64,000 nucleotides of DNA, taken from NCBI GenBank assembly GCA_015178975.1, contig WHVD01000047.1, forward strand, positions 434,001 through 498,000, given 5' to 3'. The position numbers and the translations under genes are program-made. The stretch comes from Hysterangium stoloniferum (lineage: Eukaryota; Basidiomycota; Agaricomycetes; Hysterangiales; Hysterangiaceae). The notes beneath the pieces are model-generated. The model did not search any database and was not told the DNA's origin. It saw only the letters and a list, made by a program, of their open reading frames with translations. Positions 1 through 64,000 of the stretch are shown in pieces (the first letter of the stretch is position 1; each line of letters begins with the position of its first letter).

Positions 1-385
1 CTCCGCAAGAATTCTTGTAGGTCAAGGACGCTACTCTGTCCCCAACCTAATCAGCGGCTAATGGTGAGCTCAGAAATGTAAATACCTCCCCCCCCCCTCA
101 AATTACCTTGATATCGGTAACCTTGCTGCCAACAGCCACTACTATTCCTGCTCCCTCGTGAGAGGGAATCATAGGTAGCCCAGCATTAGGCGGGAGACCT
201 TTTCCTATCTCGTTGTTCTGAACCATGAGGTCGCTGTGGCAATAACCTGCTACGATTATCTTGACCAATACTTCATTGTCCTTTTCAATTCTTGGAACAG
301 GAATATCTTGAGAGAGTTTATAGGGTGCTTTGTACTCAACAATTTGAAGACCCCTCATTACTTTAGGGATGTTAGGGTTCGTCAT
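1..385 (-). CDS. Zinc alcohol dehydrogenase A (5' part, cut by window edge)
   Basis: The N-terminal 100 or so residues of a zinc-dependent medium-chain alcohol dehydrogenase, which interconverts alcohols and aldehydes/ketones with NAD(P). Exon 1 is complement(107..385) and begins MTNPNIPKVMRGL; exon 2 starts at 46 after a GTAATT...TTAG intron and leaves the window within the structural-zinc loop. Visible family motifs are GYCHSD (catalytic zinc Cys followed by His) and PSHEGAG (zinc His, then Glu). It differs from the complete gene at 3589 at about seven of the first 93 residues and its upstream DNA is also similar, so it is one half of an inverted duplication around the prolidase gene. Whether the rest is intact cannot be seen. 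Confidence 0.88.
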
Positions 386-620
386 GACGGTTGGCAGTTC
401 TAACTATCTTGCCTAGCCATATGTGTATATATAGTGAAGCAGGTTATCTATAAATATGGGCCATGGCCTAGCAGTGTCTCACGAATGTGAGACTACATTT
501 CTCATGACTGTGAGAGTACATGAACCTTGGGATCTATGTATAACCAACAGCTCCTCAAACAATGTCATGTCGGACTGATTCGATGACCCGTGTGGACGTA
601 GTCAAGCTCGCAAAAGAATC
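386..620. repeat. Upstream arm of inverted duplication (partner about 3380-3588)
   Basis: The DNA upstream of dehydrogenase A resembles, in inverted orientation, the DNA upstream of dehydrogenase B. Shared blocks include the tract around ACAATGTCATGTCGGACT, the GTGAGAGTACATGAAC block and the GTGTCTCACG block. A TATA-like TATATATA lies at 425-432, about 40 bp before the start codon of copy A. The duplication therefore carried promoter DNA as well as coding DNA. Confidence 0.65.
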
Positions 621-718
621 GTCATTGTTTACAATAAGAAAAGGAAAGGAAAGGAAAATTGTTTACCGTACTTAGACATGCGGCTGAGTTAGTTGCCTGA
701 TATCCTCGTCAATACCAA

Positions 719-2791
719 TCAGAGAGACCCGGAGCAAACACCCTCGACCCATTCAACTTCTTTCCCAACAGTGGTTAGGACATCACACCCATCCGCAGTT
801 ATCGCAACAACATCTTCAATGCGCACACCACCAACAGGTTCATACCTCGCCAGAACATCATTATTGATGAATGGCGAGTCGCGCACCGGTGCGAGGAGAT
901 GCGGAGAGAAATAACATCCAGGCTCGACAGTCTATCCATTACTCAAAATTTTTGTTTTTGTTGCGATGGCGAACTATACTCACAACGACCATTCCAGCCT
1001 CCAATGGTAGCCTCAATCTAAGATAGTCGTAGAACTTAGAATTAGTCTGTTTGGCGATTTCGCTTTGGAAAGGTCTGCCTTCCGCTCCAATAGGCTTACT
1101 CGCGCTGGGGACATCATGAACGTCTAGACCAATAGAATGACCAACACCGTGGGGAACTGGAGATGGGGTATTTGGCAAAGTACTAAAGGAAAAAAGAAAA
1201 AGAATACACACAGAATGCAGCGGACACTCCAGAGGCGAGGATATCCTCCTCCGAGCCTTTGAATATTGCAAGTGACAAAAAGCCCTGGATTAGGATGCGA
1301 TGACAGAGAAGCTGAACGGCATCCCAGTGAAGCGAGGGCTTCAAGGCCTTTATGGAGTCCTACGGGAGGGATATTAGCTTCTGTTGGAGAAGCGGTTATA
1401 GGACACACATTCTGCATCTTAAGTACGAGCGAATATATGTCTTTGGCCTCTGGGGTGAATTTACCCCCATTACCGACGGGCATGGTGCGTGTTACTGATG
1501 TACAGCAATAATTAACTTCAGCTCATATAAAATACAATTAAAAAACTTACTATCGCTGGCGTAATTGTGGAATTCAGCGCCAGCGTCGATCAACAATACT
1601 GTTGTGCTAGCTATAATCGAACTGCGGTCGAGGGTCTCATTGACGTACCTTGGGGTAACAGATTTCTTTTTTCATCGTGTGCAAGATCTTCAGAGTGCGC
1701 ATGGCCATTCGAGATGGGCCCCCAAGAGAATTCTTTATCATTACAACAGTAATGTAATGTTGCTGCTCTCGTTGAAGCCGCCACTATTGGAAGATAGGCT
1801 TGATGAACAGCACTGGTATCGTTGGGTCAGGTTTTCAGGGAAAAAAGAGAGAAAGAGAGGAAACTTGCCCTTCTCTCCTACAACTTGCAACAAATACTGC
1901 CTCGGCTTCTGCCTCTTTCTGGATGAGCCATTCCCCAGGTAGTGGGGGGTTACCACCTTTCTCTCGGTGTATTAACCCTTTCACAGCTTTCCCCAATAGT
2001 CGCATGACGACCTTCAGTGTGTCCAATCGGTCAAGCAAATGTGACTACAGCAGAGACTATATTTACCTCATGAGCTCTAGAAGAAATACCGTTCGCCGTT
2101 TGAATAAGGGATATTTCTTCCGGCGTCTTGATCAGTCTTGCCTTATGCAACGCTGTTAAAAGATATGCATGAGTCACCCTCGTTGCATAGGTCTCTGCGA
2201 AATCCTTGGGCTGCTCCGGGAATGGAGAATAAGGGTAAGGAGGAAGGATGTGAATAACTGCGTCAGGAAATGTCTCCAAAGTGCTTTGAACGACTCTGGG
2301 GAGCTCGGGGGAGGTAGAAACTGAGGATATCTGCCCCGGAGAGTAAAGCTGTTTCGCCTCGTCGACAGTAGGCGGTGCGGGACTCCACATTATCAGCAAG
2401 GGGTCTTGAGATGGAATGAGCAATTTGATTAAAGGCAGACGTTCAAGATTTCCGCCGCGCTTAGACACCAGAACAAGGTGTGCATCTGGAAGATCGCAGC
2501 CAGAGAGGTAGTAAAAGTTGGATTCCTAATGTGTACATGAATAGCAATTTCAAATAGGTATCAAGGTAATTACTTGACGGAAAGGCAGCTCTCTATCGGT
2601 ATCGTTTCTGTATGGCGTCTGACCACCAGACATAACGATCACTTGGGTCTAAATCGCAAAAATTTAATTATAAGCGACGAAAAGAAGAGAAATAGCCAGA
2701 TGTTTACCTTGTCCTTCTCGAGGGCAGGAACAACTTCAAAAAGTTCATTGAACACTTTAGTTACGTGCTCTCGTACTGGAAAGGTCGTCAT
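719..2791 (-). CDS. Prolidase / Xaa-Pro aminopeptidase (peptidase M24B)
   Basis: A metallopeptidase that cleaves X-Pro dipeptides or N-terminal X-Pro bonds; probably cytosolic. Ten exons give 530 residues, near the size of fungal and human prolidases: complement of 2708-2791, 2574-2648, 2067-2525, 1869-2011, 1649-1812, 1551-1598, 1409-1494, 1212-1359, 984-1156 and 719-931. The N-terminal AMP_N domain has SGGQTPYRNDTDRELPFRQ and YYLSGCDLPDAH. The M24 pita-bread domain shows all five metal ligands: Asp in LLIDAGAEFHNYASD (two), His in HGVGHSIGLDVHD, and Glu in TVEPGCYF and VRIEDV. The intron after exon 4 has a GC donor. All exon phases join without a stop. Prolidase or aminopeptidase P substrate preference cannot be told from sequence alone. 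Confidence 0.93.
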
Positions 2792-3588
2792 GGTTAATGG
2801 CTTCGAGCAATTGAGCTAAGGTGGGCGACTCGTCAGGGTTATTGCGGTTGTCGGTTCGGCACGTGGTGGCGACGGCGCTTCTGCACCATGAACCGCTGAG
2901 CGCATCCCAGAATGGACACTGGTATGTGAGCAAGCAAAGTAGCCTAGATGCCCCTATGTGCTAATATCCCCTTTGCCTCTTCTACACGATTAACATTTGC
3001 ACTCTACCAGGCCAGCCCCCTATACCCGGGCTGTGGGAAACGTCGTCTCCTCAACAGCTCACCGACAGGCCACACTGACGGCGCTACTGCGCGGTATTGT
3101 CGCGCTCGTCGTTAACTCGTATTTCCGCCTTCCTCGCGCACGGCACTTGAGAACATTTTTGTAGGGGTTTCTCAATTTATTGATAAACACTAGGTAAAAT
3201 AATATACATTTAATAGTTGAAAAGACTTGAGTTGAACTCACCAGTAAATGAACAAGTCTAGGCCAATCAGCGACTATACAGAAATAGCAAGCTCAATAGC
3301 TCATGAATTTTTGAAATATGAATTCAATAAATTCAAATAAGCTTAAATTCAAATATTTATGCCTGACAATTATCCTTTTCTCATGGCAAACAATGACGAT
3401 TCTTGCGCGAATTTGACTATCTCCACATGGATCACCGAATTAGTCCGACATGTCATTGAGGAGATGTTGGTTATATATAGATCACAAAGTTCATGTACTC
3501 TCACACTCGTGAGAGACACTGCTAAGCTAGGCCCCGTCCTTATAGATCACCTGCTTCGCAGGCAAAATAGTCAGAACTGCTAACCGCC
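2792..3588. other. Intergenic region between prolidase and dehydrogenase B
   Basis: About 800 bp shared by two divergent promoters. The first part is fairly GC-rich. 3300-3360 is an AT-rich tract of gaattcaa-type words like those at 15.5-16.0 kb. From about 3380 the sequence matches, inverted, the upstream region of dehydrogenase A. TATATATAG lies at 3472-3480. No gene is supported here. Confidence 0.6.
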
Positions 3589-5045
3589 ATGACGAACCCA
3601 AGCATCCCTAAAGTAATGAGAGGTCTCCAAATTGTCGAGTACAAAGCACCCTATAAACTCTCTCAAGACATTCCTGTTCCAAGAATTGAAAAGGACAATG
3701 AAGTATTGGTCAAGATAATCGTAGCAGGTTATTGCCACGGCGACCTCATGATTCAGAACAGCGAACTAGGCGAGGGTCTCCCGCCTAATGCTGGGCTACC
3801 TATGATTCCCTCTCACGAAGGAGCAGGAATAGTAGTGGCTGTTGGCAGCAAGGTTGCCGATATCAAGGTAATATGAGGAGGGGAAGGTATTTACATTTCT
3901 GAGCTCACCATTAGCCGCTGATTAGGTCGGGGACAGAGTAGGGACCTTGGCGTACAAAAATCCTTGTGGAGAATGCGACGATTGCCATAGTAATGACCGT
4001 TGGTCCTGTGCAAGGCTTCAACTCTCCGGAGTCACGGTGGATGGCGCGGCCGCTGAGTTTATGGTTGCAGATGGAAATTGTGTGGTGCCTGTTCCTGCGA
4101 GTCTTCCGTTCGAGATGGCTGCTCCCCTCATGTGTGCTGGTGAGTAACGAGTGACTAGCACACTCTAATTTGAACCCCACACTTTCTAGGGTCAACAATA
4201 TATGCCGGATTAAAGAAAGCGAACCTGGAGAAGGGTAAAACGGTAGCAATAATTGGTATTGGAGTAAGTGATGCCGCACATATACGGAAAAGGCGATACC
4301 ACTGACAATTTTATCCAGGCCCTGGGTCACTTAGGTGTGCAGCTTGCGAAATGCATGGGGCTCCGGGTTGTGGCGGTGGATGTACGACAGGCACCATTGG
4401 ACCTTGTACGAGGCTTAAAGCACGCACCGGTAAATTACTTTATTATCAAATGGTGGAAACCCTCGCATTAAATCAGTATTCCTCAGGACTTTACTATTGA
4501 TGCGACCAAGGGTGTAGAATACGCATTGCAAGAAATCGGAGGAGAAGGCGTACACGCTTCCATCATTGCAGCAGACTCTAATGCAGCATTCGATTTTGGA
4601 TTTGGCTTGACAAGGAAGCATGGATTATTGGTTGCCATTGGGATGTAAGCGGCTACTTTGTTTGTCATGATCTTCATGAATCTGACGCAGCATTACGACA
4701 GACCACCCAACCCCATCGTGAGTTCTTATATGGTCTATCGTACATGCTTTGAATGGCCTTTCAGATGGTACATTATAGTCATTTGATCATCCGTGACCTC
4801 ACCATAAAAAGCGCCACGCTTGGAAACCCGGAAGTAACGAAGGAGATGGTCGGACTAGTCGTTGCAAATGGTTAACTTCCTCAAAACTGCATTTTAAGTT
4901 TACTAACATTGTATTACTCAACCATTTAGGCATCGAGGTGAAGACGCGTGTTTACGCATTAGAAGACATCGAGCTATTATTAGAAGACTATCAGAAGGAT
5001 AACCGTTCGGGGAAATTCGTCTTGCGAATATCCGATGATAACTGA
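3589..5045 (+). CDS. Zinc alcohol dehydrogenase B (complete)
   Basis: A zinc-dependent medium-chain alcohol dehydrogenase with 8 exons (3589-3867, 3926-4139, 4190-4263, 4319-4429, 4487-4644, 4702-4717, 4765-4870, 4930-5045), 357 residues, no internal stop. Catalytic zinc ligands are Cys in GYCHGD, His in PSHEGAG and Cys in LMCAG. The structural-zinc loop is CGECDDCHSNDRWSC. The Rossmann motif is IIGIGALGHLGVQ, interrupted by an intron between GIG and ALG. The C-terminal exon reads EVKTRVYALEDIELLLEDY. The sequence is like yeast ADH1-type enzymes. Copy A at the left edge is a close inverted duplicate, and gene C at 16.7 kb shares the same exon pattern but is more diverged. Substrate is not predictable. 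Confidence 0.93.
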
Positions 5046-7784
5046 TTACCCGTTCAATTATCTATTTACGTGAGGGTAAATTTGCTGGGATGAATTTATA
5101 TAGAAAATGGACATTGGTTTCACGAGCTATTCAAGCTGTCTTGAAAAATATTTGAGGACATACGGCCATGGTTCAAATCAGCCTCAGAAGGAGAGAGGAA
5201 GTCAGTTAAAGTATTCAAAGTGTCAGTGTCAATGGGTCTCTGATCAACTCTTTCTCGGGTGAATGTATCTTTCTACTACTGTGAGTATGAGGCGATGCCG
5301 GTGTGGGAGTCACGGGAGTAGCTGACTGCAGTTTCTCACCACACAGACCTAAGCAAGTTGTTAAGAACTAAGACTCAAGAGGGTTAGTACAGGCAAATGG
5401 CAATTGCCTTGTGATGAGTGGAGCTTGGCTTAAAATATGTGTTGCACCCCCATACAACTGTTCAGGTGCTCTGGAATTTTGAACACAAATATAAAACATG
5501 TAGAGACTAAAATGTGACACTTAGCTGTGATATTGGTGTAATTTTGTTACTAGAAATAATGTCTAATAACCTGCACACAACAGTCAAGTCCTTGAGATGG
5601 CCACTAACACAGCTGTTGTATGCCAGTCTATAACCAAATACACAGAGTGTGAGGCTAAAGATAGGATTGAGGACATATATAGATGAAAGGCTGATATAAG
5701 CCTGATGATGGAAGATGTAGAAAGTTCAGCAGAAAGACATACTACAATATCCCTAACTAGCTGTAAATGTAAGACTTAAGAGACTGTTCTTAAGAATGAG
5801 CTTTGAGATGAGATATAATGAATTGCTTTTTAAGAATAGGCAAAAGTGTTAGAATGATAGAATAGAGGGGGGAGATTAAGGCACAAAATAGTGACCCTAA
5901 AAGACAAATAGACCACCACTTAGACACAGACACAGACTGGTCACCAGAAGTGACTGTTAAGATCTAAACAAAATGGGGGAGAGCTTCTAAGTCGGGGGGC
6001 CAATGATAAAAAACAAGTTAATTGGGGGGCCAATGGCATCACCAACAGCATTGTGGGGTTTAAAATTAAGTTTGAGCTCTGTAACAAAAAATGTATAGTT
6101 GTTGAGGAAGCTGGGTTGATAGACATTGAGATTATTTATTAGGTATAACGAGCATTAAAGAAGTAAGCGCTTGTACGAAGAAGGTGAGACAAAAATGTCT
6201 CGAAAAGACGCAATGTGTCATATTGTTCAATCTCCTCTCGAATGTACTATTATATACACATAGTATAGCTAGGGAATCTCTCAGCAAACATTTAACCGCT
6301 GAGAGTAAGTGATATGTCAATTGCCTCATCACAAAACAAAACTTATCTATGTATGTATTTAGTACTTAAACGTCTTTATTATTGAGTGCAGGTTCAAACC
6401 AATTCATGGTGGTGCCCCAAAGAAATGATAAGGTGAATATGACCTTGCTTCTGTCAGTAGCAAATTCATCAGAGTGGTCATTGAAATTTAAACTGCATCA
6501 CATAAGGAATGGCCACAGTTTTGAGGTATCAGTTCCATGGAAAATGTCAGATTCCTTGACCTTGGCTCATTGGGCAGTCTGCCCTCAATTATTTTCAAGG
6601 AAAGCAGTGAGTCCTTCACTAGGCTCAGGATTACTTGTTAAGACCGGAAAACCCACCAGACTCCAAGCACTAACTTATATGCACCAACTATCAGTTTACC
6701 GGAATACCTGCTGGACTCCGGACATCAGACCTGTCCATGCTCAACCTTCGTCACTTCATGTATCAGTCACCAGAATACCCACTGGGATCCACACCTGTCT
6801 ACATATCTCTGACCCTGTCCCACACACCAGTCACCAGACTCCTTTCAGAAAACCTGACAGTGATCTCAGTACATTTTCCGCTCTAATCTCCTCTTTGAAA
6901 CATACTGCTATTTACCTTGTCAGGGCCCACGGGGTCCAACCTATCTATCACTCAACCTCTGACTCATCTCTGCCCGACCCCTCAACTTCTGCAGGATTCC
7001 CACAGTTGACTCCCCAACCTCTCAACCCACCAACCACTCCCAGGCTCCCTGGGATTCCCATCCACCCATCTGAAATTGGACAATACAATCTCATGAGGGT
7101 GCAGCCTATAAGCTGAAGCCAAGTCCTACCAGCTTTCCCATGGGTTTCTCTGGAAACCCTTCAATAAGCTCCACGCATGTCCTTAACATTACTACAGAAC
7201 TGTGAGATGTACCTGCCAAATTATTGCCAGAATGATGAGAACCAGGATGTGAGCTGTGGTGTGAACTTGGAGTCTGCCACCGGGAATACTGTGATAAGAA
7301 CTTGGGGGTCTGCCACCAAAACTGGGGTGGGAACTATGATGGGAGCTTGGGGCCCATCACCAAAACTGTGATGGGAACTATGATGGGAGCTCAGGGGCCT
7401 GCCACCAAAACTGTGATGAGAACTGGGAGGTCCACTACTGTGGGGGGTAGGTGGGCTGCCACTGGGAATAATACCATGATGTGAACTGTTGTGGATTGAC
7501 TGGGGGGGGTTCAAGAAGTGCTGGAAAATGCTTCCACCTGGGCTCAGGGGAACTGGAAGAGGCCTTGGTGGGCTTGCTGGGGTCCAAGCATTAGTGGTAT
7601 ACATACATAGTCCTGCAGTATTGTTAGTGGGGGGATCTGACATACTGTCAATCAGTGGTATAAAGTGTAACCCTCCTGATAGCTTCTTGTCTAGTATCAA
7701 AGGGGTTCATGATTAGAGAAATAACAGTTTGCAAGCTTGAGTTCGAATATACTATTAGGATCTAAGCTGGAAAGAGGGGGAATA
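5046..7784. repeat. Repeat-derived AT-rich region, no supported gene
   Basis: This stretch has no recognisable host gene. It contains short blocks repeated further right: GAGCTTGGCTT followed by an AACTGT..CAGGTGCTCT block near 5420-5475 recurs at about 7880 and 9340, and the GGGGGGCCAATG block near 5994-6040 recurs at 7800-7850. The longest open frame (6382-7116, 244 codons, Pro/Ser-rich) has no recognisable domain. The pattern suggests old transposable-element debris, possibly LTR-derived; the family is not identifiable by eye. Confidence 0.5.
7255..7490. repeat. Imperfect tandem repeat (about 45-50 bp unit)
   Basis: A G-rich array of degenerate units built on CTGCCACCAAAACTGTGATG followed by GGAACTATGATGGGAGCT. 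About four to five units are visible, with changes between units. Translation in any frame gives only low-complexity sequence. It lies inside the repeat-derived region and has no visible link to a gene. Confidence 0.7.
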
Positions 7785-9125
7785 ATCTATTCAGAGGGCC
7801 AATGATAGGGAATGGGCTAATCGGGGGGCCGATGATAAAGATCATACTAGTCGGGAGGTCTGACTCTACAGTATAACTGTAGTGGAGCTTGGCTTCAACT
7901 TATGTATTGCACCCTCACATGAACTGTCAGGGTGCTCTAGTATTTCAAACAGAGCAGATAGTGCAATATGAGCAAGAGTCAACACTTAGCTTAATTGACC
8001 AGAGGGCTGAATTACTAAGAGTCAAGAGATAGAGGGTCATGGCTTACTGAAGACCACTCTTGAGGAGTATAGCAGTGAGGGAAAAGGCAAAAAACTAAGA
8101 GAGGCTAATCTAAGTCAATATTCAAACTGAAGAACTGTAGTGTACATGGAAAGAACTTTATAGGAGGATAGTCACAATTCATTGAATATGCAAAATCTTT
8201 TGGAAAAATCCTCATATTTTTAAGTGAGACTAATTCCTCTGGCTATGACTACATGTTTTAGGGGTTTATATTTCATTACCCCAAAATTTCATCTTTAAGA
8301 CTTGTGTGCTCTTTTAAATACACACAAATATCATGGTTATACAAGATTATCTGGATTGTTACCTAATCTTTGGGATACATAAGAAGATACATTCTCTAGT
8401 ATCTCTATGACTTTTAAAATATCTACAAATGTCATGGTTAAACAAAATTATTTGGGTTATGACTTAATCTTTGGGATAAGATGCATTCTCTTGTATACAT
8501 GTGAACTTTCAAATATAATTCATATAATTTAAATTTATTTGGTTTAGAAAGTTAACCAGAACTATCTGGCCAACCAATCCATGTTGTGGAATTTATCCCC
8601 AAAAGGATAATCTATATATGTTTGTTTGACTAACTTTCGTTAGATACAAGATAAATATTAATATTTCCTTATTCTCCAGAATGTCATCTGATAAACTGAA
8701 TTTGATTAAATCTTAATTCTACAGCAAACAATATAAATATATATACTTCAGTGGATAAATAATGGTTAAAGTTTTGGGTTATCCTCCATACTACATTGAG
8801 ATGGGTGATCAGAAGGCTGATCAAAGAAGTGAAGTGTAGAACAGATCAAAGGGAAGTGATGATGAGGTGGGGAGCAATAGAAACTAATGTATGGTACTAA
8901 GAAACAATACTAGGTAGCAAATAAGAGTATATGTTGAGACAGAAATGGAGGAATGGGTGGAGTGGAGATAGAATGGGGTGGGAGTGTACTATAAACAAGT
9001 ATTGGGGGTGCCACAAGAGGTAATGACATGAGCAGAGGTTCTGATAATGAGACAACAAAGGTTTTCTAGTAAGAAACAAGTCACAGGTGTCCAAAAATGA
9101 TGGGATCCTAACAACTTGTTTTGTA
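7785..9125. repeat. Dispersed repeat, copy 1 (interrupted)
   Basis: Similar in direct orientation to 9285-9970. Matching blocks run from the gggccaatgat and cgggaggtct tracts, through GAGCTTGGCTTCAACTTA, the AAAGGGTCATGGC-like tract and ACTTTATA. They resume near 8811 (agaaggctgatcaaagaagtga) and end at GGGATCCTAACAACTTG. AT-rich DNA of about 630 bp at 8180-8810 is absent from copy 2, so it is either an insertion here or a deletion there. Ends of the form TGTTAGGATCCCA on the minus strand would fit a solo LTR, but no family can be named. Confidence 0.55.
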
Positions 9126-9284
9126 GAATCAGACCTCCCAGTTAAGTACAAAATACCTGTTGGCCCTCCAACATCATTCCTCCTCTTGTCTTTAGACACT
9201 AGATCTTAACACTGCCATCTTGCCAGTGTGTTGTTTTACACCCTGTTTCACTGCTGTAAGGTCAATTTAGTATAAAGTGGATAT

Positions 9285-9970
9285 TATAGGGCCAACAATA
9301 GAGATTGTACTAGTTGGGAGGTCCAACTCTATAAAACAGGTGAAGCTTGGCTTCAACTTACATATGTATTGTACCCTCATACAAACTGTTAAGGTGCTCT
9401 GGTATTTCAGACAGAGCAAATAGTACAATAAGAATCAAAGACAACACTTAGCCTGTTCAACTGGAGAACTGAAATGCTAAGAGTTGTGAGATAAAGGGTC
9501 ATGGCCTGCCAGCAACACCTTCAGAGATACAGTATTAGAGAGGGAGTAAAGTGGCTGAAGACTAAATGGGGGTAATCTAAGTCAATATTAGAACTAAAGA
9601 GTAGTAGCATACATGGTAGGAACTTTATACAAAGGTGTAATAGATAAGCAGAGATCTGATCAAGGAAGTGAGAAGTAGTGGTCAAAGGAAGCACAAGAAG
9701 GGGTAGGAATCAGACTGGAACTAAATACAATGTAGCAAAGGCATTCTAGAGGGTATGAGGTGGCAAATAACATTTACACATAGAATGGGTGATGGGAGAG
9801 TGTTGGGACAGAGATGGGATGGATGATGGAAAAGGAAAACCATAGCAAACCAAGTGTTGGGGCACTGTGGGTGACACCATGGTCAGGGGTACCAATAGTG
9901 GGAAGCCAGAGGGTGGGAAAGGTAAAACAAGGTTGCAGGGAGGTCAAATGACTGGGATCCTAACACCTTC
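9285..9970. repeat. Dispersed repeat, copy 2
   Basis: The shorter direct copy of the repeat at 7785-9125. It runs from GGGCCAACAATAGAGATTG through AAGCTTGGCTTCAACTTA and ATAAAGGGTCATGGC to GGGATCCTAACACCTT. Many substitutions separate the two copies, so it is an old element. Possible LTR fossil; unclassified. 9971-10360 holds nothing I can identify. Confidence 0.55.
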
Positions 9971-10360
9971 AATCATGAGAAACTCAGTAGGATGAGCCAA
10001 TTCCATGAGACCACATGCAACAGCTTTCTCCTCTCAATCCTTAATAATGCTTAACCTTTCCTTGGTACAATAAATGCACCTGGCACCATGAAATGTCGAA
10101 TTGACTTTCTGAGCATCTCGATGAAAGTGTTCCCAGAGCCAGGACTTCTCTCACACCATTACTGAACAGGGTAAATACAACCTAAACGTTTGGGCGTGCT
10201 TTCATTTGGCAATTTCAAACCTAAGTTTGATGTGGCTTCGGGATTAACGGACTGACCCTACTGACCAAAAATTCTCCCATCCAAATGACTGACGGTAATT
10301 ACCCACTGACCTGAGTAAAGTAAATATTATTTTTACCGGTCAGTCACAACTGCCACTATC

Positions 10361-11320
10361 ATGTCTAATCCATCCCAACTCCCTCATACCCAGCCGTCTT
10401 CATCCTCGCAGTCTCCTAACCAATCGTCAACCAAGAACCTACTTCGTACCACCAGACGAACATCTCTTGAAGACGGAGGTAAGATCGTCAAGTTTTCTTA
10501 TTGCTTTCATCCTCCAAGCCGTCCAGTCGGGTGTAATAAAGTTTCAATCAGAATTTGCTATCACTTTACTGGGAAAAATTCCTCAAACGGCTAAACCACC
10601 TCTCCTGCCCGACCTAAAAAACGTTGATTATGTTCATGTATTCAAGCGAACACTGAGCTCTTCGACTTATTGGGCCAATGTTTCCAAAAACGATCGTTTT
10701 CAGAAATTCGGAGCCTTCATTAGTTTTTGTATATTACTCTCCCCATCTATCCTCACATTCTGTTATTAGAGATCCTGCAGCCTGTGAATAGCCCACATCC
10801 GCGCCGCCTCAACCATTTATATATCAACATCAAGTATCAACTCAAACCAGATGGTGTTCTTCCGATGACCAACGTAATTCATTCTTTGCAAAACAGCTGC
10901 GTATTCTGAAACAAATTTTCGCTGAAGCGGCTCGTCAGTACTTTTTGTATCTTTGCTTGCACCGAAACTTTCGAAGGCCTAATTCGGTCATTCACCCACT
11001 CAAACCGCATTGAATCAGCGTTGTCGTGGTCAACACCATTTCCTATTCAAACGAGCATTGCATGATATCGCTCGGCGCTGTCATGCAGATGAAACCATAT
11101 TGGACCAAAGAGTCCTTTAGCTTGGTGAAGTCGTCCAAACCAGACATGGGGATCGGGAGTGGTGTCCCGACCAATGAGCTTCATGGGGCTGATTCCTCCG
11201 AAGAGCATTCAGACGATCATTCACCAAGCTCCTCACATCTCAATCAATGTATAATGTCACAAAACATTCTTGTCTGCCAGTTCAGACTTCAACTAAACGC
11301 CCCCAAAGCGTTGTGAAACG
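10361..11320 (+). pseudogene. Possible FunK1-like N-terminal fragment, degenerate
   Basis: A start at 10361 opens MSNPSQLPHTQPSSSSQSPN and reaches a splice-like GGAG|GTAAGATC. Further right are exon-like stretches: KFQSEFAITLLGKIPQTAK, NVDYVHVFKRTLSSSTYW and, near 10880-10960, AKQLRILKQIFAEAARQY, then CTETFEGLIRSFTHSNRI in another frame. A Q-x-x-FAEAARQY block followed by a receptor-like hydrophobic strand resembles the region before the kinase core of basidiomycete FunK1 proteins. The frames do not join into one gene, so I treat it as a relic. Its relation to the minus-strand kinase piece next door is an inference. Confidence 0.35.
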
Positions 11321-11491
11321 GGGATAGCTTCCAAAACTGAAAAGACGGTATATATCCCTGTATAACTGGAATTGCGTACAGGAGGCTTCAGACGAGCTGT
11401 CTATAATTTAGTCACCTTGCAATGTTTGTAAAACTAATGTTCCATAATAGAAAAAAAAACTTGTAGCACCACTCCTCATCCATCTAAATTG

Positions 11492-12760
11492 TTAATCGAC
11501 CAACCCACTCATCCGAGTCATCTGTATCAGGGCCATGATAATTGACAGACACCTTTCGCAATCCCAACTTTCCCTTCTAGGATTTGATAGTAGCACGAGA
11601 AGTACGGCTGCGTTTGTGCTATTTCCGATGACTAGAATCATCTGGGTGGAATGGATACCTCTTGGCTTGGAGCTCGATACTCGTTGAGGATAATGATGAC
11701 TCCAGTACATTCAAGAAAGCCTTGTACAGCTCAGGGGTCGAGGCAGGCCATTCCCCAACAGGTTTTTCTCGGAATTCATTAATCACTATACGCAACCGCC
11801 ACATGATGGGACAAAGAGGATTGCGGTTTGAGGGACCGTATAGGACATGTTCTATACATATCCAATCAAATTCCCATAGAGCCCGCTTAGCGCGACCCTG
11901 TCCACGCAAGATTGGTCCTCCAAAACTACGAAGATTTTCGGTATACATGTCCTTTGCATTTGAAGACCCTGAACAGTAAGAGCCAAACGAATGATTCTAG
12001 GTCATGTATTGGGGCATGTTGGAAGGGGGGAACAATGCCATCTATATCTGAAAACATTCTGCTATGTGCCCCCAGCATCACATCAAACGCCATGAAGTGT
12101 ATCGTTTCCTGCAATCATTCTAATACATAATTTAACAAAAAAGAACGCTGAAAAGGGCTTACACTCTGATGCGGTCTACCTTGCTGTGACGGTTCCAGCT
12201 CAGATGCTAAATCCAGGCCAATAAGGGTCCCAGACTTCCCAACTTTGTCGATCAGAATGGAATTGACACTGATATCACAGTGTAAGACTCCGGCCATATA
12301 TAATTCCTTGTGCGCTGCATCAACATATCCTTATAAAACCAAAAAACAATAATTCACAAAGTGGACTCATACCCTTTACAGCACCGATGATGACCCGAAT
12401 AAGTTCGGCATAATTTTCACATTCTGTGATTGCCTCGCCTTGCGTAGAAAAGACAACTCTCTCATGAACTCGCCTCTGCGCCAACGTCTTCATCATTGCT
12501 TAGAAAACCACATGATTGTCGACATTGTTCTGTAGTATCCTTTTCACCACCAACCATTACTGTCCAATAACGGTAAAGTTCAGGGAGATGACTAAGGGGT
12601 TTCTCTGCATGTTTTTAATACCACTCCTTAACTTTGTTATACCACTCCCATTCAGGACGGAAATGCTTGCTGGCAATGCACAAGCGGGATAGGAGTGTGT
12701 AATTGGACAAGAGCATCTAGGCACCTACATTTCAGCTGAACAGCGCTGACACCTCTGTGA
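11492..12760 (-). pseudogene. FunK1-type protein kinase, degenerate C-terminal part
   Basis: Minus-strand pieces read in order: HFRPEWEWYNKVKEWY (then a stop near 12613), HAEKPLSHLPELYRYWTV, RVHERVVFSTQGEAITECEN, YAELIRVIIGAVKG, MAGVLHCDISVNSILIDK, LIGLDLASELEPSQQGRP, IHFMAFDVMLGAHSRMF and APIHDLESFVWLLLFRVF. HCDISVNSILI corresponds to the catalytic loop HRDISxxNI of FunK1 kinases, with Cys for Arg, and the later Asp-Leu-Ala corresponds to the metal-binding motif. HDLES is the family hallmark. FunK1 kinases are expanded in basidiomycetes; their targets are mostly unknown. A stop and frame changes between blocks argue that this copy is broken. Confidence 0.7.
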
Positions 12761-13003
12761 ACAAACTTTAAAACCATAACAATCAATCAGTTGTAATCCT
12801 CCTATAATAAACCGTTTCATGTAATAGTCCAATCTAGATGTTTATTACACATCCATACCGTATATAATCGTGAATGAAGAAAAAAAAACGGATAACATAC
12901 TAAGAGCCAAAACATATGCCAAATTAGATTCCGTTAGGTATGATGTAGCTATATATGTAGTAGAGAACTAATCGCCGAAGATAAGAGGGAACGGTCCTGT
13001 AGT

Positions 13004-15073
13004 TCATGTCGAAGGCTTCTCTGTTGTGGTGGTAGATGTCGAAGACTTCTCTGTTGTGAGGGTAGATGGTGCTGCCTTATGGGCAGTTGCATATTTATTT
13101 TTTCGGCGCTTATTGGGAAGAGCAGCTTCAGCAACCATCCTGAGAATAGGGGATAATGTAATGTCAGTAATAAAAAGAAATGACACCCCCTTGCCTCAAA
13201 GGGGAGATAATGTCACTCACCGCTCCAGCTCTCGCCGTTCCTGGTCTGATTCATCTGGCACAGCTTCTTTAAATATGGCACCCGCAAGTAACATACCCTA
13301 TAAGATATCAGAACGATCAGCGTGGAACGGAATATATATGTACCTCCGCTCGCTTCATGAGTACTTGCTCGGGTACTCCAGGCTCTTTGAGTACTTGATC
13401 ACAGACCTAGTTAAATAGAAGCACCAGCCAAAAAAAAAATGATGAGCTTTCTGAGACCTACCTCTCGTAAGATGTTGACAACCTCAAAACGTGTCCCTCG
13501 CCAGGACGCGAGCAATATTTTACCGGTCACATCATTCTGGAGTTCCTGTAGTTGCTCCTCGGGTATTTCACCCTTTTCTTGAAGGCGCGCCATTTCCTGC
13601 AACTCGGTGAACAAAATTCGAGACATGTAAAAGTGGTAGACTATCATACCTCGATTGATGCCTGAACACCAAGGGCACTACCGATGACACCCCATGCATC
13701 TTTAGCTAGGGTACCTTTCTCCTTCAACCGAGAAAAAAAACCAGGTATACCTAGAAATTTGCGTGACTTCAAAAATGATGTTGCTTTCATGATGTACACA
13801 TTCCCAATGGTGTGCAGAAGCTGTCATAATCATTCGTCATCGAACCCACTCTTATATAATTACGACAAACCTCAACGCCAAAGCTCTCAAGCTTTAAATC
13901 ATCGGCTTCTGTCTTCATTCGTAATCCAAACGCTTGGGTTTCAGGATCGTCTGGAAGGCCGGGATTCGTGGCATCGACGAAAGGTCGTAGGCTGTGACGA
14001 TGTCAATCGCATTCTCAAAAACTTACCAAAGCAGATAATATGTACCGCTCAACAAGCTTATGATGCAAATGCTTCACCCGGTTGTTTTTTGCCTCTATCC
14101 GCTGTTTGTTCAACTCATCAAGCTTTTGCTGCTGCTCAGGCGTAAGCTTCATTTTCCTTCGACCTTTTAGGTCCTTGATAGGATCCTTTTCCTTAGTAAC
14201 CTTGGGTGCTGAAGATCCCGACGGTTGCATGGACATCGATGACGTCTGTGTCTCCGAAGATTTCTCGCCGTTCGATTGAGAAAACCCTTCCTGTGGCAGC
14301 GAAGGCTCATCTGAGCCACGTGGTGGGGTGCTCAGTGTCACAGTGGGTGACACTTTATCGCCATTTAGCTCACGCTCAATCTCGGCTTTTTCTTCGTCAG
14401 TCATCATGGTTGAGGCCATGCTTGTCATCTCTTTCATGAGAGATAATTCGCCGATCTACGAAAGCGTTATTAAAAGTATATATGAGGAATGAAGAATGCA
14501 CACATAATCAACGAAACGTTCACCACCAAATACATTGGCGAAGAAGCCAGCTGCATCTTCCATTGTTGTACCACCTTCTTTGTCAAGCATGCTCTTGCCG
14601 TTTCGATCGTAGAGAGCTCGCGAGTTCTATAATTTGCTGGTATTAGAACAAATGCTAATGGTGGTTTTGTGCTTACTGGGTCAGAAAGTACTTGATAAGC
14701 TTTACTAAATGTTCAGAAGTATGATGAGCTCAGAATAAGAAAACATTCGCAGAAATTACCTGATTTCTTGTGGAAAAGGGGTACGCATCAGACCTGTGTT
14801 CCCGAAAGCATGCAAATGATATAGACTTCACCTTTGAACATTTCTTCGGCTTCTGGGGATGGGTTTTTATCAGGATGATACTAGATGTAAAGTAAGTTGA
14901 GAGTGGATCAAGATCTTCCTTAGCATACTCTGATGGCTTGCTTTCGATACGCCTTTTTCAAGGCAGTATCATCAACGTCCGTCCCTACTCCCAGCTTTCG
15001 ACATGTGAGCTTGAATCATTAGTTATTGAAATAATCTAACCAGTTCGTAATATTCCGTCTCTATTGGAGCCAT
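13004..15073 (-). CDS. DnaJ protein with DnaJ-X domain (Caj1/Djp1 type)
   Basis: A J-domain co-chaperone that stimulates Hsp70 ATPase; in yeast, the related Djp1 acts in peroxisomal and mitochondrial protein import. It starts MAPIETEYYELLGVGTDVDD. The J domain has the HPD motif in YHPDKNPSPEAEEMFKEIS and continues KAYQVLSDPNSRALYDRNG. After a DAAGFFANVFGGERF linker and a Ser/Pro-rich charged segment comes the DnaJ-X domain (LTPEQQQKLDELNKQRIE, KLVERLRPFVDATNPG, ADDLKLESFGVELLHTIG, FLGIPGFFSRLKEKG). The tail is Lys/Thr-rich, ending TTTEKPST. About twelve exons, including a 7-nt exon at 14760-14766 that is needed to keep the J domain in frame. No stop is seen across the joined exons. Confidence 0.9.
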
Positions 15074-16690
15074 AATACCTCTCAACGATTGTCAGATGAG
15101 GGGCAGTGAAGTCAAGGTGTTCCCTTACATAAGCAACTTATGGCGCGTCTACTGTGGCCCCTAGGGCCGCTGACAAAACGCTATCCATTAACGTCTGACT
15201 CTGGATCGGAGCCTCGACGACTCCTGTTAAAAAGGCTAAATTCGGGAAACTTCTTACAGAAGTGTTCAAGACTGAGCACTCCCAGGAGAGCTTGTCGACC
15301 TGGGAATGACCCACTAGAGACACCCTTTTCACTAAAATAAGACTAAATATTAAATACAAGTCATAGTTTATGTTAAGAGCCCTTATTACGCTGCGGGGCG
15401 TGCGAACTCGGGCTTATCAGGGACAAGCCCCGGAACCCAATGTGAACAACTCTCTAAGTATTTAGAAGGTTTATGATCAGAAAAAATCAAAGAGAATACT
15501 TTATGAATTTATATACAGTTTTCGAATTTGAATGGTTATTGAATTTGGAAGGTTATTATGATTAGATGGTTTTTCATCTGAAATGTGGCGGAATTTAAAT
15601 AGTTTTTTTCAACCCAAATTGGACACTTTAGTGGCAGTTTTTTGGATTTTGGCGGATGGCTTTGGGATCGATCCATCACTGCATTTATTTCCCAATGCAA
15701 TCGAGCTGTTGGAATTCAATTCAATTTACATTGGATCTTTTTTATATTTACTGGAGTTTAATAAATTTCATTTGAATTTATTAGAATTTCCCCGGATTTA
15801 TTTGAATGTGCTGAGGTCATTTGAATTTACTGGGAAGGTTTGAATTTACTGGAACGGTTTGAATTTACTGGAACGGTTTGAATTTACTGGGATGGTTTGA
15901 ATTTAATGGGATAGTTTGAATTTACGGGATTGGTTAAATTCACTGGGATTGATTTAAACTTACTGGAATTTATTTATGTAAATGCATACCAGGAGCACAG
16001 ATGACAAAGGGCGCGAAAGTCAATTAAGGTAAGGGATAATATATGGACAAGGACGAAATTTTCTGAACTAGAGAGACGAGGATACTCGGAGAAAATACCA
16101 AATGAAGCGACAGTGGAAGTACGTGTAGTGTTATCAGGAAAAAGAGTCGGATTAGTGCGAAAGAACTGGCACTACAGCCGGATATGGAATTGCTGTGGTG
16201 GCTGGAGGTGGAATTTGCATTACAGCCTGGCTGGATATAGAATTTAAATTAGGGTTAGAGTCAGTTTTAGGTAGGGAAGAGGATAAGCTATTGTAGAATC
16301 GAGACGACCGAAATGGCCGACGGCAAGACCCGTTGAACAGGGGCGACGTACAACCACAAAATTCGCCCCTAACGGCACACCAAGTGGAACTTTGGTGATG
16401 AGGACTTGGGGAAAGAAGCATAAATAGACATATTTACTCATTCATGTGCAACCAAACGGATCGATGAGAGTACCTGGCACATGTAGAAACTAGGTTTTGG
16501 ATTTCATTGATTGCTTGAGGTTGTACGGTTGACGTACTAGACTGGCACACATTTTTATCAATCAATTCATCGTGTCGACATCACATGTGTATATGAGCGT
16601 TCATATGGCTCAATGAAATATCATATCTACACCCAATGTACTCAGATAATGTCCCTCATTCCTCCACAACCCATCTTTCATTCGGTGACA
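15074..16690. other. Intergenic, AT-rich and minisatellite-bearing
   Basis: Lies between the DnaJ promoter and dehydrogenase C. 15480-15990 is built from gaattt/aaattc words (see the minisatellite entry), so the open frame at 15583-15843 is a by-product of composition. 15138-15359 has an open minus frame (with a GVVEAPIQSQTLMDSV segment) that matches nothing I recognise. 16000-16600 shows no gene. The last 60 bp before 16691 are probably promoter and 5' UTR of dehydrogenase C. Confidence 0.5.
15815..15975 (+). repeat. Minisatellite, about 19-20 bp unit (TTTACTGGGATGGTTTGAA)
   Basis: About eight degenerate units of tttactgg(g/a)a(t/c)ggtttgaa in tandem, decaying to the right (tttaatgggatagtttgaa, tttacgggattggttaaa). 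The same unit family recurs at 37421-37552 and 37741-37802, just left of the second copy of the dehydrogenase-C/SNM1 segment. Confidence 0.85.
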
Positions 16691-18146
16691 ATGTGCATTC
16701 CTCAGGTAATGAAAGGCCTCGTCATCACAGATTTTACGAAGCCGTATCAACTCGAGAATGACATACCGGTGCCAACGATCTCGGGTCCAAATGATATCTT
16801 AATCAAAGTTGCTACTGCGGGGTACTGCATCAGCGACGAGATGATCAAAGACGGACTCTTGCATACCAGGACTGAACTCCTACCGTTGGTTCCTTCTCAT
16901 GAATGCGCAGGCACAGTTGTGGCCATTGGATCCGCCGTAACAAACGTCAAGGTAATTCCAGCGTACTCCAACGAAATGTTAGTTTCCTGACCATGGCCTG
17001 CGTACCCTCTTTTACAGGTGGGAGACAGAGTAGGTGTACTGGGATACAGAGACCTTTGTGGAACATGTGATGATTGTCGCCGCGGAACGGCAGATTACTG
17101 CGAGTCCATGAAATTTTCCGGGATGGACGTGCATGGCGCAGCTGCAGAGTATATGCTGTCTGACGCAGATTCTGCAATTGTTCTTCACGAGAACATTTCA
17201 TTCGACGAAGCGGCAACCTTAATGTGTACTGGTGAGTGTATATATCACCATGTACAATTGCCTCTGAGCGTGTAACTTCGTGAAGGCGTGTCCATATACA
17301 AGGCCCTTAAAGTCGCAAACCTACAGGAAGGCCAGACCGTTGCAATAATAGGAACAGGAGTACGTGATGGGTTGGCTTTCTAGTTATCGCAAGATTTCTG
17401 ACTATGCCGTTGCACTAGGCCATGGGACATCTAGGAATTCAATTTGCCAAATGCATGGGTTTGACCGTGGCGGCTATTGACACACGACAAGCACCTTTAG
17501 ATCTCGCCAAGAGCTTGAAATATCCCCCTGTGAGTGAAAATACATCACTGGGTCTAGTCAAGCCATCTCATACACTTCTTCACCCAGGATTTCATCATTG
17601 ACGCCACGAAAGGGGTGGAACACGCAAAAAAGGAGATGGGGGGAACTGGTCCAGACGCAACAATAGTTGCGACTGATGCAGATGATGCGTTCAACTTCGG
17701 CCTTGCATTGACACGTAAACATGGCACATTCGTGATTGTCGGATTGTGAGTCTTGCCAGAGGTTCTTTGCACATTCCTAAGAATTGATGATCTAACAGAC
17801 CCAAGTCTGGTGCTATTGTAAGCAAGCTGTATTTCATCATTAATGCACACTGACTCTCGACATCTCATATATGCACAAACAGACTGTACCTTGGCAAATA
17901 TTAGTCTTTCGTAACATTACTGTCAAAGGCAGTATGTTATGCGACCCTGAAACAGCTGTGGAGGCGGTGAACATGGTTGTTACCAAAGGTACGCTTTCGG
18001 ACATTCCATGAGTCTTTCGCCAATATTCGTCCTTAGAAATTCAGATAAAGACTCGTGGTTATTCCCTAGAAGAAGTGGAGTGCATGCTCGAAGATTATCG
18101 TGCAGAAGCACACTCAGGGAAAATGGTCTTAAAGGTATCAGCGTAA
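16691..18146 (+). CDS. Zinc alcohol dehydrogenase C (diverged paralogue)
   Basis: Eight exons (16691-16951, 17018-17231, 17286-17359, 17419-17529, 17588-17745, 17799-17817, 17883-17988, 18037-18146) give 350 residues without a stop. Exons 2-5 and 7 have exactly the same lengths as in dehydrogenase B, so the genes share an origin. I chose the start MCIPQVMKGL because it aligns with MTNPSIPKVMRGL of copy B; an upstream in-frame ATG at 16613 would add 26 residues. Zinc ligands Cys (GYCISD), His (PSHECAG) and Cys (LMCTG) are present, as are the structural cysteines CGTCDDCRRGTADYC and the IIGTGAMGHLGIQ fold. The usual His after the first Cys ligand is Ile. Converges with SNM1, 204 bp apart. A broken partial copy lies at 37803. 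Confidence 0.92.
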
Positions 18147-18350
18147 TAAATCTTAAACTGTAGGAATTGAAGCCTGTGACGGATCTCTTTTAAGTTTACC
18201 ACTACTCACTGCGGGTTGATATGTCACTTAATTACATGTAACCCCAAGTACCATAGAGAGGACTTAACTATCAATTGAAATCATATTCCAACCAATGACG
18301 AAGGTCACAAATCCAAGCGTGTAGATTGATGATATTTGTTATTTAATAAA

Positions 18351-20772
18351 TTACCAATGATCCAGAGCCCTGTACTGCACAATATCTTGTGTCTCATCAG
18401 CCTTCAGCCGTTTCTCTCGTTCAAGCCTCCATTTTTCCAGCCATTTTTCCATCTTGCCTCTGGATTTGGCGCTGTGTACATTCACGGTAGCGATCATCTT
18501 TGTCCAGTTTAAGCTCAATGCAAAGCAAGTGAGCTCGAAAAATGATGAATGCTCTGAATAGGGTACGCCATACAACATGTGAGTCGGCGTTGAGCTCTTC
18601 ATCGGTCGGAGATCAGCGTAAGTGTAGGTCCGACCTTGATCACGAGATATTATCCCTGGTATACTGGGGAGCGTATCTGAGCCGTTCGATGAAGTATAAG
18701 TCCATCCTGTCGGCCTAAATCCGACGGCTTTGGTCCAGTGTCCATTCCATTTAGATACATATTCCTGAAATTTGTCAGAACTGACAATATGTAAAGGGAC
18801 GACGTGGACGCCAGCTTCGAAAGGGTCATCCGTGAGTAGACTGTGCAGTTCAGGGTCGGATAGACATCGCAGAATGGCCGTTTTACGAGCGTCACAAAAA
18901 ATTTTCGTAGACAAAGTCTTCGCAATAGCTGTGGGAGGGAGCAATTAGCAATAGTGAAGGATGTTATGGAGCTACGGTGAAGACCTTTCACGATGCGCTC
19001 TTTTCCAATGGTATAGGTCCTGAAAAAAAATTAAGACTGGGAAAAGGATGGAGCCAGGTAAAGCGTACCCCACTACGACAAGAACACGCCTTCTCGCTGG
19101 GTCATCTCGCGCTTTTCCTTTCCCCTTCTCGGAGACAGTGAGCCAACCAGTCAAAATACTTCCCTGGCCAGCTCCATTAGATGATCCTTGATCAGGAGCC
19201 CCACCGCCTTGAACAATGCGACGAGCCAGCTCAGCACAAGCAGAAATGACAAGCGGCTGCGGCGGGAAACAATACTACTACAGCATTATTATCGGTGAGT
19301 CTGTATGATGCCACACCTACTTTGGGATCTAGATATGTGGTATCTAGATAGACTGTATCTATTCGCTTCCCTTTCACCTGTGAATGTAGAATGTGCTGAG
19401 GACATGCTCTGAAGTCTCCGCAGTGAAGGTATCGAAATAGTCGAGATGAGCCGACAAAAGGTGATTTAAACGTGCTATCTCCAGCATTGACAGTCTGCGG
19501 GCCCTCAAATAAAAATAAAACGGATCCGGGACCTTTGAAACCTATAAAAATGAAATGGCCAGATAATCAACAATACTCACAATGGTTTGCCTGAATCAAT
19601 GTTACTGTGACTCCTCCGGTATCAGGTATAATTGTGGGAATGTCCATCGGAAGAGGCTGCACCCATTTGGGATCCACCTTTAACATATGAATAATTAGAT
19701 TTGCGGTTGTTTGTGAACAGTAGACAGTGCCGTGTTTCCACGATGAGGACAAATTGGTATAATGGTCAGAGTGGGCATGGCTTCCATGCATAGTAAGTAC
19801 CCGGCGCTTGAGCCTAGATCGATACTCACGTTAAGAAATAGGCAGTAACTTCGGGTATTTTACCATAGCGAAATGCATCCACCGCAATGGGCATACCCGG
19901 CATAACCTATAACATCATGAGACCACGAATAGATTTTAGTAGGATACTAGATACCTTATAAAAGGGTGCGGGCCGCCTTCCTCGAATATTCCCTTTCTTA
20001 TTCTCGGCTTCCGTTGCCTCCTTCCAGGCCATGTTTTCCTTGTGGCTGGTCATCAAAACAGAAAATGCAGACGTTGGTTGATGATCTCGACCATGCGATC
20101 CAGATGCAATGGGGGTGGAATGAATTTGTGGAGCTCGAATCTTGACATCTTCGACTTGCTCAGGCATTGAGGATGATATGGAATCTAGACAACGATTAAT
20201 GTGTCTCTCGACTTCCTATTGTGAAAACACCAATGAGATCTTCGTGCGGCGAGAAAAGGGCGGATATTTACAGATATGAATAACGCTTTGAGTGATATAT
20301 TGCAAATCGGACATGTAGTGTTGTTTTCTTCATAACTACCGTGGCATAATTCGACCTCTGATTCGTCTTTGAAAGACTCGTTGTGTTCTTCCTTTTCCCC
20401 CTTGTCTTCTGTGAGCCACTCTTCTTCTTCTTGAACCGGAGTTTCATCGGGCCATAGGCCCCCTTCACCAAAGTGGGTTTGCGGGAGTCCAGTCGGTACC
20501 TGGGAATAAACAAGTTCATCATCCAAACCTTCCTCAGAGTCGCAGAAAGGCTTGTTAAGTTGAGAAGTCCGTTTTAGATCTTCAAATATAATAGCTTTCT
20601 GATCCTCCTCATCATCTGAAATAACAACAACTTCTTCCTGCTCTGTGAGACGAGTTTCAGGATCATTGAGGTTGGGTGTTGTATCACGACGCGTTTTCTT
20701 GGGGGGGTTCGCGAAATAGTCAAACAGAGTGTTGGATTGAATTTTATCTTTCCGCTTTCTTAAACCTGCCAT
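18351..20772 (-). CDS. SNM1/Pso2-type DNA cross-link repair nuclease
   Basis: A metallo-beta-lactamase/beta-CASP 5' exonuclease that processes interstrand cross-links in the nucleus. The N-terminus MAGLRKRKDKIQ is followed by SNTLFDYF, which resembles a PCNA-binding PIP box with Ser in place of Gln. An acidic stretch follows. A UBZ4-type ubiquitin-binding finger, CPICNISLKALFIS-EVERHINRCLD, is split by an intron. The MBL core has THAHSDHY (HxHxDH), QANHCPGSVLFLFEG, LHCGDFRACPQH and VYLDTTYLDPK. The C-terminal DRMBL domain has HMLYGVPYSEHSSFFEL. The protein ends QYRALDHW at 18351. About nine exons joined by GT-AG introns, with no disruption. A partial decayed copy is at 38.5-40.5 kb. Confidence 0.93.
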
Positions 20773-20880
20773 GTATAAAGCGTTAAGCTCTAGAAGCTAC
20801 CACCAGTACAGAGAGTGGCCACCCAACGTCGCGGTCGAGTCACGGTCACAGTCACGATGGTATTTGATCGCGTTGCCTTT

Positions 20881-20985
20881 GAGAGTATTTGCAACTCATA
20901 TATATTAGCAAAACTGAATTGGTTCCTGATATTCATATTAGGCACAATTCAGTCTAGCTAATATATATTAGTTGCAAATACTCTC
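20881..20985. mobile_element. MITE-like palindromic element, copy 1
   Basis: A 105-bp near-perfect hairpin. Both ends read GAGAGTATTTGCAACT inward, followed by ATATATATTAGC and (A)ACTGAATTG, and the two halves meet near GATATTCATATTA. A second copy of the same family lies at 27275-27373. No coding capacity. Flanks are TTT/AAA, extending the inverted repeat, so the target duplication is unclear here. Confidence 0.8.
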
Positions 20986-22987
20986 AAACCTTACCTCTAA
21001 GCACCACATTACCTTCAGCTCGTGTAGGCGCCTCGCGGGTACATTACAGAGAAGCGCACAGATATTGTCTCTGTTTCAGAGTCGTAGGATAAGGCTCACT
21101 TGAATTCTTTTGAAAACCTTAGTCTATTGCAGCAATGTATTCTGGATTTGGATTTCAAATACCATCGCCTGATTGGGCACTTACTGTGAGCAAGGAGCCT
21201 GAAAAAAAACCATCTGATACTTAAGTGCCTTAAATACCACTCAGATAAAAAAATTTAGATAAAAGAACAGGCGACTGGAGCCACCGCGATACCTTACAAT
21301 GTGTACGAGTTACTTGTAGCTCCTGGAGCATCTAATCTTATAAAAACGCCATTAGTTACAAATACTCTCTATTGCTTTCGGGAGCGATTCCACAGGAGAG
21401 ATCAATGCTTCCCATCCGCTGGCTGCCACACCAATTCTGGTATGAGAGCCCTGATCGTTGCTCCACAATGAGCACCATTTGTGTGAGTCTCGGATCTCCG
21501 TCAAGTGAAAAATCAAGTTAGAAGTATTATCATTTGGGCAACCATTTAAACATCTAGAGAGCCGCGGTGCGATCAAAGCCATTGTTACTGACCACAAGCA
21601 CTTGTGATTACGTTCTAGAGGAAGAACGCGACACTAAGGGAATTCAGCGATGGTAAATCGTTTCATCAATGAACACGTAAAACGACTCATGCAAGTGTCA
21701 TACATTCCAGAAAGTGACTGGCGAGCCACAGAGTAAAAGGTATGGGACCCGCAAAGGCCGCCTCAGCTGCAGCGAATCCTCGGACAACATTGGAATAGAG
21801 GGTGGGGATGCTGGTCAAGAGACGTATTCAAATGAAACTAGAGAGTCAGTAGGCAAATCACTAGCATCTATAGACGTGGGGAATACTCATAGGATTGTGG
21901 AATGCAACAAGCAGGAGAAAACCTGGCTTACACAATTCATCAGGATGCAGACATGCGGAATATAATCCAGGCAAAAAACCGAGCATTTCAGGCTGTGATC
22001 CAGCAAGGGCTCGATGGCGTGAGGATCAGGGGTTGGTGTGAATAACTGAGATGTCCACCTCCGGCCCAGAATAAATAGTTATCTTATCAAAAGGGAGGAT
22101 CATAAACTTGGGCATTCCACGTCGACGAATAGTTGGCATGTACTATTACACAGCGCCAGTAAGCTGCAGACAAAATGTAGCTGTATATTCCATCCACATA
22201 ATTAGCGAAACGCTCTCAGGTAAAACAAGTTCAATGATCGAACGTTCCACCACCAGGACAGAAGTGGTAACACTCTTTTCTCAAGAAACCAATAACCTGT
22301 GGCCGAGCCGGGGTATAATAAGCTGACCGTGTATATAGAATTGGGTTTTGATGAGAAGGCGGCAGAATCTCCTTCGGAAATGAATTTCTTCCTACTAAAT
22401 TGACCATAAATCCCAAAGCCCCATTAAAAAACCAACGGTTACTGGCTGCATTGCGTCACATTAGGGAAAAAAAGATCCTTGACGCTGACCCCAGAGGACA
22501 GAGGAGCTATGAGAAAACACCATCGTTTAGTTTGGCACCAATTTAAGCCAGCCCTAATAAAATACAAGTACAGGGCGTTAAGGATGTCATCCCAGACTGA
22601 AGGAGTAAAACTGGCAGATACGAACACGCTTGTGAAGAGGATATTGTGATGGTATGGCTTTGCCATCAACAGCTATCAATTGGCATGCTATAGTTCTAGA
22701 GCATTAGCAAGGCCATAGACGTGTCGCATAGGTATCAGCCTCTTCCGTTGGCGCAAAGTACAAATAAATAAAATTCGTAATTGGTCGATGATGTGGGTAC
22801 GATGGGTATCACAGGCATATTTCTAGGCGATCCAAGCTGATAGGTTTACGGAACGAAAGCGCCTCAGCCACTTCTTTGATAAATGCAGAGCTAAGAGGTG
22901 TATGAGAATCCACAAACGCCCACATGGCACATCGACTAACCAAATAAACGCGCATACGCGTCGCACACCACCTTAACAATAAATAAC
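20986..22987. other. Intergenic region with a MITE end
   Basis: No gene recognised. 21351-21369 (ATTAGTTACAAATACTCTC, then TA) is one terminus of the same inverted-repeat family as 20881-20985, without a visible partner end. Open frames at 21352-21597 (-) and 21714-21965 (+) are short, lack recognisable motifs and show no convincing splice context. The last few hundred bases upstream of 22988 should hold the RPT4 promoter. Confidence 0.5.
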
Positions 22988-24627
<1,640 letters not shown>

Positions 24628-24702
24628 TACTGTATCTTAGTAATTCTTTGACGATACTATTATCCATACCATATATACGTCAAAGTTATACCTGTGTGTG
24701 AT

Positions 24703-25295
24703 GTTAGACAATATCTGATATGGGTGATGACCATAAGACCGATGGCCATAAGTGCAAAAGACAAGGTACTAGTCTCAAATTACACCATTGTCATCAACAC
24801 GCACAATTTTATTCCTCACAAATCATTTTGAACTTAGCTTCACGTATCATAGATTCTTTATCCCCCAAAAATGGCCTTATGCATAGACAACATTATCATC
24901 ATCATTACCCACCAACTTTGTGGTCCGTGCGCAACCAGCTTGGCCCAACCCTATATAAAGTGAGTCGGGTCGTAGACTTTTCTTTACCACTCTGGCCTTT
25001 TGGTACGTGCCCCCTACCTTTGTCCGCTTATGACTTATATATTTATGATTATTTTACAGGCTTAGATCAAGTGTAGTATCTGTTCTTTTTAGTTTAACCA
25101 CTAAAATGATCCCACCGGGATCATCATTGGTTAGCCAATTTTTGCTACCCTTGTCCTTGACCTCTGCTTGCATGTGAAGGCAATGATGACCTTGCTATTG
25201 CAGGATCGGCTTGTGTCGTCAGGGGATATCCCCATTACTCTTCATTCCTTCTATCTTTGCTCAGTCCCGCAATTGCCTGGCATTACAGCAACAAG
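24703..25295 (+). repeat. Possible solo LTR (unclassified)
   Basis: Begins TGTTAGACAATATCTGATATG and could end TTACAGCAACA near 25294. It contains a promoter-like CCCTATATAAAGTGAGTC at about 24950 and lacks long coding frames, which fits the general make-up of an LTR of a copia- or gypsy-type fossil. I see no convincing target-site duplication, so the boundaries and the call are tentative. It fills most of the gap between RPT4 and the next gene. Confidence 0.3.
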
Positions 25296-25456
25296 GGGGG
25301 AGCAAAAATTGACGGGTGGAATAGTAAACAACTAGTTGCATATAATAGATAACTATGTATAATTACAACAATTCAATGAAGAAAGCGAATGGAAGTCCAT
25401 AGAAAAATCCATCGAGCGAGATGGAAGTTTTGTAAGAATATGTATCAAGTCCTAAA

Positions 25457-26780
25457 CTAGGAATTTGCGGAATGAGGTGATGGTGCCAGCCGCTTTGCAC
25501 AACCTTCTGGTGGTTGAATTGCCAGAATCGTAGGCTGGACGGCTCGCTGCACCAAATAATTCGTTACTTTCTTCAACCAACTTGACTCTCTAGTGGGTTT
25601 CTGGTCTTCTCCGATGTATCCAATGAATATGGAACCATGTTTTGAAGCGACGTGTAATGTGTCACCGTCCCACGGGGAAGCATGGGTTATATTGGCTACC
25701 GCGTCCCCGATGACAACTTGAGCCTCTTTAACCAGCCGGGAGACGATATACATAGAGCGCATCACATTGGGCAGGAAATTGATTTTACCATCTTTACTGT
25801 ATACTTGGATATAGCCAGAGAAGGAGCGGGGTACAAGAATAACGATGTCGCCTAGATAATTACAGTGAGCATCTGCAAGACTACTATTTCTCCCGTTTTG
25901 CATACCATCACGACTAGAGACTTCCATATTTAACCGACGTAACGGATGTATGTAAGGCTTGTTGACGTCTTTTAGTATTATTTCTAAGAGATAGAATACA
26001 TACGATCGACGTACAATATTTATCTGTATTTGACCTGATTTAGAATGGGCTTGGACAAGTGCTCGTGAATGAACAGCGTTCGGAGGAGCAACTACGGATA
26101 GTTGAATTGACATAGGGCCTGAGCGCGAGCCAAATATAATGTTTGGAGCAGGGAGGTCCTTTCTCTTTTTGAAGCTTTTTTTACCGTGATGACGATGTCT
26201 TTGGCGGTGTTTAATATTATATTGTTTCCTGTCTACACCCGTGGGTCCTGCGAGCGCGGCTGTCGACATATCTGGGTCGATGTTCCAAGCACCTGACTTT
26301 CGTGTCAACCATGGTCGTTAGCACATGACGACGAAATATTTACCAATGATGGATTCGTTACTAGTTTGCATGAAGAGGAAATTGGTCGCTGGTATCGGAT
26401 GCGCCGGGCGTTGTACAAAGGCCTGTGACGAGGAAGGGACGGGTCTTAGTTGTGGCGAGCTAGCAGCACGTGGTATCGGTGGAACTGGACGATTGACTAG
26501 GGGAGGTGCATCCTGAGGAAATACATATGGTGGAGGATCATCCATCTTGAATGTGAATTTGGTCAAAAATGCAGTATTAGTACTTAATGACATTACTCAC
26601 TATTGCCGTGTCCACTGTAGGAATTTGTCGTCCTTGGGGGAATGACTCCTTTCGCGAAAGGGAAGGGTTGGCTATTATCATACTGCGCGGCGTAGTTGGA
26701 AGAGAGGAATGATTAGTTATGTATTGCTGCGCTGCACTGCCCTTCAAGACAAATGATGCACGTGACTGTCTGCGCCGCAT
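25457..26780 (-). CDS. Uncharacterised protein, DUF7330-like
   Basis: Starts MRRRQSRASFVLKGSAAQQY at 26780. Intron 1 runs from I|GTGAGT to TTCAAG before MDDPPPYVFPQDAPP. A Pro-rich segment follows (VNRPVPPIPRAASSPQLRP). Intron 2 ends GTCAG before GAWNIDPDMSTAALAG. The C-terminal half alternates short beta-like strands: ALVQAHSKSGQIQINI, DIVILVPRSFSGYIQVYSKD, GDTLHVASKHGSIFIGYIGE. Strand-rich repeats of the form (V)xSRxGxIxVxIPRSF followed by GD.L.....HGSI..GY are what I recall for the DUF7330 family of mushroom-forming fungi; its function is unknown. A third intron probably lies near 25990. The gene stands alone, divergent from TOR. Confidence 0.6.
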
Positions 26781-27635
26781 GCATCATTGGATAAAGTGGT
26801 GTTGATCCCTTATGGCCATCGATCCACGCTCGTTAAGAGCACCCGTGGCGGCATTTACAATGGCACTGGTGGTGGCTTACTATGTTCGAAATTCGATCCA
26901 GCACGCAAGGTTGGAATCGCAGAACCGGCAGAGAAAAGCGTTGTTGGAATCCTCAGGGAAGAGAACTTGATATGTTGTTGTGCAGGTAAGCCGCACCGCA
27001 CCCAAAGAGCTGGTCAGAACTGGTCGAGCTCATAATAATAATAATAATTGCCAGAAGAACCTAGTTTACTCTGTTATGGTGTGCGGTTCAATATTAATGG
27101 CCTGTACTACACCTGTAGCAAGCATCCACAGTTTTGTCTACGCATTTCCTTTGACTCCCTCTCAGTAGGTTTAAAGTCTTGATTATTATTACTCTACGGT
27201 GCACCTTCGAACACATGCTTACAAGGAGCTATATGTCGGAAATGTAGTAGGGTTAGTGTGTACCTGAGCCATTAGAGAGTATTTGTAACTAATATATATT
27301 AGCTAAACTGAATTGTTCCTAGTGTGAATATCAGGAACCAATTCAGTTTTGCTAATATATATCAAATACTCTCTATTGGAACTAAGCAAAAATCTTTAAA
27401 GAATTGGTCCAGGAGCTGTTACACTATTCTGTCAGAGTCATCAAAAAAATATTTTATTTTATTCTGAGCTAATTATGTGAATTATGTGAACTTTAAAAAA
27501 CGAAGCTTGAAAAAAAGAAGCCACTGACATGGCAAAAATTCTCTTGGTTCCCTTACGTCTACCATCTTACATAAGCGAAGCATCCCCTACATTGCAATCG
27601 TGAGGCAGACATTGCCACCGACGACTCCGATCACA
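26781..27635. promoter_or_regulatory. Divergent intergenic region upstream of TOR
   Basis: Some 850 bp separate the DUF7330-like gene from TOR, so both promoters lie here. It contains the second MITE-like hairpin and an AAT microsatellite near 27032-27048. An open frame at 26787-27035 has no recognisable content. Confidence 0.45.
27275..27373. mobile_element. MITE-like palindromic element, copy 2
   Basis: A 99-bp hairpin of the same family as 20881-20985, with ends GAGAGTATTTGTAACTAATA and its inverse, and inner arms CTAAACTGAATTGTTCCT / AGGAACCAATTCAGTTTT. It is flanked on both sides by TA (27273-27274 and 27374-27375), fitting a TA target-site duplication as made by Tc1/mariner-type transposases. 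Non-coding. It sits about 260 bp upstream of the TOR start codon. Confidence 0.82.
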
Positions 27636-30600
27636 ATGTCGTCGGGATCTGCAAGCCAAAATGATATTCTTAACCAACTCTTCTCAGCCCTAAAAAACCG
27701 GACTCCGGAGGTGCGCCAGGCGGCCGCGAGGGACCTAAGACGTTATGTACGTTCATGCCGTGGTCGTGAGGAAAGAAATTGACAATTTTCAGGTTACTGG
27801 AGCTGTTGCAGATATGAATTCTGATGCATCTGCGAAGCTTTGGGATGAACATATCAACAGGAGGTTGTTTGATTTGATTCACAGCAACAACAGCACTGAT
27901 AAACTTGGAGGCATACTTGCAATTGGTACGTGTGCTGTTGCGTTTTTTGATGAAAGCATGGTTAATCAAATATTAGATCATCTTATGGATGTGGATCAGG
28001 AAGAAACAATCGAAAACCGGAGGAATCTATTCCGATTTTATAATTACCTTACCACCTTACTACCCAACCCCGACCTCAACGTGATGGTGGCTGCATCCAA
28101 ATCTCTTGGAAAGATTGCCAAGATAGGTGATCAAGTATTGGGGGAGCGTTTCATCGAGCATGAAGTCCCGGACTCAATCGAGTTGCTCTCTTCGAACGAT
28201 AAGACTGAGCAAAGTCGATATGCCGGAGTATTAGTATTGAAGGAGCTTGCGCGGAATAGCCCGGGATACTTCATTCAGCATATTAATCTTATATTTGACA
28301 AGATTCTTCTCCCTCTAAGAGATCCTAGAGTGCGTCTGTTTGTTCTTCAGTATTCTTGCGCTTTTGCTCAGCTGCCACAGGTACACGTCAGGGAAGGTGC
28401 GGCTGAACTTTTAGCTGAGCTGCTCGGCATAATGGCTGTTCGAGAGCGACAATCTCGCAGTCTCCCTTTCCTTGTAAAGTTAGTCGAACACTCATACCAA
28501 GGGTTAAAGACAACCCAGGTGGAAATCATCCATGGTTCTCTGTTAACATATCGAGAACTTCTCTTGCATGCTGGCATGGTCAGTATCTTTCAATACGCCA
28601 AGCAACTTTGCTGAGGTTTGGCTCTTTAGGCTATGAAAGACTCATTCCACGACACCGTGGAGACAATTTTCAGATTCAAAGCCCACAGGGATAATTTAAT
28701 TCGACGGACGGTGATCGCATTGATTCCCACATTTTCCCTTTACGATAACCAGAGCTTCTCTGAGCATTTTTTGCACAAGGCCATGGCCCATCTACTGCTA
28801 CAGCTTGATAAGCCGAGTGAACGCACGATAGGTGTGTATTTAATATTCAGGATCTTAAGTATTGTTTTAACCGCCCAATCAGCCTACATTGCCATTGGTC
28901 ATGTCGCAGGTGCAGTAGGGAGCGAAATGAAGCCTTTCTTAGACTCCATCATGCACAATATTAAAATGGCATTACAAATGCGAGGGTTTGTGTGTCTTCC
29001 CTTCGGTTCGATTCATCACTGAGTCTAGCTCTAGAAAAAAAAACGCACCATCGGAAGAACCCATCTTCCAATGCATCGGTATGCTCGCTGCTTCAGTTGG
29101 GCCCAACCTCACAAAGCTCCTACATGATCAACTCGATCTTATGTTTGCGTGTGGGCTTAGTGAGCCATTGCGGTCTGCGCTGGTTTCTATCGCGCGACAT
29201 ATCCCTCCGCTTCTAAACACTATTCAGGGTACGTACTACAAGAAGCCGTTATGTCTTACTTTAACTACATTTATTATTTAGACCGTCTACTGGATATGCT
29301 CTCAAATATTCTTGTCGGCTCTCCGTATAAGCCTCTAGGAGGACCGCCACTCTTAAAGAGTGAGGTGGCTAAAGACGTGCGTAGATACCCTTATCGTCGT
29401 GACCTATCCGATACTGACCCATAATATCAGGGTTTATCGGGACCGAGCCAAGAAGTGATTACGCTAGCCTTATCAACTTTGGGGGCCTTTGACTTCAGTG
29501 GTACGTTGCGGATTTGCATCTAATCTGCAATATTTCTCACGCAATAGAAGGTCATATATTGAATGAGTTTGTCCGAGACGCTGCGCTTCCTTATCTCGAG
29601 GATGATCATCCGGAGGTCCGCAAGGCGGCGGCTTTGACCTGTTGCAGACTCTTTGTCCGGGATCCCATTTGCTATCAAGCGAGTAATCACTCTGTTGAGA
29701 TTATCAGTGATGTCTTGGATAAGTTGTTAACTGTCGGTGTCGCTGATCCGGGTACGCTTTCCTCATTGGCCAAAAATCACCCTTCTTCCTGATGCGTGTA
29801 TAAAGATGCAAATATTCGCCAAACTGTACTCCAATCATTGGATGATCGATTTGACAAACATCTAGCGCAAGCGGAATATGTGCGGTCATTGTTCATCGCC
29901 TTGAACGATGAAGTTTTTACGAATCGTGTTCTGGCGATTACTCTTATTGGACGTCTGGCAATGCACAATCCTGCCTATGTCATGCCGTCTCTGCGGAAAG
30001 CTTTGATTCAGTTGCTCACTGAATTGGAATATTCAACGATACCGTTAGTCCTCCAGCTTTGTCTAGATAGATCGCCCTAACTAGAATTCTTGAGTGTAGG
30101 CGAAGTCGCGAAGAGGCTTCTCGACTTTTAACCTTGTTGACAAGTGCTACACAACGGTTAATCAAGCCATATGCGCTCCCAATGTTAAGGGTTCTGCTAC
30201 CTAAAGCCACAGATGCCAATTCGATCGTGGCGGGTCAAGTGTTGATGTGTCTCGGCGAGCTGTCGTCAGTTGGTGGTGAAGAATTTGCACCGCATATCTC
30301 ACAGATTATGACTGTCATACTCGCGACACTGGCTGACCCGGCAGCAATTTCAAAACGAGAAGCGGCTCTTGTGACTCTTGGTCAACTCTGCACTAACACT
30401 AGCTACGTTATATCGCCCATTGTGGATTATCCTCAGTTGATGCCATTATTGGGAAGAGTTCTGAAGACGGAGTCCTCCCCTAATGTTCGTCGACAGGCTA
30501 TCAGAGTTTTGGGTATATTAGGGGCCATCGACCCATACAGGCGAAAGGTATGTCATACAAAGTTTACTAAAGAGAATTAAAATGAACTATTTTGAAACAG

Positions 30601-33600
30601 ACCAAGTCTACCAGTGAGGATAGTGCATTGGAAACACCAACTCGTGCCGTCAATGCAGTTCCCGTCAGCCACATAACTGCATCATCGGGATCGGACGACT
30701 ATTACCAGACGGTCGCCATTGATGCACTACTTGGGATAATGAAAGACCAGTCGTTGGCAAATCAGCATCACGTAGCAGTGGACTCCATCATGTCAATATT
30801 CAAAACTCAAGGCCTGAAATGTGTTTCATTCCTACCTCAGGTAATACCACCGCTTATGATGTATTCGACTAGCTTGTTCATCATGCGTGTTTGATTAGAT
30901 CATTCCCGCGTTCTCAACTGTCACACGCTCGTCAAACGCACGACTTCAAGAACATCATCTAGAACAAATCGCCATCCTCATCGGAATTATCAAGCAGCAC
31001 GTACGAAATTACGTGCCTCAGGTTTTCGACTTGGTAAATGATCTTTGGGAGTTGGCAACTCTACAACTTCCTCTGGTTACTCTCGTTGAGGCATTAGGCA
31101 AAGCTCTAGATGCAGAATTCCGTCCTTTTCTTCCTTCCATTTTACCGCGTTTATTGAAGGTCTTCGATGGTGAACTCACCGATAAACGTACAGCAACCCA
31201 GATCAAGGTTTTCCAAGCTTTCGGAACTTTTGGTGCAAATATCGAAGAATACATGCATCTGGTTATTCCTGTGATTGTGAAATCGTACGAACGGCCTGAA
31301 GGGACTGTTCCACTACGGAAAACTGCCGTTAAGACCATTGAAACCCTTTCTCAAAGAGTGAACTTTTCAGATCATGCGTCTCGGATCATACATCCTTTAA
31401 TCCGTATTCTACCAAGTCCGAGCAATGATTTGCGCGTTGCAGTGATGGAGACGTTATGCGCTTTAGTTCACCAGCTTGGATCCGATTTCGCTATATTCGT
31501 ACCCACGATCAATAAAGTATGTTATTCACCAGTTAATACGGCTGCCTTAATTCTCATAATATTAACAGTGCCTTGTTCGCTGCCGTATACGACACGAAGG
31601 CTATGAGCATCTTATCAACATGCTACTGAATGGCGAACGACTCCCTGCTCCCAATTTTGCATTGGAGAAGTAAGCTTTCATTCTGGCAACTAATGCAGAT
31701 ATCTCATCTTTATGGTCAGATCGGACATGAAAGGTTCTGAATTCTCCGGTATCCCAGAGATGTCCAAAATGACACCAAACCAACAGCATCTCAAGCAAGC
31801 TTGGGACGTATCTCAAATTGCGACTAAAGAAGATTGGCAAGATTGGTTCAGGAAAATTTCTGCGCAGTTCATGAAGGAGTCCCCTTCAGCGGCGATACGT
31901 TCCTGTATGAATGTGCTTGATGCATATCCTCAGATTGCGCGTGAGCTCTTCAATGCTGCATTTCTTTCATGCTGGGGAGAGTTGTATGAACAATATCAGG
32001 TGTGTGACTGAGTCAGTGTATTCCTATATAAATTGTTAATGTCCATTCAGGATGATCTAGTGCGTTCGATTGAAGCCGCGATCACTCATCCCAATATGCC
32101 ACCAGACCTTGTCCATGTCCTCCTTAATCTCGCGGAATTCATGGAGCACGAAGATAAACGATTGCCCATCGAGAACAGGACACTCGGGGAGTATGCGCTT
32201 CAATTCCAGGCATATGCGAAAGCTCTGCATTATAAGGAGTTGGAGTTCTTCCGCGAGTCAACTCCTACAATTGTCGAGGCGCTTATTGGCATCAATACCA
32301 AGCTTCAACAGCATGATGCCGCATGGGGGACTTTGACTGTTGCACGAGAGCAGTACGACGTCACCAAGCATGAAGAATGGTTCGAACGTTTAGGACGGTG
32401 GCAAGAAGCTCTTGTCGCTTATGACAAGAAAGCAGAACTAGATCCCCATGCACCGGATGTTGTTCTCGGTCGAATGCGTTGTCTCCATGCGTTAGGAGAA
32501 TGGGACAGGTTGTCTCAGCTTGTACATGAGAATTGGGTGGGAGCCGGGAATGATGGTCGACGAGAAATTGCTCCTCTTGCTGCTGCTGCGGCGTGGTCGT
32601 TGCGGGAATGGGACCGAATGGATGAATATATCGGAGTTATGCCGAATGATTCACCTGACCGCTCTTTCTACAGAGCGATTTTGGCCGTCCACCGAAATCA
32701 GTTCACAAAAGCAGCAAATCAAATTGTGAAAGCACGCGATTTGCTCGATCCTGCTCTTACTGCGGTTGTTGGAGATAACCCTGGACGATCTTACAAGTAA
32801 GTCTGAACGACATAGTCATTAAATATGTTCTAACGAAATATGTTCTAACGTTGATATTCTAGTCTAATGGTCCGGGCCCAGATGCTCTCTGAATTAGAGG
32901 AAATCATTGCGTACAAGCAGTTCGCCGACCAACCTGAACGTCAGGATGTCCTGCGTAAGACTTGGCGGAAAAGGTGACGTTGGAATTAAATTCAATATTA
33001 TGTTGTTCGCTTAGTTCCAATTTTAGATTGCAAGGATGTCAGCCTGACGTTGAGGTCTGGCAAAGGATCTTACAAGTCCGTGCTCTCGTTTTGCGCTCAG
33101 AAGAAGAACCTACTATGTGGATCAAGTTTGCTAACTTATGCCGGAAAAACGATAGGATGTGGCTGGCTGAGAAGACTATAAACAGCCTTACCCAGCCGAA
33201 TCAAGCGGTAAGCTGCAGTACCTCTGACGTCGACGTGAGATTTATGCAGTTGCAGAATGGCAGGGCTGGACCTCATGTAGTCTACGCTCAATTGAAGTTC
33301 ATGTGGGGTAGAGGTGACAGAGACGAAGCTTTGGGTGCTCTTCGAGGTTTCTGTGAGGCCCTACAGCGCGATATGCCTATTAAGCCTGGAGAATCCAAAA
33401 ATTCCTACGAAGACAGGACGACTGCATTGACCCGCGTGCTTGCTCGATGTTATGTTAAATCAGGAGATTGGCAACACGAGATGAAGAAGGGCTGGACACC
33501 TGTGAGCCAAAGAACCTGATTATTCTCAATAAACTAACGATATATCAATAATGTTACAAGGCCAATATCGGGTCTATTCTGAACGCATACACTTCTGCCA

Positions 33601-36277
33601 CTCAATATGATCCTAAGTGGTACAAAGCGTGGCATACTTGGTCACTGGCCAACTTCGAAGTAATTGGATACTTCGAGGCTCAGAATGCAATACATTCTGA
33701 TAGTATCCCACCTACGACTTTCGTTGTGCATGTGATTCAAGCTGTAGAAGGTCAGTCGGCGAGCGTATTCATTTGTGGCAACCGCTTTATTATTTTACAG
33801 GTTTCTTCCGCTCTATTGGACTCCGCAACAATAACGCACTACAAGACATACTTCGACTACTTACATTATGGTTTAAGTTTGGTGCTCATGAGGATGTTAG
33901 CCATGCAATGAGCAGCGGATTCACCACTGTTGAGGTTGACACTTGGATTGAAGTCATTCCTCAGGTAATTTAAATCTTATTCTCAAAAAGCACATGTCTC
34001 ATTGCTTTCGACCTCTACAGATTATTGCACGTATTCAAACGCCGTCGGTCAATATCAGACGAACAATCGGTCTTCTGCTGACCGATGTTGGAAAGCATCA
34101 TCCACAAGCGCTTATTTATCCTCTAACAGTTGCTTCTAAATCATCAAGCGTCGCTCGTCAGACCGCTGCCAAAACTATCATGGATCGAATGAAAGAACAC
34201 AGCGCCGTCATGGTTGAACAAGTGAGATCATACTACTTTATTGTTATGCTCATGTTAATATTTTTAACCTAGGCCTTGGTTGTTAGTCAAGAATTGATCC
34301 GAGTAGCCATCCTGTGGCACGAACTATGGCATGAGGGTTTGGAAGAGGCTTCACGACTCTATTTCACTGAAAAAAATCCAGAAGGCATGATTGCGGCTTT
34401 GGAGCCATTGCACGAGATGCTAGCGAGGGTATGACTTTTGAACGCTCATGGAACATCTGTATTTAACCTGATTTAGGGCCCAACCACGATCCGTGAAACA
34501 TCTTTTGCTCAAGTATTTGGTCGTGATCTCCAAGACGCTCGTGAAGCCAGCAAACGATTCCTGCGTTTTGGAGAGACCAGTGACCTTGACCGTGCCTGGG
34601 ATATTTATTATGGGATTTTTCGAAAGATCGAAAAGCAGCTCCCCCAGTTAACGACTCTTGACCTCCAGTACGTGTCGCCTGAACTTCTTAAGGCCAAAAA
34701 CTTGGAGCTGGCTGTTCCTGGTTAGTCTCATTTCACTTTGTGCTGTTTATTAAAATAAATATGTGCGTATTCCTTTAGGAACATACCAAAGTGGCCGGCC
34801 TGTCATCAGGATAGCAAACTTTGCTACAAAATTGACTGTAATCGCATCCAAGCAACGCCCACGAAGACTGTCCCTCAGAGGTGATGATGGGCGCGATTAT
34901 CAATATATACTGAAAGGTATGTAGATGCTTCAAGGTTTGACTATTCTGTTTCACGGTCACTAGGCCATGAGGATTTACGGCAAGACGAACGTGTCATGCA
35001 ATTGTTTAGTCTTGTCAATACCTTGCTATCGGTTGATACGAACAGCTTTAAAAGACGTTTACACATCCAACGATATCCCGTGATCCCTTTGGCACCTAAT
35101 GCTGGCCTTCTTGGTTGGGTGGAAGAGAGTGATACACTACATGTCCTTGTACGAGACTATAGGGATGCACGCAAAATTCTTCTCAACCTGGAGTATCGAT
35201 TGATGTTACAGGTGTGTACTATGATCCAGAGGCTCAATTTACACTGAAACTTCTTCAGATGGCGCCTGATTACGAGTTCCTCACTCTATTGCAAAAAGTT
35301 GAAGTGTTTGAGTATGCGCTGGATAATACAACTGGCCAGGATCTCTACCGTATGTTATGGTTACGCAGTGTCAATTCTGAAGCCTGGCTGGATCGTCGCG
35401 CGACATATACGCGGTCACTTGCAGTAAATAGCATGGTTGGTCATATTTTGGGTTTGGGTGATCGTCATCCATCCAATATACTGATCGAGCGGGCCACTGG
35501 GAAAGTCGTTCATATCGACTTCGGCGACTGTTTCGAGGTAGCAATGCACCGTGAAAAATTCCCGGAGACAGTACCATTCAGATTGACCCGGATGCTTACT
35601 CACGCTATGGAGGTCAGCGGAATTCAAGGAAGCTTCAGAAATACATGCGAAATCACGATGCGTGTCGTGCGAGCTAACAAGGACTCTCTTATGGCAGTAC
35701 TTGAAGCATTCGTTTATGACCCACTGATCAGCTGGCGGCTCATGCGAGCGGACGCAGAAGTACGACAAGAAGGCAAGCATAGATTCTTGGGCTGAAATCC
35801 GACGGTTATTGACAAAGTGTATAGATAATGCCTCGAATGAGCATCTGGCACGCGCAGGGTACCCTCAAGGCCCCATTCGTAAGATTAGGGCAGATGAAAA
35901 TGAGATCTTCAATGGCAAGTATCCAATTGTAATTAATTCTAGCTGTTGTTGATAACATTTTAGATGCCGTGGATGATATGGGAACCAAACAAGAGGTACG
36001 GAACGAGAGGGCATTGAATGTCTTCAACAGGGTGCAGCATAAATTAACGGGTAAGAATCTCAAATCACTTTTGGGAATACGCAATGATAGATATGTTCTA
36101 GGTCGAGATTTCGATCCGAACGTCGCTTTGACCATTGAGGCACAGGTTGACCGCCTAATCCAAGAGGCTACTTCACTGGAAAATTTATGTCAATGCTTTT
36201 CAGGATGGTTAGCCTATTTCCAACTCCTTTTTGATTTGCAATATTAATTGACCATGTAAAGGTGTGCGTTTTGGTGA
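27636..36277 (+). CDS. TOR: TOR serine/threonine kinase (PIKK family)
   Basis: The central growth-control kinase of TORC1/TORC2. It starts [20 protein letters not shown] and spans more than 20 exons, about 2,350 residues. N-terminal HEAT repeats run from 27.7 to 32 kb (for example [40 protein letters not shown]). The FAT region is 32-34 kb. The FRB domain at about 34.3-34.6 kb reads [20 protein letters not shown] and [16 protein letters not shown], with the Ser and Trp that contact FKBP-rapamycin. Kinase motifs are [31 protein letters not shown] and HIDFGDCFE. The FATC end, [11 protein letters not shown] plus WCAFW, needs a final intron to 36262. Near 35,770-35,790, between [13 protein letters not shown] and [11 protein letters not shown], the frame shifts by one base with no credible intron. 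Everything else joins cleanly, so the gene is probably functional or has one base error. Confidence 0.94.
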
Positions 36278-37420
36278 TCTGGCCTCCTTTTTTTAATGTA
36301 CATATATTTTACGATGGACTATGAAATCTTTTATACCTACACTTTGCTTCGCCTGGTGAGTTATAGAATGTGGGAAATGCCATATAACTAGACACCAATG
36401 ATGTTGATGACACCGGAATAACCCCCCTCTCCAAAAAACTTTAGGATTTAGGATCCTTAGTAGAGCCTTATTTTATATCAACTCCAATAAACATCCACTG
36501 AATCCTTATGAGTTAAAATTAGTTAGGGATCTTTTGAGTTCATTGGATTCTAAACCCTGCAATCATATGTTAGATCCTTTACCAATTTTAACTCGGTTAT
36601 GGATCTTGATCCAAAAGTTCTTTGCTTTCTAAACCCGCCAATCACATGTTGGATCCTTATTCAACTTTAAATTGGTTAAGGATCCAATGAGTGATTGGCG
36701 GAGTTTATATAAAAATAAGCCTCTACTAAGGATCCTAAAAAATTTTGGAACAAGGGCTTTTCTCGGTGTGATTAATATTACAATATTTACGTCTGGGGTC
36801 TGCACCTTGAACCCGGTACATAGGATATAGGGATGAATACCAGGGAATTGGTTCAGACTTTATTTCCACACAATCGAATTCTAGAAGTTGAACCGCTTCT
36901 GTGAGGTTAAAGTTTGTTGAAGTTTTCGTGGTGCTGTTCCTAGACCGAATGACTTTCCGTTTGTCTGAGTAGATGGCGGTTCACTCGTTGTAGACGATGA
37001 GGTAGAGGCCCAATACCTTTCAATCGACCTTAGCGATGACCCCATAGTTGTGGAAGTGATTGTTAGCTGACGAGATTGCAGCTCACATGTGGAATATCTT
37101 CACACTATCGGTATGATACATATTTGTCGTTGCTCGAGGTCGATAACACGGCGAGCGATTGCAAACCGACCACAAGGAGGTGGGGGATAACAAACATTTT
37201 GAAATCCTACACAACAGTATACCAGAGAAAGTTGTCCCCCTGTGTGGATAGGCCTTTCAGACCCTATTTGTTCTTATTTATTGGTGGATTGAAAATTTAA
37301 CATGCTTGCTCTAGATTCTGAACGCATTATGATCCGACATTGATAAACAGATGTGTTCAATTATATCTTAGCGGTAACTCTGGCTCGCAAAGAGCGAGTT
37401 CTTATATTATATATATAGAT
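36278..37420. other. Intergenic region downstream of TOR
   Basis: 3' flank of TOR, an inverted-repeat element (36431-36748), then about 650 bp with no recognisable gene. An open frame at 37076-37300 lacks motifs. TATATATATA near 37410 precedes the minisatellite. Confidence 0.5.
36431..36748. mobile_element. MITE-like element with about 50-bp inverted ends
   Basis: The left end CCAAAAAACTTTAGGA..TTAGGATCCTTAGTAGAG..CTTATTTTATAT is mirrored at the right by the inverse of CCAAAATTTTTTAGGATCC, TTAGTAGAGGCTTATTTT. About 318 bp, AT-rich, no coding frame. The interior repeats a GTTAGGGATC/GTTAAGGATCC word and a CCGCCAATCAcATGTTgGATCC word. A different family from the hairpins at 20.9 and 27.3 kb. 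Target duplication not evident. Confidence 0.75.
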
Positions 37421-37802
37421 GGTTTGAATTTACTGAGATGGTTTGAGTTTACTGGGATGGTTTGAGTTTACTGGGATGGTTTGGATTTGCTGAGGTGGCT
37501 TGGGTTTGCTGGGATAGTTTGAATTTTGCTGAGATGGTTTGAGTTTACTGCATCAGGGATCTGGGAATGTCTACACCCATTATGTAGACTCCCTAGGCTC
37601 CCTAGCCCCCCTAGATCTATAGTAAGCTTTTATACCGACTAGTAAATAGGGATCTCGCGAAAGTAGTGTCTAGCCGAGCTAGCTCTCCTAGATGGCTCTA
37701 GACAATATAGACGGCATACTTACTGATCTTCCCACTTTCCTGATGTGGGGTGGGTTGGGTTTGCTGAGGTGGGTTGGGTTTGCTGAGGTGAGGTGGTTTG
37801 AA
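37421..37802 (+). repeat. Minisatellite units at breakpoint of segmental duplication
   Basis: Tandem units of GATGGTTTGAGTTTACTGG at 37421-37552 and again (GGTGGGTTGGGTTTGCTGA) at 37741-37802, separated by about 190 bp of unrelated sequence. This is the same unit family as 15815-15975. The last unit passes directly into the copied dehydrogenase-C exon at about 37803. Confidence 0.8.
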
Positions 37803-38342
37803 CGAAAGGGGTGGAGCACGCAAAAAAAGGAGATGGGGGGAACTGGTCCAGACGCAACAATAGTTGCGACTGATGCACATGATGCGTTCAACTTCGGCCT
37901 TGCGTTGACACGTAAACATGGCACATTGGTCATTGTCGGAGTGTGAGTCTTGCCAGAGGTTCTTTGCGCATTCCTAGGATTTGATGATCTAACAGATCCA
38001 AGTCCGGTGCTATTATAAGCAAGCTGATATTAATGCACACTGACTCTCGACATTTCATATATGCACAAACAGACTGTACCTTGGAAAACATTGCTCTTTC
38101 ATAACATTACTATCAAAGGTAGTATGTTATGCGACCTTGAAACAGCTGTGGAGGCGATGAACATGGTTGTTACCACCAAAGGTGCGCTTTCGGGCATCCC
38201 ATGATCTTATTTTTGCCAATATTCGTCCTTAAAATTTCAGATAAAGATTCGTAGTTATTCCCTAGACGAAGTGGAGCTCATGCTCGAGGATTGTCGTGCG
38301 GAGGCACACTCAGGGAAAATGGTCTTAAAGGTATTAGCGTAG
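37803..38342 (+). pseudogene. Partial copy of dehydrogenase C (exons 5-8)
   Basis: Closely matches 17608-18146, including intron sequence, so it arose by DNA duplication rather than from mRNA. It begins inside exon 5 at ACGAAAGGGGTGGAGCACG and still encodes MGGTGPDATIVATDAHDAFN and ALTRKHGTLVIVGV. The donor after the short exon 6 has changed from GT to AT (38015), and the acceptor before the last exon (CCTTAG in the parent) reads CCTTAAAATTTCAG. Exons 1-4 (start codon, catalytic Cys and both zinc loops) are missing. It is non-functional as a dehydrogenase. Confidence 0.9.
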
Positions 38343-38542
38343 TGAATCTTAAACTGTAGGAATTGAAGCTTGTGACGGATCTCTTCCAAGTTTACCACTA
38401 TTCACTGCGAGTTGATATGTCATTTAAATACATGTAACCCCAAGTACCATTGAGAGGACTTAACTATCAATTGAAATCATATTCCAATGACGAAGGTCAC
38501 AGATCCAAGCGTGTAGATTGATGATATTTGTTATTTAATAAA

Positions 38543-40494
38543 TTACCAATGATCCAGAGCCCTGTACTGCACGATATCTTGTGTCTCATCAGCCTTTAGC
38601 CATTTCTCTCGTTCAAGCTTCCTTTTTTTTTTCCAGCCATTTTTCCATCTTGCCTCTGGATTTGGCGCTGTGTACATTCACGGTAGCGATCATCTTTGTC
38701 CAGTTTAAGCTCAATACAAAGCAAGTAAGCTCGAAAAATGATGAATATGCCATACAACATGTGAGTCGGCGTTGAGCTCTTCATCGGTTAGAGATCAGCG
38801 TAAGTGTAGGTGCGACCTTGATCGCGAGATATTATCCCTGGTATAGTAGGAAGCGTCTCTGAGCCGTTCGATGAAGTATAAGTCCATCCTCTCGGCCTCA
38901 ATCCAGAGGCTTTGGTCCAGTGTCCATTCCATAGATACATATTCCTGAAATTTGTCGGAACTGACAATATGTAAAGGGACGGCGTGGACGCCAGCTTCGA
39001 AAGGGTCATCCGTGAGTAGACTGTGTAGTTCAGGGTCGGATAGACATCGCAGAATGGCCGTTTTACGAGCGTCATAAAAAAAGGTTCGTAGACAAAGTCT
39101 TCGCAACAGCTGTGGGAGGGTGCAATTAGCAATAGTGAAGGACTCTTTTCCAATGGTATAGGTCCTGAAAATTTTTAAGACTGGGAAAAGGATGGAGCCA
39201 GAAAGGTAAAGCGTACCCCCACTACAAGAACGCGCCTTCTCGCGGGTCATCTCGTGTTTTTCCTTTCCCCTTCTCGGAGACAGTGAGCCAACTAGCAAAA
39301 TACTTCCCTGGTCAGCTTCTTTACATAATCCTAGATCAGGAACCCGACCGCCTTGAAAAATGCAATGAGCCAGCTCAGCGCAAGCAGAAATGACAAGCGG
39401 CTGCGGCGGGAAACAATACTACTACAGCATTATTATTGGTGAGTCTGTATGATGCCACACCTACTTTGGGTTCTAGATATGTGGTATCTAGATAGACTGT
39501 ATCTATTCGTTTCCCTTTCACCTGCGAATGTAGAATGTGCTGAGGGCATGCTCTGAAGTCCCCGCAATGAAGGTATCGAAATAGTCGGGATGAGCCGACA
39601 AATGGTGATTTAAACCTGCTATCTCCAGCATTGACAGTCTGCCGGCCCTCAATAGAAATAAAACGATCCGGGACCCTTGAAACCTATAAACATGAAATGA
39701 CCAGATAATCAACAATGCTCACAATGGTTTGCCTGAATCGATGTTACTGTAGGTATAATTATAGGAATGTCCATGGAAGAGGCCGCACCCATTTGGGATC
39801 CACCTTTAACATATGAATAATTAGATTTGCGGTTGTTTGTGAACAGTAGACAAGGCCGTGTTTCCACGAAGAGGACAAGTTGGTATAATGGTCAGAGTGG
39901 GCATGGCTTCCATGCATAGTAAGTACCGGTACTTGAGCCTAGATCGATACTCGCGTTAAGAAATAGGCAGTAACCTCGGGTATTTTACCATAGCGAAATG
40001 CATCCACCGCAATGGGCATACCCGGCATAACCTATAACACCATTAGACCACGAATAGATTTTAGTAGGATACTAGGTACCTTATAAAAGGGTGCGGGCCG
40101 CCTTCCTCGAATATTCCCTTTCTTATTCTCGGCTTCCGTTGCCTCCTTCCAGGCCATGTTTTCCTTGTGGCTGGTCATCAAAACAGAAAATGCAGACGTT
40201 GGTTGATGATCTCGACCATGCGATCCAGATGCAATGGGGATGAAACGAATTTGTGGAGCTCGAATCTTGACATCTTCGACGTGCTCAGGCATTGAGGATG
40301 ATATGGAATCTAGACAACGATTAATGTGTCTCTCGACTTCCTATTGTGGAAACATCAATGAGATTTTCGTGCGGCGAGGGAAGGGCCGATATTTACAGAT
40401 ATGAATAACGCTTTCAGTGATATATTGCAAATCGGACATGTAGTGTTGTTTTCTTCATAACTACCCTGGCATAATTCGACCTCTGATTCGTCTT
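38543..40494 (-). pseudogene. Partial decayed copy of the SNM1-like gene
   Basis: Matches the parent gene from its stop codon up to within the UBZ finger (parent 18351 to about 20368). The N-terminal PIP-like and acidic region is absent. Breaks include a length change in a T run near 38625, a 15-nt deletion removing the GVPYSE part of YGVPYSEHSSF near 38740, a small deletion near 38930 and a 15-nt deletion near 39750. Some exons remain open, for example the one encoding VEDVKIRAPQI and HGRDHQPTSAFSV. Introns are retained. The copy ends abruptly at about 40494, 32 bp from the stop codon of the neighbouring TFIP11-like gene. Confidence 0.92.
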
Positions 40495-40525
40495 TTGTCA
40501 AAACACTACAATCAACACATACATT

Positions 40526-43500
40526 CTATCGTGTCTTATTGGCTCTAAGAACCATATCCTCCAATGAGATAGCTCGATAGTCATCCCCATCTGCTGCCCA
40601 TACAGCATCGTCTAGAACATACACAAGAATACCGCCTTTACCCTCCACATTATGCGACACCCTAAATAGAGGCATTCGCGACTTCTCATGTGCCCTTCCT
40701 GTTGGTACAAACAATAAGTCGTGGGATGCCGCAAATTCCTCTACAATCGAACGGAACGTAATTTCTGTTGTTCGGGAAGATGCTGGGCGGGCTTTGGCAA
40801 CGGGCGTACTGCGGTTTGATCCACTGTCCACTGTCCTGGAACCGGGGAAGTGATCCGGGCGTGGAAGTTTAGATGATGCGGCAGGACCTAACTCAATTGC
40901 CTTGTTCATCAACTGTAATCCCCGTGTGAAGCCATTAGCAATGCCAGGCATATCGAGGGCTTCTTGTGGGAACGTCGCCTTCCAAAAAGCGTACCACTGT
41001 GCGACTTCCTCAAAACTGGCGTTTGGTTGTATTAACCAGATATGTAACACATCGAGCCACTTCGGGAAAAACTCTGTTTCGAGTAATTGCGAAAAGACGG
41101 ATGCGCGAAGGAGAGGACGCCATAATAAGACACTCTCGAGTGGTGCCATATCTTGCTGCCGTGGATTGACCTTGAAGTCCTCGCGAAGCGTAGCTCCTAG
41201 TTTTGGGACGATATATTTGAGGATCATTGAATCCCAATCACGTTTTCCGAAAACCTAACAGAATTTTAGGATAAGAGAATGATAAATCCATAAAAAAAAT
41301 AACATACATCTTTCCATGCCACCAGATCATTGGGTATTCCAGCCCTGACCATCCAGCTCCGCAGCAGCGATTTGACCTTGCGTTTCGCATCACCAAGAAG
41401 CTCTTCCATACGGAGCCCGACGTGCGGCAACCAAGGAAACACTATAGCCTGTAATGCTGGGTAACCTACACGTGGCTGCCACTCAGAAATGCCTTTTTGT
41501 ATTTTGGGAAGTATAAGTTGGTCCAAGACGTTGTCGCGGATAAACGGCGGGAGAAGACCCGACCATGCCTCGTATAAGCGAATGGCAGGTTCTGCATCGG
41601 CAGCTGACCAGTCGTTACTATAAAATAGGAAGTTCATCAAGTCGAAGCTTCAATGGAAATATACTACCCACTTGATACAAGAACGCACTTTAGGCAACCA
41701 TACGTCCCACATCAAACTCTCAAATGGTAACATGACCAGATTTCTACATAACGACGCGCGTTCAGATATGTCAGTCGTCACAAGTGAAGGGCGTACGTAC
41801 TTAGCAGGGGCAGGGTTGACCGTTTGGGAGGCGTAGATATCGACATCAAGTCCATTCTTCTCCTCAACAACTGAAAACTTTAAGGCGCGCCTCCAGCGTT
41901 TGAATATGCCTACAAGGAAGGTAGGCTCTCGAAGAGGTTGCCATGAAGTAAGCAGTACTCGCACCTACAGCAGCCTCGCGTTAGCATGTGTTAATTACTA
42001 AGTCCTGATGGACTCACCGCTGGTGCAATGGCAGCCACTACAATCTCGTCTAGACAATGCACCTCGTACTCTTTGCTAAACTCGTTTACCAGCTTCTCAA
42101 TGTGGGGAGTAAATGCCTCAAGCGACGGTTCGTAGTCTCCTTCAGATGACTGTGATGTTGCTTTTATCTCGTCTATGATAAGATGAATGTTTTGAAGCCG
42201 TGAAATCACTATTAAGAAACATCAGTGATGCATGCATCGGTCAGAGAGTATCAACATAACGTACACTCAGCCTCTTCTTGAACTTTATGGCTTAACCGCA
42301 CATTTTCTTCTTGTATCCACCTTTTGCGCTCCTCGAGTGACTTCGCTTCTCGTGCCAATCCATCTAGATCGCCTTTTGCGACGTCAACAATGAGACGAAG
42401 ATTGTGCCGTATTTCTGGTATTCTCGTTGCATCCGTTGATGGTGTCCACGACGCAGTAGAAATCTCTGCTAACGACGATACCTCTCGCATCTAGTAACAT
42501 AGTGAGATATGCACGTGTTACGTAGTAAATAAAACGACCTACCTCGCCACCAGTGGCATCATATATTTTACCAACACCAGCCAGTTGCACGTCCTGGCCA
42601 GCACGTTGAAGAATCTGTTCATACGTTTGATGCTCCACCTTAACCTTCACTTTCTTGGGTTTCTTCCAGGCGTCAGATTTTGTCTTGTCTAGAGCTTGGC
42701 CTTTGTTACGTCGCGGAGCTTCCCCTTCATCTTCACTTACAACCTCCCCACGACTGAGAAGCTTAGACTTAATCCTCAATTAAGCTAAAGCACATGAGTG
42801 GACATACCGTCTGGCTTCCGCTTTAGATTGAGCGGTTTTCTCTTTGAAACCCTTAAACGCGAGACCCATAGAGGGCTTCGGCCGTAGTTTTGTCTCCACC
42901 GGTGTGACAATGCCCTCGCCCGATAGACCTAATCCAGTACCCTATACAACGCACTAACATTGAGTGAGTCTGTAGGCAGTACAATGCAACGTACCGCCTG
43001 CCATCCCATCTTCGACATGAGCTTCGCACCAATTGAGCTCGATATCTTACTAAAGTGAACATGCTCCTCCCGTGATAATATTGGTGTTCCCGGTTTACTC
43101 GAATTACCAGATACATCGTTGTTGCGCAGAAATGACTTCTGCTGTCGAGCGGCGTTACCGAACCCTCTAGGTAGATTAGCCTCGCTCACAGATCCGTCCA
43201 GGCTTGGCCGAGCTGGAGTAGCGTCAATATGTGAAGGGCCTTTGTTAGATGTAGATACTCCTATACCGGGGGCTTTGGGCTGTTCGACATCGGTTTCCTT
43301 GACCTTGGTGGCTGATTTGAAGTTTAAGGTAGAGGTGTTTGACCCTAGTCCAGCTTTTCCAGATCCTATGCCAGCCCCTACGCCAATTCCTATGCCACCC
43401 CGACGAATCCCAGAGCCAATGCCACCCAGACCGACGCGAGGGTTTTCTTCTGGCTCAGGTTCCTCGGCCGGAGGTTCTGGTTTTGGGACATAATCGTCCT

Positions 43501-43902
43501 CCGATGCCTCTTCGTTCGTCCCGTTGCTTTCCGAGTCATCGCTGTCATCTTCGTTCCGTTCGAGAGACTCATCTAAATCTACCATTTTCGCTTCGCCAGT
43601 CACGAACGAAGGAGCCCTGTATATGTAAATACTCAGCACGGAATATAACAATGCAATGCGACTCACTGAGTAAAATGTAGTCGCTTTTCAGGTTTACTCT
43701 TCCTTCCAAATCCTTCGTCATCGTCGTCGTCTTCATCGTCATTGATTCGGCGCCGCTTCTTGCGCTGGTAAGGATCCTCAAACAACCTACGTTCGTCGCG
43801 TGCATCTGGGTCTTTGTCATCGAATTCCTGATCCTGATCCTCTTGAGAGTCGTCAGACGAATCTAGGTCGTCTTCCAAAAAAGCCCGCTTGCGACGTGCC
43901 AT
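40526..43902 (-). CDS. TFIP11/Ntr1-type G-patch protein (spliceosome disassembly)
   Basis: Homologue of human TFIP11 and yeast Ntr1/Spp382, which activates the DEAH helicase Prp43 to take apart the post-splicing intron-lariat spliceosome in the nucleus. It starts MARRKRAFLEDDLDSSDDSQ and has a long acidic N-terminus (TIP_N), a Gly-rich stretch (GLGGIGSGIRRGGIGIGVG), then the G-patch: SSSIGAKLMSKMGWQA-GTGLGLSGEGIVTPVETK. The GCFC/central region follows (IPEIRHNLRLIVDVAKGDLD, LYEAWSGLLPPFIRDNVLDQ, WLPHVGLRMEELLGDAKRK). The C-terminus reads LPRPDHFPGSRT and FVPTGRAHEKSRMPLFRV. About nine exons; no disruption seen. Its 3' flank was cut by the duplicated SNM1 segment. Confidence 0.93.
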
Positions 43903-44180
43903 AGAGCAGTCTTAAAGTAGAACTTGTTTGAATCAGTATTGTGGGAGCGCTTTGCCACTTTCGTGTGTGTGGTGGCACACTCAGAGGCTGTGTCAGCCAT
44001 AAGCTAAGTACGGCAATTGTGACATTCAACTACAGTCTCCAAACGTCACCTGAAGCATCTACAGGCTATCCTCCGTCAATACCAACATTAAATAAAGACA
44101 GGGTACTCGAGCGGTGATACAACTAAACCATATCGAAAGGTTTTGCGTTAAGACTGGCACGAGGTATACAAGGACGCTCA
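43903..44180. promoter_or_regulatory. Divergent promoter between TFIP11-like and PB1/ZZ genes
   Basis: 278 bp separate the two start codons, so both promoters must overlap here. No clear TATA box; a TGGTGGCACACTC tract and a CT-poor, mixed-composition segment are visible. Confidence 0.5.
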
Positions 44181-47100
44181 ATGGCGTTCTCAGACTTCGG
44201 TTCTACAACGTCCGTGCGGCCAGACAAGCCTCTTGTAATCAAGTGCACATTTGACCAGCGAATGAAACGAATCACGTTTGCTTCATCGCGAAATTGTTCT
44301 TATGATCTCCTGAGGGCTCGGGTACGCACTGAACTTATCATTATACCTTTGCCAAATTGATGCACGATCTACAGGTTGAGCAATGTTTTGCGCTCTCGGC
44401 AACGCCCTTTATGATTCGCTATAAAGATGATGACGGAGAAGTGACAGACGTTACTTCCGATGGCGACCTCACCGAGGCAATACAGTATTTCCATGTAGGA
44501 GATGACTTGCTTCAATCATCTGCCTCCTCTATTATATCAGGAAGGAGCAGCAGCGGTCGTAAAGTTACTTTACGTCTCACCGTGATTGTGGACTCCGAAC
44601 TCAGCCTGTCAGATACTGCATCTTTGGCAAGCCAAGAAGACTATAACCCAAATGCTAGTGACCTTACATTAGCTAGAGAGCCCTTTAATTGTTTTGATCG
44701 CGATCTGGGGTTCGACGACGATGCTGTAACAGTGAGCTCGCATGACACCGGTCCACAAGGAGCGCCAGCATTGCGCATCAACTCGCGTCATAATTTACGT
44801 TCTCTTTCTCCTGTTCAGTCTGACGGTTCACCCGTGTCTTCCTATATATCCTCTGCGTATGGCCATCAGCAAGAAGTTGCACCCTCACCTACAGAACGAG
44901 GAACAGCATTATCCTCCTTGGAAACGGATTCCATTCTTGAAAGTTCTGTTACCAGTTCTATCGAAAAGCCCCTTACGGACGTCTTTGACCGTCTCAAGCG
45001 ACTCGAAGGACTTGATGAGGACGAGCACAGCTATCAAGAAGCTAAACGCCTGTCCCAAACCGAGCGTGGCGTACAGTGGCTCAAAGATCAGAACGTACGG
45101 GCCATTCAGTCCATGTTTGGTGCGTTACCGGAGCCTTCAATATCTGATAATGAGTCTATCCAGATACCGGATGTGGACATTGTTGGGGATTTGGCTTTAC
45201 AGCAGGATGAGCATGGCAAATACTACTACGCATACACATCGTCATCGGGTGCATCTCACGCCCCCGAAGAAGCATTTCTACATGACGGCAGTAGTGTTGT
45301 TGACTCTGTGGTCACTTGCGACGAAGTAAGTCGAACAGGGGAACCCTCCCCTCGAGGTCTTGCATGGATAGCGGACCAAAGAGCTCAGGCATCCTCTTCT
45401 TCACATGCTGTGACTCCAAATCCATTCAAAGATCCCTCACCTCAAAATTGTGAAGAATATCAAATTCCGCCCGAAGTTCTCCAGTATCTTCCTGAGAATC
45501 ATTTCCCCGTACCTCCTCCGGAGGAAATCACCAATTGCTCTTCATGCGGTCTAATAATGGAATCTTTTCGTTACGTCTGCACTACATGCGGTGAATTGGA
45601 ACCCCATCCACGACACGTCACACCCACCTCCAACGGTAAAGGCAAGGCTAGAGATATATCGCCCGAGGGAAGCTTTACATATCCTCCTCGAAGTTCCCAC
45701 AGTCCATGCTACTCGCCAGCTTCTTCCTCTTGGACATTGTTAAATACTGGTGCCTTTCCTCCCAGAACCACCTCGCTAATGAAACCATTACCTTCTCCTC
45801 CCATTGACACATCCCGTCCCAGAGGATTATACCCTTCATCATCGCAAGATACTCTATATGTACCCCCATCAGAGTCTTCGAATCCGCCGGGTTATGAGCT
45901 CTGCTCAAACTGTATAGAGTCCATTGGTGTCACTCATGCTTTGGAGACTAGTACTAGCATATCTTCGCACTCTAACAGCCCACTATCGTCTTCCCAAGAG
46001 AATCTTCGGAATGTTCCACAACTTCGGCGAAATGCGCCATTCAACAAGGGCCACCTTCGGCATGCTTTCAGAGAGAAAGTTTGGGGACATGGCGGGTGGA
46101 AGGATGTTGGTATGAATTACTATATGTCTGCCTTTAAGTTTTGATGATTAATGTTGAGCAATATTATTCACAGAACATGACTTGTTGTCGACATGCTCGA
46201 TATGCAAGACCTCTCCTGAGACACCCCGATACAAGTGCTTCTCTTGTCCAAAGTTCGATCTTTGTAGAGCTTGCTACAGGTATGCGATTTGCCTGATAGT
46301 GGACAAGCTTACCCTAACGCCATAAATAGCCAAGTTCATGAGATACATCCGTCTCATGCGTTCCTGTCTGTTCCGGAACAAACATTCTCTAGAGAAGATA
46401 ACTCTGAAAACACTGCACCTCGCCAGTCACTGGATATAAATGGAGAACTCTGTGAGCAGTTTCTAACTTTCCGATCAACGCTCATCTGTGACTTACGGTG
46501 TGATGTAGCGCTGATACACCCAGGAGTGAAATGTCACCAGTGGGTATCAATTTTTATTTACTCCTCATTATTCTCACTATTTATCAGTTGCCTACTGGAT
46601 ATCGTCGGAGCACGCTTCCACTGCGCTGTATGTGACTCAGTGGACATCTGCTCCAACTGTGAATCAGCAGGCCTACCTGGAAACTTGACATCTCCAGATG
46701 GTGGTCATGATTCCTCGCACATCATGATCAAGGTGCCTTCTCTTCCCATCCATCTTTCGAGAAAATGTCTTACGATCCAGCGGTTACCGTTAGATTCCTT
46801 TCCCAATTAAATCAACTGAAGTCGAAAACGTTAGCAGACATGCCATCTCGTTATGGCGCGGCCGTGATGGTCCTGTGCTCCAAGGCCGGCGGCGCTCCAA
46901 TTCTCAAGATTCCACCCATGCACGCACCGTAATTGGTCAAAGAACAGGGACCGGTAATCCACATTTGAGACGTGGTAGCAATCATAGCGATGATCATCAG
47001 GTGCGATGCCAAGCGTGCAGGAATGTGAGTTCATCGTCACCACTTGTTCCCGTTACCAACTTTGAGGTTTCAATGGCTATTATATAGAATATTGTCGGAG

Positions 47101-47848
47101 TTAGGTTTCAGTGTGCTTCATGCCCTTCCGCTCCCGCATCTTTCGATTATGTGCGTGCAGTATCTTACTATATGATTAAGTTGTACCTCACCAAAATGGT
47201 AGTGTGAATCATGCGAGCGTCGATCATATCTCCTCCATGACCCGAAGCATATCTTCCTCAAGATTCCACGGCTTGTTGATCGGCCGATCCGGGTGCCAGG
47301 TCCACTGGTGCCTCTCACATTGTATGTCTTTAATGATCGCCTGACAGCGTACATGTCCAATCCCTCGTATTCCAGATACAGTACTCCTGCGGGATTCATA
47401 CCTGGCCGTGGAATAGATCCACGGGTTCCTCACGCAAGTGCGAACCTTCCTCTGTCTGCTAAAAAAGAAAATTAATCAGCTCTACCAGCCTACATTCAAT
47501 CTCTTTACCACCGCACCGCTGTGTGTGATAGATGTATTCAACACATTCGGGGTGTATGGTTACGTTGTGCATACTGTGGCACCGACCTCTGTGAAGACTG
47601 CGAAGCCATGGGGGGGCATGAACCCACTCATGTCTTTTTGATGTTCAAATCCATGGTGGGTTTATCCATTACACGTAGCCATTCCGATACTAATTTCAAA
47701 TTAGGTGGATATGAAACGCTTACGGTATGCCTTTACGTTGTTACTTTCTAATTTTTCGCTAAAGTGTATTCATAGAGAAATTTGGAACATCGATGATCCT
47801 TCACAAAGTCCTCCGATCATACCGCACCCCATTTATTTATTTAACTAA
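44181..47848 (+). CDS. PB1 plus multi-ZZ zinc-finger protein (NBR1/p62-like)
   Basis: It starts MAFSDFGSTTSVRPDKPLVI. The PB1 domain is split by an intron at 44321: Lys in VIKCTFDQRMKRITF, and the acidic OPCA motif in RYKDDDGEVTDVTSDGDLTE. A long Ser/Pro-rich, probably disordered part (about 450 residues) ends in a degenerate finger, CSSCGLIMESFRYVCTTCGE. Four ZZ fingers follow: CSICKTSPETPRYKCFSCP, CHHCLLDIVGARFHCAVCD, CQACRNNIVGVRFQCASCP and CDRCIQHIRGVWLRCAYCG, each with the trailing Cys-x-x-Cys and His pair. PB1 plus ZZ is the p62/NBR1 autophagy-receptor layout, and fission yeast Nbr1 has several ZZ domains. I see no FW (Ig-like) domain: the last exon ends REIWNIDDPSQSPPIIPHPI. Autophagy role is inferred from architecture. 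Confidence 0.85.
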
Positions 47849-47969
47849 CGGAATGAGACATTTTAGCTGTCTTACTGTATTGTATGCCAGCACAGTTGAA
47901 CATTATTAGCTTGTATGAACCGCTTTGTCGCAATCACCGTGGTGGGCCAAATGGCTCTCATGTCTAAGG

Positions 47970-48570
47970 CTAACCCTTCTTGAACCCTGAGCGAATCATT
48001 AGAGTATTATAATTATGCCGAGAGATAAACACACCTAGTCGTCGTCGCTCATAGAATAGATCTGTCCGGCTAGCACCCAAATTAACGATCTTCGGACAGC
48101 CATCTCGGTCTTTCTCAAGACGTGTACACTCTGCGCAATAATACGCGTCCGAGATGCCTGAGTTTCTTAAATGAGCCATGCTATTGCAGGCATCATCATA
48201 TAGACGCACCGGGTGAACCGCAGATAATACACCTTCCACCATACGTCCCAAAGTTGCACTCATCGCAGATACGGACGAGGGTTTCTGGCCTAACGTATGA
48301 ATCACAGACAGGACTGCGCAGCTGTGGTAAGTAAACGAGAATAATGCTAACGGAATATCTATTCCCACCATTTACCGTCGCACTTGTCGCATAATCTTCC
48401 AATGGCTGAATTCAAGTGTGGCGTCAGTGGATGTGTTGTGGCAAGCAGTATAGATAATTCCTCACCTATGCCTGGTTGACGGCGACACATGATGAGATCT
48501 ATTTATACAATCAGAAAGATACGGATTGTGCGGGACGGTTGATATGCTGACCTGGATGATGTTTTGACAT
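47970..48570 (-). CDS. RDS3: PHF5A/Rds3 splicing factor, canonical copy
   Basis: A small zinc-knot subunit of the U2 snRNP SF3b complex that helps hold the branch-site helix; nuclear and essential in yeasts. Six exons give 110 residues, the same length as human PHF5[111 protein letters not shown]. All zinc cysteines and Tyr36 are present. Introns follow P-D, G-I, K-C, P-G and L-G. It converges with the PB1/ZZ gene, 121 bp apart. A second, diverged copy is at 53664-54261. Confidence 0.95.
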
Positions 48571-49761
48571 GGTGGAGAGAGAGCTTGAGCTGAATTCAAG
48601 GACGTACACCTAATAATAACAACTTTTGCTTAGTAACATAAGCTCTGAGACTTTGTTTACATAATACGGGTACTTGCAGCACCGTTCAACTAACGTTTTC
48701 TGGCTAATGTTCTTCACAAGCACTCCAGGCCTCACGAATTATAATTTTCGATCTACGCTGTTCTATCCTTCCTTACATACTTTCTTCAAAAGTTGAGTCT
48801 TATCAATGTAAACGGATACGCTCATTATTACAGGGATGATCTTTCGACACTAGCCACAAATTTCGATCGCTTAGACAACTTGAAAAGGACCATAAAAAAG
48901 AATTTTCCTCAAAATATGCAGATTGGTATCCAGAGACAGACCGCTTTCCAACCTACTTTCCAGCGTTATTAGAGATGCAAGATGTCTAGCCCTATGGCTG
49001 ATGGTACGAATAAAGTGAGCATACGCAAGAGATGAGACTAGAATCACTCACGCCCAGTCCAAGAGCTTGCGCAGAATTTTGTCGCGTTCCAGAAGGGGCA
49101 GGAAACTTTCAAATTGAGGCTATATGTCAGCCATGATGGCTCCATGATCGGACTTGCTTTGGGCTTGGGAATCCAAGGCCCATTGAGGTGGCCCGCTCTG
49201 GAAGTGAATTTGTTTTCGAGGCTACTACCGCACAGGTACCTCTGCTTTATCTCTGACTCACACACTTGGCAGGTATGGAGAACGCACGACCGTTCTCTTT
49301 TTGTCCGGGTGATGCACGAAGGGACCCTGCTGTTGGCCTTGAATGGCTGCCGCTCGATAACTTTATTACTCTCCTTGAAAGCAACGTCCCTGAAACTATT
49401 TTTGAGCAATGCCTCACTTAGCTCCATAGTCTATAGTGATATGTAGAGTATCATTAGAGTCTTGCTGTTGCGTTTTGTTGAGTTACGCAGGAGTATTCCG
49501 ACGATACTTGGGATTGAGTACCAAACATGTTTATGCATAACTACATAGAAGTTCAAAGTTCGCATGCAAGATATACTGGCTTGGCCTTGTGACTTTGTCC
49601 TTTTGTCAGTGTAAATACTAGTAGAATAAAAGTAAGGTGCAGTTTGACAAATGTCTAAAGACTCAAATGTATAACGTTACAACAGTGATGTCATTGTTCA
49701 ATATCTATTAGAATGTATGTCTTGTCAATTCTAAATCTTAAATATACTTGATAACCATCAA
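48571..49761. other. Flank of PHF5A copy 1 and left end of the duplicated tRNA unit
   Basis: 48571-48960 is the PHF5A promoter and unassigned spacer. From about 48970 the sequence matches, inverted, the right-hand repeat ending near 60935. 49044-49427 (-) is an open frame (MELSEALLKNSFRDVAFKE, SCVLHTCQVCESEIKQR) whose partner at 60450-60850 (+) is interrupted by a stop after KSEIKQR. In a different frame, both copies encode FESFLPLLE-DKILRK. I do not recognise the protein; it may be an exon fragment. 49450-49761 belongs to the first tRNA repeat unit. Confidence 0.5.
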
Positions 49762-49855
49762 GCCTTGTTAGCTCAACGGTAGAGCGTCAGATTCTTACAG
49801 TCCCACTGACCGGGTAAGAATCTGGAGGTTGCAGGTTCAATTCCTGTGCGAGGTA
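49762..49855 (+). tRNA. tRNA-Lys(CTT), 22-nt intron
   Basis: Acceptor GCCTTGT pairs with GCGAGGT (G-U at the end), discriminator A. D arm GCTC/GAGC, anticodon stem TCAGA/TCTGG, loop TT-CTT-A then A. Intron 49798-49819 lies at the usual position 37/38 and pairs with the loop (TTCTTAC/GTAAGAA). T arm TGCAGGTTCAATTCCTGT. A T run follows at 49858. Confidence 0.88.
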
Positions 49856-50155
49856 AAATTTTTATCCTGTTAGATCACGGCTTCTTTCTCCTATATCTCT
49901 TTTTCCTAATGTGAAATATCGTTAACAATTATGGAACTGGGCATTAAGTACAAACGTGCATATGCAGAACTATAGAATTCAACGTTCGCATCCAAGATAT
50001 GACTTGGTTATTATGACTTTATTCTTTTGTCACTGTAATATGAGTACAACAAAAGTAAGGTGCCGTATGGCAATTGTCTAAAGACTTGAATGTAGAACGT
50101 TGCACCAGTGGTGTCATTGTTCGATATCTATCAGAATGTATGTCCTTTTTACCAA

Positions 50156-50249
50156 GCCTCGTTAGCTCAACGGTAGAGCGTCAGATTCTTACAGTCCCAC
50201 TGACCGGGTAAGAATCTGGAGGTTGCAGGTTCAATTCCTGTGCAGGGCA
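50156..50249 (+). tRNA. tRNA-Lys(CTT), 22-nt intron
   Basis: Same fold, anticodon CTT and intron as the gene at 49762. Acceptor GCCTCGT/GCAGGGC has one mismatch (C5-A68); discriminator A. D, anticodon and T arms are intact, followed by ATATTTTTATCC, a likely pol III terminator. Second unit of the tandem array. Confidence 0.82.
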
Positions 50250-50542
50250 ATATTTTTATCCCGTTGAATCACGGGCTATTTCTCCTACCAAAAGTCCCTT
50301 TTGAGTCCCATATGTATATATATCTTTTTCCGAGTGAAATACTTCTAACCGTCATGGAACTAGTCATCAAGTACCAAACATGTATATGCCAAACTACACA
50401 GAAGTTCAAAGTTCGGATCCTAGATATGACTTGGCCTTATGACTTTATTCCTTTGTCACTGTGAATACTACTACAACAAAAGTAAAGTGTAGTATGGCAA
50501 ATGTCCAAAGACTCCAACAGTGGTGCAATTATTGTCTCTTAA

Positions 50543-50635
50543 GCTTCGTTAGCTCAACGGTAGAGTGTCAGATTCTTACAGTCCCACTGACCGGGTAAGA
50601 TTCTGGGGTTGCAGGTTCAAATTCTGTGCGAGGCA
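50543..50635 (+). tRNA. tRNA-Lys(CTT)-like, slightly degenerate
   Basis: GCTTCGT/GCGAGGC acceptor, anticodon CTT. One base is missing around the 3' anticodon stem (GTAAGATTCTGGGG against GTAAGAATCTGGAGG in its neighbours), and the T loop reads TTCAAAT. It may still fold but looks weaker than 49762; possibly a pseudogene. Confidence 0.6.
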
Positions 50636-50978
50636 ATATTTTTATCCCATTAGATAGCGGGTTCTTTCTCCTACCAAGAGTCCCTTTTGAATCAGCTATA
50701 TATCTCTTTTTCCGAAAGTGAAATATTTTTAACCATTATGGAACTGGCCATTAAGTACCAAACATTCATATGCAGAACTATAGAAGTTCAAAGTCCGCCT
50801 CCAAGATATATTGACTTAGCCTTATGACTTTATTATTCTGTTATCACTATAATACTAGTACAACAAAAGTAAGCTCCAGTATGTCTAAAAAATAGCAGAC
50901 TCAAATACAGAACGTTACAATAGTGGTGTTGTGTCGTTGTTCAGTATCTGTTAGGATAATATATGTCCTGTCAATCAT

Positions 50979-51070
50979 GCCTTGCTAGCTCGGTAGAGTA
51001 TTAGATTCTTACAGCCCCTCTGACCAGGTAAGTGTCTGAAGGTTGCAGGTTCGACTCCTGCGTGAGGGTA
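50979..51070 (+). tRNA. tRNA-Lys(CTT)-like, decayed D loop
   Basis: The D loop is shortened (TAGCTCGGTAGAGTA), the anticodon stem TTAGA/TCTGA and intron (CAGCCCCTCTGACCAGG) differ, and the acceptor GCCTTGC/GTGAGGG is poorly paired. Likely a pseudogene. Its inverted copy is at 63298-63388. Confidence 0.5.
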
Positions 51071-51103
51071 TGTTTTTATCCTGTTAAATCACGGGCTCCT
51101 TCT

Positions 51104-51485
51104 TTTTTTTTTTTTTTTAATACATTTGTGTACCGCATCGCATAACGTAGATACATTGCGGTTGGGAGCAGATATTCTAATGGTAGGTGGATTGGTATGT
51201 AGGTACTGGGGCAAGTAGGTGTGGGTATGCGGGTCAAATGTAGAGTGAGAGAGCAAAGGAAAAAGAGAAAAGAAACTGAGAAGAACTGAGAGGGGCTACG
51301 TCTTGCCAAAGGCATTTGAGGCGTCAATGAATTTTCCCAGAGCAATGAGCCCTTTATGGGTTCTGAGGATGGCGGAGGGGACAGGGCCTGAGAGGCGTCG
51401 ATTAGGAGGTGGCAGTGTTCCTCATATAGAGGGCACTCAGTCAAGATGTGGAGGCGGGACTGAATGACCGCTGTGCCACAGGGGC
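51104..51485 (-). mobile_element. 5'-truncated LINE (non-LTR retrotransposon) insertion, left copy
   Basis: Minus-strand tail of a reverse-transcriptase ORF (IQSRLHILTECPLYEEH, then in a second frame a segment like ILRTHKGLTALGKFI), a 3' UTR and an A-rich tail seen as the T run at about 51102-51118. It is flanked by 15-bp target-site duplications, tcac(a/g)ggctccttct, at 51089-51103 and 51486-51500. It interrupts the spacer after the fourth tRNA. A 5' truncation with long target duplication is typical of LINE integration. The same insertion is in the right copy at 62877-63263. Confidence 0.85.
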
Positions 51486-51500
51486 TCACAGGCTCCTTCT

Positions 51501-53002
51501 CTTACCAAGAATTCCTTTCCAATCAGGAATATATCTCTTTTTCCAAGCGTGTGAAATATTTTTAACTTATGGCACTAGCCATTATGCATATCCAAAACTA
51601 CATGAAGTTTGAATTTTGCATTCCAAGGTATATGTTGACTTCACCTTATGAATTTGTTGATGCAGGGTATAGTCGGTACAAGGGATTGGTCATGTGGGCA
51701 TATTTGAAGTAACTATTTTACAGGTGAATTGATGCATTTGGTATTATTAAGTTCAAATTTTTTATGCTTGTAGAGAAATAGAGGTGTGATAAAGTTAAAC
51801 TGTATAGTGTGAATTCATTATTCAGTCAAGCCATCAACTCCACTCTTAGACACAACTCTTTCTTCATAGGATCAGCAACTTAATTTAGTATAAAGAAATA
51901 GCTCATCTTTATGGTGCTAAATATTTTGCTCGCCCCGTTTGCGTTGTGGGTCGATAGTATTTTTCATTTATTACAACACATTGAATCACCTTTCCGTTTA
52001 TGTGTAAATATTGTTAGATTTTGAGCATCATCCAAGCTTATGTCTCACTTTTAAGTTCCCTTTGTTCATTTATCCACTGTTCCCATTGTCTTCCCTTCCT
52101 AGTATTCTATTATTCTTTTAGTTTATAGACATAGCTACATGCGAATATAGCTCCCTGCACGATTGCGAGGGTCTTCTGCTACCTGAGTACGTGATAGAGA
52201 CATGTGTATTTTAACAAATATTACATGGCAACTAACATGTATCAACTAGTATAGTCCACTAGTCATTGCTGATCCTCGTGTGTCGGTCATTCTTAGACAA
52301 TTGAATTATTGTCAACTGGTGAAGCTGACGACACCAACTGGTTGGCCAGGCATTTGGACTACAGAATATTTCACCGAGGTCACGGTTCAAACTGATCTGA
52401 TATGCTGAACCCACGCCACTTACCCGTCCGTCCTGCTACATTCAAGGGAGCCATATTCAAGGGAGCCATGTTTAAAATCACGCCCAGTTTATTCCTAATT
52501 CTACAAAAAAGCAGAAACTCTAACTTGTAGAGAGCCACCGCCTTGCCGGTTCTTGTAATATTAGACAAAGTCATTGATTCAATGATTTGGGTCTAGTAAT
52601 AAGTAGGTGAGCGAATTGCCTGCCCTTTATTACCACCACTCCCTGTAGTGATGAACATTATTGTAGAAGATGTTGCCTTTTCGGGGGAAATATGCTGCTA
52701 ATGATGCTCTTGCATCTGCAATAACTATTCTACCAGTTCAAACCGAGATCTCAACTCACAGCAGAGCTACACAGGATACCCCACTAACTACCTATCCAGT
52801 ATTACCGTCCAGGAGCCATCGTACATATATATATGCGACTCTTTACAAAAATATATACATTTAAATGGTTTGCGCAACAACCGCCACGCCATGGGGTCAA
52901 TACGGCTGTGCAGTGACGCTGTAGCTTTTGGAGACCATCTATAAGCTCATAACAGGCTGTAAAACGGCATCCGCAATCTACCTTCTCTTGTTAGTACTAT
53001 TT
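51501..53002. other. Duplicated AT-rich spacer
   Basis: No recognisable gene. Matches 61331-62876 in inverted orientation almost throughout. Small open frames present in both copies (52380-52574 and 52670-52864, against 61756-62070 and 61466-61660) have no known motif. The first contains a short duplicated MAPLNMAPLNVAGRTG segment. Confidence 0.5.
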
Positions 53003-53411
53003 TTATTTTTCCGTGGAAGGATCTGTTAGGAGCTGGGAGTCATCAAGAATAACTGACTCGACGACATTGGCTTTCTTGGTTTTAAGCAGCATTTTTTCAG
53101 AAAAATAGTTGGCCATGCTCTTTTCACTTTTTCGTAAAAGATCTGTGGTTTCGTCTGGCCTTTTTGGAGCCTCATCTTTTGAACCATGGAAGCCAAGCCC
53201 ACCACCGAAGCTGGAGAAGGATCCCAATCCAATAGGCTTTTCAAATGGAATATCATTAGTCTCTTGGGCGACTCGATCAGCTGTGTTTGGGGTATTGGGG
53301 GGCGTGTCCTGCTTAGGAAAGGGAGTCGATGATGGATCTGAAGCCGCCATGGATGATGAGATGCCCAGAATTTCATTCATGCCCATGGTCGATGCAGCGG
53401 CCATATGCTTA
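53003..53411 (-). CDS. Unrecognised protein fragment (frame C)
   Basis: An open frame of 133 codons, MAAASTMGMNEILGISSSM, PIGLGSFSSFGGGLGFHGSK, PDETTDLLRKSEKSMANYF, ending LLTDPSTEK. The SMANYFSEKM motif loosely recalls SMxDYFxxKM stretches of fungal G-patch proteins of the Pxr1/PinX1 kind, but there is no G-patch here. Upstream, in another frame, ERLNQNAEVPSFCLEF could be an earlier exon. The partner at 60936 is frame-shifted. It may be the last exon of a captured gene. Confidence 0.35.
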
Positions 53412-53663
53412 GAACTTGTTCTTGGTGCTTCTCAAATACCACAACAAACTCGAGGCAGAATGATGGAACCTCTGCGTTCTGATTTAAACGTTCCAAGCCG
53501 GCAACGATTCTTCGTTTATAATGGCTACCTTTCACTTACATTCCATTTCAACCCCCCCTACCAATAACTTATATGGCCTGGGTCTACGCTAAGAACTCTA
53601 GCAAAAAAATGGTGATTTTTAATGAGTATACCGTAAACCTTTTAAAAGGTTAAATTTAAATAG
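53412..53663. other. Spacer between frame C and PHF5A copy 2
   Basis: About 250 bp holding the possible upstream exon of frame C (near 53440-53530, minus) and the 3' flank of the second PHF5A gene. Not shared with the right-hand duplicated unit. Confidence 0.4.
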
Positions 53664-54261
53664 CTAAGCATTTTTGAACCCTACACGAAATAATTAGGAA
53701 CACGCTACATCTACAGAGACATATAACGCACCGAGTCTTCGTCGATCGTAGGAGAGACCTATCCGGCTTGCACCCAAGTTAACAATCGTGGGACAACCGT
53801 CTCGATCTTTTTCAAGGCGGGTGCATCCCGCGCAATAATATGCATCTGAAATACCTGTCTCCTATATTAGCCACCGTGCTAATGAAGGCATCATACAAAC
53901 GTACCTGGTGAGTTACAGACGATGCACTTTCCACCGCTAGTTCCAAAGTTACACTCATCGCAGATGCGAACCAGCGTTTCTGCTCTAACAGACGAATCAC
54001 ATAGGGGACTGGCAAAGTTTGTTAAATAAATGTAGATAGCTCTGGTATGGTTTATATGCTTACCATCTACCGTCACATTTATCACATACCCTTCCAATGC
54101 CTGATTTCGACCATGAGGTGAGTGGGGGATCGACTATCAATGACAACATGCTCACCTATGCCTGGCTGGCGACGACACATGATGAGGTCTGTTGATATCG
54201 TTAGTCAGGAGACTAATACTAAGTGTTGATAAGTACACTGACCCGGATGATGTTTCGACAT
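53664..54261 (-). CDS. Second PHF5A/Rds3 gene, diverged, Tyr36 to Ser
   Basis: A complete paralogue of the 47970 gene with introns at the same positions and 110 residues: [110 protein letters not shown]. All cysteines of the three-zinc knot are kept and no stop or frame break is present, but 18 positions differ from copy 1. These include A18G, K29R, Y36S, P39A, Y54S, E74G, T96I, D97G and F99S. Tyr36 lines the SF3b pocket that binds pladienolide-type inhibitors and the branch adenosine. Intron retention shows DNA-level duplication. It is either a specialised subunit or an early pseudogene. Confidence 0.88.
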
Positions 54262-54821
54262 ACTTGAAAGCAAAGCGAGTAGACTACTCTGTCTTACAAG
54301 AGTTTATACAAGTGGTGAAATTGTCGGAGCCGAATCGCACCTGATGTGGCATTGTACATGACTCCTTGCCGTTTCTTCTGAGTATCATTTATGGAAAATG
54401 GATTATTACCCTGACTCACCTGTAACTAATGAAGATGCATCAATTCTAGTTCAAGATAAGGCATAAAAATTTAATTCCCAATTACTCGACAGTCGAGAGA
54501 TTTAATTTAATAAATATTTCTACCTACCTTAGTAGATCGTATGCATGAACAACCCAGGACCACGCGACGCGTTATTTGGTGTTGTTTGGGCTCCTGCAAC
54601 TAACCTCAAGGCCACCTTTCTAGACGTCTCCAGTCTTCTGCGGAGGCCTTGCTTTATGATTGAACCTCTACAAGGGCTCACAATAAAAAAAACTTCCCTT
54701 TACGGTGAATTAAAGGTTAGTTACTCAACGAGATTGCCCGCAGACGCGGTGTAATACTCAACTAGGTACTATATGGCTACATTCACGTATATCCACCACT
54801 TATTCAAACATTATTAGGCTA
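54262..54821. promoter_or_regulatory. Divergent region between PHF5A copy 2 and the CM1 protein
   Basis: 560 bp with both promoters. An open frame at 54545-54754 has no recognisable content. No repeats seen. Confidence 0.4.
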
Positions 54822-57800
54822 ATGTCACTACTTTCCGAAAGAATGTTGAATGAATCAGGAGGGACGCTGCCAGATATCTCGTTAGGCAGTCTTGCGGACG
54901 ACCCCCCTTCTACCCCGGGTCCGTCTCAGCGTGGTTCCAGTCTGCGCCCCCGTTTGAAGACAGATACAACTGCAACACCGCTAGGTATGAGGCGCCCCTT
55001 GCCTTCTGGAGATGATCCAGACGAACCAGATTTAAAGGAAGAACCAGCGACACCCATAGCATCGAGAGCCATGCCACGAGTGAGCAATGGGAAGGGAGCG
55101 GTGAATCTCACCTTGAGGGAACAGGAGAAGGTGAATACCGTATGCAATCTCATTATATAACACACTCTGACTAGTGAACGCAGGTCATCGACCTGCTCAA
55201 GAAGGAGAACTTTTCACTCAAACTCAAAGTCCATTTTCTCGAGGGCCGACTTACTGAATTAGCACCCGAGCATGTTGAAGCTGCCTTCAAGCAAAACATC
55301 AATTTGAAGATCGAAGTGCAATCACGCGGTGTAGAACTTAAGAAATACAAGAAATTACTTCTTGAGCTTGAGAAGGAGCTTCAGGTCGCGCAGAAGGGCG
55401 CAGGTGGTTCAAGGGCACGCGAACGTGATCTTGAAGAGGCACTAGCGGAACGAGAACGAGAAGTACGAGAGCTGAGGCGGCGGCGTGCAGTCGGGCCTGA
55501 AGATGGCGCCCTAAGAGAAGCCGAGGCTCATAATGCTGAGCTCGAGGAACAGGTTGAGAATATGAGGGCTATAATGGAAGAGAACGTGAATGAGATTGAC
55601 CGTCTCAAGGACGAGCTCGTTCAAAAGGGCAACGTCTCGATAATTTCGGATGGTGGGGAGAGCAGACGAGCAAGATTAGAACGAAAGCTGGCGGAAGCGG
55701 AGGACGAGATCGAAGACCTTCGTACACAGCATGATGAGGATCTTCAGCTGATTTCCCATCGGGAGGAAGAAAAGGAAGTGCTTGAGGACGAAGTCGAGCG
55801 TTTGAAATTGGAACTAGAGGATTCAGAACGACGGAGAGAGGCGGAATCGTACGAGAGGAGTGAGAGTCGTACACAGCTGCTTGAAGAACGTGATGAGCGT
55901 GATGCGCTTGAAGGGGATCTTAACTCTGTACGAGATCAGCTCGCCGCAACTACGATAGAGCTGCAGCAGCGGGAGGATGACCTTGAGCTCAAGTGTCGGG
56001 AATTTGATGAATTGATCATGGAACATGAACATCAACTGGACGATGCAGGAGCTGCGTGGCGAGGTGAGTTAGAAGAGGTAAGGGGCCAAAACGATGAACT
56101 ACGAGACGTGTGTAAATTCTTTGATAAACCGCCTATATCTCTTACGATTACTCTGTTTAGGTCGTCGCTGAGAATGATGCTGAACTCCGAGAGCTTCGTG
56201 GGCAGCTTGAAGAACAAGATAACTTAATTCGTCGACTCGAAGACGCAGTGGACCTTAAGGAAGAGGAGGTCAAAGCTGCGAATCAAGACATCGAGAAACT
56301 CAGTCAACAGGTTTGGGATCTCGAAGACGAATTGGAACGTCTTAAAGAAGACACCGAGCGGATTAGAGAAGAAGCGGCTGTGGACCGTGAGTCAGCGGAA
56401 AGTGTTGCGACAGCGTTGAAGGAGGTACGTTTGGGCCTTTGATCCATATTGTTCTTATTTCACTGTTATTTTAGAAACTTGCTTCTACCAAGTCACAGTT
56501 GCAAGAATCGACAGCCCTTTACGAACAATATCAACGAGAAATAGTCGCACACCGCGCGCGCCAAGAAGAACTAGGCCAGCACGCTGAGGCACTCGCCGCA
56601 GAGCTTAAATCCGAACGCGACGCTCGCGAGCAGCTCGAAAATGGTCTCGACACACTTGAAAGGCATCGTGAAGATGACACCCGCCGTCATCAACGCCTAC
56701 TCGAAGAGAAAGACTCTGAAATCCGAGCTGCATTGGATAATCTTACGCGCCAGAAAGCACTCCTTGCAGAACGTGATGCAGATCTACAGAATCTACAAAC
56801 GATGGTTCAGAACATGGAGAACGAAACACGGCGTGTAGGCGAAACGCATACTAACGACAAGTTCTCGTTAGAACTAGAACTCGACCGGCTAAAGAGGGAC
56901 TTGTCTAGAACGGAGGACGACTTGAACCGCGCAAGGGCCGAGTTGGCAGACCGGGAAGCACAGAACAGGGACCGGGAGGCGCAGCTGGACAGGCTTCATT
57001 CCTCGAATAGGGACTTGGCTGCGGAAGTTGCCACGCAGACACAGGCACGGTTGAATGCCACGGAAAGACTTGATGCTGCTCAAGTGAATCTGAAGGCGGC
57101 GGAGGGGGAGTTGGGGACCCTAAAAGTTCGCGTGAGTGAACTGGAGTTGAGGTTATCGAAGGACCAGCGGGCATTACTGGCGAACGAGGGTCAATTCAGG
57201 GATCAGCTGACCGAGAGAAATACCCTATTATTGACTATTTATCAGTATATGGAGAAGATTTTGGGTGTAGACAGGATATCGGTGTGTCCAACAACTTATA
57301 TAAATACCCCGAAAAAAAAAAAGATTTACTCTCGACTCAGAAGAAATCCGGCTCTGAAACCAAGCCTTTCACAAATTTCAACGTGTTTCATGACAATTTG
57401 ATTTCCAAGTTGAAAGCTCTAAGCCAGATACAGCTGGATTTCGACAAACGCGCCAAGGATGCCGAAGCACGCCTCATGGAACAGTACCAAGGGGTGAAGA
57501 AACGTTTAGATAATTATTCTAAACAGATTGACAATTTTGAGAAAGTTGTCAAGAGTGCTCTGGAAAATAAACATACCTGGCGGCGTAAATATATGGCGAA
57601 AGAGGGCGAACTCGAGGCATTGAAGGTTTGTTTCTACACATTATCCTGTTACAATCGGTTTAAATACCCAAGTGCAGGCTACAAATACCACACTCAGTTC
57701 GCAACTTACATCCATCAAGGCATCGCCTACTTCCAAAGATGCAGAATTACGAGCCGCAACGGCCAAATTCATGAATTCAGAGCGTCGTATAGTCAATTGC

Positions 57801-58144
57801 CAGAACCAGCTAGCAACCGCCGAAGAAGCCAATGCTCATCTCGTGGAGAAGCATTTAGCTGCAGAGCAGAAATGGGAGGCCCGAGTGAAAGAGTATGAGA
57901 CTCGGTTGAAGACCGCAGAGGAAAAAATCAAGAGAGAGAGGCAGGGTGCCAAAGAGCGCATTGCTGAACTCGATAGCCATGTCAAGTGAGTTATCTTATT
58001 CGTCGTTTACTCTCGATTCTCGACCTCAATTTGTCCTTCTCCCCGTACAGAACCCTGCAAAAACAAATTGAACAGGCGAGGCGGCATGGTGCCCAACTCT
58101 CGGAAATTGTGGAGAATAACAAGGTTGTTCAAGGCAAGGGCTAG
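54822..58144 (+). CDS. CM1 (centrosomin N-terminal motif) microtubule-organiser protein
   Basis: It recruits and activates gamma-tubulin complexes at spindle poles or cytoplasmic microtubule-organising centres, like Mto1/Pcp1 of fission yeast and Cnn/CDK5RAP2 of animals. It starts MSLLSERMLNESGGTLPDIS. The CM1 motif is LREQEK|VIDLLKKENFSLKL, KVHFLEGRLTELAPEHVEAA and FKQNINLKIEVQSRGVELKK. About 800 residues of heptad-rich coiled coil follow, then a conserved block (TIYQYMEKILGVDR, ETKPFTNFNVFHDNLISKLK, ALSQIQLDFDKRAK). The tail LQKQIEQARRHGAQLSEIVE ends at 58144. Roughly eight exons; all joins are in frame. Confidence 0.9.
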
Positions 58145-58864
58145 TCTTTCCCTTGACCTCCGACCCCTTCGTTTTGTATCGACCTTGCTTTCCCTAACGT
58201 AGTTCGTCTTTCTTCCACCTGGATTTCCTAATGATGGTTTTTGATTCCTTTCATTTTTCGTTGCTTAGATATAAACTAATAAATGTATCAATCTTCTCGT
58301 TGTAATCGTATGCAGAATAATTTGTTGGCCGCTTTCTACATAAAAGCATGCCATAAATTTGTTCAATTCATGATAGACATGTTATGCTAATCGTCCGAAT
58401 TGGCCATTTAGGGAGATCGGCTGGACTGGCCTCTGCCAATCACCCTCACAACTACATACGTATATGCCTTCCATTTCCTTGTGCCTGAACGTGGTGAGGG
58501 CGTTTCAGGAATTAAGCTACTATTTCACGGACTGCATATGTAGGGACACAGGCTTGATAGAAGTACATACATTCTAATAGATATCGAACAATGACACCAC
58601 TGTTGCAACGTTCTACATCATTTAAGTCTTTAGACACTGGACCTTACTTTGGGTGTAGTAGTATTTACAGTGACAAAAGAATAAAGCCATAACATATCTA
58701 GGATCCGAACTTTGAACTTCTGTGTAGTTTTGCATATGCATGTTTGTTACTTGATGACTAGTTCCATAACGGTTAAAAATATTTCACAGTAGGAAAAAGG
58801 GATATATACCTGATTCAAAAGGGACGCTTGGTAGGAGAGCCCGTGATTTAACGGGTAAAAATAC
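58145..58864. other. 3' flank of CM1 gene and start of right tRNA repeat
   Basis: 58145-58550 contains the 3' UTR and nothing recognisable. From about 58560 the sequence is the reverse complement of the tRNA spacer found at 49.5-51 kb (ATAGATATCGAACAATGACA and TTTTGCATATGCATGTTTG blocks). Confidence 0.6.
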
Positions 58865-58958
58865 TGCCCCGCACAGGAGTCGAACCTGCAACCTCCAGAC
58901 TCCTACCCGGTCAGCGGGACTGTAAGAATCTGACGCTCTACCACTGAGCTAACAGGGC
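58865..58958 (-). tRNA. tRNA-Lys(CTT), best-paired copy
   Basis: Acceptor GCCCTGT/GCGGGGC is fully paired (two G-U), discriminator A. D arm GCTC/GAGC with loop AGTGGTA, anticodon CTT, intron of 22 nt (CAGTCCCGCTGACCGGG..), T arm TGCAGGTTCGACTCCTGT with the canonical TTCGA. Of all copies here, this is the one most likely to be functional. Confidence 0.9.
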
Positions 58959-59296
58959 TTGATGAGTGGACATACAATCTAATAGATATTGAACAATGAC
59001 AGCACTGTTGGAAGTTCTACATTTGAGTCTTTAGATATCTGCCATACTGCACCTTACTTTTGTTATACTAGTGTTTACAATGACAAAAGGACAAAGTCAT
59101 AAGGCTAAGTCATATCTTGGATGTGAACTTTGAACTTCTGTGTAGTTTCGTATATGCATGGTTGGTACTTGATGACTAGTTCCATAATGGTTAGACATAT
59201 TTCACTCGCTCGGAAACAGAGATATATATGATTCACAAAAGGGACTCTTGGGAGGGGAAAATTCAAAAAGCGCGTGATTTAACAGGATAAAAATAT

Positions 59297-59390
59297 CGCC
59301 CCATACAGGAATCGAACCTGCAACCTCCAGACTCTTACCCGTTCAGTGGGACTGTAAGAATCTGCCGCTCTACCGTTGAGCTAATGAGAC
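59297..59390 (-). tRNA. tRNA-Lys(CTT), variant acceptor
   Basis: Acceptor GTCTCAT/ATGGGGC pairs with G-U wobbles; discriminator is G rather than A. Anticodon CTT. Intron reads CAGTCCCACTGAACGGG; anticodon stem 5' strand is GCAGA. T loop TTCGA. Confidence 0.75.
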
Positions 59391-59668
59391 TTGATAGGGA
59401 GTACATACATTTTAATAGATATTGAACATTGAGACCACTGTTGTAAAGTCTTCAAACTGCACCTTACTTTTGTTGTACTAGTATTTACAGTATTTAGAGT
59501 GACAAAAGAATAAAGTCATAAGGGGAAATCAATACATCTTGGATGCGAACTTCGAACTTCTATAGCATAATTGTCAAAAATAAATTACACGCTCGGAAAA
59601 AGATATACCTGAGTCAAAGGAACTCTTGGCAAGAGGAGGAACCCATGATTTAATGGGATAAAAAATGT

Positions 59669-59762
59669 AGCCTCACACAGGAGTCAATCCTGCAACTTCT
59701 AGACTCCTACCCGGTCAGAAGGACTGTAAGAGTCTGACACTCTACCATTGAGCTAGCAAGGC
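59669..59762 (-). tRNA. tRNA-Lys(CTT)-like, T loop altered
   Basis: Acceptor GCCTTGC/GTGAGGC and anticodon CTT are kept, but the T arm reads TGCAGGATTGACTCCTGT, losing the TTC box-B core needed for pol III, and the anticodon stem contains TCAGA/TCTAG. Probably a pseudogene. Confidence 0.55.
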
Positions 59763-60091
59763 ATGATTGACAGGATATACATTCTAATAGATATTGAACA
59801 ACAACACCACTGTTGTAACGTTCTACAGTTAAGTCTTTAGACATTTGCCATACTGCACCTGACTTTTGGTGTACTAATATTAGTGACAACAGGACAAAGC
59901 CACAAGGCCAAGCCGACACCCGGATGCGAACGCTGAACTTCTATAGTTCTGCATATGCATGTTTGGTACTTAATGCTCAGTTCAATAATGCTTAAAAATA
60001 TTTCACACTCAGTAAAAGAGATATATACCTGATTCAAAAGGGACTCTTGGGTAGGAGAGACAACCCATGTGATTTAATGGGATAAAAACAT

Positions 60092-60185
60092 CGCCTCATA
60101 CAGGAATCGAACCTGCAACCTCCAGATTCTTACCCGGTCAGTGGGACTGTAAGAATCTGGCGCTCTACCGTTGAGCTAACAAGAC
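60092..60185 (-). tRNA. tRNA-Lys(CTT), variant acceptor
   Basis: Acceptor GTCTTGT/ATGAGGC, discriminator G, D arm intact, anticodon stem CCAGA/TCTGG, anticodon CTT, 22-nt intron, T loop TTCGA. Probably foldable; sister of 59297. Confidence 0.75.
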
Positions 60186-60449
60186 TTGATGAATAGGGCA
60201 TACATTATAATAGATATTGAACGATAACAGCACTGTTGTAACGTTATACATTTGAGTCTTCAGACATTTGTCAAACTGCAGCTTACTTTTGTTGTACTAG
60301 TATTTACACTGACAAAAGGATAAAGTCACAAGACCAAGCCAATATATCTTGCATGCAAACTATGTAGTCATGCATATGCATGTTTGGTACTTAATTGCAA
60401 GTATAGTTGGAATACTCCTGCGTAAGTCAACAAAACACAACAGCAAGAC

Positions 60450-60850
60450 TTCAATGATACTCTACACGTCACTATAGAGTGAGCTAATTGAGGCATTGCT
60501 CAAAAATATTCTCAGGGACATTGCTTTCAAGGAGAGTAATAAAGTTATCGAGCGGCCAAGGCCAACAGTGGAAGTCCCTTCGTGCATCGCCCAGACAAAA
60601 AGAGAACAGTCGTGCGTTCTCCACACCTGCCAAGTGTGTAAATCAGAGATAAAGCAGAGATAGCTGCACGGCACTAGCCTCGAAGACAAATTCACTTCCC
60701 AGAGCGGGTCACCTCAACGGACCTTGGATTCCCAAGCCCGAAGCATGTCTGATCATGGAGCCATCATGGCCAACATATAGCCTCAATTTGAAAGTTTCCT
60801 GCCCCTTCTGGAACACGACAAAATTCTGCGCAAGCCCTTCGATCGGGTGT
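60450..60850 (+). pseudogene. Frame A', inverted copy of 49044-49440
   Basis: Encodes the same stretch as frame A (IAFKESNKVIER, SCVLHTCQVCKSEIKQR) with a stop directly after it, followed by TSLEDKFTSRAGHLNGPWIP and SLNLKVSCPFWNTTKF. Not recognised. The interruption suggests that it is not a working gene. Confidence 0.5.
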
Positions 60851-60935
60851 GAGTGATTCTAGTCTCATCTCTCTCACATAGGCTCACTTTATTCGTCCCA
60901 TCAGCCATAGGGCTAGATATCTTGCATCTAAGTGT

Positions 60936-61330
60936 ATGGCCGCTGCATCGACCACGGGCATGAATGAAATTTGCATCTCATTGTCCATGGCGGCTTCAGA
61001 TTCATCATCGACTCCCTTTTCTAAGCAGGACACGCCCCCCAATACCCCAAACACAGCTGATCGAGTCGCCCAAGAGACTAATGATATTCCATATGAACAG
61101 CCTATTGGATTGGGATCCAGCTTCGGTGGTGGGCTTGGCTTCTGTGGTTCAAAAGATGAGACTCCAAAAAGGCCAGACGAAACCACAGATCTTTTACAAA
61201 AAAGTGAAAAGAGCATGGCTGACTATTTTTCTGAAAAATGCTGCTTAAAACCAAGAAAGCCAATGTCGTCGAGTCAGTTATTCTTGATGACTCCCAGCTC
61301 CTAACAGATCCTTCCACGGAAAAATAAAAA
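60936..61330 (+). pseudogene. Frame C', inverted copy of 53003-53411
   Basis: Matches frame C: MAAASTTGMNEI, SSTPFSKQDTPPNTPNTADR, DETTDLLQKSEKSMADYFSE. A one-base loss in an A run near 61238 then shifts the frame, so the conserved ending SVILDDSQLLTDPSTEK is read in another frame. In-frame small deletions (GIS, FS) also separate the copies. Confidence 0.55.
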
Positions 61331-62876
61331 TAGTACTAACGAGAGAAGGTAGATTGCGGATGCCGTTTTACAGCCTGTTATGAGTTTATAGATAGTCTCC
61401 AAAAGCTACAGCATCACTGCACAGCCATATTGATCACATGGGGCGGTGGTTGTTGTGCAAACCATTTAAATGTATTTATTTTTGTAAAGAGTTGCATATA
61501 TATATGTATGATGGCTCCTGGACGGTAATACTGGATAGGTAGTTAGTGGGGTATCCTGTGTAGCTCTGCTGTGAATTGAGATCTCAGTTTGAACTGGTAG
61601 AATAGTTATTGCAGATGCAAGAGCATCATTAGCAGCATATTTCCCCCGAAAAGGCAACATCTTCTACAATAATGTTCATCGCTACAGGGAGTGGTGGTAA
61701 TAAAGGGCAGGCAATTCGCTCACCTACTTATTACTAGACCCAAATCATTGAATCAATGACTTTGTCTAATATTACAAGAACCGGCGGGACGGTGGCTCTC
61801 TACAAGTTAGAGTTTCTGCTTTTTTGTAGAATTAGGAATAAACCGGGCGTGATTTTAAACATGGCTCCCTTGAATATGGCTCCCTTGAATGTAGCAGGAC
61901 GGACGGGTAACGGTGCGGGTTCAGCATATCAGATCAGTTTGAACCGTGACCTCGGTGAAATATTCTGTAGTCCGAATGCCCAGCCAACCAGTTGGTGTCG
62001 TCAGCTTCACCAGTTGACAATAATTCAATTGTCTAAGAATGACCGACACACGAGGATCAGCGATGACTAGTGGACTATACTAGTTGATACCTGTTAGTTG
62101 CCATGTAATATTTGTTAAAATATGCATGTCTCTATCATGTACTCAGGTAGCAGAAGACCCTCACAATCGCGCAGGGAGCTATATTCGCATGTAGATAAAC
62201 TAAAAAAATAATAGAATACTAGGAAGGGAAGACAATGGGGACAGTGGAAATGCTAAAATATGCAATAGGGGGAACAATGGATAAATGAACAAAGGGAACT
62301 TAAAAGTGAGACATAAGCTTGGATGATGCTCAAAATCTAACAATATTTACACATAAACGGAAAGGTGATTCAATGTGTTGTAATAAATGAAAAATACTAT
62401 CGACCCACAATGCAAATGGGGCGAGCAAAATATTTAGCACCATAAAGATGAGCTATTTCTTTATACTAAATTAAGTTGCTGATCCTATGAAGAAAGAGTT
62501 GTGTCTAAGAGTGGAGTTGATGGCTTGACTGAATAATGAATTCACACTATACAGTTTAATTGACAACTTTATCACACCTCTATTTCTCTACAAGCATAAA
62601 AAAATTTGAACTTAATAATACCAAATGCATCAATTCACCTGTGAAATAGTTACTTCAAATATGCCCACATGACCAATCCCTTGTACCGACTATACCCTGC
62701 GTCAACAAATTCATAAGGTGAAGTCAACATGTACCTTGGGATGCAAAATTCAAACTTCATGTAGTTTTGGATATGCATAATGGCTAGTGCCATAAGTTAA
62801 AAATATTTCACACGGTTGGAAAAAGAGATATATTCCTGATTGGAAAGGAATTCTTGGTAAGAGAAGGAGCCTGTGA
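61331..62876. other. Duplicated AT-rich spacer, right copy
   Basis: Inverse of 51486-53002, with scattered substitutions and small indels. Includes the TATATATATG tract near 61500 and the MAPLNMAPLNV-coding frame at 61756-62070. No gene supported. Confidence 0.55.
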
Positions 62877-63263
62877 GCCCCTGTGGCACAGCGGTCATTC
62901 AGTCCGCCTCCACATCTTGACCGAGTGCCCTCTATAATAGGAACACCGCCACCTCCTAATCAATGCCTCTCAGGCCCTGTCCCCTCCACCATCCTCAGAA
63001 CCCATAAAGGGCTCACTGCTCTGGGAAAATTCATTGACGCCTCAAACGCCTTTGGCAAGACGTAGCCCCTCTCAATTTTTCTCAGTTTCTTTTCTCTTTT
63101 TCCTTTGCTCTCTCACTCTACATTTGACCTGCATACCCACACCTACTCGCCCCAGTACCTACATACCAATCCACCTACCATTAGAGTACCTGCTCCCAAC
63201 CACAATGTATCTACATTATGCGATGCGGTACACAAATGTATTAAAAAAAAAAAAGGAAAAAAA
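62877..63263 (+). mobile_element. 5'-truncated LINE insertion, right copy
   Basis: The same LINE 3' end as at 51104-51485, on + here: GCCCCTGTGGCACAGCGG at its left end, STILRTHKGLTALGKFIDAS then NAFGKT and a stop, 3' UTR and an A-rich tail (63240-63263). Target duplications agaaggagcctgtga at 62862-62876 and 63264-63278 are identical. Sharing the insertion site with the left copy shows that it inserted before the unit was duplicated. Confidence 0.85.
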
Positions 63264-63297
63264 AGAAGGAGCCTGTGATTTAACAGGATAAAAACAT

Positions 63298-63388
63298 AGC
63301 CTCACGCAGGAGTCGAACCTGCAACCTTCAGACACTTACCTGGTCAGAGGGGCTGTAAGAATCTAATACTCTACTGAGCTAGCAAGGT
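63298..63388 (-). tRNA. tRNA-Lys(CTT)-like, decayed (copy of 50979)
   Basis: Inverted counterpart of 50979-51070: the same shortened D loop (TAGCTCAGTAGAGTA), TTAGA anticodon stem and CAGCCCCTCTGACCAGG intron. Likely a pseudogene duplicated with the unit. Confidence 0.5.
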
Positions 63389-63727
63389 GTGATTGACAGG
63401 ACATATCCTAACAGATACTGAACAACGACACGACACCACTATTGTAACGTTCTGTATTTGAGTCTGCTATTTTTTAGACATACTGGAGCTTACTTTTGTT
63501 GTACTAGTATTATAGTGATAGGAGAATAATAAAGTCATAAGGCTAAGTCAATATATCTTGGAGGCGGACTTTGAACTTCTATAGTTTCTGCATATGAATG
63601 TTTGGTACTTAATGGCCAGTTCCATAATGGTTAAAAATATTTCACTTTCAGAAAAAGATATATATAACTGATTCAAAAGGGACTCTTGGTAGGAGAAAGA
63701 ACCCGCTATCTAACGGGATAAAAATAT

Positions 63728-63820
63728 TGCCTCACACAGGAATTGAACCTGCAACCCCAGAATCTTACCCGGTCAGTGGGACTGTAAGAATCTGACGCTC
63801 TACCGTTGAGCTAACAAAGC
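63728..63820 (-). tRNA. tRNA-Lys(CTT)-like (copy of 50543)
   Basis: Acceptor GCTTTGT/GTGAGGC, discriminator A, anticodon CTT, the same intron and the same one-base loss after GTAAGA as its left counterpart at 50543, followed by GGTTGCAGGTTCAATTCCTG. The window ends before the next unit. Confidence 0.65.
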
Positions 63821-64000
63821 TTAAGAGACAATAATTGCACCACTGTTGGAGTCTTTGGACATTTGCCATACTACACTTTACTTTTGTTGTAGTAGTATTT
63901 GTTGGATTTTGGGAATCTGATATGCGAGCAACAAGGAGCACGGACCACATGCCTATATTAGTAAGCAGTTACTAGGCGTATACATATAAGGTCGATACAT

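Follow-up and report, generated by a model that had tools for sequence, protein, structure and literature searches.

The 64,000-nucleotide stretch of Hysterangium stoloniferum DNA analyzed here (the window) carries two intact genes for PHF5A/Rds3, an SF3b subunit of the U2 snRNP, and the second of them (copy 2) has been kept under long purifying selection with Ser in place of the Tyr36, and Arg in place of the Lys29, of its canonical neighbor (copy 1). The explanation that we prefer, at a probability of roughly 0.45, is that copy 2 is a long-retained coding paralogue giving rise to an alternative SF3b that lacks the Tyr36 ring, is competent in splicing, and tolerates SF3b inhibitors. This figure is the product of its three steps: copy 2 is very probably a working paralogue, its product has a somewhat better than even chance of assembling into SF3b, and tolerance is likely once assembly is granted. 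Transcription of copy 2, incorporation of its product into SF3b, and tolerance of inhibitors are what we infer from sequence.

Two complete PHF5A/Rds3 genes

As the original prediction had it, two complete 110-residue PHF5A genes lie about 5 kb apart on the same strand with the same intron positions, and our gene models agree (Table 1). Both are on the minus strand, at a distance of 5.1 kb, and each encodes 110 residues plus a stop in exons of 19, 33, 37, 104, 123, and 17 nt that are identical in length between the copies; the five introns, all of GT..AG type and at corresponding positions, measure 50–55 nt in copy 2 and 48–60 nt in copy 1. The proteins are identical at 92/110 residues, and copy 2 shares 70/110 with human PHF5A. 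The count of changes given in the same prediction (Y36S, K29R, and 16 others, with every cysteine kept) proved exact: the 18 replacements from copy 1 to copy 2 are A18G, L22V, K29R, V32L, Y36S, P39A, Y54S, R57K, I60V, G62N, E74G, K87T, T96I, D97G, F99S, E101D, K109N, and G110A, and 12/12 copy 1 cysteines are retained.

By the measures that define the family, copy 2 is a PHF5A/Rds3 protein. It covers positions 1–103 of the 104 in the PF03660 (PHF5) profile, both copies score far above the cut-off of 26.7 bits, and in its length of 110 residues and its 12 cysteines it is like the known subunit, of whose 13 human cysteines 12 bind zinc (PMC5458519; papers are cited by PMC number, for the portions of their text that were available), all 12 zinc-ligand cysteines being present. 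It departs from the family in the canonical branch pocket, since Tyr36 and Lys29 are each common to copy 1, human, and yeast and copy 2 has neither.

Table 1. Positions in the window of the PHF5A/Rds3 pair, the exons of copy 2, and its presumed promoter
Feature	Positions	Strand	Remarks
PHF5A/Rds3 paralogue (copy 2), whole gene	53664..54261	-	six exons, 110 aa, K29R and Y36S; Pfam PF03660 158.0 bits
Copy 2 exon 1, ATG at 54261	54243..54261	-	gene model
Copy 2 exon 2	54156..54188	-	gene model
Copy 2 exon 3	54064..54100	-	codon 29 AGA (Arg), AAA (Lys) in copy 1
Copy 2 exon 4	53905..54008	-	codon 36 TCT (Ser), TAC (Tyr) in copy 1
Copy 2 exon 5	53732..53854	-	gene model
Copy 2 exon 6 and stop	53664..53680	-	gene model
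Canonical PHF5A/Rds3 (copy 1)	47970..48570	-	six exons, same positions; Tyr36 and Lys29 kept; Pfam 175.9 bits
Presumed copy 2 promoter stretch, up to probable ATG (54822) of divergent gene	54262..54821	.	inferred

The ATG that bounds the presumed promoter stretch was read by eye, and a Cnn_1N match at 55178–56224 is probably the next exon of the same gene, which diverges from copy 2. When the 111-Mb, 554-contig assembly was searched with the protein and with the Pfam profile, each search returned 4 exon-level PHF5 matches, all of them in copies 1 and 2. This exon-by-exon search, which a highly diverged or short-exon copy could escape, found no third PHF5 locus in the 111-Mb assembly, nor did a check of the window and the 20 kb beyond it find any further PHF5A, the single match there (L018, E 0.65) being at chance level. 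Relatives of copy 2 are unlikely among bacterial, archaeal, and viral contigs: 22 pattern matches in the first two groups yielded no confirmed case, and viral contigs gave none. The premise that PHF5A is normally single-copy does not hold everywhere, as rice likewise has two genes, OsPHF5A1 and OsPHF5A2; the rice genes encode identical Tyr36 proteins, whereas the pair described here has diverged, with dS of ~1.1 (PMC8100303).

It is highly improbable that copy 2 is an artefact of assembly or contamination. Although the neighborhood is repetitive, with tRNA arrays and inverted duplications, the copies share intron positions, both reside on one 606-kb contig, and the 72 nucleotide differences between them include 53 in the third codon position. 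Two of the three bases of codon 36 differ, and together with the overall number of differences this speaks against the idea, raised earlier, that the base under Tyr36 might be an assembly error.

Age of the pair and selection on copy 2

Pairwise estimates by NG86, LWL85, and YN00 gave dN values of 0.083, 0.082, and 0.097 and dS values of 1.84, 1.21, and 1.00, respectively. Maximum likelihood under GY94 gave dS = 1.14, dN = 0.093, and ω = 0.082, with a pairwise likelihood profile range for ω of about 0.04–0.15; ω = 1 is rejected by a likelihood-ratio test (p = 7e-18), and the dN/dS comparison that had been proposed for the pair comes out well away from 1. The copies differ at 24/41 fourfold sites and use a different codon for 47 of the 92 amino acids that they share. 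No similarity was found in the 600 bp flanking the copies on either side. Introns 4 and 5 are clearly homologous, shuffled sequences scoring as high in only 0/500 and 4/500 cases, and introns 1–3 are less alignable (32, 21, and 15 of 500 shuffles, respectively). The absence of flank similarity, the small number of alignable introns, and the high dS together indicate that the duplication is old.

Divergence has been one-sided. Of the 18 changes, 16 can be polarized, copy 1 having the human or yeast state at each, and all of these fall on copy 2 (16/16, binomial p = 3e-5). Assigning every replacement and one half of dS to copy 2 gives, by simple arithmetic, a copy 2-specific ω of ~0.16, and copy 2 would seem to have been under selection, yet more loosely than copy 1. 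Where copy 1, human, and yeast agree, copy 2 was changed at 8/51 sites, with 8.3 expected, and at 8/39, with 7.2 expected, when cysteines are left aside; conserved sites were thus hit about as often as chance predicts, and the cysteine scaffold was held while the conserved remainder was not. Judged by this pattern, the constraint on copy 2 is real but altered, and the chance-rate changes at conserved sites would fit a general loosening as well as directed change.

In neutral simulations, 86, 13, and 0 of 2000 runs ended with an intact open reading frame at 0.25, 0.5, and 0.9 substitutions per site, respectively. Simulating instead a full recent relaxation that yields 18 replacements (5000 runs, indels ignored), we found the reading frame still open in 1430 runs, of which 151 also kept every cysteine and 31 kept the splice dinucleotides in addition; survival of the frame alone is possible by luck and becomes rare only jointly with the cysteines and splice sites. 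In copy 2 the splice dinucleotides are all intact, and a CTNAY branch-site-like motif with its A 13–19 nt before the acceptor is present in 4/5 introns, being absent from intron 3, as compared with 5/5 in copy 1. The five introns, the open reading frame, and the ω of 0.082 are not those of a processed or decaying pseudogene, and it is well supported that copy 2 has encoded a functional protein during most of the time since the duplication.

One option in the original prediction, a recently relaxed duplicate, is accordingly disfavored by dS of ~1.1, ω of 0.082, joint survival in only 31/5000 runs, and dissimilar flanks. A gene that was long kept and then recently freed of constraint, and is now on its way to becoming a pseudogene, could account for the replacement of conserved sites at the chance rate and for several drastic changes (Y36S, Y54S, E74G, and F99S, each scoring −2 in BLOSUM62). 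We consider this very unlikely, because it too would require the reading frame, cysteines, and splice dinucleotides to have survived together, even if the frame by itself survives in 1430 of the 5000 runs.

Relative to random synonymous draws at an assumed 42% GC, the codon usage of copy 2 shows no difference (z = 0.93) and that of copy 1 a mild one (z = 2.25), and this weaker bias of copy 2 hints at a level of expression below that of copy 1. It also fits a rival explanation that we regard as possible, if doubtful, namely that copy 2 still functions, under loose constraint, as a backup of copy 1 or for dosage. Partial redundancy would then have allowed the protein surface to drift, including Tyr36 and Lys29, with no special role toward drugs or branch sites. 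The one-sided divergence, the chance rate of non-cysteine changes on conserved sites (8 against 7.2 expected), and the lack of an excess of pocket hits (see below) agree with such a backup, as does the retention in rice of two PHF5A genes with identical proteins (PMC8100303). Set against it is the ω of 0.08 overall (~0.16 for copy 2), which means continuing selection, yet Tyr36 was given up. Pure redundancy, in addition, seldom survives to dS of ~1.1.

The branch-adenosine pocket and its partners

Tyr36 contacts the branch adenosine and K1071 and R1075 of SF3B1 (PMC5458519), and the same side chain touches inhibitors as well as the branch adenosine (PMC5458519, PMC5859971). Human cells with PHF5A Y36S or Y36A are reported to be strongly resistant to SF3b inhibitors, and basal splicing to be minimally affected by Y36C (PMC5458519). 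Spliceostatins are covalently captured by Cys26 with the aid of Lys29, and cells with K29A or K29R are less sensitive to SSA/SD6, the effect being mild (PMC8302644). Arg38 has been added to the pocket residues (PMC5859971), and the PHF5A/Rds3 side of the pocket is described as the same in human and yeast (PMC10592967). Copy 2 retains Cys26 and Arg38 and has lost Tyr54 along with Tyr36; the pocket that it forms is predicted to lack an aromatic ring at position 36 and to have Arg at position 29. The mutants engineered or drug-selected in human cells (Y36C, Y36S, and Y36A, PMC5458519; K29R, PMC8302644) include the same Ser36 and Arg29 states, but copy 2 combines both in a natural second gene, with 16 more changes, beside an intact Tyr36/Lys29 copy 1. 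In rice, expression of Y36C from a single locus led to partial inhibitor tolerance (PMC8100303). There are also contrary reports: after knock-down of PHF5A, rescue with Y36F or Y36E failed to stop cell death in long culture (PMC9911754), and Y36C rice had more differentially expressed and spliced genes under control conditions (PMC8100303), so that replacing Tyr36 may be costly. The drastic replacements F99S, D97G, and Y54S could also weaken assembly of the copy 2 product.

Two of the four named pocket positions (C26, K29, Y36, and R38) are among the 18 changes, with P = 0.12, or 0.086 without the cysteine, values that would rise if V37 (mutated in PMC5458519) were added. At P = 0.09–0.12 the pocket is not hit beyond chance, and selection for tolerance is unproven. 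The RNA-facing regions, 27/110 positions, contain 9/18 changes (P = 0.0097 taken alone); the same trend is present between copy 1 and yeast (17/46, P = 0.0099) and between copy 1 and human (9/24, P = 0.084), and an enrichment special to copy 2 was rejected (Fisher p = 0.53 against copy 1–human and 0.40 against copy 1–yeast). Phosphorylation of Tyr36 and acetylation of Lys29 are known for PHF5A in human cells. Their loss as a loss of regulation was set aside, the named kinases being TrkA and ABL1, which are animal enzymes.

Turning to the partners, a search with the N-terminal domain PF08920 alone gave one SF3B1 locus, SF3B2 gave one match (DUF382), SF3B5 gave one match over the cut-off and another that falls short of it at 16.3 bits, and CPSF_A matches lie on three contigs, which we presume to be those of SF3B3, CPSF1, and DDB1. 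Among the SF3b subunits tested (the check covered SF3B1, SF3B2, SF3B5, and CPSF_A), PHF5A is the only one that is doubled. Co-duplication of partners is disfavored by the single matches of SF3B1, SF3B2, and SF3B5, counted over the cut-off in the last case, and an additional PHF5A would accordingly be expected to associate with partners shared by both copies. Residues 1–17 of copy 2, including the SF3B5 contact at 6–12 (PMC5458519), are unchanged from copy 1.

PMC5859971 lists SF3B1 residues L1066, K1071, R1074, R1075, V1078, V1110, V1114, and Y1157 as contacting inhibitors; each of them has the human identity here, and the alignment also places Ser at position 1108. The sensitivity of Cryptococcus neoformans to pladienolide B has been explained by a hydrophobic Val and a hydrophilic Ser at the sites equivalent to S. 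cerevisiae 747 and 777 (PMC12306170); by offset these would be human SF3B1 1078 and 1108, where V1078 and S1108 here appear to match that Val/Ser pair. By these residues the SF3B1 pocket is of the drug-sensitive type, and with copy 1 it should form a normal, sensitive pocket. An altered U2 branch-recognition RNA was rejected, as the branch-binding stretch is invariant at all seven U2 loci in the assembly (7/7). Differences among the U2 loci are confined to their 3′ half and the very tip of the 5′ end, and the lowest-scoring of the seven is a full-length match in the window (25039–25228, plus strand; 96.5 bits, Rfam RF00004).

Could copy 2 act outside SF3b, for example in chromatin or transcription binding or as a stage-specific regulator competing with copy 1? 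None of the other SF3b subunits tested is duplicated, Tyr36 and Tyr54 are both lost (Tyr36 and Tyr51/Tyr54 being the contact sides toward SF3B1; PMC9911754), and the C-terminal part carries T96I, D97G, F99S, and K109N. We nevertheless hold such a role to be quite unlikely, given that the cysteines and the N-terminal SF3B5-contact strip are unchanged and the whole-family profile score is still 158 bits. PHF5A is part of SF3b in both the major and the minor spliceosome, a point in favor of copy 2 serving the minor (U12-type) one, with SF3b shared between the two. This reading is disfavored, and we regard it as very improbable: U12 RNA gave no match at E values up to 10, a threshold at which sub-threshold noise appeared in 7/14 bacterial and archaeal controls, and U6atac gave no match in the assembly, a result of little weight since that search rang in no control genome.

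In the alternative, inhibitor-tolerant SF3b that we prefer, the copy 2 product would fold on the same 12 cysteines and replace its copy 1 counterpart in part of the SF3b particles, together with the SF3B1 of this genome. These particles would have a branch-adenosine pocket with Arg at 29 and without the ring that touches inhibitors; U2 snRNPs containing them would still splice most introns, would have low affinity for inhibitors of the pladienolide, herboxidiene, and spliceostatin types, and might choose differently among weak branch sites. The earlier proposal of an alternative SF3b, one tolerant of inhibitors or with a preference for other branch sites, gains strength from the long retention of copy 2, from the lowered inhibitor sensitivity reported for Ser36 and Arg29 in human cells, and from an SF3B1 that was found at one locus and is of the sensitive type; the function itself is still a prediction, and the pocket hits are not in excess. 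We put forward more tentatively that two SF3b populations, a sensitive one with Tyr36 and a tolerant one with Ser36 and Arg29, have long been kept because of bacterial inhibitors or special introns. Selection for tolerance alone is an unlikely cause of retention. Inhibitor selection, a special intron set, and a tolerated loose backup are all compatible with the sequence.

Known systems and the surroundings of the pair

A literature search in which subscription journals were mostly outside coverage found no report of a natural PHF5A lacking Tyr36, only engineered or drug-selected changes of this residue, and to the extent of the literature searched, a natural old PHF5A paralogue with Ser36 and Arg29 is new. 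If copy 2 joins SF3b, it offers a natural experiment on the role of Tyr36. PMC10592967 asks, in the part available, whether bacterial splicing inhibitors drive spliceosome evolution in eukaryotic microbes, and copy 2 would make one form of that question testable. Should the reading with two populations be true, the core spliceosome would itself contain a natural defence at the target site, or else a second reader of the branch point. Fungal biosynthetic clusters can contain self-resistance genes that arose by target duplication, that is, a second, inhibitor-insensitive copy of the target, and copy 2 is like these only if the predicted tolerance is real. A nearby polyketide cluster with copy 2 as its self-resistance gene is weakened as a candidate, as 0 of 16 ketoacyl synthase matches in the genome are on the contig of copy 2, polyketide being the only cluster type searched.

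The region of copy 2 is flanked by inverted segmental duplications (48973–53413 and 58837–63899). Within them, 50464–53413 is 94.5% identical to 63899–60927, and 48973–51098 is 77.7% identical to 60929–58837, with 88% for its non-tRNA start (48973–49520). The two blocks abut at ~60928 in the inverted copy, and at the main locus a PHF5A gene lies beyond each block end. These duplications (77.7–94.5% identity by block) are less diverged than the PHF5A pair is at silent sites, a comparison of ages that is limited by the fact that array repeats can stay alike through conversion. Nine similar tRNA matches form inverted arrays, three on the plus strand (49762–50635) and six on the minus strand (58865–60185 and 63298–63820). 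ARAGORN finds four of these tRNAs and assigns them the anticodon TTA, one that would decode a stop; a long hairpin in them suggests instead an intron and, after splicing, a Lys-CTT anticodon. A duplicated open frame of ~130–140 residues (GLGSFSSFGGGLGF...) is present at 53006–53431 (minus strand), where it adjoins the 3′ end of copy 2 and has no Pfam match, and at 60882–61301 (plus strand). Fragments at 51079–51501 (minus strand) and 62941–63288 (plus strand) seem, from a CPLYEEHCHLL stretch, to resemble the end of a non-LTR retrotransposon.
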